Of a DNA stretch of 64,000 nucleotides, positions 1 through 64,000 are shown in pieces. Position 1 is the first letter of the stretch. The number at the start of each line of letters is the position of its first letter. Below the pieces are notes generated by a model. The model did not search any database. It was given only the letters and a program-made list of their open reading frames with translations, and was not told where the DNA came from. Source of the DNA: Lactiplantibacillus pingfangensis (GTDB lineage: Bacteria; Bacillota; Bacilli; Lactobacillales; Lactobacillaceae); contig NZ_BJDG01000008.1 in assembly GCF_005404945.1 (NCBI RefSeq), positions 1 through 64,000 on the forward strand. Reading direction: 5' to 3'. A program made the position numbers and the translations under genes.

Positions 1-31
1 GTATAAAAAGCACATAAAAAATCCGTTGCCA

Positions 32-55
32 GTAATCAAGATTGGTCTTGATTAC
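32..55. repeat. Short perfect inverted repeat
   Basis: A 9-bp stem (GTAATCAAG paired with CTTGATTAC) closes a 6-nt loop. It has no clear T-run on either side, so I do not call it a terminator. It lies in the 270-bp gap at the left edge of the window; the gene upstream is outside the window. Confidence 0.5.
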
Positions 56-123
56 CAACAACAGATATTATAGAGCCTTGTTTTGTTGCTTTGCCAACGA
101 AGATTGTCATGATTTGAATTTAA

Positions 124-182
124 AAAACAGGCAACCAGCATTACTCAAGAAAATGGGTCAAGTAATGATGGTTGTCTGTTTT
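124..182. terminator. Long hairpin, probable bidirectional terminator
   Basis: The arms at 124-145 and 161-182 pair over about 20 bp with two non-Watson-Crick positions, and are flanked by an A-run on the left and TTTT on the right. That allows termination in both directions. On the minus strand it would end the DUF3892-like gene (stop at 271); on the plus strand it could end a gene left of the window. The stem is unusually long for an intrinsic terminator. Confidence 0.5.
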
Positions 183-270
183 GAACTTATATAAAATAGT
201 ATTGTGAATGCTGATTAGTTCCTTTTTGCGTAAGACAAATTTAAGACACTTAACTAGTTGTGCTGTACAA

Positions 271-561
271 TTAACCCCAACTAGTTGTCATATATGGGAG
301 CTGCAATAACCCGTCGGCAGTAGGATCGGTGGTGCCGATGGTTTTTAGATGCCATTGACCTTGATCATCTTTGGTGGCAACAACTTTCTTACGTTTGCCC
401 TCGGTATTTTTGTAGAAGCAATTTTCGCTGTCGGCACTAATTTCACGGCCAAGCACCTGATTTGAGATGATATAACCATCAGCGGTTTGGAACTGTTCAA
501 TTTGGTCAACACTGGTTAATTCTGAGTGACCGCGTTGATAGATTTTTTCAATTAAGATCAT
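271..561 (-). CDS. Small hypothetical protein, DUF3892-like
   Basis: A 96-residue soluble protein with no membrane segment. It ends in a motif resembling the DUF3892 family: a QGQWHLKTIG strand followed by a TADGLLQLP segment. Family members have no established biochemical role, and this assignment is from memory of the pattern only. The ATG at 561 is preceded on the minus strand by GAGAGG at good spacing. It is monocistronic and divergent from the next gene. If the assignment is wrong, it is simply a conserved hypothetical. Confidence 0.6.
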   Translation of the reverse strand: MILIEKIYQRGHSELTSVDQIEQFQTADGYIISNQVLGREISADSENCFYKNTEGKRKKVVATKDDQGQWHLKTIGTTDPTADGLLQLPYMTTSWG

Positions 562-702
562 AATAATTATCCTCTCGTAAAAAATTTCAGTTTTCTTGTT
601 GAAAATAGTTTATCATAATCAAATTAGTTATCGGGTGTTTCTGCCATGTTTTTAGCAAAATATCAGGATATACGGTCGATTTCTTGCTTAACCGGTGGTG
701 AA

Positions 703-735
703 TTGGTACAATAAGCGTTTAAAATCTGTTATAAT
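703..735 (+). promoter_or_regulatory. Putative promoter of the 822 gene
   Basis: A perfect TATAAT lies at 730-735. The best -35 candidate, TTGGTA at 703-708, is 21 bp upstream, which is longer than ideal. An imperfect palindrome centred on the 14-mer CTTAATTAATTAAG (about 756-780) sits just downstream in the leader and could be an operator or a leader hairpin. Confidence 0.45.
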
Positions 736-821
736 ATCTTTCAGAACTAACGGAGCTAGACTTAATTAATTAAGTTCTAGAATATAAATCAATTTCACTT
801 GGTGAAGGAGAGATCAACGAC

Positions 822-1106
822 ATGTTAAAGCGCACGAAACAGTATTTGCGATCGATTAATTATGACTACGATAAGACGTATATTCGACCGCTGATGGTTC
901 CTGATAGCGTTTACGTGTTGAAATTCGGTAAGGACCATCGAAATAATCGCGTGGTTGTGAAGTATAGCCATACTTGGACTGGACGCGTTAAAATTAATGA
1001 GATTGCCTTACGCCTGCATAAGCAGAAGCATCCTCGAATTTTTAAGCACGAAGCGGATATGCTCAAGTATCTAAATAAACGTTTGACCCGAAAAGCGGCT
1101 GATTAG
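822..1106 (+). CDS. Conserved hypothetical basic protein
   Basis: A 94-residue, strongly basic protein rich in Lys, Arg and His, with no membrane segment or signal peptide. I recognise no domain. The charge would suit nucleic-acid binding, but that is only inference. GAAGGAGAG lies about 12 nt before the ATG. Its 3' end forms one arm of an intrinsic terminator. It looks monocistronic. Confidence 0.7.
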   Translation: MLKRTKQYLRSINYDYDKTYIRPLMVPDSVYVLKFGKDHRNNRVVVKYSHTWTGRVKINEIALRLHKQKHPRIFKHEADMLKYLNKRLTRKAAD

Positions 1107-1116
1107 TCGCTTTTTT
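1091..1116 (+). terminator. Intrinsic terminator overlapping the stop codon
   Basis: AAAAGCG and CGCTTTTTT form a 7-bp stem around GCTGATTAGT, which contains the stop codon of the upstream gene, followed by a six-T run. Confidence 0.75.
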
Positions 1117-1144
1117 AGTATCATATGGAAGGTGGCAGGCAACT

Positions 1145-1768
1145 TTGTTAACCAGTGAATTTTTCAGTGGTCGTTCGACACAACAAATCGCGGCGGCGTT
1201 GTTGGGAAAACTGCTCATCTGTCAAACGGACCAAGGACCGCTGAGTGCGTGGATCACAGAAACAGAGGCCTATTTGGGAACCGCGGACGCTGGTGCCCAC
1301 GCTTTTAAGAACCATCAAACCAACCGTAATCGCGCACTGTGGTTGCCGGCGGGGACGATTTATATTTATCAAATGCGAACGCAGTTTTTGCTAAATTTGG
1401 TGACCCAAGCAGCTGGCGTGCCAGAATGTGTCCTCATTCGCGGGGTCGAACCGGCTAGCGGGATTGCAACCATGCAAGCAAATCGACCCGTGCCTCGCAA
1501 TAATTTAACGAATGGTCCAGGGAAATTAATGCAGGCATTCGGACTTGATAAATGCTTGAATGGGACGCAATTATCCTCAGAGACACTCAACTTGGATTTC
1601 AAAGCCGCCCGGACGCCTGTAAAAATCAACAGCAGCCCGCGCATTGGTATTTTGAACAAAGCGGATTGGACAACTGCGTCTTTACGATATTTTGTCGTTG
1701 GAAATCCGTTCGTGTCCCGAGTTCGCCAGCGTGAGGTTGATGAGGTCAATCATGGTTGGCAGGAATAA
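1145..1768 (+). CDS. 3-methyladenine DNA glycosylase (AAG/MPG family)
   Basis: Alkyladenine DNA glycosylase, which starts base excision repair by removing alkylated purines. The 207 residues match the bacterial AAG/MPG family length. The catalytic-site motif ITETEAY lies at residues 37-43, with Glu41 the likely activating residue, followed by a DAGAHAF segment and an RNRALWLPAGTIYIYQMR core strand. The NGPGKLMQAFGL motif follows near residue 122. I chose the TTG at 1145 because GGAAGGTGG precedes it and the next in-frame start would cut the conserved N-terminus. It stands alone between a terminator and the acetyltransferase gene. Confidence 0.88.
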   Translation: MLTSEFFSGRSTQQIAAALLGKLLICQTDQGPLSAWITETEAYLGTADAGAHAFKNHQTNRNRALWLPAGTIYIYQMRTQFLLNLVTQAAGVPECVLIRGVEPASGIATMQANRPVPRNNLTNGPGKLMQAFGLDKCLNGTQLSSETLNLDFKAARTPVKINSSPRIGILNKADWTTASLRYFVVGNPFVSRVRQREVDEVNHGWQE

Positions 1769-1797
1769 AGTCACTTTAGATATGGAGGATTGAGTCA

Positions 1798-2367
1798 ATG
1801 GCAACTGAACTTGAAAAACTTAATCAGGGTGAGTGGTACAACTTTTTGGATGCTGAGGTCGCTGCAAGTAAAGCTCGGGCGGCAAAGTTATGTCAGGAAT
1901 TTAATGCCATTTCAGCCACAGATCCCGCAGCGCAAACTGCAAAAGCACGAGAAATCTTGGGTTCGGCCGGAAAGAATTTGTCGATGCAAGCGACATTTAA
2001 CTGTGACAATGGGCAGCATATTCACGTGGGCGATGATTTTTTAAGCAATTATAACCTCACGATTTTGGATATTGCGCCCGTGATAATGGGAAATCATGTC
2101 ATGATTGGACCCAATGTCGGGTTGTATACGGTCAATCACCCGCTGACAGCTGCTGGACGTCGGCAGTCGCTGGCAAAAGCGGCGCCAATCAAGATTGGTA
2201 ATGATGTCTGGCTCGCGGGTAGCGTCACCGTTTTACCAGGTGTGACGATTGGCAACAACGTCGTCGTGGCTGCTGGCGCCGTTGTGACCCACGATGTGCC
2301 CGATAACTGTTTAGTTGGCGGTGTTCCGGCCAAGGTCATCAAAGCCTTACCAGCCGACTTGAAATAG
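1798..2367 (+). CDS. Maltose/galactoside O-acetyltransferase family
   Basis: A 189-residue left-handed beta-helix acetyltransferase of the Maa/LacA/NodL type, which transfers acetyl from acetyl-CoA to a sugar hydroxyl. The N-terminal Maa domain begins near residue 6 (EKLNQGEWYNFLDAE). Hexapeptide repeats run from about 75 to 180. The catalytic His is likely H114 in TVNHPLTAAG, and the C-terminal GGVPAKVIK is the usual end of the helix. The true substrate cannot be read from sequence. An ATG-proximal GGAGGA supports the start. It follows the glycosylase gene by about 30 bp, so the two may be cotranscribed. Confidence 0.85.
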   Translation: MATELEKLNQGEWYNFLDAEVAASKARAAKLCQEFNAISATDPAAQTAKAREILGSAGKNLSMQATFNCDNGQHIHVGDDFLSNYNLTILDIAPVIMGNHVMIGPNVGLYTVNHPLTAAGRRQSLAKAAPIKIGNDVWLAGSVTVLPGVTIGNNVVVAAGAVVTHDVPDNCLVGGVPAKVIKALPADLK

Positions 2368-2446
2368 ACGACGTTTTTTTGCGTCAAACGGCGCTTTATG
2401 GTTAAAATAAAACTAACGAAGCTTGAACTTTAGGAGGAAATGACTC

Positions 2447-3397
2447 ATGAAATGGACAGAAGTAACCGTCAGCACATCGAATGAAGCTGTGGAAGCCGTC
2501 TCAAACATTTTAATGGAATCAGGTGCGAGTGGTGTCAAAATTGATGATGCCCTTGATTACCAGAATTTAAAACCAGACCGATATGGTGAAATTATTGATT
2601 TAGCGACAATTCCCCATCCCACAAACGGCGCTCAAATTTCGGCATATTATCCTGAAACGATTTTTGTGCCAGAAATTGTTCCGACCATTAAGCAACGCGT
2701 GGCACAATTAGCAGAGTTTGGTTTGAATCCTGAGCCGGCAGATGTGACCATCACTGATCTCTCAGACGAAAACTGGGCAACGGCTTGGAAAAAATACTAT
2801 CACCCAGTTCGGGTCACGCGCTATTTAACCATTGTGCCAAGTTGGGAAAAGTATGAACCAACCCAGCCTAGTGAGTTGGTTTTGAAGTTAGATCCCGGAA
2901 TGGCTTTTGGTACTGGGACTCATCCGACGACTAGGTTATCGTTGCAAGGTTTGGAGACAGTCATCAATGGCGGGGAACATTTAATCGACGTTGGGACTGG
3001 CTCGGGTATTTTGAGTATTGCAGCTAAGGCGATGGGCGTAGGTCAGGTCGAAGCTTATGATTTAGATGAAGTGGCTGTAAAGTCCGCCCAAGCGAATCTA
3101 GACTTAAATCCGGTTGCGGCAGATATTAAAGTTGCGGCCAACGATTTGCTCAAGGGGATTCATACCCAAGCAGATATTATTGTCGCTAATATTTTGGCTG
3201 AAATTATACTACCGTTAGTGCCACAAGCCAAAGCAAACTTAAAACGTGGCGGTTATTTCATTACTTCTGGCATTATTGATGATAAGTTTCAAGGCGTGCT
3301 GGATGCCATCAAGTCAGCAGGCTTCCAAATTGCGCAACACACCCAGATGGGAGATTGGCATAGTATCGTGGCCTATCTACCAACGGATGCAGATTAA
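2447..3397 (+). CDS. prmA: Ribosomal protein L11 methyltransferase
   Basis: SAM-dependent methyltransferase that modifies ribosomal protein L11. Its 316 residues match the family. An N-terminal substrate-recruitment domain precedes the [17 protein letters not shown] segment (148-164), the SAM-binding motif [15 protein letters not shown] starts near residue 179, and VANILAEII (about 246) is the catalytic NILA-type motif. AGGAGGAAA precedes the ATG. It is followed 12 bp later by rsmE; this prmA-rsmE pair is conserved in Firmicutes and joins two ribosome-modification enzymes in one transcript. Confidence 0.95.
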
Positions 3398-3409
3398 CGG
3401 AGGACGCGG

Positions 3410-4162
3410 ATGCAACGCTATTTTCTAACAAATTCAATCACAACTCGTCCTGGTGACCAGTTCAACTTGACGGGTGAAAGTGTTCACCATTGGCTAAAGG
3501 TCATGCGGGCACAAGTCGGTGATCAGGCCGAGTTTGTGACCAACAACCAACAAGTTGTGATTGGCAAATTGGTCAGTTATGCTAACACTGATGCTCAGGT
3601 CGCAGTCGTTAGTGTGACGACGCCCCAAGTTGAATTGCCAGTCAAGGTGGTGATCGCCTGTGGCGTTTCCAAAGGGGATAAAACGGAGCAAATCGTCCAG
3701 CGTGGGACGGAACTTGGTGCTAGTGAGTTTGTCTTTTTTGACAGTCAGTATGCGGTTGCAAAATGGGCGGCCAATAAGCGTGAGCGCAAGTTAGCCCGGT
3801 TAGCTAAAATTGCCTTGTCGGCGGCCGAACAATCACATCGAACGGTGGTCCCGACAGTGAGTTATCAACCTGGATTGATGCAACTAGTGCAACAAGTGCC
3901 TTATGATCAGGGCGTTGTGGCTTGGGAAGAATCCGCCAAGCAAGGTGAGAGTGGCCAGTTAGTCCAAACCTTGAGTCGGATGCAAGCGGGTCAACGATTG
4001 TTGGCTATTTTTGGCCCAGAAGGCGGGTTAACGACGACTGAAGTGAGCGACCTCGCCCAAGCAGGTGTCGTGGCAGCCGGACTGGGACCACGAATTATGC
4101 GGGCCGAAACCGCCCCAATGTACCTACTTAGCGCGGTTTCTTTTTCACAAGAATTAGTGTAA
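3410..4162 (+). CDS. rsmE: 16S rRNA m3U1498 methyltransferase
   Basis: SPOUT-class methyltransferase that methylates U1498 of 16S rRNA. An N-terminal PUA-like domain (about 1-75) is followed by the SPOUT domain. Its trefoil-knot SAM site is visible as IFGPEGGLTTTE (200-211) and GLGPRIMRAETA near residue 226. The 250 residues are normal for the family. It lies 12 bp after prmA. A terminator-like hairpin lies inside its last codons (see rejected items). Confidence 0.93.
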   Translation: MQRYFLTNSITTRPGDQFNLTGESVHHWLKVMRAQVGDQAEFVTNNQQVVIGKLVSYANTDAQVAVVSVTTPQVELPVKVVIACGVSKGDKTEQIVQRGTELGASEFVFFDSQYAVAKWAANKRERKLARLAKIALSAAEQSHRTVVPTVSYQPGLMQLVQQVPYDQGVVAWEESAKQGESGQLVQTLSRMQAGQRLLAIFGPEGGLTTTEVSDLAQAGVVAAGLGPRIMRAETAPMYLLSAVSFSQELV

Positions 4163-4231
4163 TTTCACCGGTGGTGGTGTACAATAAATAATCATAGTCA
4201 TTAAGCATTTGAGTGTAAGTGAGGGATTAGT

Positions 4232-4570
4232 TTGACGGAGAAATTTCGTAAATTTAACGGCCAATATTGGCTGGTAGCGATCTTTATTGGGGTCGTTTTA
4301 CCATGGCTATTAAAGTTATTGGGTGTCAGCCGGTTTCATCAAATCGTCTGGTTACTATTTTGCTTTGACTTTATTGTTTCCATGATCATTGGTTGGCAGA
4401 TTCGGCGGACGGCTCGTACGGGCTGGTTACTCTGGTTGTTACCAATATTTTGTTTACTTGGTCTCTATCTATTTTTCCCACAGTACGTCTACTATCTCGC
4501 ATTAGTCGATTTAGGGCTCTCGTACTTAGCTTACGGGATGGCCGCACCTCGCGAAGCACAACGGGATTAG
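4232..4570 (+). CDS. Small four-helix membrane protein of unknown function
   Basis: A 112-residue protein with four predicted hydrophobic segments (about 13-31, 37-56, 64-82 and 84-104). Arg pairs between helices suggest cytoplasmic loops. I recognise no family. The start is TTG at 4232 with GTGAGGGA upstream; no ATG fits. A TACAAT at 4180-4185 could be its -10. It lies between rsmE and rsh and is closed off by its own terminator, so it is probably a separate unit. Confidence 0.7.
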   Translation: MTEKFRKFNGQYWLVAIFIGVVLPWLLKLLGVSRFHQIVWLLFCFDFIVSMIIGWQIRRTARTGWLLWLLPIFCLLGLYLFFPQYVYYLALVDLGLSYLAYGMAAPREAQRD

Positions 4571-4578
4571 CGGTAAGC

Positions 4579-4605
4579 AAGGCACGTTGATGAACGTGCC
4601 TTTTT
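4579..4605 (+). terminator. Intrinsic terminator
   Basis: GGCACGTT and AACGTGCC form a perfect 8-bp stem with loop GATG, followed by TTTTT. It ends the small membrane-protein transcript upstream of rsh. Confidence 0.88.
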
Positions 4606-4642
4606 ATGAAACTAAAATTTGGAGAAATCGTGGTGATATGGT

Positions 4643-6907
4643 ATGCCCAAACAACCCACTTGGACGGCACAAGACGTCCTAACAGCGGTTCAAAAGTACA
4701 TGAATGCTGACCACGTCGCGTTGGTTAAACGGGCGTGTGATTTTGCAACTTACGTGCATCAAGATCAGATTCGCCAATCAGGTGAACCTTATATTATGCA
4801 TCCAATTCAGGTTGCTGGTATTTTGGCTGATTTAAAAATGGACCCAGAAACGGTCGCGTCAGGATTTTTACATGATGTCGTGGAAGACACTGGTGTCACG
4901 TTGGGAGACGTTGAGGAATTATTTGGTCATGACGTCGCCGTTATCGTGGATGGTGTCACTAAACTCGGTAAAATTCGTTATAAGTCTAATAAGGAACAGT
5001 TAGCCGAAAATCACCGTAAATTGTTGTTGGCGATGTCTAAGGACATTCGGGTCATGATTGTGAAGTTGGCTGACCGGCTACACAACATGCGCACGCTACA
5101 ACATCTCCGTCCCGATAAACAACGTCGAATTGCGAATGAAACCCTCGAAATTTATGCGCCCATTGCAGATCGTTTAGGGATCAGTACGATCAAATGGGAA
5201 CTCGAGGATATTTCGCTGCGTTACTTAAATCCGCAACAGTATTATCGAATTGTTCATTTGATGAATTCCCGGCGTGAAGATCGGGAAAAATACATCGAAA
5301 TTGCGATTCAAGATATTCAAAAGGCTTTAAAAGATTTGAAGTTACCTGAAGCTGAAATCTATGGCCGCCCGAAACATATTTATTCGATTTATAAAAAGAT
5401 GCGTGATAAGCACAAGCAATTCAGCCAGCTCTACGATTTGTTAGCCATTCGAGTTGTGGTGGATTCGATTAAAGATTGTTATGCCGTTTTAGGCGCAATT
5501 CACACGCAATGGAAGCCAATGCCTGGTCGTTTTAAAGACTATATTGCGATGCCCAAGGCTAATATGTACCAATCCTTGCATACAACAGTTGTTGGACCAG
5601 AGGGCAAGCCGCTGGAAATTCAAATTCGAACTTATGAGATGCATAAAGTTGCTGAATATGGGGTTGCGGCACATTGGGCCTACAAAGAAGGCGTGCGGGA
5701 TCAAGTTCAGGCAACCAAGTCTGGTAATAAGCTGAACTTGGTGAAAGAAATTATCGAATTACAAGATGAAAGCAAAGATGCCGCCGATTTTATGGAAGGC
5801 GTTAAAGGTGACCTGTTTAGTGATCGGGTCTATGCCTTTACCCCTAAAGGTGATGTGACCGAATTGCCAAAGGGCGCTGGGCCATTAGACATGGCTTACT
5901 CGATTCATACTGAAGTTGGTAATCACACAACCGGTGCTAAGGTCAACGGTAAAATTGTACCGCTCGATTATCAAATTAAAAATGGGGATATTGTCGATAT
6001 TTTGACTTCGACCAGTTCGACTGGTCCAAGTCGGGATTGGCAAAAACTCGTTTACACCCGTCGTGCCCGCAACAAAATTAAGCAGTTTTTCCGTAACGCT
6101 GACCGTGAAGAAAATATTATCACGGGCCATGAACTCTTGGAAAAACAACTTCGCGATTTCGACTTTAATCCAAAAGATGTCATGTCGAAAGAAAAGCTTG
6201 ATGCAGTCGCCAAAAAGATGCACTACGGTAGTGAAGATGATTTATATGCGGCCTTAGGATTCGGGGACGTGCAACCAGTTGGTATAGCCAATCGGTTGAC
6301 GAGCGATGTCCGCAAACAGCGTGAAGCGGATCGTCAACGTGAGCGTGAACGTGAAATATTAGAAGAACATCATGAACAAGCGACTAAGAAAAAAGCCAAG
6401 GATCAACAAGATGATAAGGACAAAAATGATAGCAAACGTCAGAAAGTTTCGTCTTCTGGTGGGGTCATTATTCAAGGCGTTGACAACTTGTTGGTTCGTC
6501 TGAGTCATTGTTGTTCACCGATTCCAGGCGATGAGATCGTGGGATATATTACTAAGGGACGTGGCGTTTCCGTTCACCGCGTCGATTGTCCAAACGTTAA
6601 AAGTGCCGAGTCGCAAGGTGAGCGTTTAATTGAAGTTCAATGGGAAGATCCAGAAGGTGACCGGACGAACTATAACTCAGATATTGAGATTCAAGGCTAT
6701 AACCGTAATGGCATGTTGAATGATGTTTTGAAGGTCATTAATAATAACACCAAGTTTTTAACGAACGTCAATGGGAAAGTTGACCATAACAAAATGGTGA
6801 TTATTAGCGTTTCGTTGGGTGTTCGTAATTTGGATCATCTGCAGCGAATTATTGATAGCTTGAAGAATGTTCAAGATGTTTATGTCGTTGAACGAAAGAT
6901 GTTTTAG
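4643..6907 (+). CDS. rel: Bifunctional (p)ppGpp synthetase/hydrolase (Rel/RSH)
   Basis: Long RSH enzyme that makes and hydrolyses (p)ppGpp in the stringent response, acting on the ribosome. Its 754 residues are full length. The HD hydrolase domain has H53 in IMHPIQ and H77-D78 in FLHDVVEDT. The synthetase domain spans roughly 240-350 and includes [20 protein letters not shown] follows at about 400-460 ([10 protein letters not shown]), then a zinc-finger-like region with [20 protein letters not shown], and a C-terminal ACT domain. The intact HD motif predicts hydrolase activity. GTGGTGAT precedes the ATG. The downstream dtd starts 13 bp later, the usual firmicute pair. Confidence 0.95.
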
Positions 6908-6920
6908 GAGGATTAGCCGC

Positions 6921-7367
6921 GTGCGAGTTGTTTTACAACGTGTTAAAGAAGCCCAAGTGACCATTGATAGCCAAGTTCATGGGGCGATCAAACAAGGTTT
7001 TGTCCTGTTGGTCGGTTTTCAAGCAACCGACGGCCAGGCAGAATTGGATTACTTGACGCATAAGATTTTAAACCTGCGGGTCTTCAGTGACGATAACGGC
7101 AAAATGAACCTTAATTTACAACAAGTGACCGGTGAAATATTGTCGATTTCACAATTTACGCTATACGCTGACACCCGGCATGGTAATCGGCCGAGCTTTA
7201 CGGCCGCGGGTGCGCCAGAATTAGCAACTGAGTTGTATGATCGCTTTAATCGCCAGTTAGCTGCGACTGGCATCAAGGTCGCGACTGGTGAATTTGGTGC
7301 TGATATGCAAGTGGCCTTAGTGAATGATGGGCCAGTCACCATTTGCTACGATACTGATCAGAAGTAA
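6921..7367 (+). CDS. dtd: D-aminoacyl-tRNA deacylase
   Basis: Removes D-amino acids mischarged on tRNAs. At 148 residues it matches DTD proteins. It begins [15 protein letters not shown], and shows the catalytic [17 protein letters not shown] region near residue 79 and the [11 protein letters not shown] motif at the C-terminus. I chose the GTG at 6921 because AGGAGGA lies at 6906-6912 and the family N-terminus starts there; the longer reading frame overlapping rel is not needed. It is cotranscribed with rel. Confidence 0.94.
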
Positions 7368-7377
7368 GTTTGACTTG

Positions 7378-7405
7378 GCGTGATCTGGGGGGATCGCACT
7401 TTTTT
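7378..7405 (+). terminator. Intrinsic terminator after dtd
   Basis: GCGTGATC and GATCGCAC pair with one wobble and one mismatch around a G-rich loop, followed by six T. It ends the rel-dtd operon. Confidence 0.7.
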
Positions 7406-7441
7406 GAAAATGACTAAAAAACACTTTGGAGGAAATTCAGC

Positions 7442-8062
7442 ATGCGAGAATTTATTTGGGACTTTGACGGTACTTTAATGGACACTTATCCGGCAATGGT
7501 TGCGGCTTTTCAACGTGCGGTTCAAAATTTAGGTGGCGACTTAAGTTCAACCGAAATTTATGAGATGATGCGTCAAGCTTCAGTTGGGTTTGCTTATCGA
7601 GAAGTGGCGGACCGGTTTGGCTGGGATTGGCAGGACTTGCGCGCTGGCTACCAACAATATGAGCCAGTGTTACAAGCACCCAAGGCTTTTAACGGTGCGG
7701 CAGAGGTGTTGGAAAAAATTAAAGCGGTCGGTGGTCACAATTATTTGATGACCCATCGTAATCGCCAAGCACTTGATTATTTGGCACAAGCTAAACTGAA
7801 AGATTATTTCGATGATTTTGTCACGGCGGAACAGCCCTTTGCACGCAAACCAGATCCGGCCGCATTAGATTATTTGTTGGATAAGCATGCGGTTGATCGC
7901 AGGGAAGCTGTCATGGTTGGTGATCGCAATTTGGATATTGATGCTGGGCACAACGCCCACATTGCAGGCTTCTTGTTTGATTATGACCAGTTAATTAAGG
8001 TCACAAGTCAGCCGGAGCTGCAGGTGACACGGTTAGTCGAGCTGATGCCGTTCATTAAATAA
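7442..8062 (+). CDS. HAD-IA phosphatase (phosphoglycolate phosphatase-like)
   Basis: A 206-residue haloacid dehalogenase-superfamily hydrolase. Motif I is WDFDGTLMDTYP (nucleophile D7, acid D9), followed by an alpha-helical cap of subclass I. Motif II is the Thr in YLMTHRN. Motif III lies around RKPDPAALDYLL and motif IV is VMVGDRNLDIDAG. The substrate cannot be inferred. AGGAGGAAA precedes the ATG. It is monocistronic, converging on the minus-strand amidase with a shared terminator. Confidence 0.85.
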   Translation: MREFIWDFDGTLMDTYPAMVAAFQRAVQNLGGDLSSTEIYEMMRQASVGFAYREVADRFGWDWQDLRAGYQQYEPVLQAPKAFNGAAEVLEKIKAVGGHNYLMTHRNRQALDYLAQAKLKDYFDDFVTAEQPFARKPDPAALDYLLDKHAVDRREAVMVGDRNLDIDAGHNAHIAGFLFDYDQLIKVTSQPELQVTRLVELMPFIK

Positions 8063-8108
8063 TCTATCCTTGAAAACTTTTAGCCGCTTGCTTTATAACG
8101 ACTAGTCA

Positions 8109-8138
8109 CAAAAAGCGCCTCAGCTGAGACGCTTTTTT
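8109..8138. terminator. Bidirectional terminator
   Basis: AAAAGCG-C-CTCAGCTGAG-A-CGCTTTT is near-perfectly symmetrical, with an A-run on the left and a T-run on the right. It serves the + strand HAD gene and the - strand amidase gene that converge here. Confidence 0.85.
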
Positions 8139-8183
8139 GTTAGCTTTAAATTTTGAAGGCTGAAGCTGGTGGTTACTGCTTGC

Positions 8184-9032
8184 TTAATTGGTTGCAAAGT
8201 AGCTCGTTAAGCCCGCATAGACGGCATTAGCGACTTCTTTTGGATATTTTTGTGAGCTAATCGTTTTAAAGTCAGATTTATCATTGATGTAACCAAGTTC
8301 CATGAGAACGGCGGGAACTTGATTATCCCGAATGACTAAGAAGTCGCCAAAGGCCACCCCTTTGCTTGGAATTGGTAAGCCAACGACGTCATCACTTAAA
8401 GCATTCGCTAGCGCTAATGACGTCGATTTGTGATAGTAGTAAGTCGTAATCCCGGAAGCCGTATTCTTTTCGGGCGAGCTATCAAAGTGAAAACTAATGA
8501 AGGCATCGGCGTGAAGCTTATTGGCTAGTGCTGGTCGCGCACTTAAACTGACCGTTTTATCGGTATCACGAGTCATCACCACGTGAGCGCCGGCTGCGCG
8601 TAAACGGGCAGCCACAACATTCGCAACACGTAAGGTGTAAGTTTTTTCCATTTTATTTTTACTTGATAGCGCGCCAGAATCGGAGCCACCGTGGCCGGGA
8701 TCAATCACAATGGTGGCATCGGAAATTTTAGTCGTTTTCGTCAATTGCGTGTTATGTTCGTTAACGAGCCAACTGGCGATCCAACCAAATTTATGATCGG
8801 CGTAACGGATGTAGAGCCAATTGTTTTTTCGACGCATGATATGAACTTTGGTGCCCTTACTCGTGGCATCTGTGATGGCGTAACTCATACCAGGTCCCTC
8901 ACGAATATTAACGTTCGCGATATTGACCGTCGCGGTATTGTGGGTGGCCAAGACAAAAATGAACCCAACAATGAGTCCGATAAAGACGAGTGAAACGATA
9001 ATTTGACGCCAAAAATGTTTGAGTACTTGCAT
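8184..9032 (-). CDS. N-acetylmuramoyl-L-alanine amidase with SH3b domain
   Basis: Zinc-dependent peptidoglycan hydrolase (Amidase_3) that cleaves the MurNAc-L-Ala bond. The 282 residues begin with one hydrophobic segment (about 11-29), a signal anchor placing the rest outside the membrane. An SH3b domain follows (TVNIANVNIREGPGMSYA, about 36-95), then the amidase. Zinc ligands are the His of VIDPGHGGSDSG, the Glu of KMEKTY and the His of ISFHFDSS; the catalytic Glu is in AVLMELGYI. I chose the ATG at 9032 because GGTGA lies at proper spacing; an upstream TTG/GTG would add four residues. It is a lone minus-strand gene. Confidence 0.9.
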   Translation of the reverse strand: MQVLKHFWRQIIVSLVFIGLIVGFIFVLATHNTATVNIANVNIREGPGMSYAITDATSKGTKVHIMRRKNNWLYIRYADHKFGWIASWLVNEHNTQLTKTTKISDATIVIDPGHGGSDSGALSSKNKMEKTYTLRVANVVAARLRAAGAHVVMTRDTDKTVSLSARPALANKLHADAFISFHFDSSPEKNTASGITTYYYHKSTSLALANALSDDVVGLPIPSKGVAFGDFLVIRDNQVPAVLMELGYINDKSDFKTISSQKYPKEVANAVYAGLTSYFATN

Positions 9033-9132
9033 GGAAGTCACCAACTAAGTCTAAATAAATTTTTCATTACTAAGTAGTATACCAAAAAATGCGTGGATTG
9101 CGGGTCAACCGGATTAATTTTAGGAGTGGTCG

Positions 9133-9161
9133 TTGACTTTTGCCTGAAAATCGTGTAACTT
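9133..9161 (+). promoter_or_regulatory. Putative promoter of the hisS-aspS operon
   Basis: TTGACT (9133-9138), a 17-bp spacer, then TAACTT (9156-9161). The leader that follows contains the T-box. Confidence 0.55.
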
Positions 9162-9179
9162 TAACCATATATTAATAAA

Positions 9180-9390
9180 TCGACCGCAGAGAAAGTATGA
9201 GCATTGTGCAACGCTTTAACCAGAGACCGGTAGTGCTGAGAAGCCCGGATTGCGAACAATGAGGAGACGCTTTTGAGGTGAACGTAAAAGTTCCGCCTGT
9301 TATTAGTACAGACGTTATCAGTTAGTGCTCATAAAGGTGGTACCGCGCAAAAAGCGCCCTTGGATAAACAAACAAGGGCGCTTTTTTTGT
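9180..9390 (+). promoter_or_regulatory. T-box riboswitch controlling hisS-aspS
   Basis: tRNA-sensing transcription attenuator. The conserved T-box sequence AAGGTGGTACCGCG lies at 9334-9347 and is followed by a strong terminator (AAGCGCCCTTG with CAAGGGCGCTT, then a T-run, 9349-9388). Upstream, AAAGTATGAG (from about 9193) fits the 5' side of the specifier loop, and CATTGT/ACAATG would close the stem above it. The 3' side would then read GAGGAGACG, so a GAC (Asp) specifier at 9266-9268 is the best candidate. The specifier choice is uncertain; the T-box call is firm. Confidence 0.9.
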
Positions 9391-9416
9391 CGATTTGAAT
9401 AGAAGGAGGAAGTCAA

Positions 9417-10700
9417 ATGAGATACCAACGGCCAAAAGGCACCGCGGACATATTGCCTGGTGATAGTGAAAAGTGGCAATATGTTGAACAAACTGCGCGT
9501 GAACTTTTTAAAACATACCAATTTAAAGAAATTCGCACGCCAATTTTTGAAAATTTTGAAGTCTTCTCACGCTCAGCCGGGGATACTTCCGATATTGTCA
9601 CGAAAGAAATGTATGATTTCCATGATAAGGGTGATCGCCATGTGACCTTGCGTCCTGAAGGCACTGCCGGGGTTGTCCGCGCCTTTGTGGAGAATAAATT
9701 GTATGGGCCACAAGTGTTAAAGCCTTATAAAGTTTATTACATGGGACCAATGTTTCGCTATGAACGTCCACAATCTGGACGATTACGGGAATTTCATCAA
9801 CTTGGCGTTGAAGCGTTTGGCAGTGAAAGTGCTGCATTAGATGTTGAAGTCATTGCAATGGGCTACAACTTGTTGAAAAAGTTTGGCTTAAATGATTTGA
9901 AACTTGTGATTAATACCTTGGGTGATCAACAGACACGTGACGACTACCGTCAAGCGTTGATTGATTATTTGGAACCACACTTTGACGAATTGAGCGACGA
10001 TTCGAAAGCCCGCTTACACAAGAATCCGTTGCGCGTTTTGGATAGCAAAGCAGAACAAGATCAAAAATTTGTCGCCGCGGCACCATCAATTTTGGATTAC
10101 TTGACGCCAGAAGCTAAAGCTCATTTTGAACAAGCCAAAGCCTTCTTGACCGCCTTAGAGATTCCTTATGAAATTGATGCGACGATGGTGCGTGGGTTGG
10201 ATTATTACAACCACACGATTTTTGAAATCATGACGAATTCTAAATCATTAGGTCAAGGCTACACCACGATTTGTGCTGGTGGTCGCTACAATGGCTTAGT
10301 TAAGGAACTCGGCGGTCCTGAAACGTCTGGTGTTGGCTTTGGTCTTGGGGTTGAACGCTTGCTCGTCTTGATGGATGCTGAAAAAATTGCCTTTCCAACT
10401 GATGATCAATTAGACGTCTACGTGGTTGGCATTGGTGATGAAGCCAGTGCGACAACCCTCAAGCTCGTCCAAGCCGTTCGCGCTGCCGGTTTAACTGCCG
10501 AACGCGACTACTTAGACCGTAAGCCTAAAGCACAATTCAAGAGTGCTGACCGACTCAATGCGAGTTATACGATGACGGTTGGTGAAAGCGAACTTGAAAA
10601 TGGTGTCGTGAACTTGAAGTCGATGGCGACTGGTGAAGAGACGCAAGTTGCCATGACAGCGGTGTACGCAAATATTAAACAAGTATTGGCAAGTCACTAA
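9417..10700 (+). CDS. hisS: Histidyl-tRNA synthetase
   Basis: Class II synthetase charging tRNA-His. Its 427 residues are typical. It begins [15 protein letters not shown], and class II motif 2 is visible as [20 protein letters not shown] near residue 113. The His-binding motif is [13 protein letters not shown] near 261, motif 3 is [13 protein letters not shown], and the C-terminal anticodon-binding domain runs from about 330 on. AAGGAGGAAG precedes the ATG. It is the first gene of a T-box regulated operon with aspS 20 bp downstream. Confidence 0.96.
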
Positions 10701-10720
10701 TACAAGGAGGAATTGAATTG

Positions 10721-12493
10721 ATGAAACGAACCACATATGCAGGATTAGTCAATGAAGACTATCTTGGTCAAGAAGTTACCTTACAAGGTTGGGTGCAAAA
10801 GCGCCGGGACTTGGGCGGCTTGATTTTTATTGATTTACGGGACCGCGAAGGTATTTTACAGTTGGTCTTTAGTCAAGAATTTTCAACGGATGCTTTAGCC
10901 GTTGCAGATCAATTGCGTAATGAATATGTGATTGAAGTTCAAGGTAAAGTCGTTAATCGGGCAGACAATGCGATCAACCCGAATATGAAGACGGGTAAAG
11001 TTGAAGTCGAAATTCATGACGCTAAAATTTTGAATAAGGCTAAAACGCCACCATTTTATATTCAAGATGATATCAATGTTTCTGATGAATTACGGTTGAA
11101 ATATCGTTACCTTGATCTTCGTCGGCCTGAAATGCAACGGGGCTTGAAGATTCGTAATGGCATTACCAAGGCAGTTCACAGCTATTTTGACGATAATGGC
11201 TTTTATGATATTGAAACGCCATTCTTGACGAAATCAACCCCTGAAGGCGCACGGGATTACTTGGTGCCTTCACGGGTTTACCAAGGTCATTTCTATGCTT
11301 TACCACAATCACCACAATTGTTTAAACAATTGTTGATGGGGGCGGGCTTTGACCGTTACTACCAAATTGCCCGTTGTTTCCGGGATGAAGATTTGCGTGG
11401 GGATCGTCAACCAGAATTCACGCAAATTGATATGGAAACCTCTTTCTTAACGGCCGAAGAAATTCAGTCTTACACGGAAGGCTTGATCCAAAAAGTCATG
11501 AAAGACGTGAAAGGGATTGATGTGCCAGCACCATTCACCCGCATCACTTGGCATGACGCGATGAGTCGTTTTGGCTCTGACAAGCCCGATGTTCGTTTTG
11601 GCATGGAATTGAAAGATATGTCTGAAGTTTTTGCTGACACTGACTTCAAAGTCTTCTCTGGCACGATTAAAAACGGTGGCTTTGTGAAGGCTATTGCTGT
11701 TCCCGGCGGTGCTGACAAATATTCACGCAAGGCAATTGATGCTTATGCGAGCTATGTTGAACGCTTCGGTGCGAAGGGCTTGGCTTGGATGAAAGTTACT
11801 GATGATGGCTTCAGCGGACCAATTGCGAAGTTCTTCAAGGATGATTTTGCCGCAATTACGCAAGCTGCCGATGCTAAACCCGGCGATTTACTATTGTTTG
11901 CTGCGGATAACTTTAAGGTAGTTTCTGAAACATTAGGTTATTTACGGAAAGCCATTGCTAAGGAACAAGGCATGATTGATGAAAATCAATACGCCTATCT
12001 TTGGGTCGTTGACTGGCCACTCTTTGAATATGACGAAGGTATTGAACGTTGGGTACCTGCGCATCATCCATTCACGATGCCAAATGAAGAAGATGTGCAC
12101 TATTTGAACGAGGGTGAAGATCCACATAAAGCCCATGCACAATCTTACGATATCGTGCTCAACGGCTATGAATTAGGTGGCGGGTCAATCCGTATCCATA
12201 CTCGCGAGTTACAAGAAAAGATGTTCAAGGCGTTAGACTTTACTAAAGAACGGGCGCAAGAACAATTTGGTTTCTTACTAGATGCGTTAGACATGGGCTT
12301 TCCACCTCATGGCGGTTTGGCAATTGGCTTAGACCGCTTTGCCATGTTGCTTTCTGGTAATGACAATATTCGAGAAGTCATCGCATTCCCTAAGAATTCG
12401 AAGGCCTCTGAACCAATGACCAATGCACCAGCGGAAGTTTCGGAACGGCAATTACAAGATTTAGCCTTGTTTGTCACGAAACCTAAAGACTAG
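10721..12493 (+). CDS. aspS: Aspartyl-tRNA synthetase
   Basis: Class IIb synthetase charging tRNA-Asp. At 590 residues it is the long bacterial type with the GAD insertion domain. An N-terminal OB-fold anticodon domain ([20 protein letters not shown]) is followed by motif 2 at [20 protein letters not shown] and motif 3 at [15 protein letters not shown]. The ATG at 10721 has AAGGAGG at 10704-10710; a TTG three bases upstream is also possible. Second gene of the hisS operon, so governed by the same T-box. Confidence 0.96.
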
Positions 12494-12512
12494 TTCACTA
12501 GCCTTAAAATGA

Positions 12513-12546
12513 AGTGTGTCCAATCAAGCGACTGGACGCACTTTTT
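12513..12546 (+). terminator. Intrinsic terminator after aspS
   Basis: AGTGTGTCCA and TGGACGCACT form a 10-bp stem with one wobble, followed by TTTTTATTT. Confidence 0.85.
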
Positions 12547-12590
12547 ATTTCGTGTTAGATTTATCTTAAAATTTAATTGGAGTGATTCTC

Positions 12591-13127
12591 ATGAAAACTG
12601 AAACGGCAATCTTTGCTGGCGGGTGCTTCTGGTGCATGGTTAAGCCATTTGACAGCCAACCAGGGATTATTAGTGTAGTTTCCGGCTTTACTGGTGGTCA
12701 TACGGTTGACCCAACCTATGAACAAGTCAAAACGCACACAACTGGTCACACGGAGGCGGTCAAAATTACCTTTGATCCGACGATGATCACGTATGCGGCG
12801 TTAGTCGAGATTTATTGGCATCAAACTGATCCGACAGATGCGATGGGCCAATTCCAAGATCGTGGCGATAATTATCGGCCAGTGATCTTCGTAAATAGCG
12901 ACTCACAACGGGAGATTGCCACGGCCTCTAAAGCCAAGTTGCAGGCGGCAGAACGATTTGACAAGCCAATTGTGACGAAGATTGAAGCGGCTCAGCCGTT
13001 TTATCCGGCGGCAGCTGAACATCAACGGTTTTATCAAAACAACCCAGTGATTTTTGCTGAACAAGAAGCCGGCGGCCGGGCTGACTTTATTGCGCAAAAG
13101 TGGGCGGATACGCCTAAAGTGGACTAA
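12591..13127 (+). CDS. msrA: Peptide-methionine (S)-S-oxide reductase
   Basis: Repairs oxidised methionine (S-sulfoxide) in proteins. The catalytic motif GGCFWC sits at residues 10-15, with Cys12 the nucleophile. The family segments SGFTGGH and [22 protein letters not shown] follow. The 178 residues match stand-alone MsrA with no fused MsrB domain. I chose the ATG at 12591, with TTGGAGTG upstream, over an in-frame GTG nine bases earlier. It is monocistronic. Confidence 0.94.
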
Positions 13128-13242
13128 CATGATGGGAATTTTCTGAGAAGCGTTAGACTTTCAGGTGAAATGACGCAAAAGCTGTTTACCACAGTTTAGG
13201 CGTGTTAAAATAACGGGGACAGCAGACAAAGGAGCGAAAAAA

Positions 13243-14118
13243 ATGACTGATTTTCAGCAGTTGACTCGTCGTCATCGTGATGTGACGAAGGCGTCAACGG
13301 CGTTTATCTATGCGATTTTAGTTTCCGTCGCCATGAACTTTTTTTGGACCCCAGGACATATTTATTCTTCGGGGATTACGGGGTTAGCGCAATTAATTAA
13401 CAGTTTGTTGGGCAAATTTTCACCGATTCAATTATCAACGGCGCTATTGCTATTTTTATTAAACGTCCCAATGTTTATTATTGCCTGGCGCCAAATTGGG
13501 CATCGTTTTACCGTGTTCACCTTTTTAGCGGTTGCCCTATCAAGTATTATGATCAAAGTGGTGGCACCGGAAGGACTGACGCATGATCCAATCATCTGTG
13601 CCATTTTTGGTGGCGCGGTCAATGGTTTTGGTACCGGGACGGCGCTCAAAAATGGGATTTCAACGGGTGGCTTAGATATTATTGGAATCGTGTTACGCCG
13701 TAAAACTGGCCATAGTATTGGAACCATCAATATGGCGTTTAATTCGATTATCGTGATTGCGGCCGGTTTTATTTACGGTTGGCCGTATGCGTTTTATTCT
13801 GCGTTAGGGTTGTTGGTTAATGGTCGTGTCATTGATATGACTTATACACGGCAACAAAAAATGCAAGTGATGATTATTACCAGTCGGCCGAAGACGGTGA
13901 TTGATAGTGTTCAAAATCGAATTCGACGTGGGGTCACCATTGTGCATAATGCTGAGGGTGCCTATAGACATGATGATAAGACGATTCTATTTACAGTTAT
14001 CACGCGTTACGAAATGTCAGAATTGACGGCGGCCATGTCGGAGTCCGATCCGCATGCGTTTGTTAGTATTTCTGATACGGTTAAGATTCTGGGGCATTTT
14101 TATGAGCCCGAGCCTTGA
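13243..14118 (+). CDS. YitT family membrane protein (DUF161/DUF2179)
   Basis: A 291-residue integral membrane protein. About five to six hydrophobic segments between residues 20 and 195 form the YitT domain, including the Gly-rich GTGTALKNGISTGGLDIIG stretch typical of the family. A soluble C-terminal domain of about 80 residues (QKMQVMIITSRPKTVIDSV onward) matches DUF2179. The function is unknown; members are often called permeases without direct evidence. GGAGCGAAAAAA precedes the ATG. It stands alone, followed by a hairpin-rich spacer. Confidence 0.85.
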   Translation: MTDFQQLTRRHRDVTKASTAFIYAILVSVAMNFFWTPGHIYSSGITGLAQLINSLLGKFSPIQLSTALLLFLLNVPMFIIAWRQIGHRFTVFTFLAVALSSIMIKVVAPEGLTHDPIICAIFGGAVNGFGTGTALKNGISTGGLDIIGIVLRRKTGHSIGTINMAFNSIIVIAAGFIYGWPYAFYSALGLLVNGRVIDMTYTRQQKMQVMIITSRPKTVIDSVQNRIRRGVTIVHNAEGAYRHDDKTILFTVITRYEMSELTAAMSESDPHAFVSISDTVKILGHFYEPEP

Positions 14119-14128
14119 CAAGCAAAGA

Positions 14129-14292
14129 GTGGGACAAGAGGCGGGTTGCTACCGAGCATAGCCTAGGAAGCCGGATAATCGTTCGGCTTCCGTAGCTAAG
14201 CGGAGGTCGCAGCCTCTTGTTCCACGTTTCGAGGATAAATAGTCGGAGCGACAGAAAGAGTCTGGGGTTATTCCAGACTCTTTCTGTCGTTC
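14129..14292. repeat. Hairpin-rich intergenic element (two nested/long stems)
   Basis: Two structures fill this 238-bp gap. The first has an outer stem of 14 bp (14129-14142 with 14212-14225, one wobble) enclosing a second stem GAAGCCG/CGGCTTC (14167-14173 with 14184-14190). The second is a hairpin at 14246-14292 with a 20-bp stem (one wobble) and a 7-nt loop. The second can act as the terminator for the YitT gene. The GTGGGACAAGAGGC arms look like intergenic repeats I associate with lactobacilli, but this is the only such copy I see in the window. Confidence 0.7.
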
Positions 14293-14318
14293 GGCAACGC
14301 GGGGCGCTATGATATAAT
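14290..14318 (+). promoter_or_regulatory. Putative promoter of the glycerophosphotransferase gene
   Basis: A perfect TATAAT at 14313-14318, 17 bp after a weak -35 (TTCGGC, 14290-14295). The -35 overlaps the 3' end of the long hairpin, so the same DNA may serve as terminator and promoter. Confidence 0.5.
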
Positions 14319-14356
14319 GCAAACAGGATTAAACCGTGATGAAAAGGTGAGTGTGA

Positions 14357-15499
14357 GTGAAAAAAATAGGTTATTTATGGCTAGTTAGGCTAGTCTCATG
14401 GTTAAGCCACTTCAGACAGTCGCAACAAGTCATTTATTTAATGAGTTTTGCTGACAATTTGGCATTTATTGAACAGTTGCACCAACGAGTTGGCGACCGG
14501 CTAGTGGTTTACTATTTGCCGGCTGCCGAGACTGGGGCGAGAAAATTGTTGCCGGCAGGGATCACGATTCGACCGTTTCATGATTCATTGCGGTTTGCAG
14601 TGACCGGTATCCCAGTCTTGACTGCTGCTGCCGATATTTATTGTGACAATTATTTTGCTTTCACAGCGGGATTAAAACGTCGCAGCACGCAGCGGCTGAT
14701 TCAACTCTGGCATGCAAGTGGTGCCATCAAAGCATTCGGCTGGGGTGATCCACAAACCCAGCAGCGTAGCACCGCGGACCAACAGCGTTTTCAAGCGGTC
14801 TATGACCAAATGACAGATTTTGTGGTTGGGTCGGAGAAGATGGGACAAGTTTTTGCCAGCAGCTATCAGTTGCCGAAAACACGGATGCGGGTGCTAGGGT
14901 ATCCACGTTCGGATCGCTATTGTCAGCCTGATTGGGTGCGTGCGACACGCGCGGCAATCTATGCGAAATATCCGGCATTACAAGGACGTGACGTGATCTT
15001 GTATGCCCCAACTTATCGTGCTGGGGTCACGTTTACGTTACCGGCAGACTTTTCACAGTTAAAATTGGCAGACAATCAGGTCTTGGTTTTAAAGCTGCAT
15101 CCGCATTTGGCAGATCAAGCGCAACGTCTTTATGAACGCTATCCAAATTTGATCACGCTAGTCCCGACTTTCAGCACTGATGAGTTGCTGACGGTAACCA
15201 ATACGTTGATTAGTGATTATTCCTCAGTTATTTTCGACTATGCCTTATTGCCCAATTGTCAGAAAATTGTCTTTTTCACCTTTGATTGGGACAGCTTTCA
15301 ACGTTCGGTCGGATTACAGGCGGACTTCAAGCAATGGGCGCCGGGGACTTTTGTTAAGACGACCGCAGCACTTGATCAGGTGCTGAAACAGCCTGCCAAT
15401 CCAAGTCAGTTAGCAAGCTTTAACCAGCTCTGGAACACAAAAAATGATGGACAAGCCACAGAACGGACACTCGATTACTTTTATCCGCGCTCAAATTAG
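14357..15499 (+). CDS. CDP-glycerol glycerophosphotransferase family protein
   Basis: A 380-residue member of the TagB/TagF family, enzymes that add glycerol-phosphate (or related) units to teichoic-acid precursors at the cytoplasmic membrane face. Visible family segments are LIQLWHASGAIKAFGW, VLGYPRSDRY, VILYAPTYRAG, LVLKLHPHLADQ and the C-terminal LISDYSSVIFDYAL. No long transmembrane segment is present. The start is GTG at 14357 with AAAAGGTGAG upstream. No other teichoic acid gene lies nearby, so the precise acceptor (primase or polymerase) is undetermined. Confidence 0.85.
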   Translation: MKKIGYLWLVRLVSWLSHFRQSQQVIYLMSFADNLAFIEQLHQRVGDRLVVYYLPAAETGARKLLPAGITIRPFHDSLRFAVTGIPVLTAAADIYCDNYFAFTAGLKRRSTQRLIQLWHASGAIKAFGWGDPQTQQRSTADQQRFQAVYDQMTDFVVGSEKMGQVFASSYQLPKTRMRVLGYPRSDRYCQPDWVRATRAAIYAKYPALQGRDVILYAPTYRAGVTFTLPADFSQLKLADNQVLVLKLHPHLADQAQRLYERYPNLITLVPTFSTDELLTVTNTLISDYSSVIFDYALLPNCQKIVFFTFDWDSFQRSVGLQADFKQWAPGTFVKTTAALDQVLKQPANPSQLASFNQLWNTKNDGQATERTLDYFYPRSN

Positions 15500-15524
15500 C
15501 GTTAAGACGACTGGAGGATGACTA

Positions 15525-16421
15525 ATGTTACGATTAGGATCACATGTTTCAATGAAAGCACCGGAAATGTTGTTAGGGTCTGCTAAAGACGCCGTGAGTT
15601 ATGGTGCGAACACTTTTATGGTTTATACCGGTGCACCGCAAAATACACGTCGTAAACCGATTGATGAGCTGAATATTCCAGCTGCGCACAGCTTAATGGC
15701 CGCACATGATTTAAAACAAATCGTGGTGCATGCCCCTTATATTATTAATCTTGGTAATACCAAGAAGCCGGGATACTTTGAATTTGCGACTGACTTTTTG
15801 GCAGCCGAGATTGCCCGTGCAGAAGCGATTGGCGCGACACAGTTGACGCTCCACCCGGGTGCCCATATTGGTGCGGGCGCGGATGCGGCCATCGCGCAAA
15901 TTGTCAAAGGGTTAAACGCGGTGATTCAGCCGACACAAAAGATTCAGATTGCCTTGGAAACGATGGCTGGCAAGGGGACTGAGGTTGGTCGGAGCTTTGA
16001 AGAATTGGCGCAGATGATTGATGGGGTGACTTACAATGAAAAATTGTCGGTCACGTTTGATACTTGCCATACGAGTGATGCTGGTTACAACATTAAGGAT
16101 GATTTTGATGGCGTTTTGAATGAATTTGACCATGTGATTGGCATTGATCGACTAAAAGTCATTCATTTGAATGATTCCAAGAATCCACAAGGGGCTCACA
16201 AGGATCGCCATACCAACATTGGGATGGGGACAATTGGGTTTGATGCGTTGAACAAAGTTGCCCATCACCCGCAATTAGCTGATATTAGTAAAATATTGGA
16301 GACACCATATGTTGGTGAGGACAAAAAGCATCAGCTGGCCCCTTATAAGTATGAAATTGCGATGCTTCGGGCTGGTAAATTTAATCCCGAGTTAATTGCC
16401 GATATTGAAGGACAAGTTTAG
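15525..16421 (+). CDS. nfo: Deoxyribonuclease IV (AP endonuclease)
   Basis: Zinc-dependent AP endonuclease of base excision repair. Its 298 residues fit the Nfo family. The family blocks are visible in order: [75 protein letters not shown] and [13 protein letters not shown], which supply the His, Glu and Asp ligands of a trinuclear zinc site. GGAGGATGACTA precedes the ATG. It lies 25 bp after the glycerophosphotransferase gene and could be cotranscribed with it. Confidence 0.95.
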
Positions 16422-16480
16422 GCGTCTTGATGAATTTTAGCGGTCGGTCTTTGAATAAAGCTTGATTCAGATCGAGCCGA

Positions 16481-16520
16481 CAAAAAAAAGTGGTGACTAG
16501 TGATTAGTCGCCACGCTTTT
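16481..16520. terminator. Bidirectional terminator between nfo and ppsR
   Basis: GTGGTGACTA and TAGTCGCCAC form a 10-bp stem with one wobble. Eight A lie on the left (a T-run for the minus strand, ending ppsR) and GCTTTT on the right (ending nfo). Confidence 0.82.
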
Positions 16521-16529
16521 AGATTACAA

Positions 16530-17345
16530 TTAGTTGTTTGCTTCGTTATACCCGAGACTTTCAGTGATCAGTGTTGCGGTTTCTTCGATTGATTTATTCG
16601 CAACATTAATGACTAGACAGCCAATCTTCTTAAAGACCTTGTCTGCTGAAGCAAGTTCTTCTTTGATTTTGTCGGTATTCGAGTACATCGTGTCTGGATT
16701 GAGTCCGTATTGAACCATCCGTTGACGACGAATGTTGTTGAGCTTTTCAGGATCATTGGTTAAGCCAAAAATCTTTTTAGGATCAACTTGCCAAATTTCA
16801 TCCGGAATTTGCGCTTTTGGAACTAGTGGCAAGTTGGCAACCTTGAGATTGCGATTAGCAAGATATAAGGATAATGGCGTCTTCGAGGTCCGTGAAACAC
16901 CGAGTAACACGACATCTGCTTCCAAAAAGCCGGTTGGATTTTTGCCATCATCATAAGTCACCGCAAATTCAATCGCGTTGATGCGATCGAAGTAGTTGTC
17001 ATTTAAGGCATGCACGGTACCTGGATGATTGGCAGGCTGCGTATGGGTGATGCCTGAAAAAGTGTCCAGAGCTGGTGTAATGACATCAAAGTAAGGCAAA
17101 TTATGGGTCTGACAAAATTCTGTGGCCATCTGGCTGAGCTTGCGGTCAACGAAGGTGTGGAAAATGGCCGCTTGTTCTTTATCGGCTTGTACGAGGACAG
17201 TTCTGAGTAAGGATTCTGTCCGGACAAAAGGGAAACGTTGATAATTAATTTGAAAATCAGAAAACTGGGCGGCAGCCGCCTGTGCAACTGAATGTGCCGT
17301 TTCACCCACGGAATCTGATAAAATAAAGATCTTAATTTCTGGCAT
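16530..17345 (-). CDS. ppsR: Pyruvate, phosphate dikinase regulatory protein (DUF299)
   Basis: A 271-residue DUF299/PpsR protein: a bifunctional ADP-dependent kinase and Pi-dependent phosphorylase that regulates PPDK or PEP synthase in bacteria that have one. The nucleotide-binding loop is LLGVSRTSKTPLSLYLA near residue 148. The N-terminal ILSDSVGETAHSVAQAA segment is characteristic. No PPDK gene is in the window, so its target here is unproven. It is divergent from rpsU and monocistronic. Confidence 0.88.
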   Translation of the reverse strand: MPEIKIFILSDSVGETAHSVAQAAAAQFSDFQINYQRFPFVRTESLLRTVLVQADKEQAAIFHTFVDRKLSQMATEFCQTHNLPYFDVITPALDTFSGITHTQPANHPGTVHALNDNYFDRINAIEFAVTYDDGKNPTGFLEADVVLLGVSRTSKTPLSLYLANRNLKVANLPLVPKAQIPDEIWQVDPKKIFGLTNDPEKLNNIRRQRMVQYGLNPDTMYSNTDKIKEELASADKVFKKIGCLVINVANKSIEETATLITESLGYNEANN

Positions 17346-17471
17346 CGTTAAAACCCCGTTTCATTCTTAATAATGTCTCTAGTGTAGCATAGGCATGGGG
17401 TTATGAAAACGATTTACTGTCTGCAATTATCGATTAGTATCAGATTATTTTTATTATTCTTTAAACTTTTA

Positions 17472-17500
17472 TTGACGGGGTTTTACGATTTATGTATAAT
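17472..17500 (+). promoter_or_regulatory. Strong sigma-A promoter for rpsU
   Basis: TTGACG (17472-17477), a 17-bp spacer, TATAAT (17495-17500). This is one of the best matches to consensus in the window, fitting a ribosomal protein gene. Confidence 0.85.
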
Positions 17501-17576
17501 TTACTAGAACAGTTGTATTATGTAAGGCTACATAATTTGACGGTTACTTTTTAAGCTCGGAGGGAGGGAATTTATT

Positions 17577-17765
17577 ATGGCAAAAACAGTCGTTCGTAAA
17601 AACGAATCTCTTGATGATGCTCTTCGTCGCTTTAAACGTACCGTTTCAAAAAGTGGTACTTTACAAGAATACCGCAAACGGGAATTTTACGAAAAACCAA
17701 GTGTGAAGAAGAAGTTAAAATCTGAAGCAGCACGGAAACGTAAGAACCGTCGTCGTTTCAAGTAA
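17577..17765 (+). CDS. rpsU: 30S ribosomal protein S21
   Basis: A 62-residue, highly basic small-subunit protein. It begins [19 protein letters not shown] and ends in a basic tail ([11 protein letters not shown]), the S21 signature. GGAGGGAGGG precedes the ATG. It starts the run rpsU-yqeY, the firmicute neighbourhood that leads into phoH and era. Confidence 0.96.
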
Positions 17766-17808
17766 TTAGTATTTCGATACTAACACTTGGAATTGAGGAG
17801 GGTACCCA

Positions 17809-18252
17809 ATGAGTTTAACAGATACGCTCAATGGTGATCTTAAAGCTGCGATGAAAGCACGCGATAAGCAAAGCCTCAGTGTTTTGCGGATGCTTAAGTC
17901 AGCATTAATGAATGAAAAGATTAATGCTGGGCACGATTTAACTGCCGATGAAGAAGTGAGCGTCCTTTCACGCGAACTAAAACAACGGCGCGAATCATTA
18001 AGTGAATTCGAAAAGGCTGATCGTCAAGATTTAGTTGACGGCGTCAAAGCCGAAATTGCCATTGTTGAAAAATACATGCCTAAGCAATTGTCTGACGATG
18101 AAGTCAAACAGATTGTGGCAGAAACGATTCAAACTGTCGGTGCAACCGGCAAAGGTGATTTTGGTAAAGTGATGGGAGCTGTCATGCCGAAGCTGAAAGG
18201 CCAAGCAGATGGTAAACTTATCAACCAAACAGTTAAATCATTATTGAATTAA
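17809..18252 (+). CDS. yqeY: GatB/YqeY domain protein
   Basis: A 147-residue all-helical protein of the YqeY family, related to the tRNA-binding tail domain of GatB. It may bind tRNA, but no reaction is established. Recognisable segments are LNGDLKAAMKARDKQSLSVL at the N-terminus and TGKGDFGKVMGAVMPKLKG near residue 116. GAGGAGGG precedes the ATG. Cotranscribed with rpsU and closed by a terminator. Confidence 0.92.
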   Translation: MSLTDTLNGDLKAAMKARDKQSLSVLRMLKSALMNEKINAGHDLTADEEVSVLSRELKQRRESLSEFEKADRQDLVDGVKAEIAIVEKYMPKQLSDDEVKQIVAETIQTVGATGKGDFGKVMGAVMPKLKGQADGKLINQTVKSLLN

Positions 18253-18257
18253 CGGTT

Positions 18258-18287
18258 AAGTCAAGGAGCAATCCTTGGCTTTTTTTG
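18258..18287 (+). terminator. Intrinsic terminator after yqeY
   Basis: GTCAAGGA and TCCTTGGC pair with one wobble around GCAA, followed by seven T. Confidence 0.88.
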
Positions 18288-18552
18288 TGCATCCAAGTTG
18301 CTAGTTATCGCCGTCAGTTGACGATTAAATGGGTCAGTCACGACCAGTCATCAGTTACCGGATGAGCGGCAAAAACAAAATGGTTGACCAAGTGAGCGAT
18401 GGCCCCGACTTCAAGGAGGCCAAACTGGTAGGGGCAAGGCTTTTATGCTATGATTAGTTAACAAAATGTCGCTAATTTTCTTGCCAAGGTGGTAAGAGTA
18501 GCGTTAGCCATGAGAATCGTGATGGCGATTAAATCTGTCGATAAAGGAGTCC
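18288..18552. other. 265-bp spacer before phoH with weak promoter only
   Basis: No open frame of note. A TATGAT at 18449-18454 with TGGTAG 17 bp upstream could be a weak promoter for the phoH operon. A weak inverted repeat (GCCCC/GGGGC) spans about 18400-18436. Nothing else stands out. Confidence 0.4.
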
Positions 18553-19530
18553 ATGTTTTTGACCGAAAACTCAAAATATGAACAAAAATTTCTTATTGCT
18601 GATCCCGGTCAATCGGTTGCTTTACTTGGACCAGAAGATCAGCATCTCGCAATGTTGGAAGATGGGCTGCATGTGACGCTCCATGTCTTTGGGGATCAAA
18701 TGACCATCGCAAGCGATGATGAAGAAGCTGTTCATAAAACTTATGCTGTTTTAGAGAATTTGACAAGCTTAATCAAGCAAGGCATTCAGATTGGTGCCCC
18801 CGATGTCATCAGTGCAATTAAGATGGGCAATCGTGGTACCTTAGACTATTTCAAAGATTTGTATGCGGAAACGCTAATTAAAGATAATCGTGGGCGTCCA
18901 GTTCGGGTCAAAAACTTTGGTCAACGCCAATATGTCCAAGCCGTCGATAAAAGTGATATCACTTTTGGGATTGGGCCGGCCGGAACCGGGAAAACTTATT
19001 TGGCCGTCGTGATGGCTGTGGCCGCGTTGAAGCGTGGCGATGTGGAAAAGATTATTTTAACTCGGCCAGCCGTTGAAGCTGGTGAAAGCTTGGGCTTTTT
19101 ACCGGGTGATTTGAAAGAAAAAGTCGATCCTTATTTGCGTCCAATCTACGATGCGTTGTATGAGATTTATGGCGCTGAACACACGCAGCGACTCATGGAT
19201 CGCGGCATCATTGAAATTGCGCCGTTGGCCTATATGCGTGGCCGAACCTTGGATCGAGCCTTCGTCATCTTAGATGAAGCGCAAAACACGACGAATGCCC
19301 AAATGAAAATGTTCTTAACGCGACTCGGATTTGGGTCCAAGATGATCGTTAATGGTGATATTTCACAAATTGATTTACCACGTCAGACGACCAGTGGGTT
19401 AATTTTGGCGGAACGGATTTTGACTGGGGTTAGCAACATTGCGTTTGTGACCTTTACGGCGGATGATGTCGTTCGTAATCCAGTTGTCGCTAAGATTATT
19501 ACGGCGTACGAAAAAGTAGAACAACGTTAG
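18553..19530 (+). CDS. phoH: PhoH family P-loop ATPase
   Basis: A 325-residue PhoH-like protein: an N-terminal KH-like region (about 1-110) then a RecD/helicase-like ATPase domain. Walker A is GIGPAGTGKTYLAVVMA near residue 140, followed by LTRPAVEAGESLGFLPGD, Walker B VILDEAQNTTNAQMKMFLTR and a sensor-type VNGDISQIDLPR. Members are linked to RNA metabolism and ribosome maturation through their constant neighbour ybeY; the exact role is not settled. AAAGGAG precedes the ATG. First of a tight run phoH-ybeY-dgkA-era-recO. Confidence 0.93.
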   Translation: MFLTENSKYEQKFLIADPGQSVALLGPEDQHLAMLEDGLHVTLHVFGDQMTIASDDEEAVHKTYAVLENLTSLIKQGIQIGAPDVISAIKMGNRGTLDYFKDLYAETLIKDNRGRPVRVKNFGQRQYVQAVDKSDITFGIGPAGTGKTYLAVVMAVAALKRGDVEKIILTRPAVEAGESLGFLPGDLKEKVDPYLRPIYDALYEIYGAEHTQRLMDRGIIEIAPLAYMRGRTLDRAFVILDEAQNTTNAQMKMFLTRLGFGSKMIVNGDISQIDLPRQTTSGLILAERILTGVSNIAFVTFTADDVVRNPVVAKIITAYEKVEQR

Positions 19531-19542
19531 ACGGAGGAAGTC

Positions 19543-20022
19543 ATGGATTTAGAATTATTTGATCAAACCGTTGCGGGAGCACGAGCGTCCGATTTACAGC
19601 TCGTCCGTGACCTGATTGCCTTAGCGGGTAAAACGTTAGCACTTCGGGAGGATACTGAAGTTTCGGTAACGTTAATGACTAATGATGCGATTCAAAAAAT
19701 TAATGAAAAATATCGTGGTGTTGATCGACCAACGGATGTGATTAGTTTTGCGATGCATGATGATGATGCGGATGATTTAATTGTGATGGCACCTGAAATG
19801 GCTGCGGAGTTACCTTTAAATCTGGGCGATATTATGATCTCAGTTGATAAAGTTGACGAACAAGCAGCTTTCTTAAAACATTCACGTGAGCGAGAATTGG
19901 GCTACTTAGTGGTCCACGGTTTCTTACATTTAAACGGCTATGACCATATGCAACCAGCAGACGAAACCGAGATGTTCGCACTACAACGAAAGATTCTTGA
20001 CGCGTATGGCTTGGAAAAATAA
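19543..20022 (+). CDS. ybeY: Endoribonuclease YbeY (rRNA maturation)
   Basis: A 159-residue metal-dependent RNase involved in 16S rRNA maturation and ribosome quality control. The zinc site HGFLHLNGYDH lies near residue 125. The upstream YRGVDRPTDVISFAM segment is conserved in the family. GGAGGAAGTC precedes the ATG. It begins 12 bp after phoH, and the following dgkA start overlaps its last codons. Confidence 0.95.
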   Translation: MDLELFDQTVAGARASDLQLVRDLIALAGKTLALREDTEVSVTLMTNDAIQKINEKYRGVDRPTDVISFAMHDDDADDLIVMAPEMAAELPLNLGDIMISVDKVDEQAAFLKHSRERELGYLVVHGFLHLNGYDHMQPADETEMFALQRKILDAYGLEK

Positions 20023-20419
20023 GCCGGAACAACCGCAAGTGGGTAAAAATCATTCGTTTTGGCAGTCATGGTTGCATGCCTGGACGGGGTTAAAAACGGT
20101 TGTCCGTGAAGAACGTAATATGCAAACCCATTTGCTGTTAGGAGCCGTGGCTTTACTGGCTGGTTGGTTCTTTGGCCTAACTATCAACGGTTGGCTGTGG
20201 CTTTGTTTGGCCATTTTTCTAGTAATGCTGTGTGAAATCAACAATACGATTGCTGAAAATATTTGTGATTTAATTACCGGGCCACATTATCAACCACTCG
20301 CAAAAAAGGTTAAGGATATAGCAGCCGGAGCCGTTGTTTTTGCGGCGGCGTTCGCAGTACTGGTTGGTTTGATTTTGTTTGTGCCCAAGATTTGGCAACT
20401 TATTTCAACTTGGTGGTAA
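20006..20419 (+). CDS. dgkA: Undecaprenol/diacylglycerol kinase (DgkA family)
   Basis: Small integral membrane lipid kinase. In Firmicutes this family phosphorylates undecaprenol. The 137 residues have three hydrophobic helices (about 45-62, 64-82 and 107-130). The active-site region reads CEINNTIAENICDLITG, keeping the Asn, Glu and Asp positions of the usual NTAIE-xxxDL motif with Ile and Ala swapped. The N-terminus has the HAWTGLKTVVREERNMQTH segment. I chose the ATG at 20006, which overlaps the end of ybeY by 17 nt, implying translational coupling; longer frames have no support. Confidence 0.88.
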   Translation: MAWKNKPEQPQVGKNHSFWQSWLHAWTGLKTVVREERNMQTHLLLGAVALLAGWFFGLTINGWLWLCLAIFLVMLCEINNTIAENICDLITGPHYQPLAKKVKDIAAGAVVFAAAFAVLVGLILFVPKIWQLISTWW

Positions 20420-20434
20420 GAAAGGGATTAATTA

Positions 20435-21343
20435 ATGATGGATAAGCAAGCGTTTCATTCAGGTTTCGTGGCAATTATTGGGCGACCTAATGTGGGTAAA
20501 TCCACACTTTTAAATCGGATCGTGGGCCAAAAGGTCGCGATTATGTCTGATAAGGCACAAACGACACGGAATCGAATTCAAGGGATTTATACGACTGATG
20601 AGTCGCAGATGGTCTTTATTGATACTCCCGGGATTCACAAGCCTCATAGTCGCTTAGGCGACTTCATGGTCAAGTCGGCTTTATCAACACTTGGCGAAGT
20701 TGATGCCATTATCTTTATGATCAATGCTGATGAACGGCGTGGTGCTGGTGATAACTTCATTATTGATCGTCTGAAGGATGTCAAAAAGCCCATTTATTTA
20801 GTGATTAATAAAATTGATCAAATTCATCCTGACCACTTATTAGAAATCATGGATCAGTATCAGGACGCCTTAAAATGGGAAGATATTTATCCAATTTCGG
20901 CACTGGAAGGTAACAATGTGCCTGAATTATTGGCGACTTTGCAGTCCAAGTTACCAGTTGGACCACAATACTATCCTTCTGACCAAGTGACGGATCATCC
21001 CGAACGGTTCATTATTTCTGAGTTGATTCGCGAAAAGGTCTTAGAATTGACGCGTCAAGAAGTGCCCCATTCAACGGCGGTGGTGATTGATTCTATTAAA
21101 CGTCAAGATGAAGAAAAGGTTCATATCCAGGCAACCATTATTATCGAACGATCCTCACAAAAAGGGATCATCATCGGTAAGGGTGGCAGTATGCTCAAAA
21201 AAATCGGGTCACTTGCTCGACGGGATATTGAAACGCTTTTAGGTGATAAGGTCTATTTGGAACTTTGGGTCAAAGTCCAAGAAAATTGGAAAGATCGGGA
21301 AAACTTGCTCGCAAGCTACGGCTATCGGCAAGATGATTATTAG
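20435..21343 (+). CDS. era: GTPase Era
   Basis: Essential GTPase that binds 16S rRNA during 30S assembly. G1 is [12 protein letters not shown] (about 15-26), G3 [16 protein letters not shown] and G4 NKID. The C-terminal KH domain includes [14 protein letters not shown]. Its 302 residues are standard. Two adjacent ATG codons occur; the first (20435) has AAAGGG at 8 nt. It lies in the ybeY-dgkA-era-recO run that links ribosome maturation with DNA repair. Confidence 0.97.
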
Positions 21344-21360
21344 AAACATTAGGTGAGTCA

Positions 21361-22149
21361 ATGGCCCAACAAATGATTACGAACTTTAACGGCATTTTAC
21401 TCTATCGGCGAGATTATCGTGAGCGTGATATGCTGATTAAGTTTTTGACGGCAGAGTATGGGAAGAAAATGTTTTTCATTCGCGGCGCACGCCGACGCGG
21501 CTTTAAAATGGCCGCGGAGCTGTTACCGTTTACCATGGGCGAATATGTCGGCGATTTGAAGGATCAAGGACTGTCATACATTAATAGTGTTAAAACGGTT
21601 CAATATTTTGAGCAGATTAGTCAAGATATCAGTCTGAATGCTTATGCGACTTACGTGATGAACTTGATTGATGTGGCTTACCCAGACAATCAACCTGTTG
21701 GTCGTTGGTATCAACAGATTACTAGTGCCTTGCAGCTGATTGATCAAAATGTTGCGCCAGCACTCGTCGCCAATGTGGTTGAAATTCAGCTCCTTGGCGC
21801 GTTCGGCGTCGCCCCCGAGTTACGCTGGTGTACGGTGTGTGGGCGTCAGGATTTGCCATTGGACTATTCTGAAAGCTATGGTGGACTCTTGTGTCAGCAG
21901 CATTGGCACTTAGATCCGCACCGCTTACACGCGAGTCAAGCAACGATTTTTTACTTGCGTCGATTTTCGGTGCTTGATTTGTCGAAGGTTAACTCTATTA
22001 AAGTCAAACCGGCCACTGCGACGCAATTACGGCGTGTTTTAGATGAAATTTACGATAATTCAGTCGGTTTACATTTAAAATCGAAGAAGTTCATTGACCA
22101 GATGGGGAGCTGGTATCAACCACTTAAACCCCGGTCAAACGATAATTGA
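21361..22149 (+). CDS. recO: DNA repair protein RecO
   Basis: A 262-residue recombination mediator that works with RecF and RecR to load RecA on SSB-coated DNA. An N-terminal OB fold (GILLYRRDYRERDMLIKFLT, about 10-29) is followed by a helical domain with a zinc-site-like cluster: CTVCG near 158 and LLCQQH near 177. Its stop codon overlaps the -35 element of the glyQS promoter. It is the last gene of the phoH-recO run. Confidence 0.94.
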   Translation: MAQQMITNFNGILLYRRDYRERDMLIKFLTAEYGKKMFFIRGARRRGFKMAAELLPFTMGEYVGDLKDQGLSYINSVKTVQYFEQISQDISLNAYATYVMNLIDVAYPDNQPVGRWYQQITSALQLIDQNVAPALVANVVEIQLLGAFGVAPELRWCTVCGRQDLPLDYSESYGGLLCQQHWHLDPHRLHASQATIFYLRRFSVLDLSKVNSIKVKPATATQLRRVLDEIYDNSVGLHLKSKKFIDQMGSWYQPLKPRSNDN

Positions 22150-22174
22150 CAAACGTCAATGAGTCGACTATGAT
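22146..22174 (+). promoter_or_regulatory. Consensus promoter for glyQS
   Basis: TTGACA (22146-22151), a 17-bp spacer, TATGAT (22169-22174). The -35 overlaps the recO stop codon. Confidence 0.85.
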
Positions 22175-22179
22175 GATGA

Positions 22180-22391
22180 AGAACTGAATAGTTAAGTGTT
22201 GATGAGAGAAAGTTATCCCTTGTCTTTTCTAGTGAGACCATGTTGGTGGAAAATGGTTAAAAGATGATGATAATTGGCGCCCTCGGAGCTTTTAGAAATT
22301 AATCAAGCTGCTGAGGTCACTCAGAAGTAGGGTGGAACCGCGATTTAATCGTCCCTATGTCGTTTTTAGTGAACGACAGGGGACTTTTTTT
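22180..22391 (+). promoter_or_regulatory. Glycine T-box riboswitch before glyQS
   Basis: The T-box sequence AGGGTGGAACCGCG lies at 22329-22342. The terminator follows at 22351-22391 (GTCCC with GGGAC and TGTCGTT with AACGACA, then a T-run). A GGC triplet at 22276-22278 in TAATTGGCGCC is the likely Gly specifier. Uncharged tRNA-Gly would stabilise the antiterminator and raise glyQS expression. Confidence 0.93.
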
Positions 22392-22433
22392 GTGGCATCA
22401 AACTACTCAGTCACAAATTTTGGGAGGAAGAAA

Positions 22434-23333
22434 ATGAGCAAAAAATTATCAGTGCAAGAAATTATTTTAACCTTGCAAGAATTTTGGTCAGACCAAGGCT
22501 GTATGTTAATGCAGGCTTATGATACGGAAAAAGGGGCTGGGACAATGAGCCCATACACTTTCTTACGTGCCATCGGTCCAGAACCATGGAATGCGGCCTA
22601 TGTGGAGCCCTCACGGCGACCAGCAGACGGGCGCTATGGTGAAAACCCTAACCGGTTGTATCAACATCATCAGTTCCAAGTTGTGATGAAGCCATCACCA
22701 GAAAATATTCAGGAATTATATTTACAAAGTTTACAAAAATTAGGGATTAACCCCTTGGAACATGATATTCGTTTCGTTGAAGATAACTGGGAGAATCCAT
22801 CAATGGGTTGTGCCGGTGTTGGTTGGGAAGTTTGGCTAGATGGCATGGAAATCAGTCAATTCACTTATTTCCAACAAGTCGGTGGCCTTGAAGTGGACCC
22901 CGTGACTTCTGAAATCACTTATGGTTTGGAACGGTTGTCTTCCTATATTCAAGACGTGAACTCTGTTTTCGATTTGGAATGGGGCGATGGCGTGAAGTAC
23001 GGCGACATCTTCTTGGAACCAGAATTTGAAAATTCAAAATACGCCTTCGAAGAAAGTAATGAAGACTTATTATTAATGTTGTTTGACGAGTACGAAAAGG
23101 AAGCCAAGGCGCAAATTAAGAACGGCTTGGTTCATCCAGCCTATGATTACTGTTTGAAGTGCAGCCATACTTTTAATTTGATGGATGCGCGCGGCATGGT
23201 TTCGGTTACGGAACGTGCAGGCTATCTGGATCGTATTCGAAACATGGCAAAATCAATTGCGAAAGAATTTGTGGCGCAACGTGAGAAACGTGGCTTCCCA
23301 CTGCTAAAACATGCGAAGGAGGAAACGAAGTAA
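22434..23333 (+). CDS. glyQ: Glycyl-tRNA synthetase alpha subunit
   Basis: Catalytic subunit of the heterotetrameric alpha2beta2 bacterial GlyRS. The 299 residues begin [17 protein letters not shown]. The class II core shows [39 protein letters not shown] and the motif 3 region [14 protein letters not shown] chose the ATG at 22434 with GGGAGGAAG upstream; the longer frame runs back into the T-box leader. It overlaps glyS by one base (TAATG). Confidence 0.97.
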
Positions 23334-25414
23334 TGGCTAAAACTTATTTATTAGAAATTGGTTTGGAAGAAATGCCCGCTCACGTGGTGACGCCTAGTGT
23401 GATTCAACTAAAAGAACGTTTTGCGAAATTCTTAAAAGAAGCACGTTTGGATTTTGATGAAATCAAGACATTTTCAACGCCACGGCGGTTAACCCTCCAA
23501 GTTGAAGGCTTAGCGGATAAGCAAGCAGATGTTAAGAAGGAAGTCCGTGGACCCGCTAAGAAAATCGCGCAAGATGCTGATGGTAACTGGACCAAAGCCG
23601 CTATTGGATTTTCAAAAGGACAGGGCGCATCAACTGACGACATCGTCTTTAAAGAAATCAAGGGGACACCTTACGTCTTTGTCCAAACTTTCACGGCCGG
23701 TAAATCAGCCAAGGATGTGTTAGCGGGCGTCAAAGATGTGATCACTAAGATGAACTTTCCAACCATGATGAAGTGGTCAGCTTATAGTTTCAAGTATATT
23801 CGGCCGATTCGTTGGTTAGTTTCCTTACTTGATGATGAAATTGTGCCGATTGAAATCTTAGATGTTCAAGCCGGCCGGACGAGTCGCGGTCATCGTTTCT
23901 TAGGTCATGATGTTGAAATTAAAACAGCGAGCGATTATGAAGCTGACTTAGATCAAGTTTTCGTCATGGCCGACGCCGCGAAACGGAAAGCCAAGATTCG
24001 TGAACAGATTGCGCAACTCGCGACGGAACATGATTGGAAAATTCAAGTTAACGAAGACTTATTAGAAGAAGTCACGAACTTAGTTGAATTTCCAACGGCG
24101 TTCGCTGGTGATTTTGACACGAAATACTTGCAGATTCCTGATGAAGTGTTGATTACGTCAATGCGTGATCATCAACGGTTCTTTTACGTCACCGATTCGG
24201 AAGGCAATTTATTGCCACACTTTGTTTCCGTTCGAAATGGTAATGCAGATCATATCCAAAACGTGGCCCTTGGTAATCAAAAAGTGTTAACTGCGCGTTT
24301 GGAAGATGCCGCGTTCTTCTTCCATGAAGATCAGGAACATTCAATTCAGGAATACGTTGAACGACTTAAAAAAGTCAGTTTCCACGATAAAATTGGGACG
24401 ATGTATGAAAAAATGCAACGGGTCATGTATATCAGTGGTTTCTTGGCCAATCAATTTGGTTTGACTGAGACCGAAAAGAACCAGTTGCACCGGGCCGCCC
24501 AAATTTATAAATTTGATTTGGTGACTGGAATGGTTGGCGAGTTCCCAGAATTACAAGGGGTCATGGGTGACAAGTATGCGGTCTTAAAGGGTGAAAATCC
24601 GGCCGTGGGTCAAGCCATCCGCGAACACTACATGCCAATTAGTGCCGATGGGGCATTACCACAGTCTAAAGTGGGTGCCGTCTTGGCAGTTGCTGACAAG
24701 ATCGACTCAATTGCCAGCTTCTTCGCGGTTGGATTAGTACCAAATGGGTCAAATGATCCATTTGCCCTCCGTCGTCAGGCCTTTGGGATTGTCCGGATTG
24801 TCCGTGACCAAGGTTGGGACTTCCCAATTCGTCAGTTTGAAACTGAAATTCAAACCGAGTTACAGGCACACGATGCGACCTATAATCTTGATTTCGAACA
24901 ACAGACGCAACCCGTTGCCGATTTCTTAACCGATCGTGTCAAGCAATGGTTCAGTAATCAGAAGATTCGCTATGATATCGTGGATACAGTTGTCAAAGGT
25001 CAGCGCCAAGATATTCGTCAGATGTTCAAGGCGGCGGATGTCCTCAACGCACATCAGAATGATCCACAATTCAAGGACACGATTGAAGCCTTAACCCGGT
25101 TATTACGGATTACTGCGAAATCAGATATTGCGCTGAGCGACTTGACGGTTGATCCGGCACTCTTTGAAAATGATGCGGAGCAGGCCCTTTACGAGGCCGT
25201 CGAAAAGTTACAAAAGACGGTCACACCAACCATGTCGATGGATGAACGCTTCAAGGCTTTAGCGGGATTACGGCCGTTGATTGCCGCGTATTTTGAAGCA
25301 ACCATGGTGATGAGTAAGAATGAAAAGGTTCGTGACAATCACTTGAAGCAATTACTAATTATTGCGAACATGGTGACGGTCATGGGTGACTTGAATCAAT
25401 TAATCGTTAAATAG
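23333..25414 (+). CDS. glyS: Glycyl-tRNA synthetase beta subunit
   Basis: Large beta subunit of tetrameric GlyRS, required for tRNA recognition and containing an HD-like domain plus a C-terminal anticodon-binding domain. The 693 residues begin AKTYLLEIGLEEMPAHVV. Conserved blocks include STPRRLTLQV, MKWSAYSFKYIRPIRWLV, ITSMRDHQRFFYV and DPFALRRQAFGIVRI. It is translationally coupled to glyQ through the TAATG overlap and co-regulated by the Gly T-box. Confidence 0.97.
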   Translation: MAKTYLLEIGLEEMPAHVVTPSVIQLKERFAKFLKEARLDFDEIKTFSTPRRLTLQVEGLADKQADVKKEVRGPAKKIAQDADGNWTKAAIGFSKGQGASTDDIVFKEIKGTPYVFVQTFTAGKSAKDVLAGVKDVITKMNFPTMMKWSAYSFKYIRPIRWLVSLLDDEIVPIEILDVQAGRTSRGHRFLGHDVEIKTASDYEADLDQVFVMADAAKRKAKIREQIAQLATEHDWKIQVNEDLLEEVTNLVEFPTAFAGDFDTKYLQIPDEVLITSMRDHQRFFYVTDSEGNLLPHFVSVRNGNADHIQNVALGNQKVLTARLEDAAFFFHEDQEHSIQEYVERLKKVSFHDKIGTMYEKMQRVMYISGFLANQFGLTETEKNQLHRAAQIYKFDLVTGMVGEFPELQGVMGDKYAVLKGENPAVGQAIREHYMPISADGALPQSKVGAVLAVADKIDSIASFFAVGLVPNGSNDPFALRRQAFGIVRIVRDQGWDFPIRQFETEIQTELQAHDATYNLDFEQQTQPVADFLTDRVKQWFSNQKIRYDIVDTVVKGQRQDIRQMFKAADVLNAHQNDPQFKDTIEALTRLLRITAKSDIALSDLTVDPALFENDAEQALYEAVEKLQKTVTPTMSMDERFKALAGLRPLIAAYFEATMVMSKNEKVRDNHLKQLLIIANMVTVMGDLNQLIVK

Positions 25415-25435
25415 CCTTTAGCGGTGTATAATTTA

Positions 25436-25479
25436 GGGATCTACCGGCGAGTGGTTTGGCCGGTGAGATTCCTTTTTTT
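25436..25479 (+). terminator. Intrinsic terminator after glyS
   Basis: GGATCTACCGGC and GCCGGTGAGATTCC pair with small bulges, followed by seven T. Confidence 0.8.
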
Positions 25480-25594
25480 GTCTCCAGATTTCAAGTGAGA
25501 CAAACTTGACAGATCTGTCTAATAAGCGAGACTTATTATTGCAGTGCTGTCAAACTTGTGGTAGACTATATTTTGTAGAAATTCGCACATTAAT

Positions 25595-25626
25595 AGTCGC
25601 ATCTCGTTGTCGTGATGCGACTTTTC
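25595..25626 (+). terminator. Terminator-like hairpin in the dnaG leader
   Basis: AGTCGCATC and GATGCGACT form a perfect 9-bp stem with a 10-nt loop, followed by TTTT. It lies 50 bp before the dnaG start and downstream of promoter-like sequences (TTGACA at 25506-25511, TATATT at 25567-25572). It may attenuate dnaG-rpoD or end a short RNA. Confidence 0.6.
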
Positions 25627-25676
25627 AATGTTTTTAGATTAGTGTCAGTCGTTATGGTGAGAAATGGGGTGGCGAT

Positions 25677-27554
25677 TTGGCCAATTTAATTCCAGAAGAA
25701 AAAGTTGATCAGGTTCGCACCGCGGTCAATATCGCAGACTTTGTTGGCCAGTATGTCCAACTGAAAAAGGCTGGCAAAAATTTATTTGGGCTGTGTCCGT
25801 TTCATGAGGAACGGACGCCGTCTTTTTCGGTCAATGAACAAAAGCAAATTTTTCATTGTTTTAGTTGTGGTCGAGGCGGTAATGTTTTTTCATTTATTAT
25901 GGACTTGGAAAATTTATCATTTCCAGAAGCCGTCGCCAAAGTGGCTGATTTTGGGCACATTGACTTGCCAGCCAGTTACACCGCACAAAGTCAGCCGGCA
26001 ACGCCAAAAAATCAAGAACAAGCTGATTTACTGAAATTATATGCCGATAGCACGAAGCTCTACCAGCACGTGTTGATGAACACCGAAGCCGGTGAACCGG
26101 CGCTGAGCTACTTGCATGAACGGGGCTTGGACGATGACATCATCAAAACCTTTGATATTGGCTATGCACCGCCTGAGCGCCTGCTACTGGATTTCTTTCA
26201 GGAACATCAGATTGATTATCAGTTATTACGGCAATCAGGTCTGTTTATTGAAAATCAAGCGGGTGAATTGCGTGACCGGTTCGTCGGTCGGGTCTTATTC
26301 CCCATTAAAGATGCTAGTGGTCGGGTGATTGCGTTCTCGGGACGAATTCTTAAAAAATCTCCTGATGAACCGAAGTATTTGAATAGCCCAGAAACCAAGC
26401 TCTTTAATAAACGGTCGGTCTTATTTAATTTTGATCTGGCGCGCGGTGCCATTCGTCAAAATAAATCAGTTGTGTTATTCGAAGGGTTTATGGACGTCAT
26501 CGCCGCCTACCGGGCTGGGATTCAAAATGGTGTGGCCTCAATGGGGACAAGCTTGACCAACGAGCAAATTTACATGTTGGAACGGGTGACGGATCAGCTT
26601 TATATTTGCTATGATAGTGATATGCCGGGACAGAAGGCCACGGATCGCGCCTTAAAGCTCTTAGGTGGCAATAGTCGGCTGAAGCTCGGTGTGATTCAAA
26701 TGCCAGACGGAATGGACCCAGACGAGTACTTACGTTCTGCTGGGACTGAAAAGTTTGCGGCCGTTTTTAGTGCGGGACAACAAACGCCGACTGCGTTTGA
26801 AATGCAATACTTGCGGCATGATTTAAATTTGCAAAATACCCAAGACCAGTTGACTTATATTGCAGCGGTTTTGCAACAGCTGAGTCAACTTGATTCCAGT
26901 GTTGAGCAAGACTTATATTTAAACCAATTGGGTCAAGAGTTCGGGTTAGATAAAGCCGACTTGCGACAACAATTACGGCGAGTGGTGGGCCAGCAAACGG
27001 TTCATCAGCAACAGCCGCACGGTGGGCCACCAACGCCACCACCACCAGTTGACATGACGCCACCGCCCCCGACGATCACGGGGATGGCACCAGATAATGG
27101 GCCGATTAGCCGCGTTGAACGGGCAGAACGCTTGCTATTGTTCCGATTACTGCATGATCATGATGTTTGGCTACGTGTCATGGCAATTGCGGGCTTCCAT
27201 TTTGTGCATGACAATTATCAGCAGATTCTAGTTTATGCGGAAGCTTACTTTAAGACACATCCTCAGTTTGAGCTGGCCAATTTTACCGACTTTATGGGCG
27301 ATCAAGCCTTGCAGCCGGTAGTGACGAGCCTCGAGTTTATGGATGTCGCGAGTGAGACGTCGAAAGAAGAAGTAGCGGATCTAGTCAATGTGATCATGAA
27401 TCAACAACCGGTCGCGGAAAAAATTAATGGTAAAAAAGCCGAGTTAACAACGGCGAAACAGTTGGGCAACAATGATTTAGTCCAACAACTGACTTTGGAA
27501 TTAATTGAGTTGTACCGGCAAGCACAGCGGGTACAACAAGCTGACAACTTATAG
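25677..27554 (+). CDS. dnaG: DNA primase
   Basis: Makes RNA primers for replication. The zinc-binding domain has [13 protein letters not shown] near residue 41 and [15 protein letters not shown] near 61. The Toprim catalytic domain shows [14 protein letters not shown] and [19 protein letters not shown] Pro-rich linker (about 440-465) separates the C-terminal helicase-interaction domain. The 625 residues are full length. The start is TTG at 25677 with GGGGTGG upstream. It lies directly before rpoD, the standard dnaG-rpoD operon. Confidence 0.96.
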
Positions 27555-27568
27555 GAGGCTGCAATTTT

Positions 27569-28684
27569 ATGGCAAAAGCAAAATCAACAAGCACAACGAC
27601 TGAATATAACAAGGCCGTACGTGCCTTAATTAAAGATTACAAGAAAACGGGTACGATCAAGTATGATGAATTATCCGACAAACTTGCCGCACCGTTCAAA
27701 TTAGATGCCAAGAAGATTGATAAATTATTACAAAAAGTTGAAGATGCTGGGATCAGCGTTGTTGATGAAAAGGGCGAACCAGATGCTCGGGCCGTTAAGA
27801 GCGTGAAGAAGGTCAGCAAGAAAGAATTAAGCACGGCCGGTTCCTCAACTGGGATTAAAATCAATGATCCCGTACGGATGTATTTGAAGGAAATTGGTCG
27901 GGTTGATTTGTTAACTGCTGATGAAGAAGTTGCGCTAGCCTTGCGGATCGAACAAGGTGATGAAAGTGCCAAACAAGAATTAGCTGAAGCCAACTTGCGG
28001 TTGGTCGTTTCAATTGCCAAACGTTATGTTGGGCGTGGCATGCAATTTTTGGATTTGATTCAAGAAGGTAACATGGGCTTGATGAAGGCCGTTGAAAAGT
28101 TCGATTATCGCAAGGGATTCAAGTTCTCAACGTATGCCACTTGGTGGATTCGCCAAGCGATTACGCGGGCAATTGCGGACCAAGCACGGACCATCCGGAT
28201 TCCAGTTCATATGGTGGAAACCATTAATAAATTGATTCGGATTCAGCGTCAATTGTTGCAAGATCTTGGTCGCGAACCAACCCCTGAAGAAATTGGGGCC
28301 GAAATGGATATGCCAACGGAAAAGGTTCGTGAAATCTTGAAGATTGCCCAAGAACCCGTTTCATTGGAAACACCAATTGGTGAAGAGGATGACTCGCATT
28401 TGGGTGACTTCATTGAAGATCAGGATGCCACTTCCCCTGCGGATGCGGCCGCTTATGAACTTTTGAAAGAACAATTGGAAGGCGTCCTTGATACCTTAAC
28501 GGATCGGGAAGAAAATGTCTTGCGGTTACGTTTCGGTTTAGATGACGGTCGGACTCGGACTTTGGAAGAAGTTGGAAAAGTCTTCGGTGTGACGCGTGAA
28601 CGGATTCGTCAAATTGAAGCGAAAGCGTTGCGGAAGTTGCGCCACCCATCACGTAGCAAACAATTAAAAGATTTCTTGGAATAA
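27569..28684 (+). CDS. rpoD: RNA polymerase primary sigma factor (SigA)
   Basis: Housekeeping sigma-70 factor. The 371 residues match firmicute SigA. An N-terminal region 1.1-like segment precedes region 1.2 ([21 protein letters not shown]). The region 2 core has [21 protein letters not shown] and [20 protein letters not shown], and region 4.2 has [29 protein letters not shown] precedes the ATG. Second gene of the dnaG operon, with a strong terminator directly downstream. Confidence 0.98.
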
Positions 28685-28694
28685 AGAATGAGCG

Positions 28695-28749
28695 GAAAAC
28701 GGTCGTATCAGTCACCTCAATGAGGGTGCTGATACGACCGTTTTTTTTG
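28695..28749 (+). terminator. Strong terminator after rpoD
   Basis: AAACGGTCGTATCAG and CTGATACGACCGTTT form a perfect 15-bp stem, with an inner CACC/GGGTG pairing, followed by a long T-run. Confidence 0.93.
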
Positions 28750-28798
28750 TTTGTCGGCGGCGTATATGGGCTGGTTATTAAGGAAGCGTAGAATGAGG

Positions 28799-29410
28799 TT
28801 ACAAGCTCAAAGCAACGAGGTCAACTAAGAGGTGACAACTCCAAGACCCCCAGAGACTTTTTCCAGTCGCTAAATAAATACCGTTAAAAATTAGGCGAGC
28901 CATGCCTTGAAGAACAATCACGTGGACGAAGGTTGAAACAAGGTCACCATCCCAGTAAACAACTGCGTGCATCAGGCCAAAAATGAGGGCACTGATTAGC
29001 GTGCTAAATAGCAGTGAACGCCCCTGATTGCGAGCGACTTCGAGAATACCAATCCCTAATAATTCTTCACCCATTAACATCAAGGGTAACTTGAAAATCA
29101 GGATGGTCAAGTGACCACTTTCCGGATTTGCTGACCAGTTAAATCCCAGTTGTTTGGCTAATAGTCCGACCGCCAGGCTTAAGAGCAAATAGCCGATTGC
29201 GCCTAGTGGAATGGTCCAAAGACGATGTGGTCGTCGGAATGCTGACCAAGTCGTTCGTTGAAACACCACGAGCCAAGCCAGACCGCCGCCAATCAGTAGC
29301 GCCCACCAGGCCCAACTAAATGCGGTTAATAACCAGAAACCGCCAATTAAACCGAGACTGCCTAGCACTAATCTTTGAAAATTGATTGGAATGATTTCAA
29401 GACTGTTCAT
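28799..29410 (-). CDS. CPBP family membrane protein (Abi/CAAX protease-like)
   Basis: A 203-residue integral membrane protein with about six hydrophobic segments. The three CPBP motifs are visible: Glu115-Glu116 in MGEELLGIG, FGLMHAVVYW near residue 140 and CHLLVDL near 192. The usual motif 1 is EExxxR; here the Arg position is Ile120, so activity as a CAAX-type protease is uncertain. Family members in lactobacilli are often linked to bacteriocin self-immunity, but no bacteriocin gene is visible. AAGGAGGAAA precedes the start. It is divergent from the Rgg-type regulator, which may control it. Confidence 0.8.
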   Translation of the reverse strand: MNSLEIIPINFQRLVLGSLGLIGGFWLLTAFSWAWWALLIGGGLAWLVVFQRTTWSAFRRPHRLWTIPLGAIGYLLLSLAVGLLAKQLGFNWSANPESGHLTILIFKLPLMLMGEELLGIGILEVARNQGRSLLFSTLISALIFGLMHAVVYWDGDLVSTFVHVIVLQGMARLIFNGIYLATGKSLWGSWSCHLLVDLVALSL

Positions 29411-29487
29411 ATTAAATTTCCTCCTTCGATGGTTGGCGCTGCATGTGCAAGCGTAACAATTGTTTGTGACGAAAAAGTAAGCTATAT

Positions 29488-29515
29488 TTGATGGAAATAC
29501 TATAACTTCTACAAT
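29488..29515 (+). promoter_or_regulatory. Promoter of the Rgg-type regulator gene
   Basis: TTGATG (29488-29493), a 16-bp spacer, TACAAT (29510-29515). AAGTAG/CTACTT (about 29530-29552) forms a small hairpin just downstream. The 163-bp divergent region with the CPBP gene is AT-rich. Confidence 0.65.
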
Positions 29516-29573
29516 ATGATTTTTATAAGAAAGTAGCCTATTTGCGACTACTTAATTTTAAGGAGTGAGACGC

Positions 29574-30467
29574 ATGTCAAGTTTTGGTGAAACCATGCGA
29601 CAGATTCGCCTCAAAAAAGGCTTAACGCAAAAAAGACTCTATCAAGAAATTCTATCGAAGTCTTATGCCATTCGTTTTGAGCAAGGCAATCATGAAATTT
29701 CTTTTTTCTTGCTTCAACAAATCTTGGCACGATTTCCGATGGATCTGGCAGAGTTTTTGTATATTCATCGTGGTTATCGGCCCGATGAGACTGAATGGTT
29801 TTATGCGGGGTTCTTACACTGGGGTAATCGAACAGATTTGCAGGCATTACGTCAGTTTAAACAGGAGTATTTGGTGCGTTACCCACATAGCGAGCAACAA
29901 GCGATTCGGGTATTACAACTTGAGTTACGCTTGTCTCAGTTGGCTTATTATCAAGCCAGTGGCAAGGTGCTTGGCGATACTGTGCCGGAGACAATCAAAC
30001 GTCCCGTGACCGAATTGTTAGCGGCAATCCAATCATGGACGATTGAAGATATTCGCTTTGCGAGCAACACAATGGATCTGATTACTTCGGAAGATTTAAC
30101 GTTGTATTTTCGAACGATCATGGCTAGCCTACAACGTTATCGTGAGTTCACCCCCGGCAAAAGTATTATTTGTGTCTTCCTCATTAACGCCATTCATCAA
30201 GTTATTTTCGCAGATGAACTGGCTTTGGCAACCCAACTGTTGGCGAGCCTTGCCGAATTTTCACAAGATGAAACACAGATGTTTTACCGCAATTATGCCG
30301 AATTCTATGCAGGCATTGTTCAATTGTTACAAGGAAATTTAGCCGCACAGGCTCGCTCCGATCAGGCAATCACATGTTTTCGTCAACTGAATTATCAGCA
30401 TCACGCGCAACTGGCAACTGCAACCTTAAACTCGGCTCGACAGCTTTATGAAAGCCGCAGATCATAA
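29574..30467 (+). CDS. Rgg/GadR/MutR-type transcriptional regulator
   Basis: A 297-residue cytoplasmic regulator. An N-terminal HTH_XRE domain (about 4-60: FGETMRQIRLKKGLTQKRLY) is followed by a roughly 230-residue all-helical C-terminal region, the Rgg architecture, which in streptococci binds peptide pheromones. No obvious short hydrophobic peptide ORF sits beside it. I chose the ATG at 29574 because AAGGAGTGAG sits at the right spacing. It is divergent from the CPBP gene, its likely target by position only. Confidence 0.8.
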   Translation: MSSFGETMRQIRLKKGLTQKRLYQEILSKSYAIRFEQGNHEISFFLLQQILARFPMDLAEFLYIHRGYRPDETEWFYAGFLHWGNRTDLQALRQFKQEYLVRYPHSEQQAIRVLQLELRLSQLAYYQASGKVLGDTVPETIKRPVTELLAAIQSWTIEDIRFASNTMDLITSEDLTLYFRTIMASLQRYREFTPGKSIICVFLINAIHQVIFADELALATQLLASLAEFSQDETQMFYRNYAEFYAGIVQLLQGNLAAQARSDQAITCFRQLNYQHHAQLATATLNSARQLYESRRS

Positions 30468-30469
30468 AA

Positions 30470-30504
30470 CCCCCAAGGTTGGCATTTCTGTCCAATCTTG
30501 GGGG
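30470..30504. terminator. Terminator-like hairpin, convergent genes
   Basis: CCCCCAAGGTTGG and CCAATCTTGGGGG form a 13-bp stem with one wobble. The T-tract is poor on both sides, so efficiency is unclear. It sits between the Rgg gene and the minus-strand XRE gene. Confidence 0.6.
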
Positions 30505-30567
30505 CTACTTCGACTTTAGTGATATAACCATTTATGGTTTTTAGCTCGTGATGGCTAGCGGGCAGCG

Positions 30568-31428
30568 TTAGGACGCAGAGAAATAACTAATCACATCTAA
30601 ACTTGTGTAACTCACTGGAAAGGCTTGTTGCTGACGGATTTGTTCCTGACGTTTGGTAATGCCGCCGTTGGCTAGTGATTCTGGACTTTCTGCGAGATTG
30701 AAATTGAAGACACGGAAGGTATCTGGCACACCCCAAGGCAACGCAATCAGCTGCGGATTACCTAGAAACTTAGGAAATTGACCATAGATGGCAGCCAAAA
30801 AGTACATCGCGAGTGGCTCGATTAGTCGGTGCAGCCGCTCATATTGTGTTCGAGCGACTAAATTACCGACTTGTAAATAGCGTTCAAGTTCGGCGTCGGT
30901 CGGTTCGCTGCTGAGTTGCATGCCACCGGCTTCAAACCAAGCTTGTTGTTCGGGATATTGTTCTAGTAGTTGCAGTAAGGCGCGTTTTGACGGTGACAAG
31001 GTTTCAACGGGTAAGAGTTGATCTAATCTGGTCGCAATCCCATCACCCTCAAGCACCTCATCAAAGGCATCGTTCAAAGTAAAGGTGAATAGACTACCAT
31101 TCTGATGATAGCGACCAGTTAAAGGTAGATCAAACTGCAGTTGTTGATCATGATCAATAAAGCTAACAGTGCCATTAAATTGCTGGGCGTTTTCATCCAT
31201 CGCTGTGAGCGTCACATCAAGATCCAAGTCTGGAGAAATCAGGAATAAGTCGTTGAGTTCGATATCGAGTGCCCGGATGATTTTGTTTAACTGTGTAAAG
31301 GTAATACTCTTGGCCCGACCATCAATAATTTTAGTCAATGCCTTTTGATTGATGCCCGTCATGGCGGCTAATTCTTGATTAGTAATGGTCCGATCTAATA
31401 GGATCGTTTTCAGTTGGGATTGAATCAT
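30568..31428 (-). CDS. XRE-family regulator with unassigned C-terminal domain
   Basis: A 286-residue protein. The N-terminal HTH (about 15-65: TNQELAAMTGINQKALTKI) is a Cro/CI-type DNA-binding domain preceded by a short helix. The remaining 220 residues have a beta-rich middle part (about 70-125) and a helical C-terminal part that I do not recognise. No membrane segment or known ligand domain is visible. It is monocistronic, converging with the Rgg gene. Its target is unknown. Confidence 0.72.
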   Translation of the reverse strand: MIQSQLKTILLDRTITNQELAAMTGINQKALTKIIDGRAKSITFTQLNKIIRALDIELNDLFLISPDLDLDVTLTAMDENAQQFNGTVSFIDHDQQLQFDLPLTGRYHQNGSLFTFTLNDAFDEVLEGDGIATRLDQLLPVETLSPSKRALLQLLEQYPEQQAWFEAGGMQLSSEPTDAELERYLQVGNLVARTQYERLHRLIEPLAMYFLAAIYGQFPKFLGNPQLIALPWGVPDTFRVFNFNLAESPESLANGGITKRQEQIRQQQAFPVSYTSLDVISYFSAS

Positions 31429-31678
31429 CGTTTAACACTCCTTAGTTGGGTTGGTTTTAGTAGGTCTCAATACGATTTAATACGCAGCAATGGGTCGCTG
31501 TCTCCTTTACAAGGGTCAGTTACGCAAGCCGATTCTAGATCAGTTTAATTTGATGAAAATATTGGGGCGACGTCATTGGCGTGTTAAAAATTTTGGCGAT
31601 TGTCACTAACAGGCTTCACAAACAATGGTAAAATAAAATCAGGAAAGCGATTTAAATAATAACGTTAAAAAAGGGGTT

Positions 31679-32392
31679 ATGTCGGTGGATGCCAAACAAT
31701 TATCAGTACGATTAACAACGGTTGGCGCTTTTGTGCCACAAGGGGCGCGATTGGCCGATATTGGTTCAGATCATGCCTACTTGCCGGCTAACTTAGCGTT
31801 AAATCGGCGAATTAGTTACGGTGTCGCAGGCGAAGTCGTTAAAGGACCATTTGAGAATGCCCAGCACGAGATCGAAAAATTGCGGTTAGGTGACCACTTG
31901 GTGGCGCGGTTGGCGGATGGTTTAGCAGCGATTCAACCGGCGGACCAGATTGATACGATTACAATTGCCGGCATGGGTGGGCCGTTAATTCGACACATTT
32001 TAACCCAAGGCCCGGCTGCCTTAATTGGCGTAAAACGATTGGTGTTACAGCCGAATGTTGGTGAGGCAACGGTGCGTGACTGGTTAGCACACAATCAGTT
32101 CAAAATTACCGCGGAACGGATTTTAGCTGAAGACGGCCACACTTACGAAGTCATTGTAGCGGATCGGACCACTGAGTCGGTTCACTATACGCCCGCAGAA
32201 CAGTTATTTGGGCCGTTTTTGGTCGCTGAAAAGTCACCAGTCTTTGTCGCAAAATGGCAGCGAGAATTACAACGGTCCCAGTCGGCTGTTGCGCAGATGC
32301 AGCAAGCCAAAGTTGCCCCAACGGCACATCTAGCTGCCGCGGAGACGAAAATTAAATTAATCGAGGGAGTCTTATCAGATGTTGGCAAATGA
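31679..32392 (+). CDS. trmK: tRNA (adenine(22)-N1)-methyltransferase
   Basis: SAM-dependent enzyme that makes m1A22 in tRNA. The 237 residues match TrmK. The SAM motif is ADIGSDHAYLPANLAL (about 26-41), and the catalytic TITIAGMGGPLIRHIL segment lies near 97. AAAAAGGGG precedes the ATG. Its end overlaps the start of the Nif3-like gene by 14 nt, so the two are translationally coupled; this trmK-nif3 pair follows rpoD in many Firmicutes. Confidence 0.93.
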   Translation: MSVDAKQLSVRLTTVGAFVPQGARLADIGSDHAYLPANLALNRRISYGVAGEVVKGPFENAQHEIEKLRLGDHLVARLADGLAAIQPADQIDTITIAGMGGPLIRHILTQGPAALIGVKRLVLQPNVGEATVRDWLAHNQFKITAERILAEDGHTYEVIVADRTTESVHYTPAEQLFGPFLVAEKSPVFVAKWQRELQRSQSAVAQMQQAKVAPTAHLAAAETKIKLIEGVLSDVGK

Positions 32393-33404
32393 GTTAATCC
32401 AACGTTTTGAACAATTTGCACCATTAAAGTTGAAATGGGATCGTGATCCAACTGGGTTACAAATTGGTGATCGGAACCAAGAAATCCATAAAGTTTTAGT
32501 GACCTTGGATGTGCGGCCAGAAGTCGTTGATGAGGCCATCAAGCTTGGTGCGGATATGATCTTTGCGCACCATCCCGTGATGTTTCGACCAGCAGCTAAC
32601 TTAGACTATCAAGACCCACAAAAAGCAATGTATGCGGCCATTGCGGCGCATCGCATCGTCGTCTATGCGGCACATACCAATTTAGATAGTGCTGACGGTG
32701 GGATGAATGAATGGCTGGCAACGGCGTTAAAACTACAAAATGTGACCGGTCTAGTGCCTGGTTATCATGCCGATGCCGTCAAATTAACGGCAATCGTGCC
32801 AACCGATCGAGTCGAAGCAGTCCAAGACTATTTGACCAAGACTGCTGGGGCTAAATTAGATCGTTATGCGTTTAATTCAGGCGAACAGTTCACGGTCGAC
32901 ATTTTACAAGATGCCGTCGCGACTGCGGTGGCTGGCATTAATCAAATTGTTCCAGCCAATCAGTGGGATTACCAACTCCAACCCTTAGTAAGTGGTGGTC
33001 ATCAGTACACGATGGGCCGCATTGGGACTCTCGCTGAACCGATGACCGTACGGGCTTTTGCGGAACAATGTAAAACCACGTTCCACATTCAAGGCTTACG
33101 GCTAGTCAGTCAGCAGCCGGATGCCTTGATTCAACGTGTCGCTGTGCTTGGTGGCGATGGCGGTAAGTTTTACAAGACGGCGCTCAAGCAGGGTGCCCAA
33201 GTCTTTGTGACCGGAGATGTGTATTATCATACGGCGCATGAGATGCTTGCTGCCGGGTTGTCCGTGGTTGATCCTGGACATCATATTGAAAGTATTTGTA
33301 AACCACAGCTGACCACGCTATTTAAGCAGTGGCAAGTTGAAAATGACTGGTCACTTGAGGTGGTCGCCTCTCAATTAACGACTGATCCTTTCACATTCAT
33401 TTAA
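32379..33404 (+). CDS. Nif3-like dinuclear metal centre protein (YqfO)
   Basis: A 341-residue Nif3/DUF34 protein. The metal-binding segments [12 protein letters not shown] (about 67), [20 protein letters not shown] and [14 protein letters not shown] plus [10 protein letters not shown] match the family's two-metal site. A central insertion (about 125-235) corresponds to the PII-like domain of the YqfO type. The biochemical role is not firmly established. The ATG lies within the last codons of trmK. Confidence 0.9.
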
Positions 33405-33424
33405 AATTCAAGGGGGAAATACCG

Positions 33425-34666
33425 ATGGCAACTTATCCAAATTTAATTTCTGATTTTCTAACGTTCGTCAAAGTCAACAGCCGCTCAGATGAAACCTCAA
33501 CGACGGTCCCTTCATCACCACGAGAAACGGCCTTTTTAGACCAATTGAGTCGTAAACTCACTGATTTAGGGTTAAGCAATGTTCATCAAGACCCGCAGAG
33601 TGCGTATGTTTTTGCCACCTTACCTGCAAATACCGCCGCTGATGTGAAAACGTTAGGCTTTATTTCACATATTGACACGGCCGACTTTAACTCGGAAAAC
33701 ATTCAACCACAAATCGTTGAAAACTATGATGGTCAATCGATTATTAAGTTGGGGACGAGTGGTTACGAACTCGATCCGAAAGTGTTCCCACATTTGAAGA
33801 ATTATGCAGGTCACACGTTAATTACAACCGATGGGAACACGTTGCTTGGCGCTGATGACAAGTCCGGGGTCGCGGAATTATTCAGCGTTGCTGGCTACTT
33901 GTTGGCACATCCAGAAATCAAGCACGGCACGGTTCGCTTCGGTTTTGGTCCCGATGAAGAAATCGGCACGGGTGCAGATCATTTTAATGTGGCCGATTTT
34001 GCGGCGGACTTTGCTTATACTGTTGATGGTGGGCCTTTAGGTGAGTTGGAATATGAAACCTTTAATGCGGCGCAGGCTGAAGTTAAGATTAGCGGAGTCA
34101 ATGTCCATCCCGGTGAAGCATACGGTGTGATGGTCAATGCGTTACAGTTAGCCGTTGATTTTCAAAATGGCTTACCGGCAGCCGAAGTTCCTGAAAAGAC
34201 TAAGGGACGTGAAGGTTTCTTCTTCCTGTTAGCCTTAGATGGCACTGTCGATAATGCCAAATTAACTTACATTATTCGCGATCACGACCGGAAAAATTTT
34301 GAAGCACGCAAAGCGCTGTTTAAAGCCGTCGCTGCTCAGATTAATGACCGCTTAGGCGTGGAACATGTCAAAGTTGAGATGAAAGATCAATACTACAATA
34401 TGCGCGAAGTCATCGAAAAGGACATGACCGTCGTTGAACTAGCTAAGCAAGCGATGCTCAAGCTAGGAATTGAACCAGTGATCGAACCAATCCGTGGTGG
34501 GACTGATGGTTCCAAGATTTCATTCATGGGATTACCAACGCCAAACTTGTTTGCCGGTGGCGAAAACATGCATGGGCGCTTCGAGTATGTTTCAGAAGAA
34601 GTCATGTCACAAGCGGTCGATGTGGTGCTCCAAATTATTCAAGATAACGTCCAAGAAACTAAATAG
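33425..34666 (+). CDS. pepT: Peptidase T (tripeptidase)
   Basis: Zinc tripeptidase of the M20B family, releasing N-terminal residues from tripeptides. The 413 residues are typical. The metal and catalytic segments [55 protein letters not shown] and [24 protein letters not shown] are all intact. AGGGGGAAA precedes the ATG. It is probably monocistronic, and ends at the hairpin inside the clpB leader. Confidence 0.96.
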
Positions 34667-34695
34667 TTGGCAAGGTTGGTCATTCGTTATATAAT
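34667..34695 (+). promoter_or_regulatory. Sigma-A promoter for clpB
   Basis: TTGGCA (34667-34672), a 17-bp spacer, TATAAT (34690-34695), just after the pepT stop codon. Confidence 0.88.
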
Positions 34696-34700
34696 GCAAT

Positions 34701-34717
34701 GGTCAATAAAGGTCAAA
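34701..34717 (+). promoter_or_regulatory. CtsR operator upstream of clpB
   Basis: GGTCAATAAAGGTCAAA is a near-perfect tandem heptad (consensus GGTCAAA-NAN-GGTCAAA) of the class III heat-shock repressor CtsR. It covers the transcription start region, so CtsR binding would block the promoter. This predicts heat-shock derepression of clpB. Confidence 0.92.
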
Positions 34718-34725
34718 CAAAAATT

Positions 34726-34749
34726 GGCAGCTTTCAACGCTGCCTTTTT
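34726..34749 (+). terminator. Terminator hairpin inside the clpB leader
   Basis: GGCAGC and GCTGCC form a 6-bp stem with loop TTTCAAC, followed by TTTTT. It lies downstream of the clpB promoter, so besides ending pepT it must be read through (or acts as an attenuator) for clpB expression. Confidence 0.75.
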
Positions 34750-34779
34750 GCTAACCTAAATTTGAGGAGGTTATCAATT

Positions 34780-37392
34780 ATGAATCCAGAACAATTAACA
34801 GAAAGTTTACAACAAGCCTTAGCTGAGGCCCAAAAAATTGCCCAAACAAGACACCATCAAGAAATTGGCGTACCACATTTATTTAAGTTTTTAACGCAAC
34901 CCGGTGAATTGGTGCGGCAGATTTTTAGTGAGGCGGGTGCCGATTTAGATCAGCTACAAGCCGAGCTTGATCGTGAATTAGATGAAATCAGTACGGTTAG
35001 CGGTGGCAACGTGCAATATGGTCAAAGTTTGAGCAGCAGTTTGGCAACCTTAATGCAGACAGCCGATCAAAAACGGCAGTCACTCGGTGATGATTTCTTA
35101 GCCACTGATACCGTCGCTTTAGCGTTGATGGCGCAAACTGGCGATCAATTAACGAAATATTTGACGCAACAGGGCATCACAGCGGGACAAGTCAAAAATG
35201 CGGTTGACCGTATGCGTGGCGGTCAACGTGTGACGTCACGCAATCAAGAAGACCAGTATCAAGCGCTGGAAAAATACGGTGTGGATTTGGTGAAAGCTGC
35301 CCGCCAAGGCAATCAAGACCCAGTCATTGGTCGTGATGAAGAAATCCTAGATGTGATTCGGATTTTGTCACGCAAGACTAAGAATAATCCGGTCTTGATT
35401 GGTGAACCGGGTGTTGGGAAAACGGCGATCGTTGAAGGCTTAGCACAACGGATTGTGCGTGGCGATGTGCCGGAAAATTTAAAAAATAAAACCTTGTTCT
35501 CCTTAGATATGGGGTCGCTGATTGCAGGTGCCAAGTATCGCGGTGAATTTGAAGAACGATTGAAAGCCGTTTTGAAGGAAATCAAGAAGAGTGATGGCCA
35601 GATCATCATGTTTATTGATGAAATTCATAATATTGTTGGTGCCGGTAAAACTGAAGGTAGCATGGACGCTGGTAATTTATTGAAACCAATGTTGGCGCGT
35701 GGCGAACTTCATTTGATTGGCGCAACCACCTTAGATGAATATCGGCAGTACTTGGAAAAGGATAAAGCCCTTGAACGTCGCTTTCAACGGGTCTTGGTGG
35801 CGGAACCTTCTGTCGATGATACGATCAGTATTTTACGTGGCTTGAAAGAACGTTTTGAAATTCATCACGGGGTACGGATTCATGATAATGCCTTAGTTGC
35901 GGCGGCAAAATTATCGGATCGTTACATTACGGATCACTTTTTGCCAGATAAAGCACTCGACTTGATTGATGAAGCTTCCGCAGAAATTCGCGTGGAAATG
36001 AATTCTAATCCAACCGAGCTTGACCAAGTTAATCGGCAATTGATGCGGCTTGAAGTTGAAGCAGCAGCACTGAAAACTGAAACGGATGACGCGTCGATTA
36101 AACGCTTGGCTGACTTACAGCACGAATTAGCAAGTGCGAAAGAAAAACAACGGGCGTTGGCTGAACGCTGGGATGCTGAAAAGAAGAGTTTAAAGGCGTT
36201 GAGCGACAAGAAGGCCGCCTTAGATAAAGCCAAACACGATTTGGAAACGGCCGAAAGCCACTATGATTTGGAAACGGCGGCGAAGTTGCAACACGGCACG
36301 ATTCCAAAATTAGCGGCCGAACTGAAACAAATGGAAGCCAATGACCACCATGACGATTGGTTGGTTGAAGAATCCGTGACCGCTGATCAAGTTGCCAACG
36401 TCGTCTCACGGATGACGGGTATTCCGGTTAATAAACTGGTAGCTGGCGAACGGGAAAAATTGTTACATTTGGCAGATCATTTGCATGAACGGGTTGTCGG
36501 TCAGGATGCGGCAGTGAATGCGGTGTCCGACGCTGTCTTGCGGTCCCGTGCGGGCTTACAAGATCCGAACCGGCCATTAGGATCATTCATGTTCCTTGGC
36601 CCAACCGGGGTTGGGAAGACGGAATTAGCGAAGGCATTGGCGGAAGACTTGTTTGATGCGGACGATCACATGGTTCGAATTGACATGAGTGAGTACATGG
36701 AGAAAGAATCCGTGTCACGGTTAGTCGGGGCGGCACCTGGTTATGTTGGCTATGAAGAAGGCGGCCAACTGACGGAAGCTGTGCGGCGCAATCCTTATTC
36801 CATTGTCTTATTTGATGAAATTGAAAAAGCCCATCCGGACGTCTTTAATATTTTGTTACAAGTGTTAGATGATGGCCGCTTAACGGATGGTCAAGGTCGG
36901 ACGGTTGATTTTAAGAATACAATCTTAATTATGACTTCGAACTTAGGTTCTGAGTTGTTGTTGGCGGGCGTGGACGATCAGGGTAAGTTGTCGGCTGAAA
37001 CGCATCAACAAGTCATGCAGTTGGTTCAAACACGTTTTAAGCCAGAATTTCTAAACCGAATCGACGATATTATCATGTTCACACCGTTGTCCTTGGACGC
37101 GATTGAACAAATCGTGGTTAAGCTAATTGATCGACTTTCAACGCGACTTCAAGATCGTGAGATTACGCTTAAAATTTCGGATGACGCCAAGAAATGGCTA
37201 GCTAAGCAAGGGTACGAACCAGCATATGGGGCCCGACCATTGCGCCGCTTTATTACCAATAATGTCGAAACACCGCTAGCCAAAGAAATTATCGCCGGCC
37301 GTGTGGCACCACAGTCAACGGTGACGATCAACTTGTCGAATAATCAGTTGGTATTTGAAACGTCTCAACCGGTTGAAAAGACCAGCGACTAA
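34780..37392 (+). CDS. clpB: ATP-dependent disaggregase ClpB
   Basis: Hsp100 chaperone that pulls proteins out of aggregates with the DnaK system. At 870 residues it is full length. An N-terminal Clp_N domain (about 1-150) is followed by AAA+ domain 1 ([10 protein letters not shown] near 205), a long coiled-coil middle domain (about 400-525) that separates ClpB from ClpA/ClpC, and AAA+ domain 2 ([10 protein letters not shown] near 610). There is no ClpP-binding loop signature. I chose the ATG at 34780 with GAGGAGG upstream; the longer frame would translate the CtsR operator. Confidence 0.96.
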
Positions 37393-37400
37393 ACAAAGAA

Positions 37401-37440
37401 GACCACCGCAACGGTTAACGTTGCAGTGGCCTTTTTGTTT
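37401..37440. terminator. Terminator between clpB and the DUF2929 gene
   Basis: GACCACCGCAACG and CGTTGCAGTGGCC form a 13-bp stem with two mismatches, followed by TTTTTGTTTT. The A-rich left flank gives partial function on the minus strand. Confidence 0.8.
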
Positions 37441-37449
37441 TACAATTGC

Positions 37450-37650
37450 TTATTTGTTTTCTGAACCTTTAATGGGCATAGAATGATTAGTAATCAGTGA
37501 AATGCCGTTAACCGTGACTAAAGCGAAAATTGCGGCCACAAGACCGATTTCGCCTGGGTTGTAAGTCATCGATTCCAAAGCACTACCAATATAGCCAATG
37601 ACTTCACCAAAAAGGACACTCCAGAAAATAACTACAAGTTGTTTCGTCAT
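37450..37650 (-). CDS. Small two-helix membrane protein, DUF2929 family
   Basis: A 66-residue protein with two hydrophobic helices (about 4-24 and 35-55) joined by a short acidic loop. The pattern and the position between clpB and dnaE match the DUF2929 family of Lactobacillales; the family has no known function. The minus-strand start has AGGTGTTAG upstream. It is divergent from dnaE. Confidence 0.75.
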   Translation of the reverse strand: MTKQLVVIFWSVLFGEVIGYIGSALESMTYNPGEIGLVAAIFALVTVNGISLITNHSMPIKGSENK

Positions 37651-37736
37651 CTTCTAACACCTCCCAATGAAAGTAATTTTAGCACAATCAACCAGAAAAG
37701 CAATTGCCTTATCACTGCTTTATGGAACAAGGGTTT

Positions 37737-37744
37737 GGTATAAT
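37737..37744 (+). promoter_or_regulatory. Extended -10 promoter of dnaE
   Basis: TATAAT at 37739-37744 preceded by a TTTGG extension. No good -35 is visible at 17 bp. Confidence 0.55.
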
Positions 37745-37778
37745 AGGTTTAATAAAACTAAAGAAGGGAGACGTCAAT

Positions 37779-40700
37779 ATGCAGGTCGTGCCTTTACAGG
37801 TCATTAGTACCTTCAGTTTACTTCAGAGTACCAGCACGGTTACGGCGCTTGTTCAAGCGGCCAAAAAACAAGGTTATCCAGCACTGGCTTTAACCGACGT
37901 TGATGTGATGTACGGCATCGTTGATTTCTATAATGCTTGTCGTCAGGCTCAGATCACGCCGATTCTTGGCATTACGCTAGAACTGGCGGGTAGTCAGTTA
38001 GCTGAGCAAACCTTCAAATTAGTTGTGCTAGCCAAAGATTGGGCGGGCTACCAAAATTTGATGCAGCTCTCGACTTTGAAACAAACCGCTGCGGCGGAAA
38101 CACCGATCACTCTTAGCACAATTTTACCGTATCTTGGGCACTTAATCGTCATGACCCCCGCTAAGGAGAGTGAATTGATTGCGTTATTGCAGCAAGATCA
38201 ATCTTCAGCAGCAATTGCTTGGTTGCAGTCACTAAAAAAGAGCTGTGATCCAGACAGTTTGTATTTAGGCATATCGTTAGACCAATCGCCAGCCTTACGC
38301 ACAACGCTAGTCTCATTTGCCAGTGACCAGGAGTTGCCAATCGTCGCCCTTGATCCCGTTGACTATGTCCAAGCGACGGATTACTTTGCGGTTTCCGTGT
38401 TACGGGCAATTGAAAGTGGTCAGCAGATCGACCAACCAGAAAATTTACAAGGCATTTCTGGCTCGCACTATCTGAGAGCCGCTGACGAACTTGTTGCGGC
38501 CTACACGCAGCTTAATTTGACGGCTGCGCTTGAAGCGACGACAGCGATTGCAGCCGCTTGTCAAGTCGAACTAGTTTTCAAAAAGCCGCAATTACCACAT
38601 TTTCCAACGCCACAACAATTGCCGGCGTCTCAGTATTTACGACAACTCTGTGAAGCCGGATTGACGGAACGACTTAAAGCCGTGACGACCGCGGTTGACC
38701 CGGCGCCGTATCACGAACGCTTGCAACGAGAATTACAAGTCATTGACCAGATGGGTTTTGATGATTATTTCTTGATTGTTTGGGATGTGATGAATTATGC
38801 GCATCGTGCCGATATTACCACTGGTCCTGGTCGTGGGTCTGCCGCTGGGTCACTTGTGGCCTATGTGCTTAAAATTACGGATGTCGATCCTTTGCAATAT
38901 GGGCTGTTATTTGAACGTTTCTTAAATGCCAAACGGGCGAACATGCCCGATATTGATTTGGATATTCCAGACAATAAGCGCGAACAAGTCCTCGCGTATG
39001 TTCATGACAAATATGGTCATGATCGCGTGGCTCAAATTATTACTTTTGGCACCTTAGCCGCGAAGCAGGCATTACGTGATGTTGGCCGGGTGTTTGGGCT
39101 GTCGACCTTTGAAATGAGTGATTGGAGTGCGGCTATTCCCAATCAGTTGCATATTACGTTAACGCAGGCCTATCAAGATTCTCGGCGGTTACAAAATTTA
39201 ATTGCCGATTCAAGTAAAAATCGGCTGTTGTTTGAAACGGCCAAACGGATTGAAGGGTTGCCACGGCACTATTCGACCCATGCGGCTGGCGTGGTCCTCA
39301 GCGAAGTGCCTTTGATTGAAATTGTACCGTTGCAAGCTGGCAGTGAGACGATGATGATGACGCAGTATACGAAAGATACCGTTGAGGCAGTCGGACTGTT
39401 GAAAATGGACTTTCTTGGTCTGCGGAATTTATCGTTACTGGCGAGTGCCTTACATTATGTTCAGCGTCAAACGGGGCAAGCGCTAGATATTACCAAAATT
39501 GATTTGAATGATCCTGAGACGCTCAAATTATTCCAAGCGGGTGACACATCCGGCGTCTTTCAGTTTGAATCAGCCGGTATTCGAAATGTCTTGCGGAAAT
39601 TGCATCCCGATAATTTTGAATTGGTAGCGGCGGTTAATGCGTTGTACCGACCGGGTCCGATGGAAAACATTGATCATTTTATTGCGCGCAAACAAGGCCG
39701 TGAGCCAGTCACTTATGCCGCACCGGAACTACAACCAATCTTGGGACCGACATACGGTATCTTGGTTTATCAAGAGCAAGTGATGCAGGTCGCGGCGGTA
39801 ATGGGTGGTTTTAGTTTAGGCGAAGCCGATTTATTACGCCGTGCGATGAGTAAGAAGAAAAAAGCCGTGATTGATGAAATGCGCCAAAAATTCATTGATG
39901 GCGCGGAAAAGCAACAGTTTACGGCAGCGGTTGCGACCCAGGTCTACCAATATATTGAGCAATTTGCCAACTATGGGTTCAACCGGTCACATGCGGTCGC
40001 CTACAGCAAAATGGCGTTTGAACTGGCCTATTTGAAGGTACACTATTCTGGCGCGTTCTTTGCCTCACTGATGAATTCGATTCTTGGTAACGCGACTAAG
40101 TTGAAACAATATTTGGCAGAGGCGAAACAGCATCAAGTTAAGGTGGTACCGCCGGATATTAATGTCAGCGGGGCCTACTTCGATTGGAATGGTCAGCAGT
40201 TGACGTTTGGGTTGAGCTCAATCAAGGGCTTACGGCGCGATTTCATTGCGAGTGTGATTACTGAGCGACAAGCGAATGGCCCGTTCAAAAATTTGCAACA
40301 GTTAATGCAGCGTTTAGATCCAAAGTGGTTGAAAGCGGATCTAATGAATGCGTTGATCTACGCGGGGGCCTTAGATCATTTTGGCTTAAACCGTGCGGAA
40401 TTACTGACGAGTGTGCCTGAATTGATGTCTAGCGCAGAATTGGCAGGTAACAGTATGAGCTTGTTTGCCTCATTAGCGCCTAAGATCAAGAAACAGCCAG
40501 AGTTGCCATTGGCTGAACGTTTAGCAAAGGAAGCAGATGTGCTCGGCGCGTATGTTTCTGGTCATCCAGTCGAATCATACAACTGGCTGGCACAGCAACA
40601 ACAGACGACCTCAGTCAGCTCGCTCAGCGCTGAACAAAATGTCAAATTATTGGTCTACATTACTAAAATTCGGGTGATTCGGACGAAACGTGGTCAGCAA

Positions 40701-41129
40701 ATGGCCTTTGCGACCGGCAGTGACTTATCTGGTGAGATTGATTTGACGATTTTTCCGACAACTTATCAACGGTTGCAGGAGACACTTAAAACGGACAGTA
40801 TTGTCTTGATCAGCGGCAAAGTTGAAGTCAAACGTGGGTTGCAAGTCATTGTCAATCAGTGGCAGTTGGCCACGAGTTTCCCGGCGCCATCGGGTCAGTT
40901 ATTCTTGCGTTTACAACCGGAAACAGCTACGCCAGCAACTCAAAGGGAAATCTTGACAATTTTGCGTCAATTTACTGGATCGAATCCAGTGTTGATTTAT
41001 TCCAGTGTAGCGCATAAGACTGTTGAACTAAATTCACAGTATTGGGTCCAAGATGATGCGAAAATGATTGGAGCGCTTACAAGCCTATTAGGTCGCGATA
41101 ATGTTGTCATGAAAAGCGTAATCCCTTGA
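37779..41129 (+). CDS. dnaE: DNA polymerase III subunit alpha, DnaE type
   Basis: Error-prone-type replicative polymerase of Firmicutes that extends primers for PolC. At 1116 residues it is the DnaE length. An N-terminal PHP domain is followed by the C-family palm with NMPDIDLDIPDNKRE (catalytic Asp pair), the TTGPGRGSAAGSLVAY motif, helix-hairpin-helix repeats (about 800-900) and an OB fold near 985. The PHP domain looks degenerate: the usual HxH-type metal ligands read LQVISTFSLL and LALTDVDVMYG. I chose the ATG at 37779 with GAAGGGAGA upstream. Confidence 0.95.
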   Translation: MQVVPLQVISTFSLLQSTSTVTALVQAAKKQGYPALALTDVDVMYGIVDFYNACRQAQITPILGITLELAGSQLAEQTFKLVVLAKDWAGYQNLMQLSTLKQTAAAETPITLSTILPYLGHLIVMTPAKESELIALLQQDQSSAAIAWLQSLKKSCDPDSLYLGISLDQSPALRTTLVSFASDQELPIVALDPVDYVQATDYFAVSVLRAIESGQQIDQPENLQGISGSHYLRAADELVAAYTQLNLTAALEATTAIAAACQVELVFKKPQLPHFPTPQQLPASQYLRQLCEAGLTERLKAVTTAVDPAPYHERLQRELQVIDQMGFDDYFLIVWDVMNYAHRADITTGPGRGSAAGSLVAYVLKITDVDPLQYGLLFERFLNAKRANMPDIDLDIPDNKREQVLAYVHDKYGHDRVAQIITFGTLAAKQALRDVGRVFGLSTFEMSDWSAAIPNQLHITLTQAYQDSRRLQNLIADSSKNRLLFETAKRIEGLPRHYSTHAAGVVLSEVPLIEIVPLQAGSETMMMTQYTKDTVEAVGLLKMDFLGLRNLSLLASALHYVQRQTGQALDITKIDLNDPETLKLFQAGDTSGVFQFESAGIRNVLRKLHPDNFELVAAVNALYRPGPMENIDHFIARKQGREPVTYAAPELQPILGPTYGILVYQEQVMQVAAVMGGFSLGEADLLRRAMSKKKKAVIDEMRQKFIDGAEKQQFTAAVATQVYQYIEQFANYGFNRSHAVAYSKMAFELAYLKVHYSGAFFASLMNSILGNATKLKQYLAEAKQHQVKVVPPDINVSGAYFDWNGQQLTFGLSSIKGLRRDFIASVITERQANGPFKNLQQLMQRLDPKWLKADLMNALIYAGALDHFGLNRAELLTSVPELMSSAELAGNSMSLFASLAPKIKKQPELPLAERLAKEADVLGAYVSGHPVESYNWLAQQQQTTSVSSLSAEQNVKLLVYITKIRVIRTKRGQQMAFATGSDLSGEIDLTIFPTTYQRLQETLKTDSIVLISGKVEVKRGLQVIVNQWQLATSFPAPSGQLFLRLQPETATPATQREILTILRQFTGSNPVLIYSSVAHKTVELNSQYWVQDDAKMIGALTSLLGRDNVVMKSVIP

Positions 41130-41169
41130 TATGACGGCGTTTTTAATTGCTGCTATTTTCAAAAAAAGC

Positions 41170-41198
41170 CAGACAATTTTCGTGAAAAGTGTTAAAAT
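41170..41198 (+). promoter_or_regulatory. Putative pfkA-pyk promoter
   Basis: CAGACA (41170-41175), a 17-bp spacer, TAAAAT (41193-41198). I see no convincing catabolite-responsive (cre) palindrome near it. Confidence 0.5.
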
Positions 41199-41242
41199 CA
41201 CTTATGGAGTTACGAACTCAATTTATTGCCTGAGGTGAAAAA

Positions 41243-42205
41243 ATGAAACGCATTGGTATTTTAACTAGTGGCGGCGACGCTCCTGGTATGAATGCGGCCG
41301 TTCGTGCAGTTGCTCGTAAAGCAATGGCCGAAGGGTTAGAAGCATACGGCATCAATTACGGCTTTGCCGGATTAGTTGCTGGTGACATTCATAAAATAGA
41401 ATCAGTAGATTTAGACGGTGTTGTTGGTGAAGGCGGAACGTTACTCTATTCCGCTCGTTATCCAGAATTTGCACATGTCGAAGGTCAATTGAAAGGGATC
41501 GAACAACTGAAGAAATTCGGTATCGATGCCTTGGTTGTTATTGGTGGCGACGGGTCTTATCATGGGGCCTTACGTTTAACTGAACATGGCTACAACACAA
41601 TTGGTCTTCCTGGGACCATTGATAATGATATTCCATTCACTGATTTCACGATTGGTTTCGATACGGCGGTTAATACCGACGTTGAGGCTCTTGATCGGAT
41701 TCAGGATACTGCTCACAGTCATGATCGGACTTTCGTTGTGGAAGTCATGGGTCGTGGCGCTGGGGACGTGGCATTATGGGCTGGCGTTTCTGCTGGTGCT
41801 GATGAAATCATCGTTCCTGAACGCGAATGGGACATGGAAAGTGTTGCTAACAAAATCAAACACAACCGGGCTAATGGTCATCGCAGCAATATTGTTGTTT
41901 TGGCTGAAGGCGTTATGGGTGCGGATGAATTTGTTGAAAAGCTTTCACAATACGGTGACTTTGATGTCCGTGCAAACACAATTGGCCATATGCAACGTGG
42001 TGGCCGACCATCTGCTAAAGACCGGGTCATGGCCAGCAAGATGGGTGCCTATGCAGTGGAACTTTTACTTAGCGGTAAGGGTGGCCTAGCTGTTGGTATT
42101 CAACACAATGAACTAGTGAACCACAGTATGCTTGATCTGTTTGATTCTAAGCATGAAACTGAAGCGTCACTAGCTAAGTTGAATGACGAAATTTCATTTA
42201 GCTAA
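41243..42205 (+). CDS. pfkA: 6-phosphofructokinase
   Basis: ATP-dependent phosphofructokinase of glycolysis (fructose 6-phosphate to fructose 1,6-bisphosphate). The 320 residues match the bacterial tetrameric enzyme. The ATP loop is [17 protein letters not shown] (5-21). The catalytic [20 protein letters not shown] is near 124, and the substrate-binding [15 protein letters not shown] and [13 protein letters not shown] follow. Presence of this gene argues for a glycolytic rather than strictly phosphoketolase lifestyle. GAGGTGAAAAA precedes the ATG. Cotranscribed with pyk. Confidence 0.98.
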
Positions 42206-42279
42206 CTTGTTTCTTACTAATTTGATAAAAATGACGTAAATGTCTTTTTATAAAAACTTTCAAGGGAGAGATTTTTCTT

Positions 42280-44040
42280 ATGAAGAAAACCAAGATTGTT
42301 TCAACACTTGGTCCTGCCAGCACCGATACTGACACTATTGTTAAATTGATCGAAGCCGGCGCAAATATTTTCCGCTTTAACTTCTCGCATGGTGACCATG
42401 CAGAACATTTGGATCGTTTAAACAAGGTTCACGAAGCAGAAAAGATTACAGGTAAGACTGTTGGTATCATGCTTGATACTAAGGGTGCTGAAATTCGGAC
42501 GACTGTTCAAAAAGACGGTAAGTCTGAATACAAGATCGGTGATAAGGTACGTATTACCATGGATGATTCACTCGAATCAACCAAGGATAAGATTGCCGTT
42601 ACCTATGATGGCCTATTTGACGATGTTCATGTAGGTGGTCATGTCCTCTTCGATGATGGTTTATTAGACATGAAGATCGACGAAAAAGACGAAGCTAACC
42701 GCGAATTGGTTACCACTGTTCAAAACGCCGGCGTTTTAGGCTCACGTAAAGGTACTAACGCTCCTGGCGTTTCTATCAACTTACCTGGGATTACTGAAAA
42801 AGACTCAGACGATATTCGTTTTGGTTTGGATCACGAAATCAACTACATTGCTGCTTCTTTCGTTCGTAAACCACAAGATGTCTTAGACATCCGTGAATTA
42901 CTTGAAGAAAAGCATATGGAACATGTTCAAATCTTCCCTAAGATCGAATCACAAGAAGGTATCGACAACGTCGATGAAATTCTTAAGGTTTGTGATGGTT
43001 TGATGGTTGCTCGTGGTGACATGGGTGTTGAAATTCCAGCTGAAAATGTGCCTTTGGTACAAAAGAGCTTAATCAAGAAATGTAATGCTTTGGGTATGCC
43101 AGTTATTACTGCAACTCAAATGCTTGATTCAATGCAAGAAAACCCACGTCCTACTCGTGCCGAAGCATCTGACGTTGCCAACGCTGTCTTTGACGGTACT
43201 GACGCAACGATGCTTTCTGGTGAAAGTGCTAATGGGCTTTACCCAGTTGAATCAGTTGCCATGATGGCTAAGATCGACCAAAAGGCCGAAAACACTTTAG
43301 CTGAAAATGGTAACTTACAATTAAACCGTTTCGACAAAACTAGTGTTACTGAAACAATCGGTATTGCGATTGCTCGTGCCGCTAAGAACCTTGGTATCAA
43401 GACGATTGTTGCTGCGACTGAATCTGGCTACACTGCTAAGATGATTTCGAAGTACCGTCCAGATGCTGATATCTTAGCAATCACTTTTGACGAACGGACA
43501 CAACGTGGCTTAATGGTTAACTGGGGTGTTCAACCAATCGTGGCTGAAAAACCAGAAACTACTGATGACATGTTTGATTTAGCTGCTTCAAAAGCTGTTG
43601 AACTTGGTTTTGCCAAGGAAGGCGACTTAATCTTGATTACTGCCGGTGTGCCAGTTGGCGAACGCGGTACAACTAACATCATGAAGATCCAATTAATTGG
43701 TTCTCGTTTAGCTGATGGTCAAGGTGTCGGTGACGAAACCGTTATCGGTAAAGCAGTTATCGCAACTTCTGCACAAGAAGCAATCGACAAGGCCGTTGAA
43801 GGTGGCGTCTTAGTTACTAAGACAACCGACAAAGACTACTTGCCAGCAATCGAAAAGTCTAGCGCTTTGGTTGTTGAAAATGGCGGTTTAACTTCACATG
43901 CTGCTGTTGTTGGTATCTCAATGGGTATTCCTGTTATCGTTGGTGTTAAGGATGCTACAACGGTTATCGCTGATGGTCAATTGATCACGGTTGATTCACG
44001 TCGTGGGATTGTTTACCGCGGTGCTTCAAACGCCTTATAA
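42280..44040 (+). CDS. pyk: Pyruvate kinase with C-terminal PEP-utiliser domain
   Basis: Final ATP-yielding step of glycolysis (PEP plus ADP to pyruvate plus ATP). Its 586 residues are about 110 longer than the minimal enzyme. The core has KKTKIVSTLGPAS at the N-terminus, the FPKIESQEGIDNVDEIL and VARGDMGVEIP active-site segments and a C-domain to about 475. The extra domain (about 480-586) contains a PEP-utiliser phosphohistidine-type motif, NGGLTSHAAVVG. This extension is known in Bacillus and Lactobacillus enzymes. Codon use looks highly optimised. It forms an operon with pfkA and is closed by a strong terminator. Confidence 0.98.
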   Translation: MKKTKIVSTLGPASTDTDTIVKLIEAGANIFRFNFSHGDHAEHLDRLNKVHEAEKITGKTVGIMLDTKGAEIRTTVQKDGKSEYKIGDKVRITMDDSLESTKDKIAVTYDGLFDDVHVGGHVLFDDGLLDMKIDEKDEANRELVTTVQNAGVLGSRKGTNAPGVSINLPGITEKDSDDIRFGLDHEINYIAASFVRKPQDVLDIRELLEEKHMEHVQIFPKIESQEGIDNVDEILKVCDGLMVARGDMGVEIPAENVPLVQKSLIKKCNALGMPVITATQMLDSMQENPRPTRAEASDVANAVFDGTDATMLSGESANGLYPVESVAMMAKIDQKAENTLAENGNLQLNRFDKTSVTETIGIAIARAAKNLGIKTIVAATESGYTAKMISKYRPDADILAITFDERTQRGLMVNWGVQPIVAEKPETTDDMFDLAASKAVELGFAKEGDLILITAGVPVGERGTTNIMKIQLIGSRLADGQGVGDETVIGKAVIATSAQEAIDKAVEGGVLVTKTTDKDYLPAIEKSSALVVENGGLTSHAAVVGISMGIPVIVGVKDATTVIADGQLITVDSRRGIVYRGASNAL

Positions 44041-44062
44041 AATTCACTTAAACCTGAATTTG

Positions 44063-44092
44063 AAAAGTCGTCGCTTAGCGGCGGCTTTTTTA
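44063..44092 (+). terminator. Intrinsic terminator after pyk
   Basis: AGTCGTCGC and GCGGCGGCT pair with two wobbles around TTA, followed by a T-run. It separates pyk from the structured element downstream. Confidence 0.88.
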
Positions 44093-44185
44093 ATACATAG
44101 CTAAAGCTTGAAAGATGGCAATCACTAATAAGTGCCATCGTGTCAATAACTAGTTTATACGAATTAATTAGCAGTTGTTGCTTCC
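44093..44185. other. Spacer between pyk terminator and structured element A
   Basis: It contains a small hairpin, GATGGCA/TGCCATC at 44114-44139, and AT-rich DNA. The first recognisable similarity to the second locus starts near 44165 (ATTAG followed by a GCTTCC segment). No convincing promoter for the element is visible. Confidence 0.4.
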
Positions 44186-44356
44186 GGCTAGGACTGATAA
44201 CATGCGGTCGTGGGACCGGTCCAAGCCAAGGACGTCTTGGACCTCGCCCGAAACATTTGCAAAAATCGCAAGTGTCCCGGACAGTCCGTGGTGTAACGTC
44301 GGCCAAAACCAGCCGATGCAACGCCACCATCACGACCGATGTTATCAGTCCCAGCC
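44186..44356. repeat. Structured element A, module 1 (branched palindrome)
   Basis: Terminal arms 44186-44212 and 44331-44356 pair over 26 bp with one mismatch and one bulge. Inside are three more stems: GGTCCAAG/CTTGGACC, CATTTGC/GCAAGTG, and a 16-bp imperfect stem GTGGTGTAACGTCGGC/GCCGATGCAACGCCAC. The sequence is GC-rich compared with its flanks. A second copy lies at 60305-60478. Stems differ between copies but stay paired. Short frames cross it but none has a start with a ribosome binding site. Confidence 0.85.
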
Positions 44357-44656
44357 TGCAGCTCACTAGTTTTAGTGAAGACAGTCGAAATCACAGACCG
44401 TAGTTTGCAGGGCGATAGCACGATGATTCTGACTGGCGGAACACTTCATCACGAATTTGATTTAGGAGCGACGGTTGTTAATATGATCCTGTTCACAACT
44501 CTTTTTGTCACTTTTAACTTTTAGGAGTTAAGCATTCTTTTTCAGTCTGGTAATGACAACTGTATTAGTCCGTCCAGATCCGCGGCTGTCTCAACAATTG
44601 ATAGGTGATCCAGTTGTCACGAAGGGGTGACTAATAATCTAAAGAGTGCTCATCTG
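44357..44656. repeat. Structured element A, linker
   Basis: About 300 bp between the two modules. Similarity to the linker at 60479-60781 is weak but traceable (for example the shared ATAGCAC followed by co-linear short blocks), and the length is nearly the same. Two interleaved pairings, TGACAACTG/CAGTTGTCA (44554-44562 with 44611-44619) and ATTAGTC/GACTAAT (44564-44570 with 44629-44635), would make a pseudoknot here. Confidence 0.6.
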
Positions 44657-44810
44657 TAGCCGTGAGGGACTTCGTTTGGGGCTCAGCCGTGGCATTTGAC
44701 TTAGCGCGGTGATTTGTCCGCGGTTAGTCAAAAACCAGCTTTTGAGACCGCCTTTTGGCTCAAAAATGGTTCATGGCGTTCCAGCCCCAAACGAAGCCCC
44801 CGGTAGGCGG
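44657..44810. repeat. Structured element A, module 2 (three-way junction palindrome)
   Basis: The outer stem CTTCGTTTGGGGCT/AGCCCCAAACGAAG (44670-44683 with 44783-44796) is a perfect 14 bp, then GCCGTG/CATGGC (44686-44691 with 44772-44777). These enclose two hairpins: TTTGACTTAGCGCGG with CCGCGGTTAGTCAAA (44695-44732), and AACCAGCTTTTGAG with CTCAAAAATGGTT. It ends with GGTAGGCGG. The copy at 60782-60935 is over 90% identical by eye. A third, diverged copy begins at the right window edge. Confidence 0.87.
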
Positions 44811-44898
44811 GAATTGGAATCCGTTCACATACAATTTATGACCATTCCTCGCTATCTGGGGCGTTTTCGGTTACAATTAAACACACGTGAGGTGTCGT

Positions 44899-45357
44899 AT
44901 GGAAAGCTGGCTATTTTTATTAGCGATATTATTAATTGCCTGGTTAGGTAAAAACCAATCACTACAAATTGCGACCTTAGTCGTGTTAGTCATTAAACTC
45001 ATTCCCAACACAACGAAGTTATTAACGACGATTGGTCAAAAAGGAATTAATTGGGGCGTCACGGTCATCACCGTGGCGATCCTCATTCCGATTGCAACTG
45101 GTCAAATCGGTTTTCGTGACTTATGGCATGCGTTTAAATCACCAGTTGGCTGGATTGCGGTGGCCTGTGGGGTGTTAGTTTCGGTTTTGTCATTTCACGG
45201 CGTTGGGCTGCTAAGTGCTTCCCCAGAAATTACGGTGGCATTGGTTTTTGGCACGATTATGGGTGTCGTCTTACTACGCGGTATCGCAGCTGGACCAGTG
45301 ATTGCGGCCGGTATTACTTATTGCATTATTCAAGTTTTACATTTAAGTTTGCAATAA
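44899..45357 (+). CDS. DUF441 family membrane protein
   Basis: A 152-residue integral membrane protein with four hydrophobic helices (about 3-20, 24-40, 52-70 and 80-150, with further hydrophobic stretches). Gly-rich TM segments such as [15 protein letters not shown] match the DUF441 (YtwI-like) family of unknown function. I chose the ATG at 44899 with GTGAGGTG upstream; the longer frame has a worse start. It precedes cvfB by 16 bp and is probably cotranscribed with it. Confidence 0.85.
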
Positions 45358-45373
45358 TTTAAAGGAGTTCATT

Positions 45374-46264
45374 ATGGAAGATAGTATTATGGGAACGGTC
45401 GTTACTGCAAAAGTAACAGATGAAAATGACGAGGCCTATTTTGTTCAAGTCAATGGGCAAACATTATGGGTCGACAAACAAGAACCAGAACAACCGTTGC
45501 ATATTGGCGGCATGTATGAAGGGTTTGTTTACGAAAATGAGAACCACCAAGCACAATTGACACGACATGTGCCAGAGATCTCATTTGAAAATTTTGTTTG
45601 GGGCACAGTTGTCCGGACGCGTCATGATTTAGGCGTGTTCGTTGATGTTGGGCTACCAAATAAGGATTTGGTGGTATCTTTGGATGAGCTACCAACGCTC
45701 AGTCGATTATGGCCTAAAAAGGATGACCGATTATTAGTAAAACTGGCGCGTGATAATAAGGAACGTCTTTGGGGTACCTTGGCTGATCAAACCGTCTTCA
45801 CGGACATGGCAACCCCTTATGATCGTGACCAAGTAAAAAATGCTGACACTGAAGTGACCGTTTTCCGACTAAAAATGGCGGGAACATCGGTAATCACAGA
45901 TGATGGACATCTCGGATTTGTGCATCCTTCAGAACGAGATCAAGAACCCCGCTTAGGACAGCACATGAAGGCCCGCGTCATTGGGCACCTGCGTGACGGT
46001 GAATTGAACTTGTCTTTGAAGCCGCGGGGTTACGAAGAAATTGGTGACGATGCGCAAATGTTATTGGCGGCCTTGCAACATCAAGCAGATCATACACTGC
46101 CATTTTGGGACAAGAGTGATCCAGAAGATATTCGGACTTACTTTAATATTAGCAAGGGACAATTCAAGCGCGCGGTAGGTAATTTATTAAAACAACGGTT
46201 GATCACGCAGCAACCAGGTGAAATCAAATTAACTGAGGTTAATGATGACGAAACCGACGATTAA
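45374..46264 (+). CDS. cvfB: S1 RNA-binding regulator, CvfB family
   Basis: A 296-residue cytoplasmic RNA-binding protein with three S1-type OB domains (about 5-65, 70-145 with VWGTVVRTRHDLGVFVDVGL, and 155-225) and a C-terminal winged helix (about 230-290: FNISKGQFKRAVGNLLKQR). In staphylococci CvfB affects virulence gene expression; here a general RNA-related role is inferred. AAAGGAG precedes the ATG. Its 3' end overlaps xerD by 23 nt. Confidence 0.88.
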   Translation: MEDSIMGTVVTAKVTDENDEAYFVQVNGQTLWVDKQEPEQPLHIGGMYEGFVYENENHQAQLTRHVPEISFENFVWGTVVRTRHDLGVFVDVGLPNKDLVVSLDELPTLSRLWPKKDDRLLVKLARDNKERLWGTLADQTVFTDMATPYDRDQVKNADTEVTVFRLKMAGTSVITDDGHLGFVHPSERDQEPRLGQHMKARVIGHLRDGELNLSLKPRGYEEIGDDAQMLLAALQHQADHTLPFWDKSDPEDIRTYFNISKGQFKRAVGNLLKQRLITQQPGEIKLTEVNDDETDD

Positions 46265-47162
46265 TCAAACGATGCAGGACCAGCTTGCTGATTACCTGCA
46301 TTTTTTGCGTGTTGAACGCGGGTTGGTGACGAATAGTCTCAAAAGTTATCAGCAGGATTTAACTGAGTTCGCGGGCTATCTGACCACCCAAAAAATGACG
46401 TCGTTTAAGCAAGTTGATCGTTATGTTGTTTTGAATTATTTACAAGTGCTTGATGAACAAGGCAAGGCGCGCAATACGATTATCCACGCAGTGTCCAGTC
46501 TACGAAAGTTTTTTCAATATTTGGCTCAAATGGGTGACGTGGATAGTGATCCAATGTTAAAAATTGATACCCCAAAACGGGCGCAACATTTGCCGCAAGT
46601 CTTATCTGCGCATGAGGTGGAACGCCTGCTAGCGGTGCCTAAGATTGACACGACGCTCGGGCTACGAGATCGCGCGTTACTTGAAGTCATGTACGCGACG
46701 GGACTACGGGTCAGCGAAACCATTAACGTGAAACTTGATGATTTACACTTAGACCTGGGCTTGATTCAAACGATCGGTAAAGGTGACAAAGAACGCATTA
46801 TTCCGATTGGGGACGTGGCGATTGATTTTGTTGAGCGCTATTTAAAAAACGCTCGGCCAAAGTTGGTCTCTGCGAAGCGACGCAACAACTACCTCTTTTT
46901 GAACAATCATGGCGGGCAACTGACGCGACAGGGCGTTTGGAAGAATTTAAAGGCCCAAGTGAAAGCTGCCGGGATTGAAAAAGACGTCACGCCACATACG
47001 TTGCGCCATTCGTTTGCGACGCACATTTTGGAAAATGGCGCCGATCTGCGCGTGGTTCAGGAATTATTGGGCCATGCCGATATTTCAACGACTCAGATTT
47101 ATACGCATATTACCAAGAAACGACTGGCGGAGGTCTATAATAAATACCATCCGCGGGCGTAG
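46242..47162 (+). CDS. xerD: Site-specific tyrosine recombinase XerD
   Basis: Chromosome-dimer resolution recombinase acting at dif with XerC. The 306 residues have an N-terminal SAM-like core-binding domain (about 10-95) and a catalytic domain. Catalytic residues are the Arg of YATGLRVSE, the Lys of TIGKGDKERIIP, HTLRHSFATH, LLGHADISTTQIYTH, with Tyr in QIYTH. Two adjacent ATGs exist; I used the first. It lies in the xerD-ribT-scpA-scpB order common in Firmicutes, so it is the host recombinase and not a phage integrase. Confidence 0.95.
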   Translation: MMTKPTINQTMQDQLADYLHFLRVERGLVTNSLKSYQQDLTEFAGYLTTQKMTSFKQVDRYVVLNYLQVLDEQGKARNTIIHAVSSLRKFFQYLAQMGDVDSDPMLKIDTPKRAQHLPQVLSAHEVERLLAVPKIDTTLGLRDRALLEVMYATGLRVSETINVKLDDLHLDLGLIQTIGKGDKERIIPIGDVAIDFVERYLKNARPKLVSAKRRNNYLFLNNHGGQLTRQGVWKNLKAQVKAAGIEKDVTPHTLRHSFATHILENGADLRVVQELLGHADISTTQIYTHITKKRLAEVYNKYHPRA

Positions 47163-47176
47163 TTAGGAGAGGCCAA

Positions 47177-47557
47177 ATGCTTGTCAAATATCGTAAAGAC
47201 TATGAAAAAGTTGCCATGGGCCTACTTTCGTTTATTCCTGATTTCAAGGAGATTACCCATTTACAAACCGAAATGCAGTGGTATCAGGCCACGAATAATC
47301 ATCAACTTTTGTTGTGGCGTGAAGCCGATGGTGATTTTTGCGGTATCGTGGGCATTGAAATCGGGCCTGATTTTATTTTAGTTCACCACGCGTCGCTGTC
47401 ACCAGAAGAACGTAATTCACAAAATTTACAACAAATGTTAGACGAATTGGCGGACTTGTATCCGCAGCAACGGGTCATGGGGACGTTAGAAATGGCACCA
47501 GTTATTGGCGCATGGGAGCGAAGTCGTGATGAACAACGAACAACCGATCACCATTAA
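47177..47557 (+). CDS. ribT: GNAT-like protein RibT
   Basis: A 126-residue GNAT-fold protein of the RibT type, named for its place near riboflavin genes in Bacillus; no reaction is firmly known. The core segments are LLLWREADGDFCGIVGIEIG and VHHASLSPEERNSQN. TAGGAGAG precedes the ATG. It overlaps scpA. In this window it is three genes upstream of the FMN riboswitch. Confidence 0.85.
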   Translation: MLVKYRKDYEKVAMGLLSFIPDFKEITHLQTEMQWYQATNNHQLLLWREADGDFCGIVGIEIGPDFILVHHASLSPEERNSQNLQQMLDELADLYPQQRVMGTLEMAPVIGAWERSRDEQRTTDHH

Positions 47558-48287
47558 AATTTCAGAATTTGAAGGCCCCTTGGACCTCTTATTACATTTG
47601 ATTCGCCAAAATAAAATGGACATTTATGATATCCCAATTGCCGCCATTACCAAACAATATTTGGATTATTTACAGTCAATGCAAGCATTACAACTAGACA
47701 TTGCTGGCGATTATTTGGTGATGGCGGCGACGTTGATGACGATCAAAAGTCGTGATCTATTGCCACAGGCGCCGGTGGCGGAAGATGAGGCCGACGACGA
47801 GCTGGATCCACGGGAGTCACTGGTGGCTGAACTGCTAGCTTACAAAGTTTATCAAGAAGCTGCCGGCGAATTGCGGGTGAAAGAACAGGCCCGGCAACAA
47901 CATTTTACCCGTGAAGCGATGCTCATGCCGGCAGAGTTACCGACACCACAATTGACGGCCGGCATTACGGTCGGCGACTTGCAGGCGGCCTTTCGGCAAT
48001 TAGTGGCCAAGCGTCGCCGGGCACAACCATTAACGAAAACGGTCACTGCCGATCCAGTCACGATTGAGACCCGGATGGCACAAGTTCGCCAACGACTCGT
48101 CGCTGAACCACAAGGGGTTGACTTTGCGACCTTATTTACACCGAGTGCCAGCGATGATATGCTGGTCACAACTTTTATGGCTGTGTTAGAATTAACCAAG
48201 CAGGATCAGTTGACGCTCCAACAGACCGCACGACTGGGTCCAATTCACTTATATTTACGACAGGATGAAACGCATGACGAACATTGA
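47529..48287 (+). CDS. scpA: Segregation and condensation protein A
   Basis: Kleisin subunit of the SMC-ScpA-ScpB condensin complex, which organises and segregates the chromosome. The 252 residues show the [28 protein letters not shown]-terminal core in two parts (from residue 10), a central [12 protein letters not shown] helix, and a C-terminal winged helix ([15 protein letters not shown]). The ATG at 47529 with GGGAG upstream is preferred over an in-frame TTG 24 bases earlier. It overlaps ribT and scpB. Confidence 0.95.
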
Positions 48288-48882
48288 ACAAATTGAAGGA
48301 CTACTTTTTGTGGCTGGCGACGAAGGTGTGACGGTGGCGGAAATTGAACATGCCACGGGTTTTGCCAAGCCGGCCATCAATACGATGTTGACGACGCTGG
48401 CAGCGCATTATGCCGACGATCCGGATTGTGCCTTGGTGATTTTATCAACGGCGAATACGTTCAGACTAGCAACGAAAGCTGCGCTAGCGCCGGTCTTAAA
48501 ACGTTATTTTGAAGCGCCATTGTCGACGAGTTTGTCCCAGGCCTCGTTAGAAGTCTTGGCAATCATTGCCTACCGACAACCCTTGACTCGAATTGAAATT
48601 GATGAGATTCGCGGGGTCCAAAGTGGGTCAACAATTCAAAAGTTGGTGCTCCGTCAATTGGTGACGGAAACGGGGCGACTCAGCGAACCTGGTCGTCCGA
48701 TTTTGTATGGTACCACTGAGTTGTTTTTAGACTATTTCGGCTTAAAGTCACTCGATGAGCTACCGGCAATCGACCTCGAGGCGTTGACGGATAGTGAACA
48801 TCCAGCACCCGAAACAGATCTGTTTTTGACAGCATTTCAAGCAAAACTCAACGGAGAACATCCAGATAGTGAGGAAAATTAA
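48274..48882 (+). CDS. scpB: Segregation and condensation protein B
   Basis: Paired winged-helix partner of ScpA in the SMC complex. The 202 residues begin [19 protein letters not shown], and include the conserved [20 protein letters not shown] and [12 protein letters not shown] segments (about 95-125). I chose the ATG at 48274 because AGGATG sits at good spacing; an ATG nine bases earlier lacks one. It overlaps scpA by 14 nt and rluB by 1 nt (TAATG), so the block is translationally coupled. Confidence 0.95.
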
Positions 48883-49598
48883 TGGCAGAACGTTTACAAA
48901 AAATTATGGCTGAAGCGGGCGTTGCGTCACGGCGCAAGTCAGAAGTCTTAATTACTTCCGGTCATGTGAAGGTCAATGGTAAAACCGTGACCGAATTAGG
49001 GGTTAAAGTCGAACGCCATGATCAAATTGAAGTCGATGGGACGCCAATCTTGGCCGAAAAACTTGTTTATTATTTGTTTTATAAGCCACGTGGGGTCGTG
49101 ACAACGGTCCATGATGAACGCGGTCGTAAGACGGTGATGGACTATTTCAAGGACGTGCCAGAACGGATTTATCCGGTTGGCCGCTTGGATTATGATACTT
49201 CGGGACTCCTGATTATGACTAACGATGGCGCTTTAGCTAATCGCTTGACGCATCCAAAGTATGAAGTTAAGAAAACTTATTTGGCTAAAGTCGAAGGGGT
49301 GCCGACCAATGCCGACCTTAAACAATTGCGTTTAGGGGTTGAAATTGATGGTCGGACCACCGCGCCGGCTAAATCGAATTTGTTAGATAGTGATCATAAG
49401 AAGCAAAATGCCTTAGTGCAATTGACCATTCATGAAGGCCACAATCATCAAGTTAAAAAGATGTTGGCCGCCATTGGTCACCCCGTAACTAAGTTAAAGC
49501 GGGAACGCTATGGTATTTTGGACCTACAGAGTTTACAAGCTGGTGAGTATCGCAAGCTAAAACCAATTGAAATTAGCAAGTTAAAGGGTGAACGATAG
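48882..49598 (+). CDS. rluB: 23S rRNA pseudouridine synthase (RluB family)
   Basis: A 238-residue RsuA/RluB-type enzyme. An N-terminal S4 domain (ERLQKIMAEAGVASRRKSE, about 3-60) binds RNA. The catalytic domain has VGRLDYDTSGLLIMTNDG with the nucleophilic Asp in GRLDYDTSG. The C-terminal NHQVKKMLAAIGHPVTKLKR is conserved. By the scpAB neighbourhood it corresponds to RluB, which modifies 23S rRNA. It overlaps the scpB stop by one base. Confidence 0.93.
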   Translation: MAERLQKIMAEAGVASRRKSEVLITSGHVKVNGKTVTELGVKVERHDQIEVDGTPILAEKLVYYLFYKPRGVVTTVHDERGRKTVMDYFKDVPERIYPVGRLDYDTSGLLIMTNDGALANRLTHPKYEVKKTYLAKVEGVPTNADLKQLRLGVEIDGRTTAPAKSNLLDSDHKKQNALVQLTIHEGHNHQVKKMLAAIGHPVTKLKRERYGILDLQSLQAGEYRKLKPIEISKLKGER

Positions 49599-49602
49599 CG
49601 CT

Positions 49603-49630
49603 TGCATTTTTGTATTGAAGTGTGTAAACT
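49603..49630 (+). promoter_or_regulatory. Putative promoter before the FMN riboswitch
   Basis: TTGCAT (49603-49608), a 16-bp spacer, TAAACT (49625-49630), starting right after the rluB stop. Confidence 0.55.
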
Positions 49631-49657
49631 AAAGATGTTAAAAAATAATATTTGGTT

Positions 49658-49775
49658 CATCTTCAGGGCAGGGTGTAATTCCCGACCGGCGGTTATAGCC
49701 CGCGACCTATGTGTAAGCATAGTGATTTGGTGTAATTCCAAAGTCGACAGTTAAAGTCTGGTATAAAGAAGATCG
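49658..49775 (+). promoter_or_regulatory. FMN riboswitch (RFN element)
   Basis: The conserved RFN blocks are present in order: CTTCAGGGCAGGGTGTAATT, CCCGACCGGCGGTTATAGCC, the variable hairpin CTATGTG/AGCATAG region, TGGTGTAATTCCAAAGTCGACAG in parts, and the closing GAAGAT. FMN binding is expected to favour the terminator at 49805 and shut off ribU. Confidence 0.96.
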
Positions 49776-49804
49776 AGCTTATTTGGCATAAATCCGCAAA
49801 TAAA

Positions 49805-49846
49805 CCCGCCCTGATGACAGTTCTTTTGTTGTCGGGCGTTTTTTTG
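49805..49846 (+). terminator. Expression-platform terminator of the FMN riboswitch
   Basis: CCCGCCC(TGA) with GTCGGGCG pairs across a T-rich loop and is followed by seven T, 50 bp before the ribU start. Confidence 0.82.
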
Positions 49847-49897
49847 TAGTGTTATGACGAAGCGGTTCATTGAAGATGACCCATAGGAGGGTGCGTT

Positions 49898-50482
49898 ATG
49901 CAACAAACGACGTTACGCCGACTTGTGGGCATTGCCTTGCTCGGCGCGTGTGCTTATATTTTGATGTTATTGGAGTTTCCAATTATTCCAATAGCGGCTT
50001 GGATGAAGATTGACTTCTCAGATATTCCGATTCTGATTGGGTTATTCTTGTACGGCATGGGTGGTGCGTTTGCGATTACCTTAGTCAAACTATTTCTTCA
50101 TTCAGCCACGATGGGATTCGCCATCCCAGATTTGATTGGGTCTTTGGCGAGTTTTCTCGGATCGGCGGTCTTAATTATCGCCTTTGCCTTAGTTTTACGT
50201 TATTTTCATGGCAATGAAAAGTGGCGGATGCCATTAGCCATCATCTTAGCAACGGTCGGTTTAGTCATTGTTGAATCGTTGGCAAACTTAACTTTTGTCT
50301 TGCCGTTCTACATGCAAGTCATGGGGATGAAATTAAGTGTTTCACTCAACACCTTAGTTTTGATTGCCGTGGTACCGTTCAACTTGATTAAGGGGCTCTT
50401 GGTCGGCGGCGTCTTTTGGCTGGTCTACCATCGCTTGGCGAAGTGGCTCGGGAGTCGCAATCAACTAATGACTCGCGTTTAA
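49898..50482 (+). CDS. ribU: Riboflavin ECF transporter S component
   Basis: Substrate-binding membrane component of an energy-coupling-factor riboflavin importer; it uses the shared EcfA/A'/T module encoded elsewhere. The 194 residues have about six hydrophobic helices. LEFPIIPIAAWMKIDFSDIP (about 25-44) is the characteristic loop of RibU, and the FMN riboswitch upstream fixes the substrate. GGAGGGTGC precedes the ATG. Monocistronic. No riboflavin biosynthesis genes are in the window. Confidence 0.95.
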   Translation: MQQTTLRRLVGIALLGACAYILMLLEFPIIPIAAWMKIDFSDIPILIGLFLYGMGGAFAITLVKLFLHSATMGFAIPDLIGSLASFLGSAVLIIAFALVLRYFHGNEKWRMPLAIILATVGLVIVESLANLTFVLPFYMQVMGMKLSVSLNTLVLIAVVPFNLIKGLLVGGVFWLVYHRLAKWLGSRNQLMTRV

Positions 50483-50529
50483 ACGGTGACGTCATTGCCG
50501 ACAGCAAGCATTAAATTAAACGATTAATC

Positions 50530-50576
50530 GAAACGGCCCGAACGAGTCAAGACAACTCGTTCAGGCCGTTTTTTTG
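50530..50576 (+). terminator. Intrinsic terminator after ribU
   Basis: AACGGCC-C-GAACGAGT and ACTCGTTC-A-GGCCGTT form a 15-bp stem with one mismatch, followed by seven T. Confidence 0.92.
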
Positions 50577-50578
50577 AG

Positions 50579-50608
50579 TTGGTCAGAACTGCGGTTACAT
50601 GCTATGCT
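50579..50608 (+). promoter_or_regulatory. Putative promoter of the ypbB-like/recQ operon
   Basis: TTGGTC (50579-50584), an 18-bp spacer, TATGCT (50603-50608). Its position supports translation starting at 50643, not in the upstream part of the frame. Confidence 0.6.
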
Positions 50609-50642
50609 TAAGAGGCTTAACTCGTTGAAAGAAGGTGCCGGA

Positions 50643-51680
50643 TTGTTAGCTGAATATCTCTTATTGTTATTTACGACGGCACCACGTCGCCCGAAGGCTT
50701 TGTTCAATGTCCTCCGCGGCAAACGAACGGTGTCAACCTTGTTTGCCGGGTTGACGACGGACAGCTTGTCGTTATTAGGCAGTTGCCATGGGATTCCGTT
50801 AGTCAGCTTTGAGCGCGCAACTGAGCAGTTGGTTAGTGACGGTTGGTTGAAAACGACCCAACCAGGATATTTACAATTGACGATCGCTGGGGCAGCCGCG
50901 CAACAACGGTTAAAAGACACGCTATATTTGCCGACAGCTTGGGAAAATTATCAAGCAGCGGATGTGCGCCAGTTTACGGCTGCGAGTCAATTGGCCTTAC
51001 AAGTCGTCTCAGAAGCCGTTCATCAGCAGCGACGCTATTATCCGATCACGACAGATCGTCACATTCAATGGCAAGTCAAGCAGTGGTTTCGACAATGGCA
51101 AAGTCCAACGCTTGGACAACAAATTCAACAAGAATTAACCGCATTTTTACAAACACAAACGACTGAACTAGCTACGGTCTTCAGCGGGAGTTTAACTGGA
51201 TTCAACTTTCCCGGGCAGACCGAGCAACAGTTGGCGACGCAACTTGATCGCCAGCCGTTGGAAATCGTGGTGATGCGCAAAGATCTGAGTTGCCATTGGG
51301 TGGCGTGGCTAAAACAACAGCCGACAACGCCATTAGCAGCATTGTTGCGGCCATTATTGAAAGTAACTCCGGTCAGCAGCAGTGCTTGGCAAACGTATCA
51401 AGATTACCGTGCCAGTCAAAATTTAACGCTGGTGGCGCAACGTCGCAAACTGAAGCTGAGTACCGTGCGGGAACATTTGTTAGAAGTCGCAATCTTGTGG
51501 CCGGAATTTCCCGCGGCTGAGCTATTGACCCCAATCCGGATTCAGCAATTGACGGGTCTTTTTTCAGAAAATCCGAGGATTGAAACTTGGCGTTTTGACA
51601 CCGTGCAAGCTGCTTTTCCAGAAATAGATTTCTTTTGGTTTCGACTTTATCAGATTATGAGGTGCCATGATGCAGCGTGA
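50643..51680 (+). CDS. YpbB-like helix-turn-helix protein upstream of recQ
   Basis: About 345 residues if translation starts at the TTG at 50643, which has AAGAAGGTG upstream; the frame is open further upstream but would cross the promoter. It resembles Bacillus YpbB in length, position before recQ and a C-terminal HTH of the HTH_40 type (YQDYRASQNLTLVAQRRKL with STVREHLLEVAI, about 250-285), a domain otherwise found at the end of RecQ-like helicases. It may act with the short RecQ as a split partner (inference). It overlaps recQ by 14 nt. Confidence 0.8.
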   Translation: MLAEYLLLLFTTAPRRPKALFNVLRGKRTVSTLFAGLTTDSLSLLGSCHGIPLVSFERATEQLVSDGWLKTTQPGYLQLTIAGAAAQQRLKDTLYLPTAWENYQAADVRQFTAASQLALQVVSEAVHQQRRYYPITTDRHIQWQVKQWFRQWQSPTLGQQIQQELTAFLQTQTTELATVFSGSLTGFNFPGQTEQQLATQLDRQPLEIVVMRKDLSCHWVAWLKQQPTTPLAALLRPLLKVTPVSSSAWQTYQDYRASQNLTLVAQRRKLKLSTVREHLLEVAILWPEFPAAELLTPIRIQQLTGLFSENPRIETWRFDTVQAAFPEIDFFWFRLYQIMRCHDAA

Positions 51681-53109
51681 AGCCATTTATCAACGATTAA
51701 AAGCTAAATATGGGTTTGATGAGTTTCGTCCGGGCCAATATGAAGTGATTAGCGACTTACTCGCAGGCGAAGATGTGCTGGCGGTTTTACCAACTGGAAC
51801 AGGGAAATCATTAATTTATCAATTGGTTGGTAGCTTGCTGCCCGGTTTGGTGGTTGTCATTTCACCCTTGATTTCGCTGATGCAAGATCAAGTCGCACGA
51901 TTAAACTATCAAGGTGAGAAGCAGGTGGCGGCGCTGACATCGCAATTGGACTTTGGCACTCGCAAAAGTGTGTTAAGACAGCTCCCGCAATTGAAATTTT
52001 TATTTATTTCACCAGAGATGCTGAAACAACCGAGGGTGTTAGCGGCACTCCAGCAGACGACCATTAGTCTACTAGTCATCGACGAGGCGCACTGTATTTC
52101 GACTTGGGGTCCGGACTTTCGCCCAGACTATTTGTCGCTAGGAACGTTGAAACAGGCGATTGGTAATCCCTTGACGTTGATGTTAACGGCGACCGCGACT
52201 GCCAAAGTCCGCCAAGATATTGTGACACAGTTACAAGTTCCCGCTGCAAAACAAGTCGTTTATTCGGTTAATCGGCCGAATATTTATTTGGCAGTGGAAC
52301 AAGTCGCTTCTGAGGCCGATAAACGGGAGCGATTACAGCAATTGGTGTTGGCTGTGAAGCGACCAAGTATTGTGTATTTTAGTTCAAAGCGCCAGACTGA
52401 TTTGATTGCGGAATGGCTACGTTCGACAACCCACTTACGCGTGGCGGCCTATCACGCCGGCTTGACGGCGGAAAATCGCTTTAAAATTCAACAGCAATTT
52501 ATGGCGGGCGAACTGGACGTGATTTGTGCCACCTCAGCTTTTGGGATGGGCATTGATAAAGCCGATATTCGGCAAGTGATTCATTATCATTTACCAACCA
52601 ATCTGGCTGATTATGTTCAAGAAATTGGGCGTGCAGGGCGTGACGGTCAGCCGGCACTGGCCGTTTTATTGTACGCGCCTGGTGATGAACAGCTGGTCCG
52701 TAATCTGAACAACCTAACTGCGGCCAGCCCGGCTGAAATTCAACTGGATCAGCAACGCTTTCAACAATCACAAGTGGCTGAGACTGATTTAAGCTTGGTT
52801 TTGCAGTATTATTGGACACATGGCTATTCAGTTGAACAAGTCACAACCCAGTTTGAAAGCCGGCAACGGGCTAAAGAAGCTGAACTCGCACAACTATTAA
52901 CGTATGTCCAAGCTAAAACTTGTCGGCGAGCCGTTTTGATGGCTTATTTTAATGAACCGGCACCAGACCATACGCCGCGCTGTTGTCAGCTTTCAGGGGA
53001 GCCATTGCCACTTGCACAATTAGGTCTTACGGCAAGTAAAGCACAGTCGCAAGCGGCAACAATCCCGTGGCAGCAGATTTTAGCACAACTGTTTTTACAA
53101 AATTCTTAA
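51667..53109 (+). CDS. recQ: RecQ family ATP-dependent DNA helicase
   Basis: Superfamily 2 3'-5' DNA helicase of recombinational repair. Walker A is LPTGTGKSLIYQ (41-52), Walker B VIDEAHCISTWG, motif III LTATATAK, motif VI QEIGRAGRDGQPA. The zinc-binding region is reduced but has CRRAVLMAYF and HTPRCCQL. At 480 residues it lacks the HRDC and possibly the full winged-helix domain, so it is the short RecS-type form. It overlaps the ypbB-like gene. Confidence 0.93.
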   Translation: MMQREAIYQRLKAKYGFDEFRPGQYEVISDLLAGEDVLAVLPTGTGKSLIYQLVGSLLPGLVVVISPLISLMQDQVARLNYQGEKQVAALTSQLDFGTRKSVLRQLPQLKFLFISPEMLKQPRVLAALQQTTISLLVIDEAHCISTWGPDFRPDYLSLGTLKQAIGNPLTLMLTATATAKVRQDIVTQLQVPAAKQVVYSVNRPNIYLAVEQVASEADKRERLQQLVLAVKRPSIVYFSSKRQTDLIAEWLRSTTHLRVAAYHAGLTAENRFKIQQQFMAGELDVICATSAFGMGIDKADIRQVIHYHLPTNLADYVQEIGRAGRDGQPALAVLLYAPGDEQLVRNLNNLTAASPAEIQLDQQRFQQSQVAETDLSLVLQYYWTHGYSVEQVTTQFESRQRAKEAELAQLLTYVQAKTCRRAVLMAYFNEPAPDHTPRCCQLSGEPLPLAQLGLTASKAQSQAATIPWQQILAQLFLQNS

Positions 53110-53170
53110 AGAAATCAGTTTGGCGTTATGTTACAATATTTGATGAAAGTTTTTTGAGGAGGAACACCCT

Positions 53171-53806
53171 ATGAGTCAAAAAAATGATGATCAAAAATCC
53201 CAAAAAGATAAACCATGGGATAAAACTTTTGAAGACGATCGGGATGATTCAGGCAATTTATCGCGAACTCAAAAACGTAAACAGGATAGCAGTAATTCCA
53301 CTCTGACGACCGTCTTAGTGGTGTTAATTTTGTTGCTCGCGCTTGCACCAATTGGTTATTTTTTGGTGAAGAAAAATTCGTTGAATAATCCGCAACAGAC
53401 TGAACAAGTTGCTAGCTCTAGCTCAAAGAAAAAAGCCTCGAGTACGGCAGCGAAATCATCTTCAAAGGCGGCAAACAAGTCTAGTGAGTCAACTGCTGCT
53501 AAAAAGAAAGCTGCTGCCAAAAGTAGTAGTTTAGCATTAGCCAGTTCCAAGGCGGCTGCGAAGGCTAGTAGTAAGGCCGCCGCTTCGACAACCGAATCTA
53601 GTAGTAGCGCATCTTCAAGCTCGGCGAGTAGTGACAGTAGCAGTAGTTCATCAGCCTCTGGTGAAAAGTACGTAACGGTTGCTGCTGGACAAGGGGTTTA
53701 TCGGGTTGCGACCAATGCTGGGATCTCGGTGGATGAGCTCTTGCAACTGAATGGGTTATCATCTGGATCAACCATTTCGGCTGGTCAGCGGTTACGTGTC
53801 CGTTAA
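53171..53806 (+). CDS. LysM domain membrane-anchored protein (YpbE-like)
   Basis: A 211-residue protein. An acidic, charged cytoplasmic N-terminus (1-40) is followed by one transmembrane helix (about 43-63), then a Ser/Ala/Lys low-complexity linker (about 75-160) and a C-terminal LysM domain (YVTVAAGQGVYRVATNAGIS start, about 165-211) that binds peptidoglycan. The type II topology puts LysM outside. Its place between recQ and cmk matches Bacillus YpbE. AGGAGGAAC precedes the ATG. Confidence 0.9.
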   Translation: MSQKNDDQKSQKDKPWDKTFEDDRDDSGNLSRTQKRKQDSSNSTLTTVLVVLILLLALAPIGYFLVKKNSLNNPQQTEQVASSSSKKKASSTAAKSSSKAANKSSESTAAKKKAAAKSSSLALASSKAAAKASSKAAASTTESSSSASSSSASSDSSSSSSASGEKYVTVAAGQGVYRVATNAGISVDELLQLNGLSSGSTISAGQRLRVR

Positions 53807-53842
53807 AAATGCGATTTTTAGAATTGTGAGGATTTAACGGTT

Positions 53843-54526
53843 ATGGCAGAACAGGCATTACAAGTCGCCATTGATGGTCCAGCTTCGGCTGGAAAAAGTA
53901 CCGTCGCTAAACTGGTTGCAAAACGGTTTGGCTATATCTATGTGGATACCGGTGCGATGTATCGTGCGGTCACTTATTGGGCCATGACCCACCAAGTGGC
54001 ACTGACGGATGATCAAGCGGTTGCGACCATGATGCAGTCATTGACCATCAGCTTTAAGCCAGGCGAACCTGACCAATTGGTGTTCGCGAATGACGAAGAT
54101 ATTACCGCGGCAATTCGGCAACCAGATGTGACGAATAACGTGTCGACGATTGCGGCATTGCCAACGGTACGGACGATCTTAACGGAACAACAGCGTCAGA
54201 TTGCCGCTGCTGGTGGGATTGTCATGGATGGCCGCGATATCGGGTCGACCGTATTACCACAAGCCGAAGTGAAGATTTTCTTAGTTGCTTCAGCAGCAGA
54301 ACGGGCCAAACGCCGGTATGCAGAAAACATTACTAAAGGAATCAATACACCGCTCGCACAATTGCAAGCAGAGATTGAGCTCCGTGATCATAAGGATTCA
54401 ACTCGTAAAGTCTCACCATTGACACAAGCTGCTGATGCAGTTTTAGTCGATACGACGCCAATGTCGATCGAAGAAGTGGTTGAGGCCATCGCGAGAATTA
54501 TAAAAAAACAAAGTTCAACAATCTAA
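53843..54526 (+). CDS. cmk: Cytidylate kinase
   Basis: Phosphorylates CMP and dCMP to diphosphates. The 227 residues fit the long bacterial type. The P-loop is [14 protein letters not shown] (about 10-23). The [15 protein letters not shown] segment, the [15 protein letters not shown] motif and the lid-region RAKRRYAE are all intact. It is followed by rpsA, the conserved cmk-rpsA-der order. Confidence 0.96.
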
Positions 54527-54614
54527 TTACACAAGTTGGTGTTTTTAGCTAGCTTTTCATCGCAGTTTCAGCTATGATATAGGTTAGAGTTATTGTTGAC
54601 AGGAGGAAATTTGC

Positions 54615-55919
54615 ATGAGTGAAAATGAAAACAGTCAAAATGAGAAAAAAGAACTTTTAGATGCTTTAAATAGCGTCTCAGAAGTTAACGTCGGTGATGT
54701 TGTTAAGGGTGAAGTCTTAGCAATTGACGACGACAAGCAAGTTATTGTTGGGATCCAAGGTACCGGCGTTGAAGGGGTCGTTCCTTTGAAGGAACTCTCA
54801 ACACAACGGGTTGAAGATGTCAACGAAGTCGCTAAAGTTGGCGATGTTTTAGACTTGGTTGTCATTTCTCGAATTGGCACCGATAAAGAAAACGGCAGTT
54901 ACTTACTGTCACATCGTCGGTTAGAAGCTCGCAAAGTTTGGGACGATGTAGAAAAAGAATACGAAGCAGGCCATACAATTAAAGCTCCTGTAACGCAAGT
55001 AGTTAAAGGCGGCTTAGTCGTTGACGCTGGCGTTCGTGGCTTCATCCCTGCCTCAATGATTGATGATCATTATGTTGAAGATTTAAGTGCTTACAAAGGC
55101 CAAGAACTTGAACTTAAGATTATTGAAATTGAACCTAGCGAAAACCGTTTGATCTTGTCACACCGTGCCGTTGTCGAAAAGACACGCGAAGCACAACGTG
55201 CCGAAGCATTACAAACCTTAGAAGCTGGCTCAGTTGTCAGTGGGAAAGTTGCACGTTTGACTAACTTTGGTGCGTTTGTTGACCTTGGTGGTATTGATGG
55301 GTTAGTTCACGTTTCTGAAATTTCATACGAACGTGTTGAAAAACCTGCCGACGTTTTAAAGGTTGGCCAAGAAGTTCAAGTGAAGATTTTATCTGTTGAT
55401 GCAGATCGCGAACGTGTGTCACTTTCAATCAAAGCAACCTTACCAGAACCTTGGGATGGGATTGAAGAAAAAGCCCCTCAAGGTGCCGTTCTTGATGGTA
55501 AAGTTAAACGCTTGACTAGCTTTGGTGCCTTTGTTGAAGTATTCCCTGGTGTTGAAGGTTTGGTTCATATTTCACAAATCTCACATCAACATATTGCAAC
55601 ACCAAACGATGTCTTAAAAGTGGGCCAAGAAATCAAAGTTAAAGTTTTGGACGTTCGTCCAGACGAAAAGCGGTTGGCATTGTCAATCAAAGCTTTGGAA
55701 GAAAAGCCACAAGCTGCTGAAGGCGAAGAAGAAACGCCAAGCCACAGCAATAATAATCGCGGTGGTAACAACAACCGTCGTAACAACAATCGTCGCGACA
55801 ACCGTTCTGCTTCTGAACGCTCAACGGCTAATGCACCGGAAGAATCAACTGGTTTCAGTTTAGGTGATTTAGTTGGTGACGCTTTGAAGAACGCTGAACA
55901 CAATGATGATGAAAAGTAA
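54615..55919 (+). CDS. rpsA: 30S ribosomal protein S1 homologue (four S1 domains)
   Basis: A 434-residue protein with four S1 OB-fold repeats (about 20-85, 103-170, 187-260 and 275-345), fewer than the six of proteobacterial S1, as usual in Firmicutes (Bacillus YpfD type). The C-terminal tail (about 360-434) is low complexity, with Asn/Arg-rich runs, and probably disordered. AGGAGGAAA precedes the ATG. Whether it is a stable ribosomal component here or a free RNA-binding protein cannot be told from sequence. Confidence 0.93.
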   Translation: MSENENSQNEKKELLDALNSVSEVNVGDVVKGEVLAIDDDKQVIVGIQGTGVEGVVPLKELSTQRVEDVNEVAKVGDVLDLVVISRIGTDKENGSYLLSHRRLEARKVWDDVEKEYEAGHTIKAPVTQVVKGGLVVDAGVRGFIPASMIDDHYVEDLSAYKGQELELKIIEIEPSENRLILSHRAVVEKTREAQRAEALQTLEAGSVVSGKVARLTNFGAFVDLGGIDGLVHVSEISYERVEKPADVLKVGQEVQVKILSVDADRERVSLSIKATLPEPWDGIEEKAPQGAVLDGKVKRLTSFGAFVEVFPGVEGLVHISQISHQHIATPNDVLKVGQEIKVKVLDVRPDEKRLALSIKALEEKPQAAEGEEETPSHSNNNRGGNNNRRNNNRRDNRSASERSTANAPEESTGFSLGDLVGDALKNAEHNDDEK

Positions 55920-55935
55920 TCATTGATTGCTTCTA

Positions 55936-55973
55936 AAAATACCCTTCAAGCTGGCCTTGAAGGATATTTTTTT
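55936..55973 (+). terminator. Intrinsic terminator after rpsA
   Basis: AAATACCCTTCAAG and CTTGAAGGATATTT form a 14-bp stem with one mismatch, followed by a T-run. Confidence 0.9.
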
Positions 55974-56016
55974 ATGAATCGAGATCAATGACTTATTTTG
56001 TGAAGGAGGAGTTTAG

Positions 56017-57327
56017 ATGCCAAAACCAGTTGTCGCCATTGTAGGGCGACCAAACGTTGGTAAGTCAACGATATTTAACCGGATTGCCGGTGACCGTATT
56101 TCAATTGTTGAAGATACGCCCGGGGTTACCCGTGATCGAATCTATGCCAACAGTGAATGGTTAGGTCGGGAATTCAGTTTAATTGATACCGGTGGGATTG
56201 ATATTGATGATGCCCCGTTTATTAAACAAATTACGCAACAAGCCGAAATTGCGATTGACGAAGCTGATGTCATTGTTTATTTGGTTAGTGCTAAAGAAGG
56301 TGTCACGGACGCCGATGAACACGTGGCACAAATCTTGTATCGTTCCGACAAGCCAGTCGTTTTAGCCGTTAATAAAGTCGATAATCCAGAGTTACGTGCA
56401 CAGATTTATGATTTTTATTCCTTAGGCTTTGGCGAACCATTCCCAATTTCTGGGGCGCATGGCTTAGGCCTGGGTGATTTACTCGATGCGGTCATCAAGA
56501 ATTTCCCAGAGTCAACCGGTGAAGATGAACCCGGTACCATTCGTTTCAGTTTAATTGGTCGGCCAAACGTTGGGAAGTCTTCAATCGTCAACGCTTTGCT
56601 TGGTGAAGACCGGGTGATTGTGTCTGACGTGGCTGGGACGACCCGGGATGCGATTGATACAAAATTTACTGATGCTGACGGTAATCGGTTTGTCATGGTG
56701 GATACGGCTGGTATTCGTAAAAAGGGTAAAGTCTACGAAAATACCGAACGTTATTCAGTCATGCGGGCGTTAAAGGCAATTGATAATAGTGATGTTGCCC
56801 TGTTTGTCATCAATGGTGAAGAAGGCATTCGCGAACAAGATAAGCGGGTTGCTGGCTATGCCCATGAAGCGGGTAAAGGGATCATTATTGTCGTGAATAA
56901 GTGGGATCTGGTCAAAAAGGATAATCATACGATGCAAGAGTTTGAAGCTTACATCCGTGATCAATTCGTGTACCTCGCCTATGCGCCAATTATCTTTGTT
57001 TCGGCAAAGACCACGCAACGTTTGGCACAGTTGCCAGCGATGATTCAGACCGTCAACACGAACCACTCACGGCGGATTCAGTCGTCTGTTTTGAATGATG
57101 TCATTATGGACGCAATTGCGATGAATCCAACGCCTAGTGACAATGGGAAACGGCTTCGGGTTTACTATGCGACCCAAGTGGCAATTCAGCCACCAACCTT
57201 TGTGGTTTTCGTGAATGATCCTGATATGATGCACTTTTCATATGAACGTTTCTTGGAAAATCAGATCCGAAATGCGTTTGATTTTACCGGGACACCGATC
57301 CATATGATTGAACGGCGTCGAAAGTAG
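56017..57327 (+). CDS. der: Ribosome-associated GTPase Der (EngA)
   Basis: Essential 50S assembly factor with two tandem GTPase domains. G1 motifs are [12 protein letters not shown] (about 9-20) and [12 protein letters not shown] (about 182-193). G3 motifs are DTGGI and DTAGI, and G4 motifs are NKVD and NKWD. A C-terminal KH-like domain covers about 350-436. The 436 residues are full length. AGGAGGAG precedes the ATG. Confidence 0.97.
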
Positions 57328-57573
57328 TCAAAAAGGCTTGAAACCGGCATTTTAGCATAATGCTTAAAAGTTGTAAACGATTATTACTTATTTTTCGTTT
57401 TTTACTCAAAAAGGCCAAAAAAGCTTGCTATTACAGCATTCCTATGCTATCTTTGATGAAGAAATGATGCTTGTCATCGTTTCTCTCATTTTTGGACCAC
57501 TCAAAAATGATCATCTGGATGTACGTAATTTAATACATACATCTTCACTCTGTAAAGGGGAGGTGAATCAAAC
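57328..57573. promoter_or_regulatory. 246-bp hup upstream region with extended -10 promoter
   Basis: TTGCTA (57425-57430), a 17-bp spacer, TATCTT (57448-57453) preceded by TGC, an extended -10. A transcript from here would have a leader of about 110 nt before hup. No clear der terminator is visible. The rest is AT-rich without obvious features. Confidence 0.6.
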
Positions 57574-57852
57574 ATGGCAAACAAAGCTGAATTAGTTAAC
57601 AACGTTGCTGCTTCTGTAGATAACTTGACTAAGAAACAAGCAACTGCTGCAGTCGACGCAGTCTTTGCATCAATTCAAAGCACTCTTGCAAAGGGTGAAA
57701 AAGTTCAATTAATCGGATTTGGTAACTTCGAAGTACGTGAACGTGCCGCTCGTAAGGGCCGCAATCCACAAACTGGCGATGAAATCCAAATTCCTGCAAG
57801 CAAAGTACCTGCATTTAAGCCAGGGAAAGCTTTAAAGGATGCAGTTAAATAA
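57574..57852 (+). CDS. hup: DNA-binding protein HU
   Basis: A 92-residue histone-like dimeric DNA-bending protein. It has the N-terminal dimerisation helices and the DNA-binding arm region [20 protein letters not shown]. The sequence is very close to lactobacilli HU proteins as I remember them. GGGGAGGTG precedes the ATG. Monocistronic, with its own promoter and terminator. Confidence 0.98.
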
Positions 57853-57874
57853 GCGTCATTGAGTTTTACTCGAG

Positions 57875-57908
57875 AAGTCAGTATAGCAACCGTTATACTG
57901 GCTTTTTT
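57875..57908 (+). terminator. Intrinsic terminator after hup
   Basis: AGTCAGTATA and TATACTGGCT form a 10-bp stem with one wobble, followed by six T. Confidence 0.9.
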
Positions 57909-57971
57909 GTTGTCGTTTGCGTTATGATAGTAAGTCGAGTTATAAGACAAAATGGCTAAAGGATGGGTGCG

Positions 57972-59240
57972 ATGACTTATTCAGAAAAAATGCTCGCGGC
58001 ATTATCCAACGGGCAACTAGAAAATGCCAACAAGCATTATGCTTGGGCGTTGCGTAAAGATGATGATGAGACACTATATAGTTTGGCGGAAGAATTATAC
58101 GGATTAGGATTTCTAAAGCAATCTGCCCGTATTTATAAAAAATTATTGGCCAAGTATCCAGATGAAGATGATTTACGGACTAGTCTGGCCGATATTGCGA
58201 TTGATGAGGATGATACCGACTTAGCTTTGAACTATTTGTCTGAAGTGAAGCCGGAGTCGTCTGCATATGTCCAGGCCTTGCTGGTTGAAGCAGACCTCTA
58301 TCAAACCCAAGAGTTATTTGAAGTGAGTGAACAAAAATTGGTTGAAGCGTACCAAATTGACCCAGATGAACCCGTGGTTGAATTTGCTTTGGCTGAATTT
58401 TACTTTTTGATTCGTAATTACGCCAAAGCGGTGCGATTCTATCTTGATTTAATCAAGAAGGGGCAATTAGAAATTTCTAAAGTCAACTTAGTTGAGCGAC
58501 TGGGTGTGTCATATGCCGAATCCGGTCACTTTGAACAGGCGGTCGGCTATTTAGAGCAGATTAAACCGGCTAAATTGACGCCAGATAGTCAATTTGAATT
58601 AGGTTTCACCTATTTGCAACTGGACGAGCCACGTAAGGCAATTGATATTTTCAACAAGTTACGGGAACAAGATTCGCAATATGCGACGCTTTATCCGTAT
58701 TTAGCCGAGGCTCAGGAGAAGTTAAATGAGTTAGACCATGCGTTGATGACCTTACAAGAAGGACTAGCGGTCGATCAATATAATGAAAAACTATATTTGC
58801 AAACTGCTCGAATTGCTTTGAAACTAGATGATCAAGATTTGGCAGAAAAGTATTTACGTGAAGGGTTAAGCATTGATCCAGACAATTTGACGACGGTACT
58901 GGAACTGTCTAATTTACTCGTCAAACAAGAGCGGTATCAGGATAATATTGATCTATTAGACCAATACTTGCAAATTAACGAATTTGATCCGCAATTTTAT
59001 TGGAACTTGGCGATTTCAAATGATCACTTGGATCAGGTTAAGGCGGCCAAAGACAATTATTTGGCGGCTTACCCATTCTTCGAACATAACGAAGACTTCT
59101 TAAAACCAGCCATTTACTTCTTCCGTGAGGCCGGTATGCCTGAACAAACCGTTGCAGCCCTGCGCAACTACTTGGCAATCGAACCGGATGATGGCGAAAT
59201 GGTCGCGATGTTGGAAGATTTTGAAGATCAAGGCTACTAG
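57972..59240 (+). CDS. Tetratricopeptide repeat protein (YpiA-like)
   Basis: About 422 residues of tandem TPR-type helical pairs, acidic and without membrane segments. Repeat signatures such as YSLAEELYGLGFLKQSARIY and FYFLIRNYAKAVRFY recur across the whole length. It is likely a protein-interaction scaffold. The position after hup matches Bacillus YpiA, whose function is not defined. I chose the ATG at 57972 with AAAGGA upstream; an ATG nine bases earlier would overlap that site. Confidence 0.85.
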   Translation: MTYSEKMLAALSNGQLENANKHYAWALRKDDDETLYSLAEELYGLGFLKQSARIYKKLLAKYPDEDDLRTSLADIAIDEDDTDLALNYLSEVKPESSAYVQALLVEADLYQTQELFEVSEQKLVEAYQIDPDEPVVEFALAEFYFLIRNYAKAVRFYLDLIKKGQLEISKVNLVERLGVSYAESGHFEQAVGYLEQIKPAKLTPDSQFELGFTYLQLDEPRKAIDIFNKLREQDSQYATLYPYLAEAQEKLNELDHALMTLQEGLAVDQYNEKLYLQTARIALKLDDQDLAEKYLREGLSIDPDNLTTVLELSNLLVKQERYQDNIDLLDQYLQINEFDPQFYWNLAISNDHLDQVKAAKDNYLAAYPFFEHNEDFLKPAIYFFREAGMPEQTVAALRNYLAIEPDDGEMVAMLEDFEDQGY

Positions 59241-59307
59241 GCGATTGAAAATGCTTACAAGTTTGGTAGAATAAAACAAGAGATTGACTAAACTAGGGGG
59301 CATTGGA

Positions 59308-60105
59308 TTGAAAGTAGCGTTAATTGCATCAGATTTAGATGGCACTTTTTTACGAGATGATCATGGTTTTGATCACGCGCGGTTTCAAGCACAATTGACT
59401 AAAATGATGGCGAATGGGCAACATTTTGCCGTTGCCAGCGGAAATCAACTCCAACATTGTATTGAAGTGTTTGACAAGATTGACGGCGAGATTACCTATG
59501 TGGCCGAAAATGGTGGCTTGGTCATCGACAATCATGGCACTGTTTTGAGTGAAAGTCTGCTAACGCCGACCGTTTTACAAGAATTGCTGACCTTTGTGGC
59601 AACTGCTCCCGAGTTAGCCGGTGCCGGGGCGTCGCTCTCTGGGAAAAATGGTGCTTATATTCGGCCGCAAGATGACAACGAAGTGATGCAGTACTTTTTG
59701 AGCAATCTATCAGTAGTCGATGATTTAGCCGCGGTCGATGACCATATTTATAAGGCCACGTTCGGCTGGCAAGATCAGCGAGCTGAATACCACGCTGACA
59801 TCATTAATGCGCATTTTAAGGGGCGTTTACGGGCGACTGCGAGTGGTTACGGTGGTTTAGACGTGATTGCCCCCAATGTGGACAAAGCGTTTGGCTTAGC
59901 TTTCTTACAACGTCACTGGGGGATTGCTGCTAGCCAGACGGCCGCTTTTGGTGATAATAGCAATGATTTAGAAATGTTGCGTGAGGCTGATTATAGTTAT
60001 GCCATGCGTAATGCCATTCCAACGGTCAAAACGATGGCCAATTATGAAACGGCCTTAGACAATAACCATGACGGTGTATTGGATACGATTGATGGGTTAA
60101 TTTAA
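59308..60105 (+). CDS. Cof-type HAD-IIB phosphatase
   Basis: About 265 residues. Motif I is ASDLDGTFLRDDHGFD (nucleophile Asp in DLDGT). The Thr/Ser motif II region is FAVASGNQL, motif III is the Lys of DKAFGLAFL, and motif IV is AAFGDNSNDLEML. The cap is the large C2 type. Substrate specificity is unknown; relatives act on sugar phosphates, FMN or nucleotides. The start is TTG at 59308 with TAGGGGG upstream; the frame is open 24 bases earlier. Confidence 0.85.
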   Translation: MKVALIASDLDGTFLRDDHGFDHARFQAQLTKMMANGQHFAVASGNQLQHCIEVFDKIDGEITYVAENGGLVIDNHGTVLSESLLTPTVLQELLTFVATAPELAGAGASLSGKNGAYIRPQDDNEVMQYFLSNLSVVDDLAAVDDHIYKATFGWQDQRAEYHADIINAHFKGRLRATASGYGGLDVIAPNVDKAFGLAFLQRHWGIAASQTAAFGDNSNDLEMLREADYSYAMRNAIPTVKTMANYETALDNNHDGVLDTIDGLI

Positions 60106-60138
60106 TATACTAATTTTATCTAAGTGTTAACTTAAATT

Positions 60139-60170
60139 AGGATTGCTAGTGTGACTAGTAGTCCTTTTTA
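60139..60170 (+). terminator. Intrinsic terminator after the HAD-IIB gene
   Basis: AGGATTGCTAGT and ACTAGTAGTCCT pair over 12 positions with two wobbles, followed by five T. Confidence 0.85.
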
Positions 60171-60304
60171 TTTGGGGTAAGAAAGGGTCGTTTAAACGCG
60201 TTAAACTGTAAATTTATCACAGTTGTTGCACTAACGAAGGTTGTAAGATCAAAATCGAAAATCGTTAGTAACTACCGCTATGTCCAATGATTAGGGCCGC
60301 TTCC

Positions 60305-60478
60305 AGTCGCCACTGATCACATGCGGCCGTGGGACCGGGGCAAGCCTGAGGAACGTCTTGACCCTCGCCCGGAACCCTTGCCAAAATCGCAAGTGTCCCG
60401 GACCGTCCGTGGCGTAACGCCGGCGAGAAACATGCCGACCCAACGCCACGGTCACGACCGATGGGATCAGCGGCGACT
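60305..60478. repeat. Structured element B, module 1 (branched palindrome)
   Basis: Second copy of module 1 (compare 44186-44356). Outer arms AGTCGCC-A-CTGATC (60305-60318) and GATCAG-C-GGCGACT (60465-60478) pair over 13 bp. These outer-arm bases differ almost completely from copy A, yet both pair. Inner sequence from ATGCGG to CGACCGATG is co-linear with copy A, with stems GGGGCAAG/CTTGACCC and GTGGCGTAACGCCGGC/GCCGACCCAACGCCAC partly maintained. Confidence 0.83.
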
Positions 60479-60781
60479 TCCAGCTAATTTAACTGTTTTT
60501 AGGCTAGGTTTAGCGGAGGCCGGTAGAATCACTGTCCCACCATAGCACAGCGATGTCCGTCTGCCGGAGCGGGATCGCGACTAATTGGGAAGTAGCGGTT
60601 GCCTATGTGACCGTGTTTACGAGCCCTTTTGTCCTTTCAACCTTCAAGCACTAATCTGTCAGTCCAACCACCACAGATGAAATGGTCTGTTGTGTCGACT
60701 ACTTTTAACTGTCGATTGTTTGCCGGTGGGTATCTGTCTAAGAAATTTAGGTGGCTGATCTTTCGAAACAATGCACGTTCT
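60479..60781. repeat. Structured element B, linker
   Basis: About 303 bp, nearly the same length as the linker in copy A but much diverged. A local stem ATCTGT/ACAGAT occurs near 60655-60680. No open frame with a start site is supported. Confidence 0.55.
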
Positions 60782-60936
60782 TAGCCGTGAGGGGGCTTCG
60801 TTTGGGGCTCAGCCGTGGCGTTTGACTTAGCGCGGGTTTTGTCCGCGGTTAGTCAAAAACCAGCTTTTGAGACCGCCCTTTGGCTCAAAACTGGTTCATG
60901 GCGTTCCAGCCCCAAACGCCCCCCCCGGTAGGCGGA
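60782..60936. repeat. Structured element B, module 2 (three-way junction palindrome)
   Basis: Near-identical to 44657-44810. The outer stem CGTTTGGGGCT/AGCCCCAAACG (60799-60809 with 60908-60918) is 11 bp. Hairpin a (TTTGACTTAGCGCGG/CCGCGGTTAGTCAAA) is the same as in copy A. Hairpin b is a better stem here (AACCAG/CTGGTT plus CTTTTGAG/CTCAAAA). It ends in a run of C followed by GGTAGGCGG. Confidence 0.87.
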
Positions 60937-61029
60937 AGTCGACCCACTCGATAATAAATTTAGAAAAAAACGAGGAAAACTTTACGATGAAAGGTTGACG
61001 ATTAACCAATGCGTGGTTATCTGTTAAAC

Positions 61030-61035
61030 TATAAT
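61030..61035 (+). promoter_or_regulatory. -10 element for dapB
   Basis: A perfect TATAAT at 61030-61035 after TTAAAC; no strong -35 is found at 17 bp. TTGACG at 60995-61000 is too far (29 bp). Confidence 0.45.
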
Positions 61036-61099
61036 AGTGATAAATTAACTGGACGCAGTTTTTTTGACTGAGACAGTTAAATTTGAGGAGGAAATTAAT

Positions 61100-61885
61100 T
61101 TGGTTAAAGTAATAGTTGCCGGCTATCATGGTCGGATGGGTAGCACGGCTGCTCAAATGGTGATTGATAATGCTGATTTTGACTTGGTCGGGGTTTTTGA
61201 TGCCCGCGGTAAGGATCGCAACTTGGGTGAAGATGATCGTTTTAAAGGTCAAGATGTGCCTGCTTTCCATAATTTAGACGCCATCAAAACAGATGCAACG
61301 GTTTGGATTGATTTTACGATTCCAACGGCGGTTTATGAAAATGCTAAATTTGCGATCAATCATGGGATTTCACCAGTGATTGGGACGACCGGGATGACCG
61401 ATGAACAAGTCGCAGAGTTACAAAAGCTCGCTAAGGACAAACAAGTTGGTGGTCTAATCGCACCTAACTTTGGGATTAGTGCCGTCTTACTCATGCAATT
61501 TGCACAGCAAGCCGCTAAGTATTTCCCAGATGTTGAAATCATTGAAATGCACCATGATGACAAGATCGACTCACCTAGTGGGACGGCAATCAGCACGGCT
61601 AAGAAGATTGCTGAAGTGCGCAAGCCGAAAGAACAAGGCAACCCCGATGCTACCGAAACCATCCCAGGCGCCCGTGGTGCAGAATATGAAGGGATGCGGA
61701 TTCATGCCGTGCGCTTGCCTGGTTTAGTTGCCCATGAAGAAGTGATGTTCGGTGGTCCCGGTGAAGGCTTGACGATTCGCCAAGATTCTTATGACCGGAT
61801 TTCATTCATGACTGGTGTGAAGGTCGCGGTTGAAAAAATTAATCAGTATCATGAACTCTTCATTGGCTTGGAGAATTTACTATGA
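61100..61885 (+). CDS. dapB: 4-hydroxy-tetrahydrodipicolinate reductase
   Basis: NAD(P)H-dependent reductase of the lysine/diaminopimelate pathway, supplying cell-wall DAP. The 261 residues begin [19 protein letters not shown], the dinucleotide loop. The active site [18 protein letters not shown] lies near residue 150 and the C-terminal substrate domain follows. The start is TTG at 61100 with GAGGAGG at 61085-61091; a TTG 36 bases earlier is not supported. No lysine riboswitch is visible. It overlaps cca by four bases (ATGA). Confidence 0.95.
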
Positions 61886-63105
61886 TTTTGACGCCATTAC
61901 CGACTGAGTTCGAACAAGCCAAGCCGATTATCGAGACGATTGAAGCGGCCGGCTATGAGGCTTACTTTGTTGGTGGGAGTGTCCGGGACACCATTTTAGG
62001 CAAACCGATTCACGATGTGGATATTGCGACGAGTGCGTTTCCAGCCGAAGTCAAGGGCCTGTTTAAACGAACCGTTGACACCGGGATCGAACATGGGACC
62101 GTCATGATTTTAGATCACGGTAACGGTTATGAAACCACGACGTTTCGGACGGAATCCGGCTATCAAGACTTTCGACGCCCTGATCAGGTCACCTTTGTTC
62201 GTTCATTAAAGGAAGACTTGAAGCGACGTGATTTTACGATCAATGCGTTAGCAATGCGAGCGAATGGCGAAGTCATTGATTTATTCGATGGGCTCGCTGA
62301 CTTAAAGGCCCAAGTCATTCGTGCCGTTGGCGTTGCTGAAGATCGTTTTCATGAAGATGCATTACGCATGATGCGCGCGGTTCGTTTTGCTAGTCAACTC
62401 CGATTTAACATTGAACCTGCCACGAAACAAGCGATTGCGGATAACGCGCCACTGTTATCGAAAATCGCGGTTGAGCGTACTCGGGTTGAATGGGAAAAGT
62501 TGTTGATGGGGCAATGTCCGGATCGTGGCATACAGGCGTTGGTTCAAACTGATCTGTACCGCTACATGCCTAAGATGGCGACGCAGTTACCGATGCTAGA
62601 AAAACTAATCGCGCTACCAGCGTGGCAGTTGGACAGCATCGAAAGTACCTGGACGCTGCAAGCTTGGTTGATGGCATTGCCAGATGAAGCCGCAATCAAG
62701 CAGTTGTTGAAGGCTTGGAAGACGAGCAATGAGTTGATTGACCACGTCACGGCGGCTTGGACGGTCATGCGGGCACTACAGCGTGATGCCACGCTTGCAC
62801 CCATGACTTTATTCAAGGCGGGGGCAGCGGCGCTTAAAACGGCTAATACGGTCGCGAACTTGTTAGGCTTTGGCCGGCCACAGTCAGAATTGGTGGCAGC
62901 TTATGCGGCATTGCCGATTCAAGATAAGCATGCGCTGGCAATTAATGGCGGTGACTTACTTAAACAACAAATTGTGCAACCAGGACCACAAATGGGCGCT
63001 GTTTTGGCCCAACTGTTAGTGGCCGTAGTGACCAGCCAAGTGCCAAATGAGCCTGAAAAATTACTTGATTTTGCAAGGATGGTAGCGGATACAGAAAATA
63101 ATTGA
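61882..63105 (+). CDS. cca: CCA tRNA nucleotidyltransferase
   Basis: Class II CCA-adding enzyme that builds or repairs tRNA 3' ends. The catalytic head has [25 protein letters not shown] (from about residue 30, GGxVRD and DxD). The [11 protein letters not shown] motif is near 114, and the neck [19 protein letters not shown] lies at about 155. The 407 residues match the Firmicute type without an HD phosphohydrolase. It is translationally coupled to dapB, a pairing often seen in Lactobacillales. Confidence 0.96.
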
Positions 63106-63165
63106 TATTTTCTGTTAATCTGTTACGATTGAGATGAAACTAATTCTTCAATGAGGTGATCATAT

Positions 63166-63618
63166 ATGGATAGAGCATTAGAAGCATTAAAGTTTTATTT
63201 CCGCAATGGTGATACTTGGGTCGTTAATCATAAAGACATTTCCGACCTTTGGATTAGCCGGGTTACGACCAGTTATGGCCGAATCAAGGGTGGTAAGATG
63301 ACGATTATTCATCCTTGCAAGTCATTTAAGGCTGAATTTGAACCAGATGCTGACGCCGTTGATCCTGATACAACTCATTTGGCATCCGTTACCAGTGGGA
63401 TGTTCGAACGGGTGACTCATTTCCAAGATATTGAAAAAGTTGATATCTTATTCGGTGACGAACGTGGCAGTGAACAAGTTTACTTGCCATTCAAAGCCAA
63501 GGATGTTGATGGCTTAGATAATGTCTACCAAACGAGTTCATTATCATCAGATGGGTTATTACATTTAGTTGTTGATGCTGAAAACACGGTTTTAGATGTT
63601 TACGGTGATCAAAAATAA
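63166..63618 (+). CDS. Conserved hypothetical protein
   Basis: A 150-residue soluble, acidic protein with no signal or membrane segment. I recognise no domain. Secondary structure would be mixed, with a beta-rich middle (DLWISRVTTSYGRIKGGKMTI). Codon use looks like that of its core neighbours and AATGAGGTGAT precedes the ATG. It sits after cca with its own terminator. Confidence 0.72.
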   Translation: MDRALEALKFYFRNGDTWVVNHKDISDLWISRVTTSYGRIKGGKMTIIHPCKSFKAEFEPDADAVDPDTTHLASVTSGMFERVTHFQDIEKVDILFGDERGSEQVYLPFKAKDVDGLDNVYQTSSLSSDGLLHLVVDAENTVLDVYGDQK

Positions 63619-63631
63619 GTTTCAATCAAAT

Positions 63632-63666
63632 GAAAACTTGCGGTCGATATTGGCCGCAAGTTTTTT
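63632..63666 (+). terminator. Intrinsic terminator after the 63166 gene
   Basis: AAAACTTGCGG and CCGCAAGTTTT form a perfect 11-bp stem with loop TCGATATTGG, followed by a T-run. Confidence 0.92.
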
Positions 63667-63915
63667 GTTGCAAAAAAATAATGTTGCACGGTTGTGAGTT
63701 GTGTTTTTAGTGAATTCTAGCTAAGATAGAACGTAATGATGCATTTTTGTATTAGTGTATAAACTGTTCTAATGCCGCCTGCCGGTCGGAAGTTAAAATG
63801 TGGTCCTCCAAGCGAGAATTTAACTAGGGAGGTAAACCCACCGATTGAGATAAAAGGTGTCTCTGAGCTATTTTTTTCAGATGACATTGACTGCCAGCGC
63901 AAATCTAGCCGAGAG
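63667..63915. other. Non-coding stretch before the right-edge element
   Basis: No supported gene. Two interleaved pairings, AGTTAAA/TTTAACT (63791-63797 with 63819-63825) and CCTCC/GGAGG (63805-63809 with 63828-63832), could form an H-type pseudoknot. CCGCCTGCCGG near 63777 faintly resembles the inverted end of module 2. Confidence 0.35.
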
Positions 63916-64000
63916 GTTGGGGGCTAAAATGCTCAGCCATGAAATTGGTCTTAGTGCGGGTGGGTTTTCCCGGACTTAGACCAAGGCTGGCTTTGAAGAC
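63916..64000. repeat. Third, diverged copy of module 2, cut by the window edge
   Basis: Co-linear with module 2 of copies A and B: TAGCCGAGAGG, GGGGCT, GCTCAGCCATG, then a hairpin TTGGTCTTAGTGCGGG/CCCGGACTTAGACCAA (63945-63984) and the start of the second hairpin (GGCTGGCTTTGAAGAC). The hairpin stem has different bases from copies A and B at two paired positions, both compensated. The rest lies outside the window. Confidence 0.72.

Follow-up and report, generated by a model that had tools for sequence, protein, structure and literature searches.

Inverted pairs of covarying, multi-branched arms in probable MITE-like elements of Lactiplantibacillus

Bcr1, RUP and NEMIS, as characterised in the passages of PMC3733652 that concern them, are gene-free repeats with terminal inverted repeats (TIRs) and target duplications, which are intergenic, foldable and present in high copy number. 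The elements reported here share these features. They differ from that account of Bcr1, RUP and NEMIS in several respects. Each typically holds two separate multi-branched arms of 150-190 nt, placed head to head. The arms show covariation, keep loop letters across genera and have a better-folding strand that points outward. In addition, four of the eight copies shared between two sister species are inverted in place.

A second point of comparison is provided by the REP, BIME and REPIN repeats with RAYT (PMC3116915, PMC8266576, PMC3733652). In the portions of these papers that describe them, they are inverted pairs of structured repeats, intergenic, non-autonomous and of high copy number, as are the elements studied here. 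According to the summary in PMC3733652, REPs are palindromes of 20-40 bp, whereas our arms measure 150-190 nt and contain three- or four-way junctions. One clade, unlike REPs and REPINs, has TIRs together with an 8-bp target-site duplication (TSD), and a linked Y1 gene was not found. Within the same bacterial order, the Efa-1 repeat of Enterococcus faecalis is given as 163 nt long with 65 copies in PMC2267715, and EFAR repeats are cited for this species in PMC3733652. Both resemble our arms in being about 165 nt long, intergenic and numerous. The EFAR repeats of enterococci are possibly the nearest match.

GOLLD and ROOL are large structured elements in Lactobacillales. Our elements are unlike them in matching nothing in Rfam at the thresholds applied, in their far higher copy number and in their inverted, modular arms. 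Structured non-coding parts of mobile elements include IS110-type bridge RNAs, attC sites and group II introns. Here, by contrast, a TIR and an 8-bp TSD are present, the presence of reverse transcriptase genes does not follow that of the elements, and no Rfam intron model is matched. The papers listed by our literature searches included no description of covarying multi-branched arm pairs that occur in several genera and flip in place. MITEs and REPINs are already known kinds of element, and those described here are unusually elaborate.

The window analysed is a stretch of 64,000 nucleotides from Lactiplantibacillus pingfangensis (contig NZ_BJDG01000008.1, positions 1 to 64,000). It contains paired branched palindromes in each of two intergenic gaps, 44041-44898 and 60106-61102, and a third element at its end. 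The features are as follows.

44070..44085, plus strand: terminator-like site (intrinsic, TTTTTT tail) of the upstream gene, just outside element 1
44100..44832, no strand assigned: element 1, with bounds from synteny blocks
44175..44368, minus strand: left arm of element 1, type A; the sense strand is the minus strand, reading outward
44369..44651, no strand assigned: linker of element 1
44656..44814, plus strand: right arm of element 1, type B, a three-way junction reading outward, toward the DUF441 gene
60106..60989, no strand assigned: region of element 2, from synteny blocks; the left edge is at 60178 against G009
60139..60165, plus strand: terminator-like site (intrinsic) upstream of element 2
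60293..60487, minus strand: type A arm on the left of element 2; the sense strand is the minus strand (E 8.1e-8 with the covariance model R1, described below)
60781..60939, plus strand: type B arm on the right of element 2, preceding dapB
63905..64000, plus strand: right arm of a third element, cut off by the end of the window and continuing to 64066 on the contig

The edges of element 1 fall at 44099 and 44840 in synteny with the relative G013, and at 44103 and 44833 with G009. Direct inspection and folding agree with the first-pass annotation in finding the same architecture in the same orientation in both gaps. The terminators it placed ahead of both elements are likewise found, as the terminator-like sites at 44070-44085 and 60139-60165. 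The hairpin of the former is also legible in the orthologous gaps of relatives. Counted over whole gaps, terminator-like sites number 6 against 1.5 in shuffles in the first, and 2 against 1.4 in the second, which is no excess. The predicted fold of the left module of element 1 has an energy of -101 kcal/mol (z -11.3), that of the right module -83 kcal/mol (z -5.4), and neither value was equalled by any of 200 shuffles. The linker is conserved in part, and other copies contain an additional arm-like four-way module at this place. Read by eye, the linker of element 1 seems to be a deletion remnant of this module, termed C, which is whole in other copies. The third element, overlooked in the first reading, starts at 63905 at the latest and has a weak partner arm on the minus strand (63780-63854, E 0.031). 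It is older than elements 1 and 2; G009 and G013 have arms at the place matching the third element, unlike at elements 1 and 2.

The first reading had noted two copies. Searches of the whole genome (2.9 Mb, 59 contigs), three in number and each scoring at most 40 candidates, yielded at least 54 near-full left (A) arms and at least 40 near-full right (B) arms, in 68 stretches around matches together with the window. The arms of this genome are intergenic.

Within an element, the A and B modules are distantly homologous and lie head to head. This is indicated by R1, a covariance model for which 41 B arms were taken from our genome and from relatives, and which matches A on the reverse strand. 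For 44175-44355, the score is 29.6 bits on the minus strand (E 7.7e-9) and 3.5 bits on the plus strand. Palindromes yield antisense echoes of R1, for example 11.5 bits for B itself, so the A matches of 30-50 bits are partly echo, and we rely on the orientation specificity of the match. The view of A and B as unrelated modules of gene 3' and 5' ends was dropped because R1 matched A on the reverse strand. The earlier description of two branched modules is correct, with the addition that the two are remote homologues of opposite orientation.

Of the 27 A-arm loci of this genome that were examined, 20 gave an opposite-strand R1 match to the A arm, and the other seven gave no match to it. Behind several seemingly solo A arms lies the extra four-way module C, which is matched by R1 in nine of the 27 loci with its sense opposite to that of A. 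Judged by these strand matches, elements of the A..B, A..A, A..C and B..B kinds all consist of two inverted arms with their predicted sense strands pointing outward. Neither a second A arm nor a C match, and hence no inverted partner, was found in 14 of the 27 loci, so some arms are either single or have partners that diverged beyond the model. The same geometry is seen in other named genomes. Among arm pairs less than 900 nt apart in 70 of at least 80 loci, 42 of 48 are head to head, six are in tandem and none is tail to tail. The 42 include one overlap, probably an echo; the spacers of the other 41 measure 34-92 or 131-554 nt. Elements reach about 1.1 kb and typically comprise two arms of about 150-190 nt. 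The unit is one such arm, used in inverted pairs; a single structured RNA of 620 nt, as had been suggested, is not supported. A deletion derivative at G000 C1:75508-75590 (L090) has lost all of a B arm except its two outer parts.

Both window sites are empty in the close relatives G013 and G009. At site 1, 740 nt of the window stand against 48 nt in G013, and 729 against 52 nt in G009. The corresponding values at site 2 are 884 against 86 nt and 811 against 67 nt, and these two sites are the largest window-specific stretches in both comparisons. Site 1 lacks some 50 nt of the ancestral gap sequence. Across the genus, the pyk-DUF441 gap measures 136-200 nt in 13 of 21 genomes and 861 nt in our genome. 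Inserts with arms of the same superfamily occupy the same place in G005, G003, G014, G015 and G019, and the upstream gene is not in place in two of the 21 genomes. The dapB gap is 131-317 nt long in 16 of 21 genomes, 550-690 nt in three (one with an arm) and 1000 nt in our genome; the upstream gene is not in place in one. Elsewhere in the window, the stretch at about 1717-2446 is also longer than in G013 (730 vs 171 nt) and G009 (609 vs 27 nt), and the region around 28749-30567 also differs.

The ends of the elements can be read in G019. Two clean insertions in this genome are bounded by TIRs of about 20-47 bp, of the ACGYATTGTGCTAGTTAA type, with a perfect target duplication of 8 bp in each case, and the corresponding sites in its sister G015 are empty. 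R1 detects both arms in one of these insertions and a single arm in the other. In 400 kb of G019 and 265 kb of G015 together, 17 places with arms are enclosed by facing TIR pairs, two of the 17 being one orthologous element. The duplication is kept at 7-8 of 8 bases in four of the 17 TIR pairs, the two clean insertions included, compared with 1.8% of random pairs. A similar TIR was recognised by eye in G008 and G017, and at two further places G017 has arms where G008 has only 20-26 nt. The window's own elements have no clear TIR and no clear target duplication, and their subfamily has other conserved ends. A 0.2-kb TIR-to-TIR miniature in which no arm was detected is present in G003 (L344, C1 ~2701942). 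Separately, an insertion at C1 ~1737873-1738718 of G019, missing in G015, looks by eye like an IS with a transposase gene.

Elements have also changed orientation. G015 and G019 share eight elements in the 265 kb compared. Four of these have been turned round in place between unchanged flanks, and the remaining four, one of them a short remnant, keep their orientation. The pyk-DUF441 gap is an example: a stretch of 0.93 kb, 94% identical between G015 (L264) and G019 (L265), is inverted between flanks of the same orientation. The stretch in this gap is inverted likewise between G003 and G005, at 78-84% identity. In-place inversion in half of the shared copies makes orientation-dependent regulation directly testable. 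The first-pass annotation had listed a non-autonomous mobile element fossil among its candidates. A mobile element is supported by the empty sites, TIRs, target duplications and inversions, and as more than a fossil.

We interpret these loci as a superfamily of non-autonomous, MITE-like, invertible mobile elements with two outward-facing structured arms, and place the probability of this reading at roughly 0.7. No gene was found inside the elements. The TIRs and the target duplication imply a transposase acting in trans, which would move the element via its TIRs and produce the 8-bp duplication. Recombination between the TIRs, or template switching, could flip the element in place. Several observations speak against this reading: the preference of A and B arms for particular gene ends described below, the lone A arms, the small share of TIR pairs that keep a duplication (4 of 17), the window elements without a clear TIR or target duplication, the missing part of the ancestral gap at site 1, the negative search for a matching transposase, and the lack of a conserved promoter seen ahead of the sense arms.

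A candidate for the mobilising enzyme was sought at the TIRs. Facing TIRs are present at 23 of 30 TIR loci examined, and the sole ORF of at least 100 aa within facing TIRs (112 aa, L362) overlaps an arm. Two loci with a single TIR end each contain a GH85 gene (L342) and an amylase gene (L364), respectively. No transposase with matching TIRs was found at the 30 sites examined out of 121 TIR sites in four genomes, nor at three plasmid TIRs. On plasmid pL1277-1 (L292 7216-8150), an element TIR is followed by an annotated IS5-family transposase gene. By eye, this gene has different ends of its own, so it looks nested.

The arms are strongly structured. RNAalifold folds 41 arms into 48 pairs, with changes on both sides in 28. 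Among 149 matches from named genomes, two-sided compensatory change occurs at 45 of the 48 pairs. Paired cells amount to 94.6%, compared with 67.2% in shuffled and at most 46.9% in slid alignments, and covariation scores 0.547, compared with 0.135; the alignment of the 149 matches was fitted to R1, so these values lean toward structure. In the outer stem, 15 of 18 pairs are present as all four Watson-Crick pairs. Conserved or near-conserved letters of the loops and junctions are CTCAG, CTTAG/TTAG, GAGACCG..GGCT and CGTTCCAG. The covariation of the wider alignment, which had been put forward as a check, thus supports the structured nucleic acid originally proposed. The Rfam search suggested alongside it gave no relevant match at gathering or relaxed thresholds, with GOLLD, ROOL, T-box and group II intron models included. 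An FMN riboswitch was recognised elsewhere in the window, at 49655-49777 (RF00050, 103.5 bits).

Folding is asymmetric between the strands. With RNA energies, the sense strand is the stabler one in 53 of 54 A arms, 39 of 40 B arms and 122 of 140 arms of relatives; with DNA energies the values are 53 of 54, 39 of 40 and 136 of 141; and non-Watson-Crick cells comprise 316 G-U against 130 A-C, or 210 against 130 without one constitutive G-U pair, all of these counts being non-independent to the extent that copies in the same genome are related. As most copies have their better fold on the outward strand, the computed energies suggest that a single strand, RNA or ssDNA alike, seems to be the selected form rather than a duplex cruciform.

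If the selected strand is RNA, the arms may act as folded RNA in transcripts that exit the element. A sense arm would be the last part copied by RNA polymerase, whichever way it traverses the element. The arms might in this way shield adjacent genes from read-through and from the element itself, a tentative proposal that we rank first among the possible roles of the arms but hold at clearly below even odds. Insulation of the neighbours would make copies cheap to keep. Promoter-like sites within or before the arms show no excess in either gap, and no conserved -10/-35 was seen by eye ahead of the sense arms. The conserved right end of the B elements of this genome (e.g. L094), ...GAAAAACTTGACACTTAC, carries an outward -35-like TTGACA and lies near likely host promoters.

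The arms could instead be folded ssDNA that serves movement, in transposition or replication, comparable to the ends of IS200/IS605 or to REP/TnpA-REP. That the outward strand is also the better folder with DNA energies agrees with such a role, as do the inverted placement of the arms inside TIRs and the lack of promoters seen. We regard it as a serious contender, somewhat less probable than insulation. The genome contains a lone Y1 transposase gene (Y1_Tnp), which has no arm within the stretch examined around it, and a linked Y1/RAYT was rejected on this ground. Moreover, the TIRs and the 8-bp target duplication in two clean insertions point to a duplex transposase.

In our genome the arms are placed in a consistent manner relative to genes, whose ends were taken from a crude ORF caller. 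The outward neighbour is a gene 3' end for 48 of 55 A arms and a 5' end for 37 of 41 B arms (Fisher p 8e-15), one further arm of each kind having no neighbour and standing outside these counts. In tandem gaps, with the window arms excluded, A is found 20 times on the 3' side and three times on the other, whereas B occurs 20 times on the 5' side and never on the other. This rule is beyond what random insertion explains. Together with the loop nucleotides kept across genera, it favours chromosomal functional elements maintained for the benefit of the host, insulators or boundary RNAs in which A guards 3' ends and B guards promoters, with mobility being incidental. The comparison between genomes makes this quite improbable. 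Orthologous sites are mostly empty, two of 21 genus genomes (G001 and G002) have no R1 match at E 0.01, and sister species differ in both presence and orientation. Furthermore, named relatives provide 32 arm pairs for which both flanking genes could be reached, and the gap is tandem for 19 of these, convergent for 8 and divergent for 5.

Selection of the arms as double-stranded DNA, in the form of duplex cruciforms or protein-binding palindromes at supercoiling sites, would fit strong palindromes situated between transcription units. It is very improbable in view of the strong strand asymmetry of folding, the G-U excess and the conservation of unpaired loop letters, which also disfavour the cruciform-forming repeat considered in the first-pass annotation. 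RNA-mediated, SINE-like retro-elements would account for the RNA-like covariation and strand bias and for the orientation bias behind gene ends, and are scarcely credible given that TIRs and TSDs indicate DNA transposition, that the genome's own reverse transcriptase locus has no arm, and that RVT_1 genes do not track the elements (84 to at least 139 R1 matches without RVT_1 in G017, G014, G007 and G009; RVT_1 without an R1 match in G002), for which reason a reverse transcriptase link was rejected.

Within the mobile-element reading, a more far-reaching and rather doubtful proposal is that the elements constitute a new mobile class. Its members would carry two back-to-back copies of a conserved domain, structured as RNA or ssDNA, such that a folded arm is made last regardless of the direction of transcription or copying, and their in-place flipping would provide an invertible insulator or switch across Lactobacillaceae. 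If the arms act as RNA, they represent a strongly covarying RNA domain that has no family so far. If they act in transposition, they represent a new way of marking transposon ends.

R1 matches were found in 19 of 21 genus genomes at E 0.01. The matching genomes contain from 19 to at least 139 matches each, echoes possibly included, yet no Rfam model covers them. A pattern scan of named genomes gave at least 80 loci, and those listed are titled Lactiplantibacillus, Levilactobacillus or, once, 'Lactobacillus sp.'. A DNA search with a B arm matched 12 of 120 relatives. Of 295 genomes sampled across the order, R1 has matches in 14, our genome included. Three of the 14 belong to another family of the order and give weak matches that share the junction and loop letters. 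Such matches in a second family of the order are a further point of likeness to EFAR/Efa-1; no inverted second arm was seen beside the arms of these three. In a class-wide sample with strict filters (E 1e-4), none of 397 other genomes matched; set against the matches of the order sample, this means that the distribution beyond Lactobacillaceae rests on weak matches.

Phages gave no match to the window element or to the G005 element, and plasmids gave none to the window element. The G005-type element has partial matches on 25 plasmids, 18 from Lactiplantibacillus and 7 from Ligilactobacillus, spanning 30-35% of the query among the matches listed. R1 detects an arm in all four plasmid loci examined.
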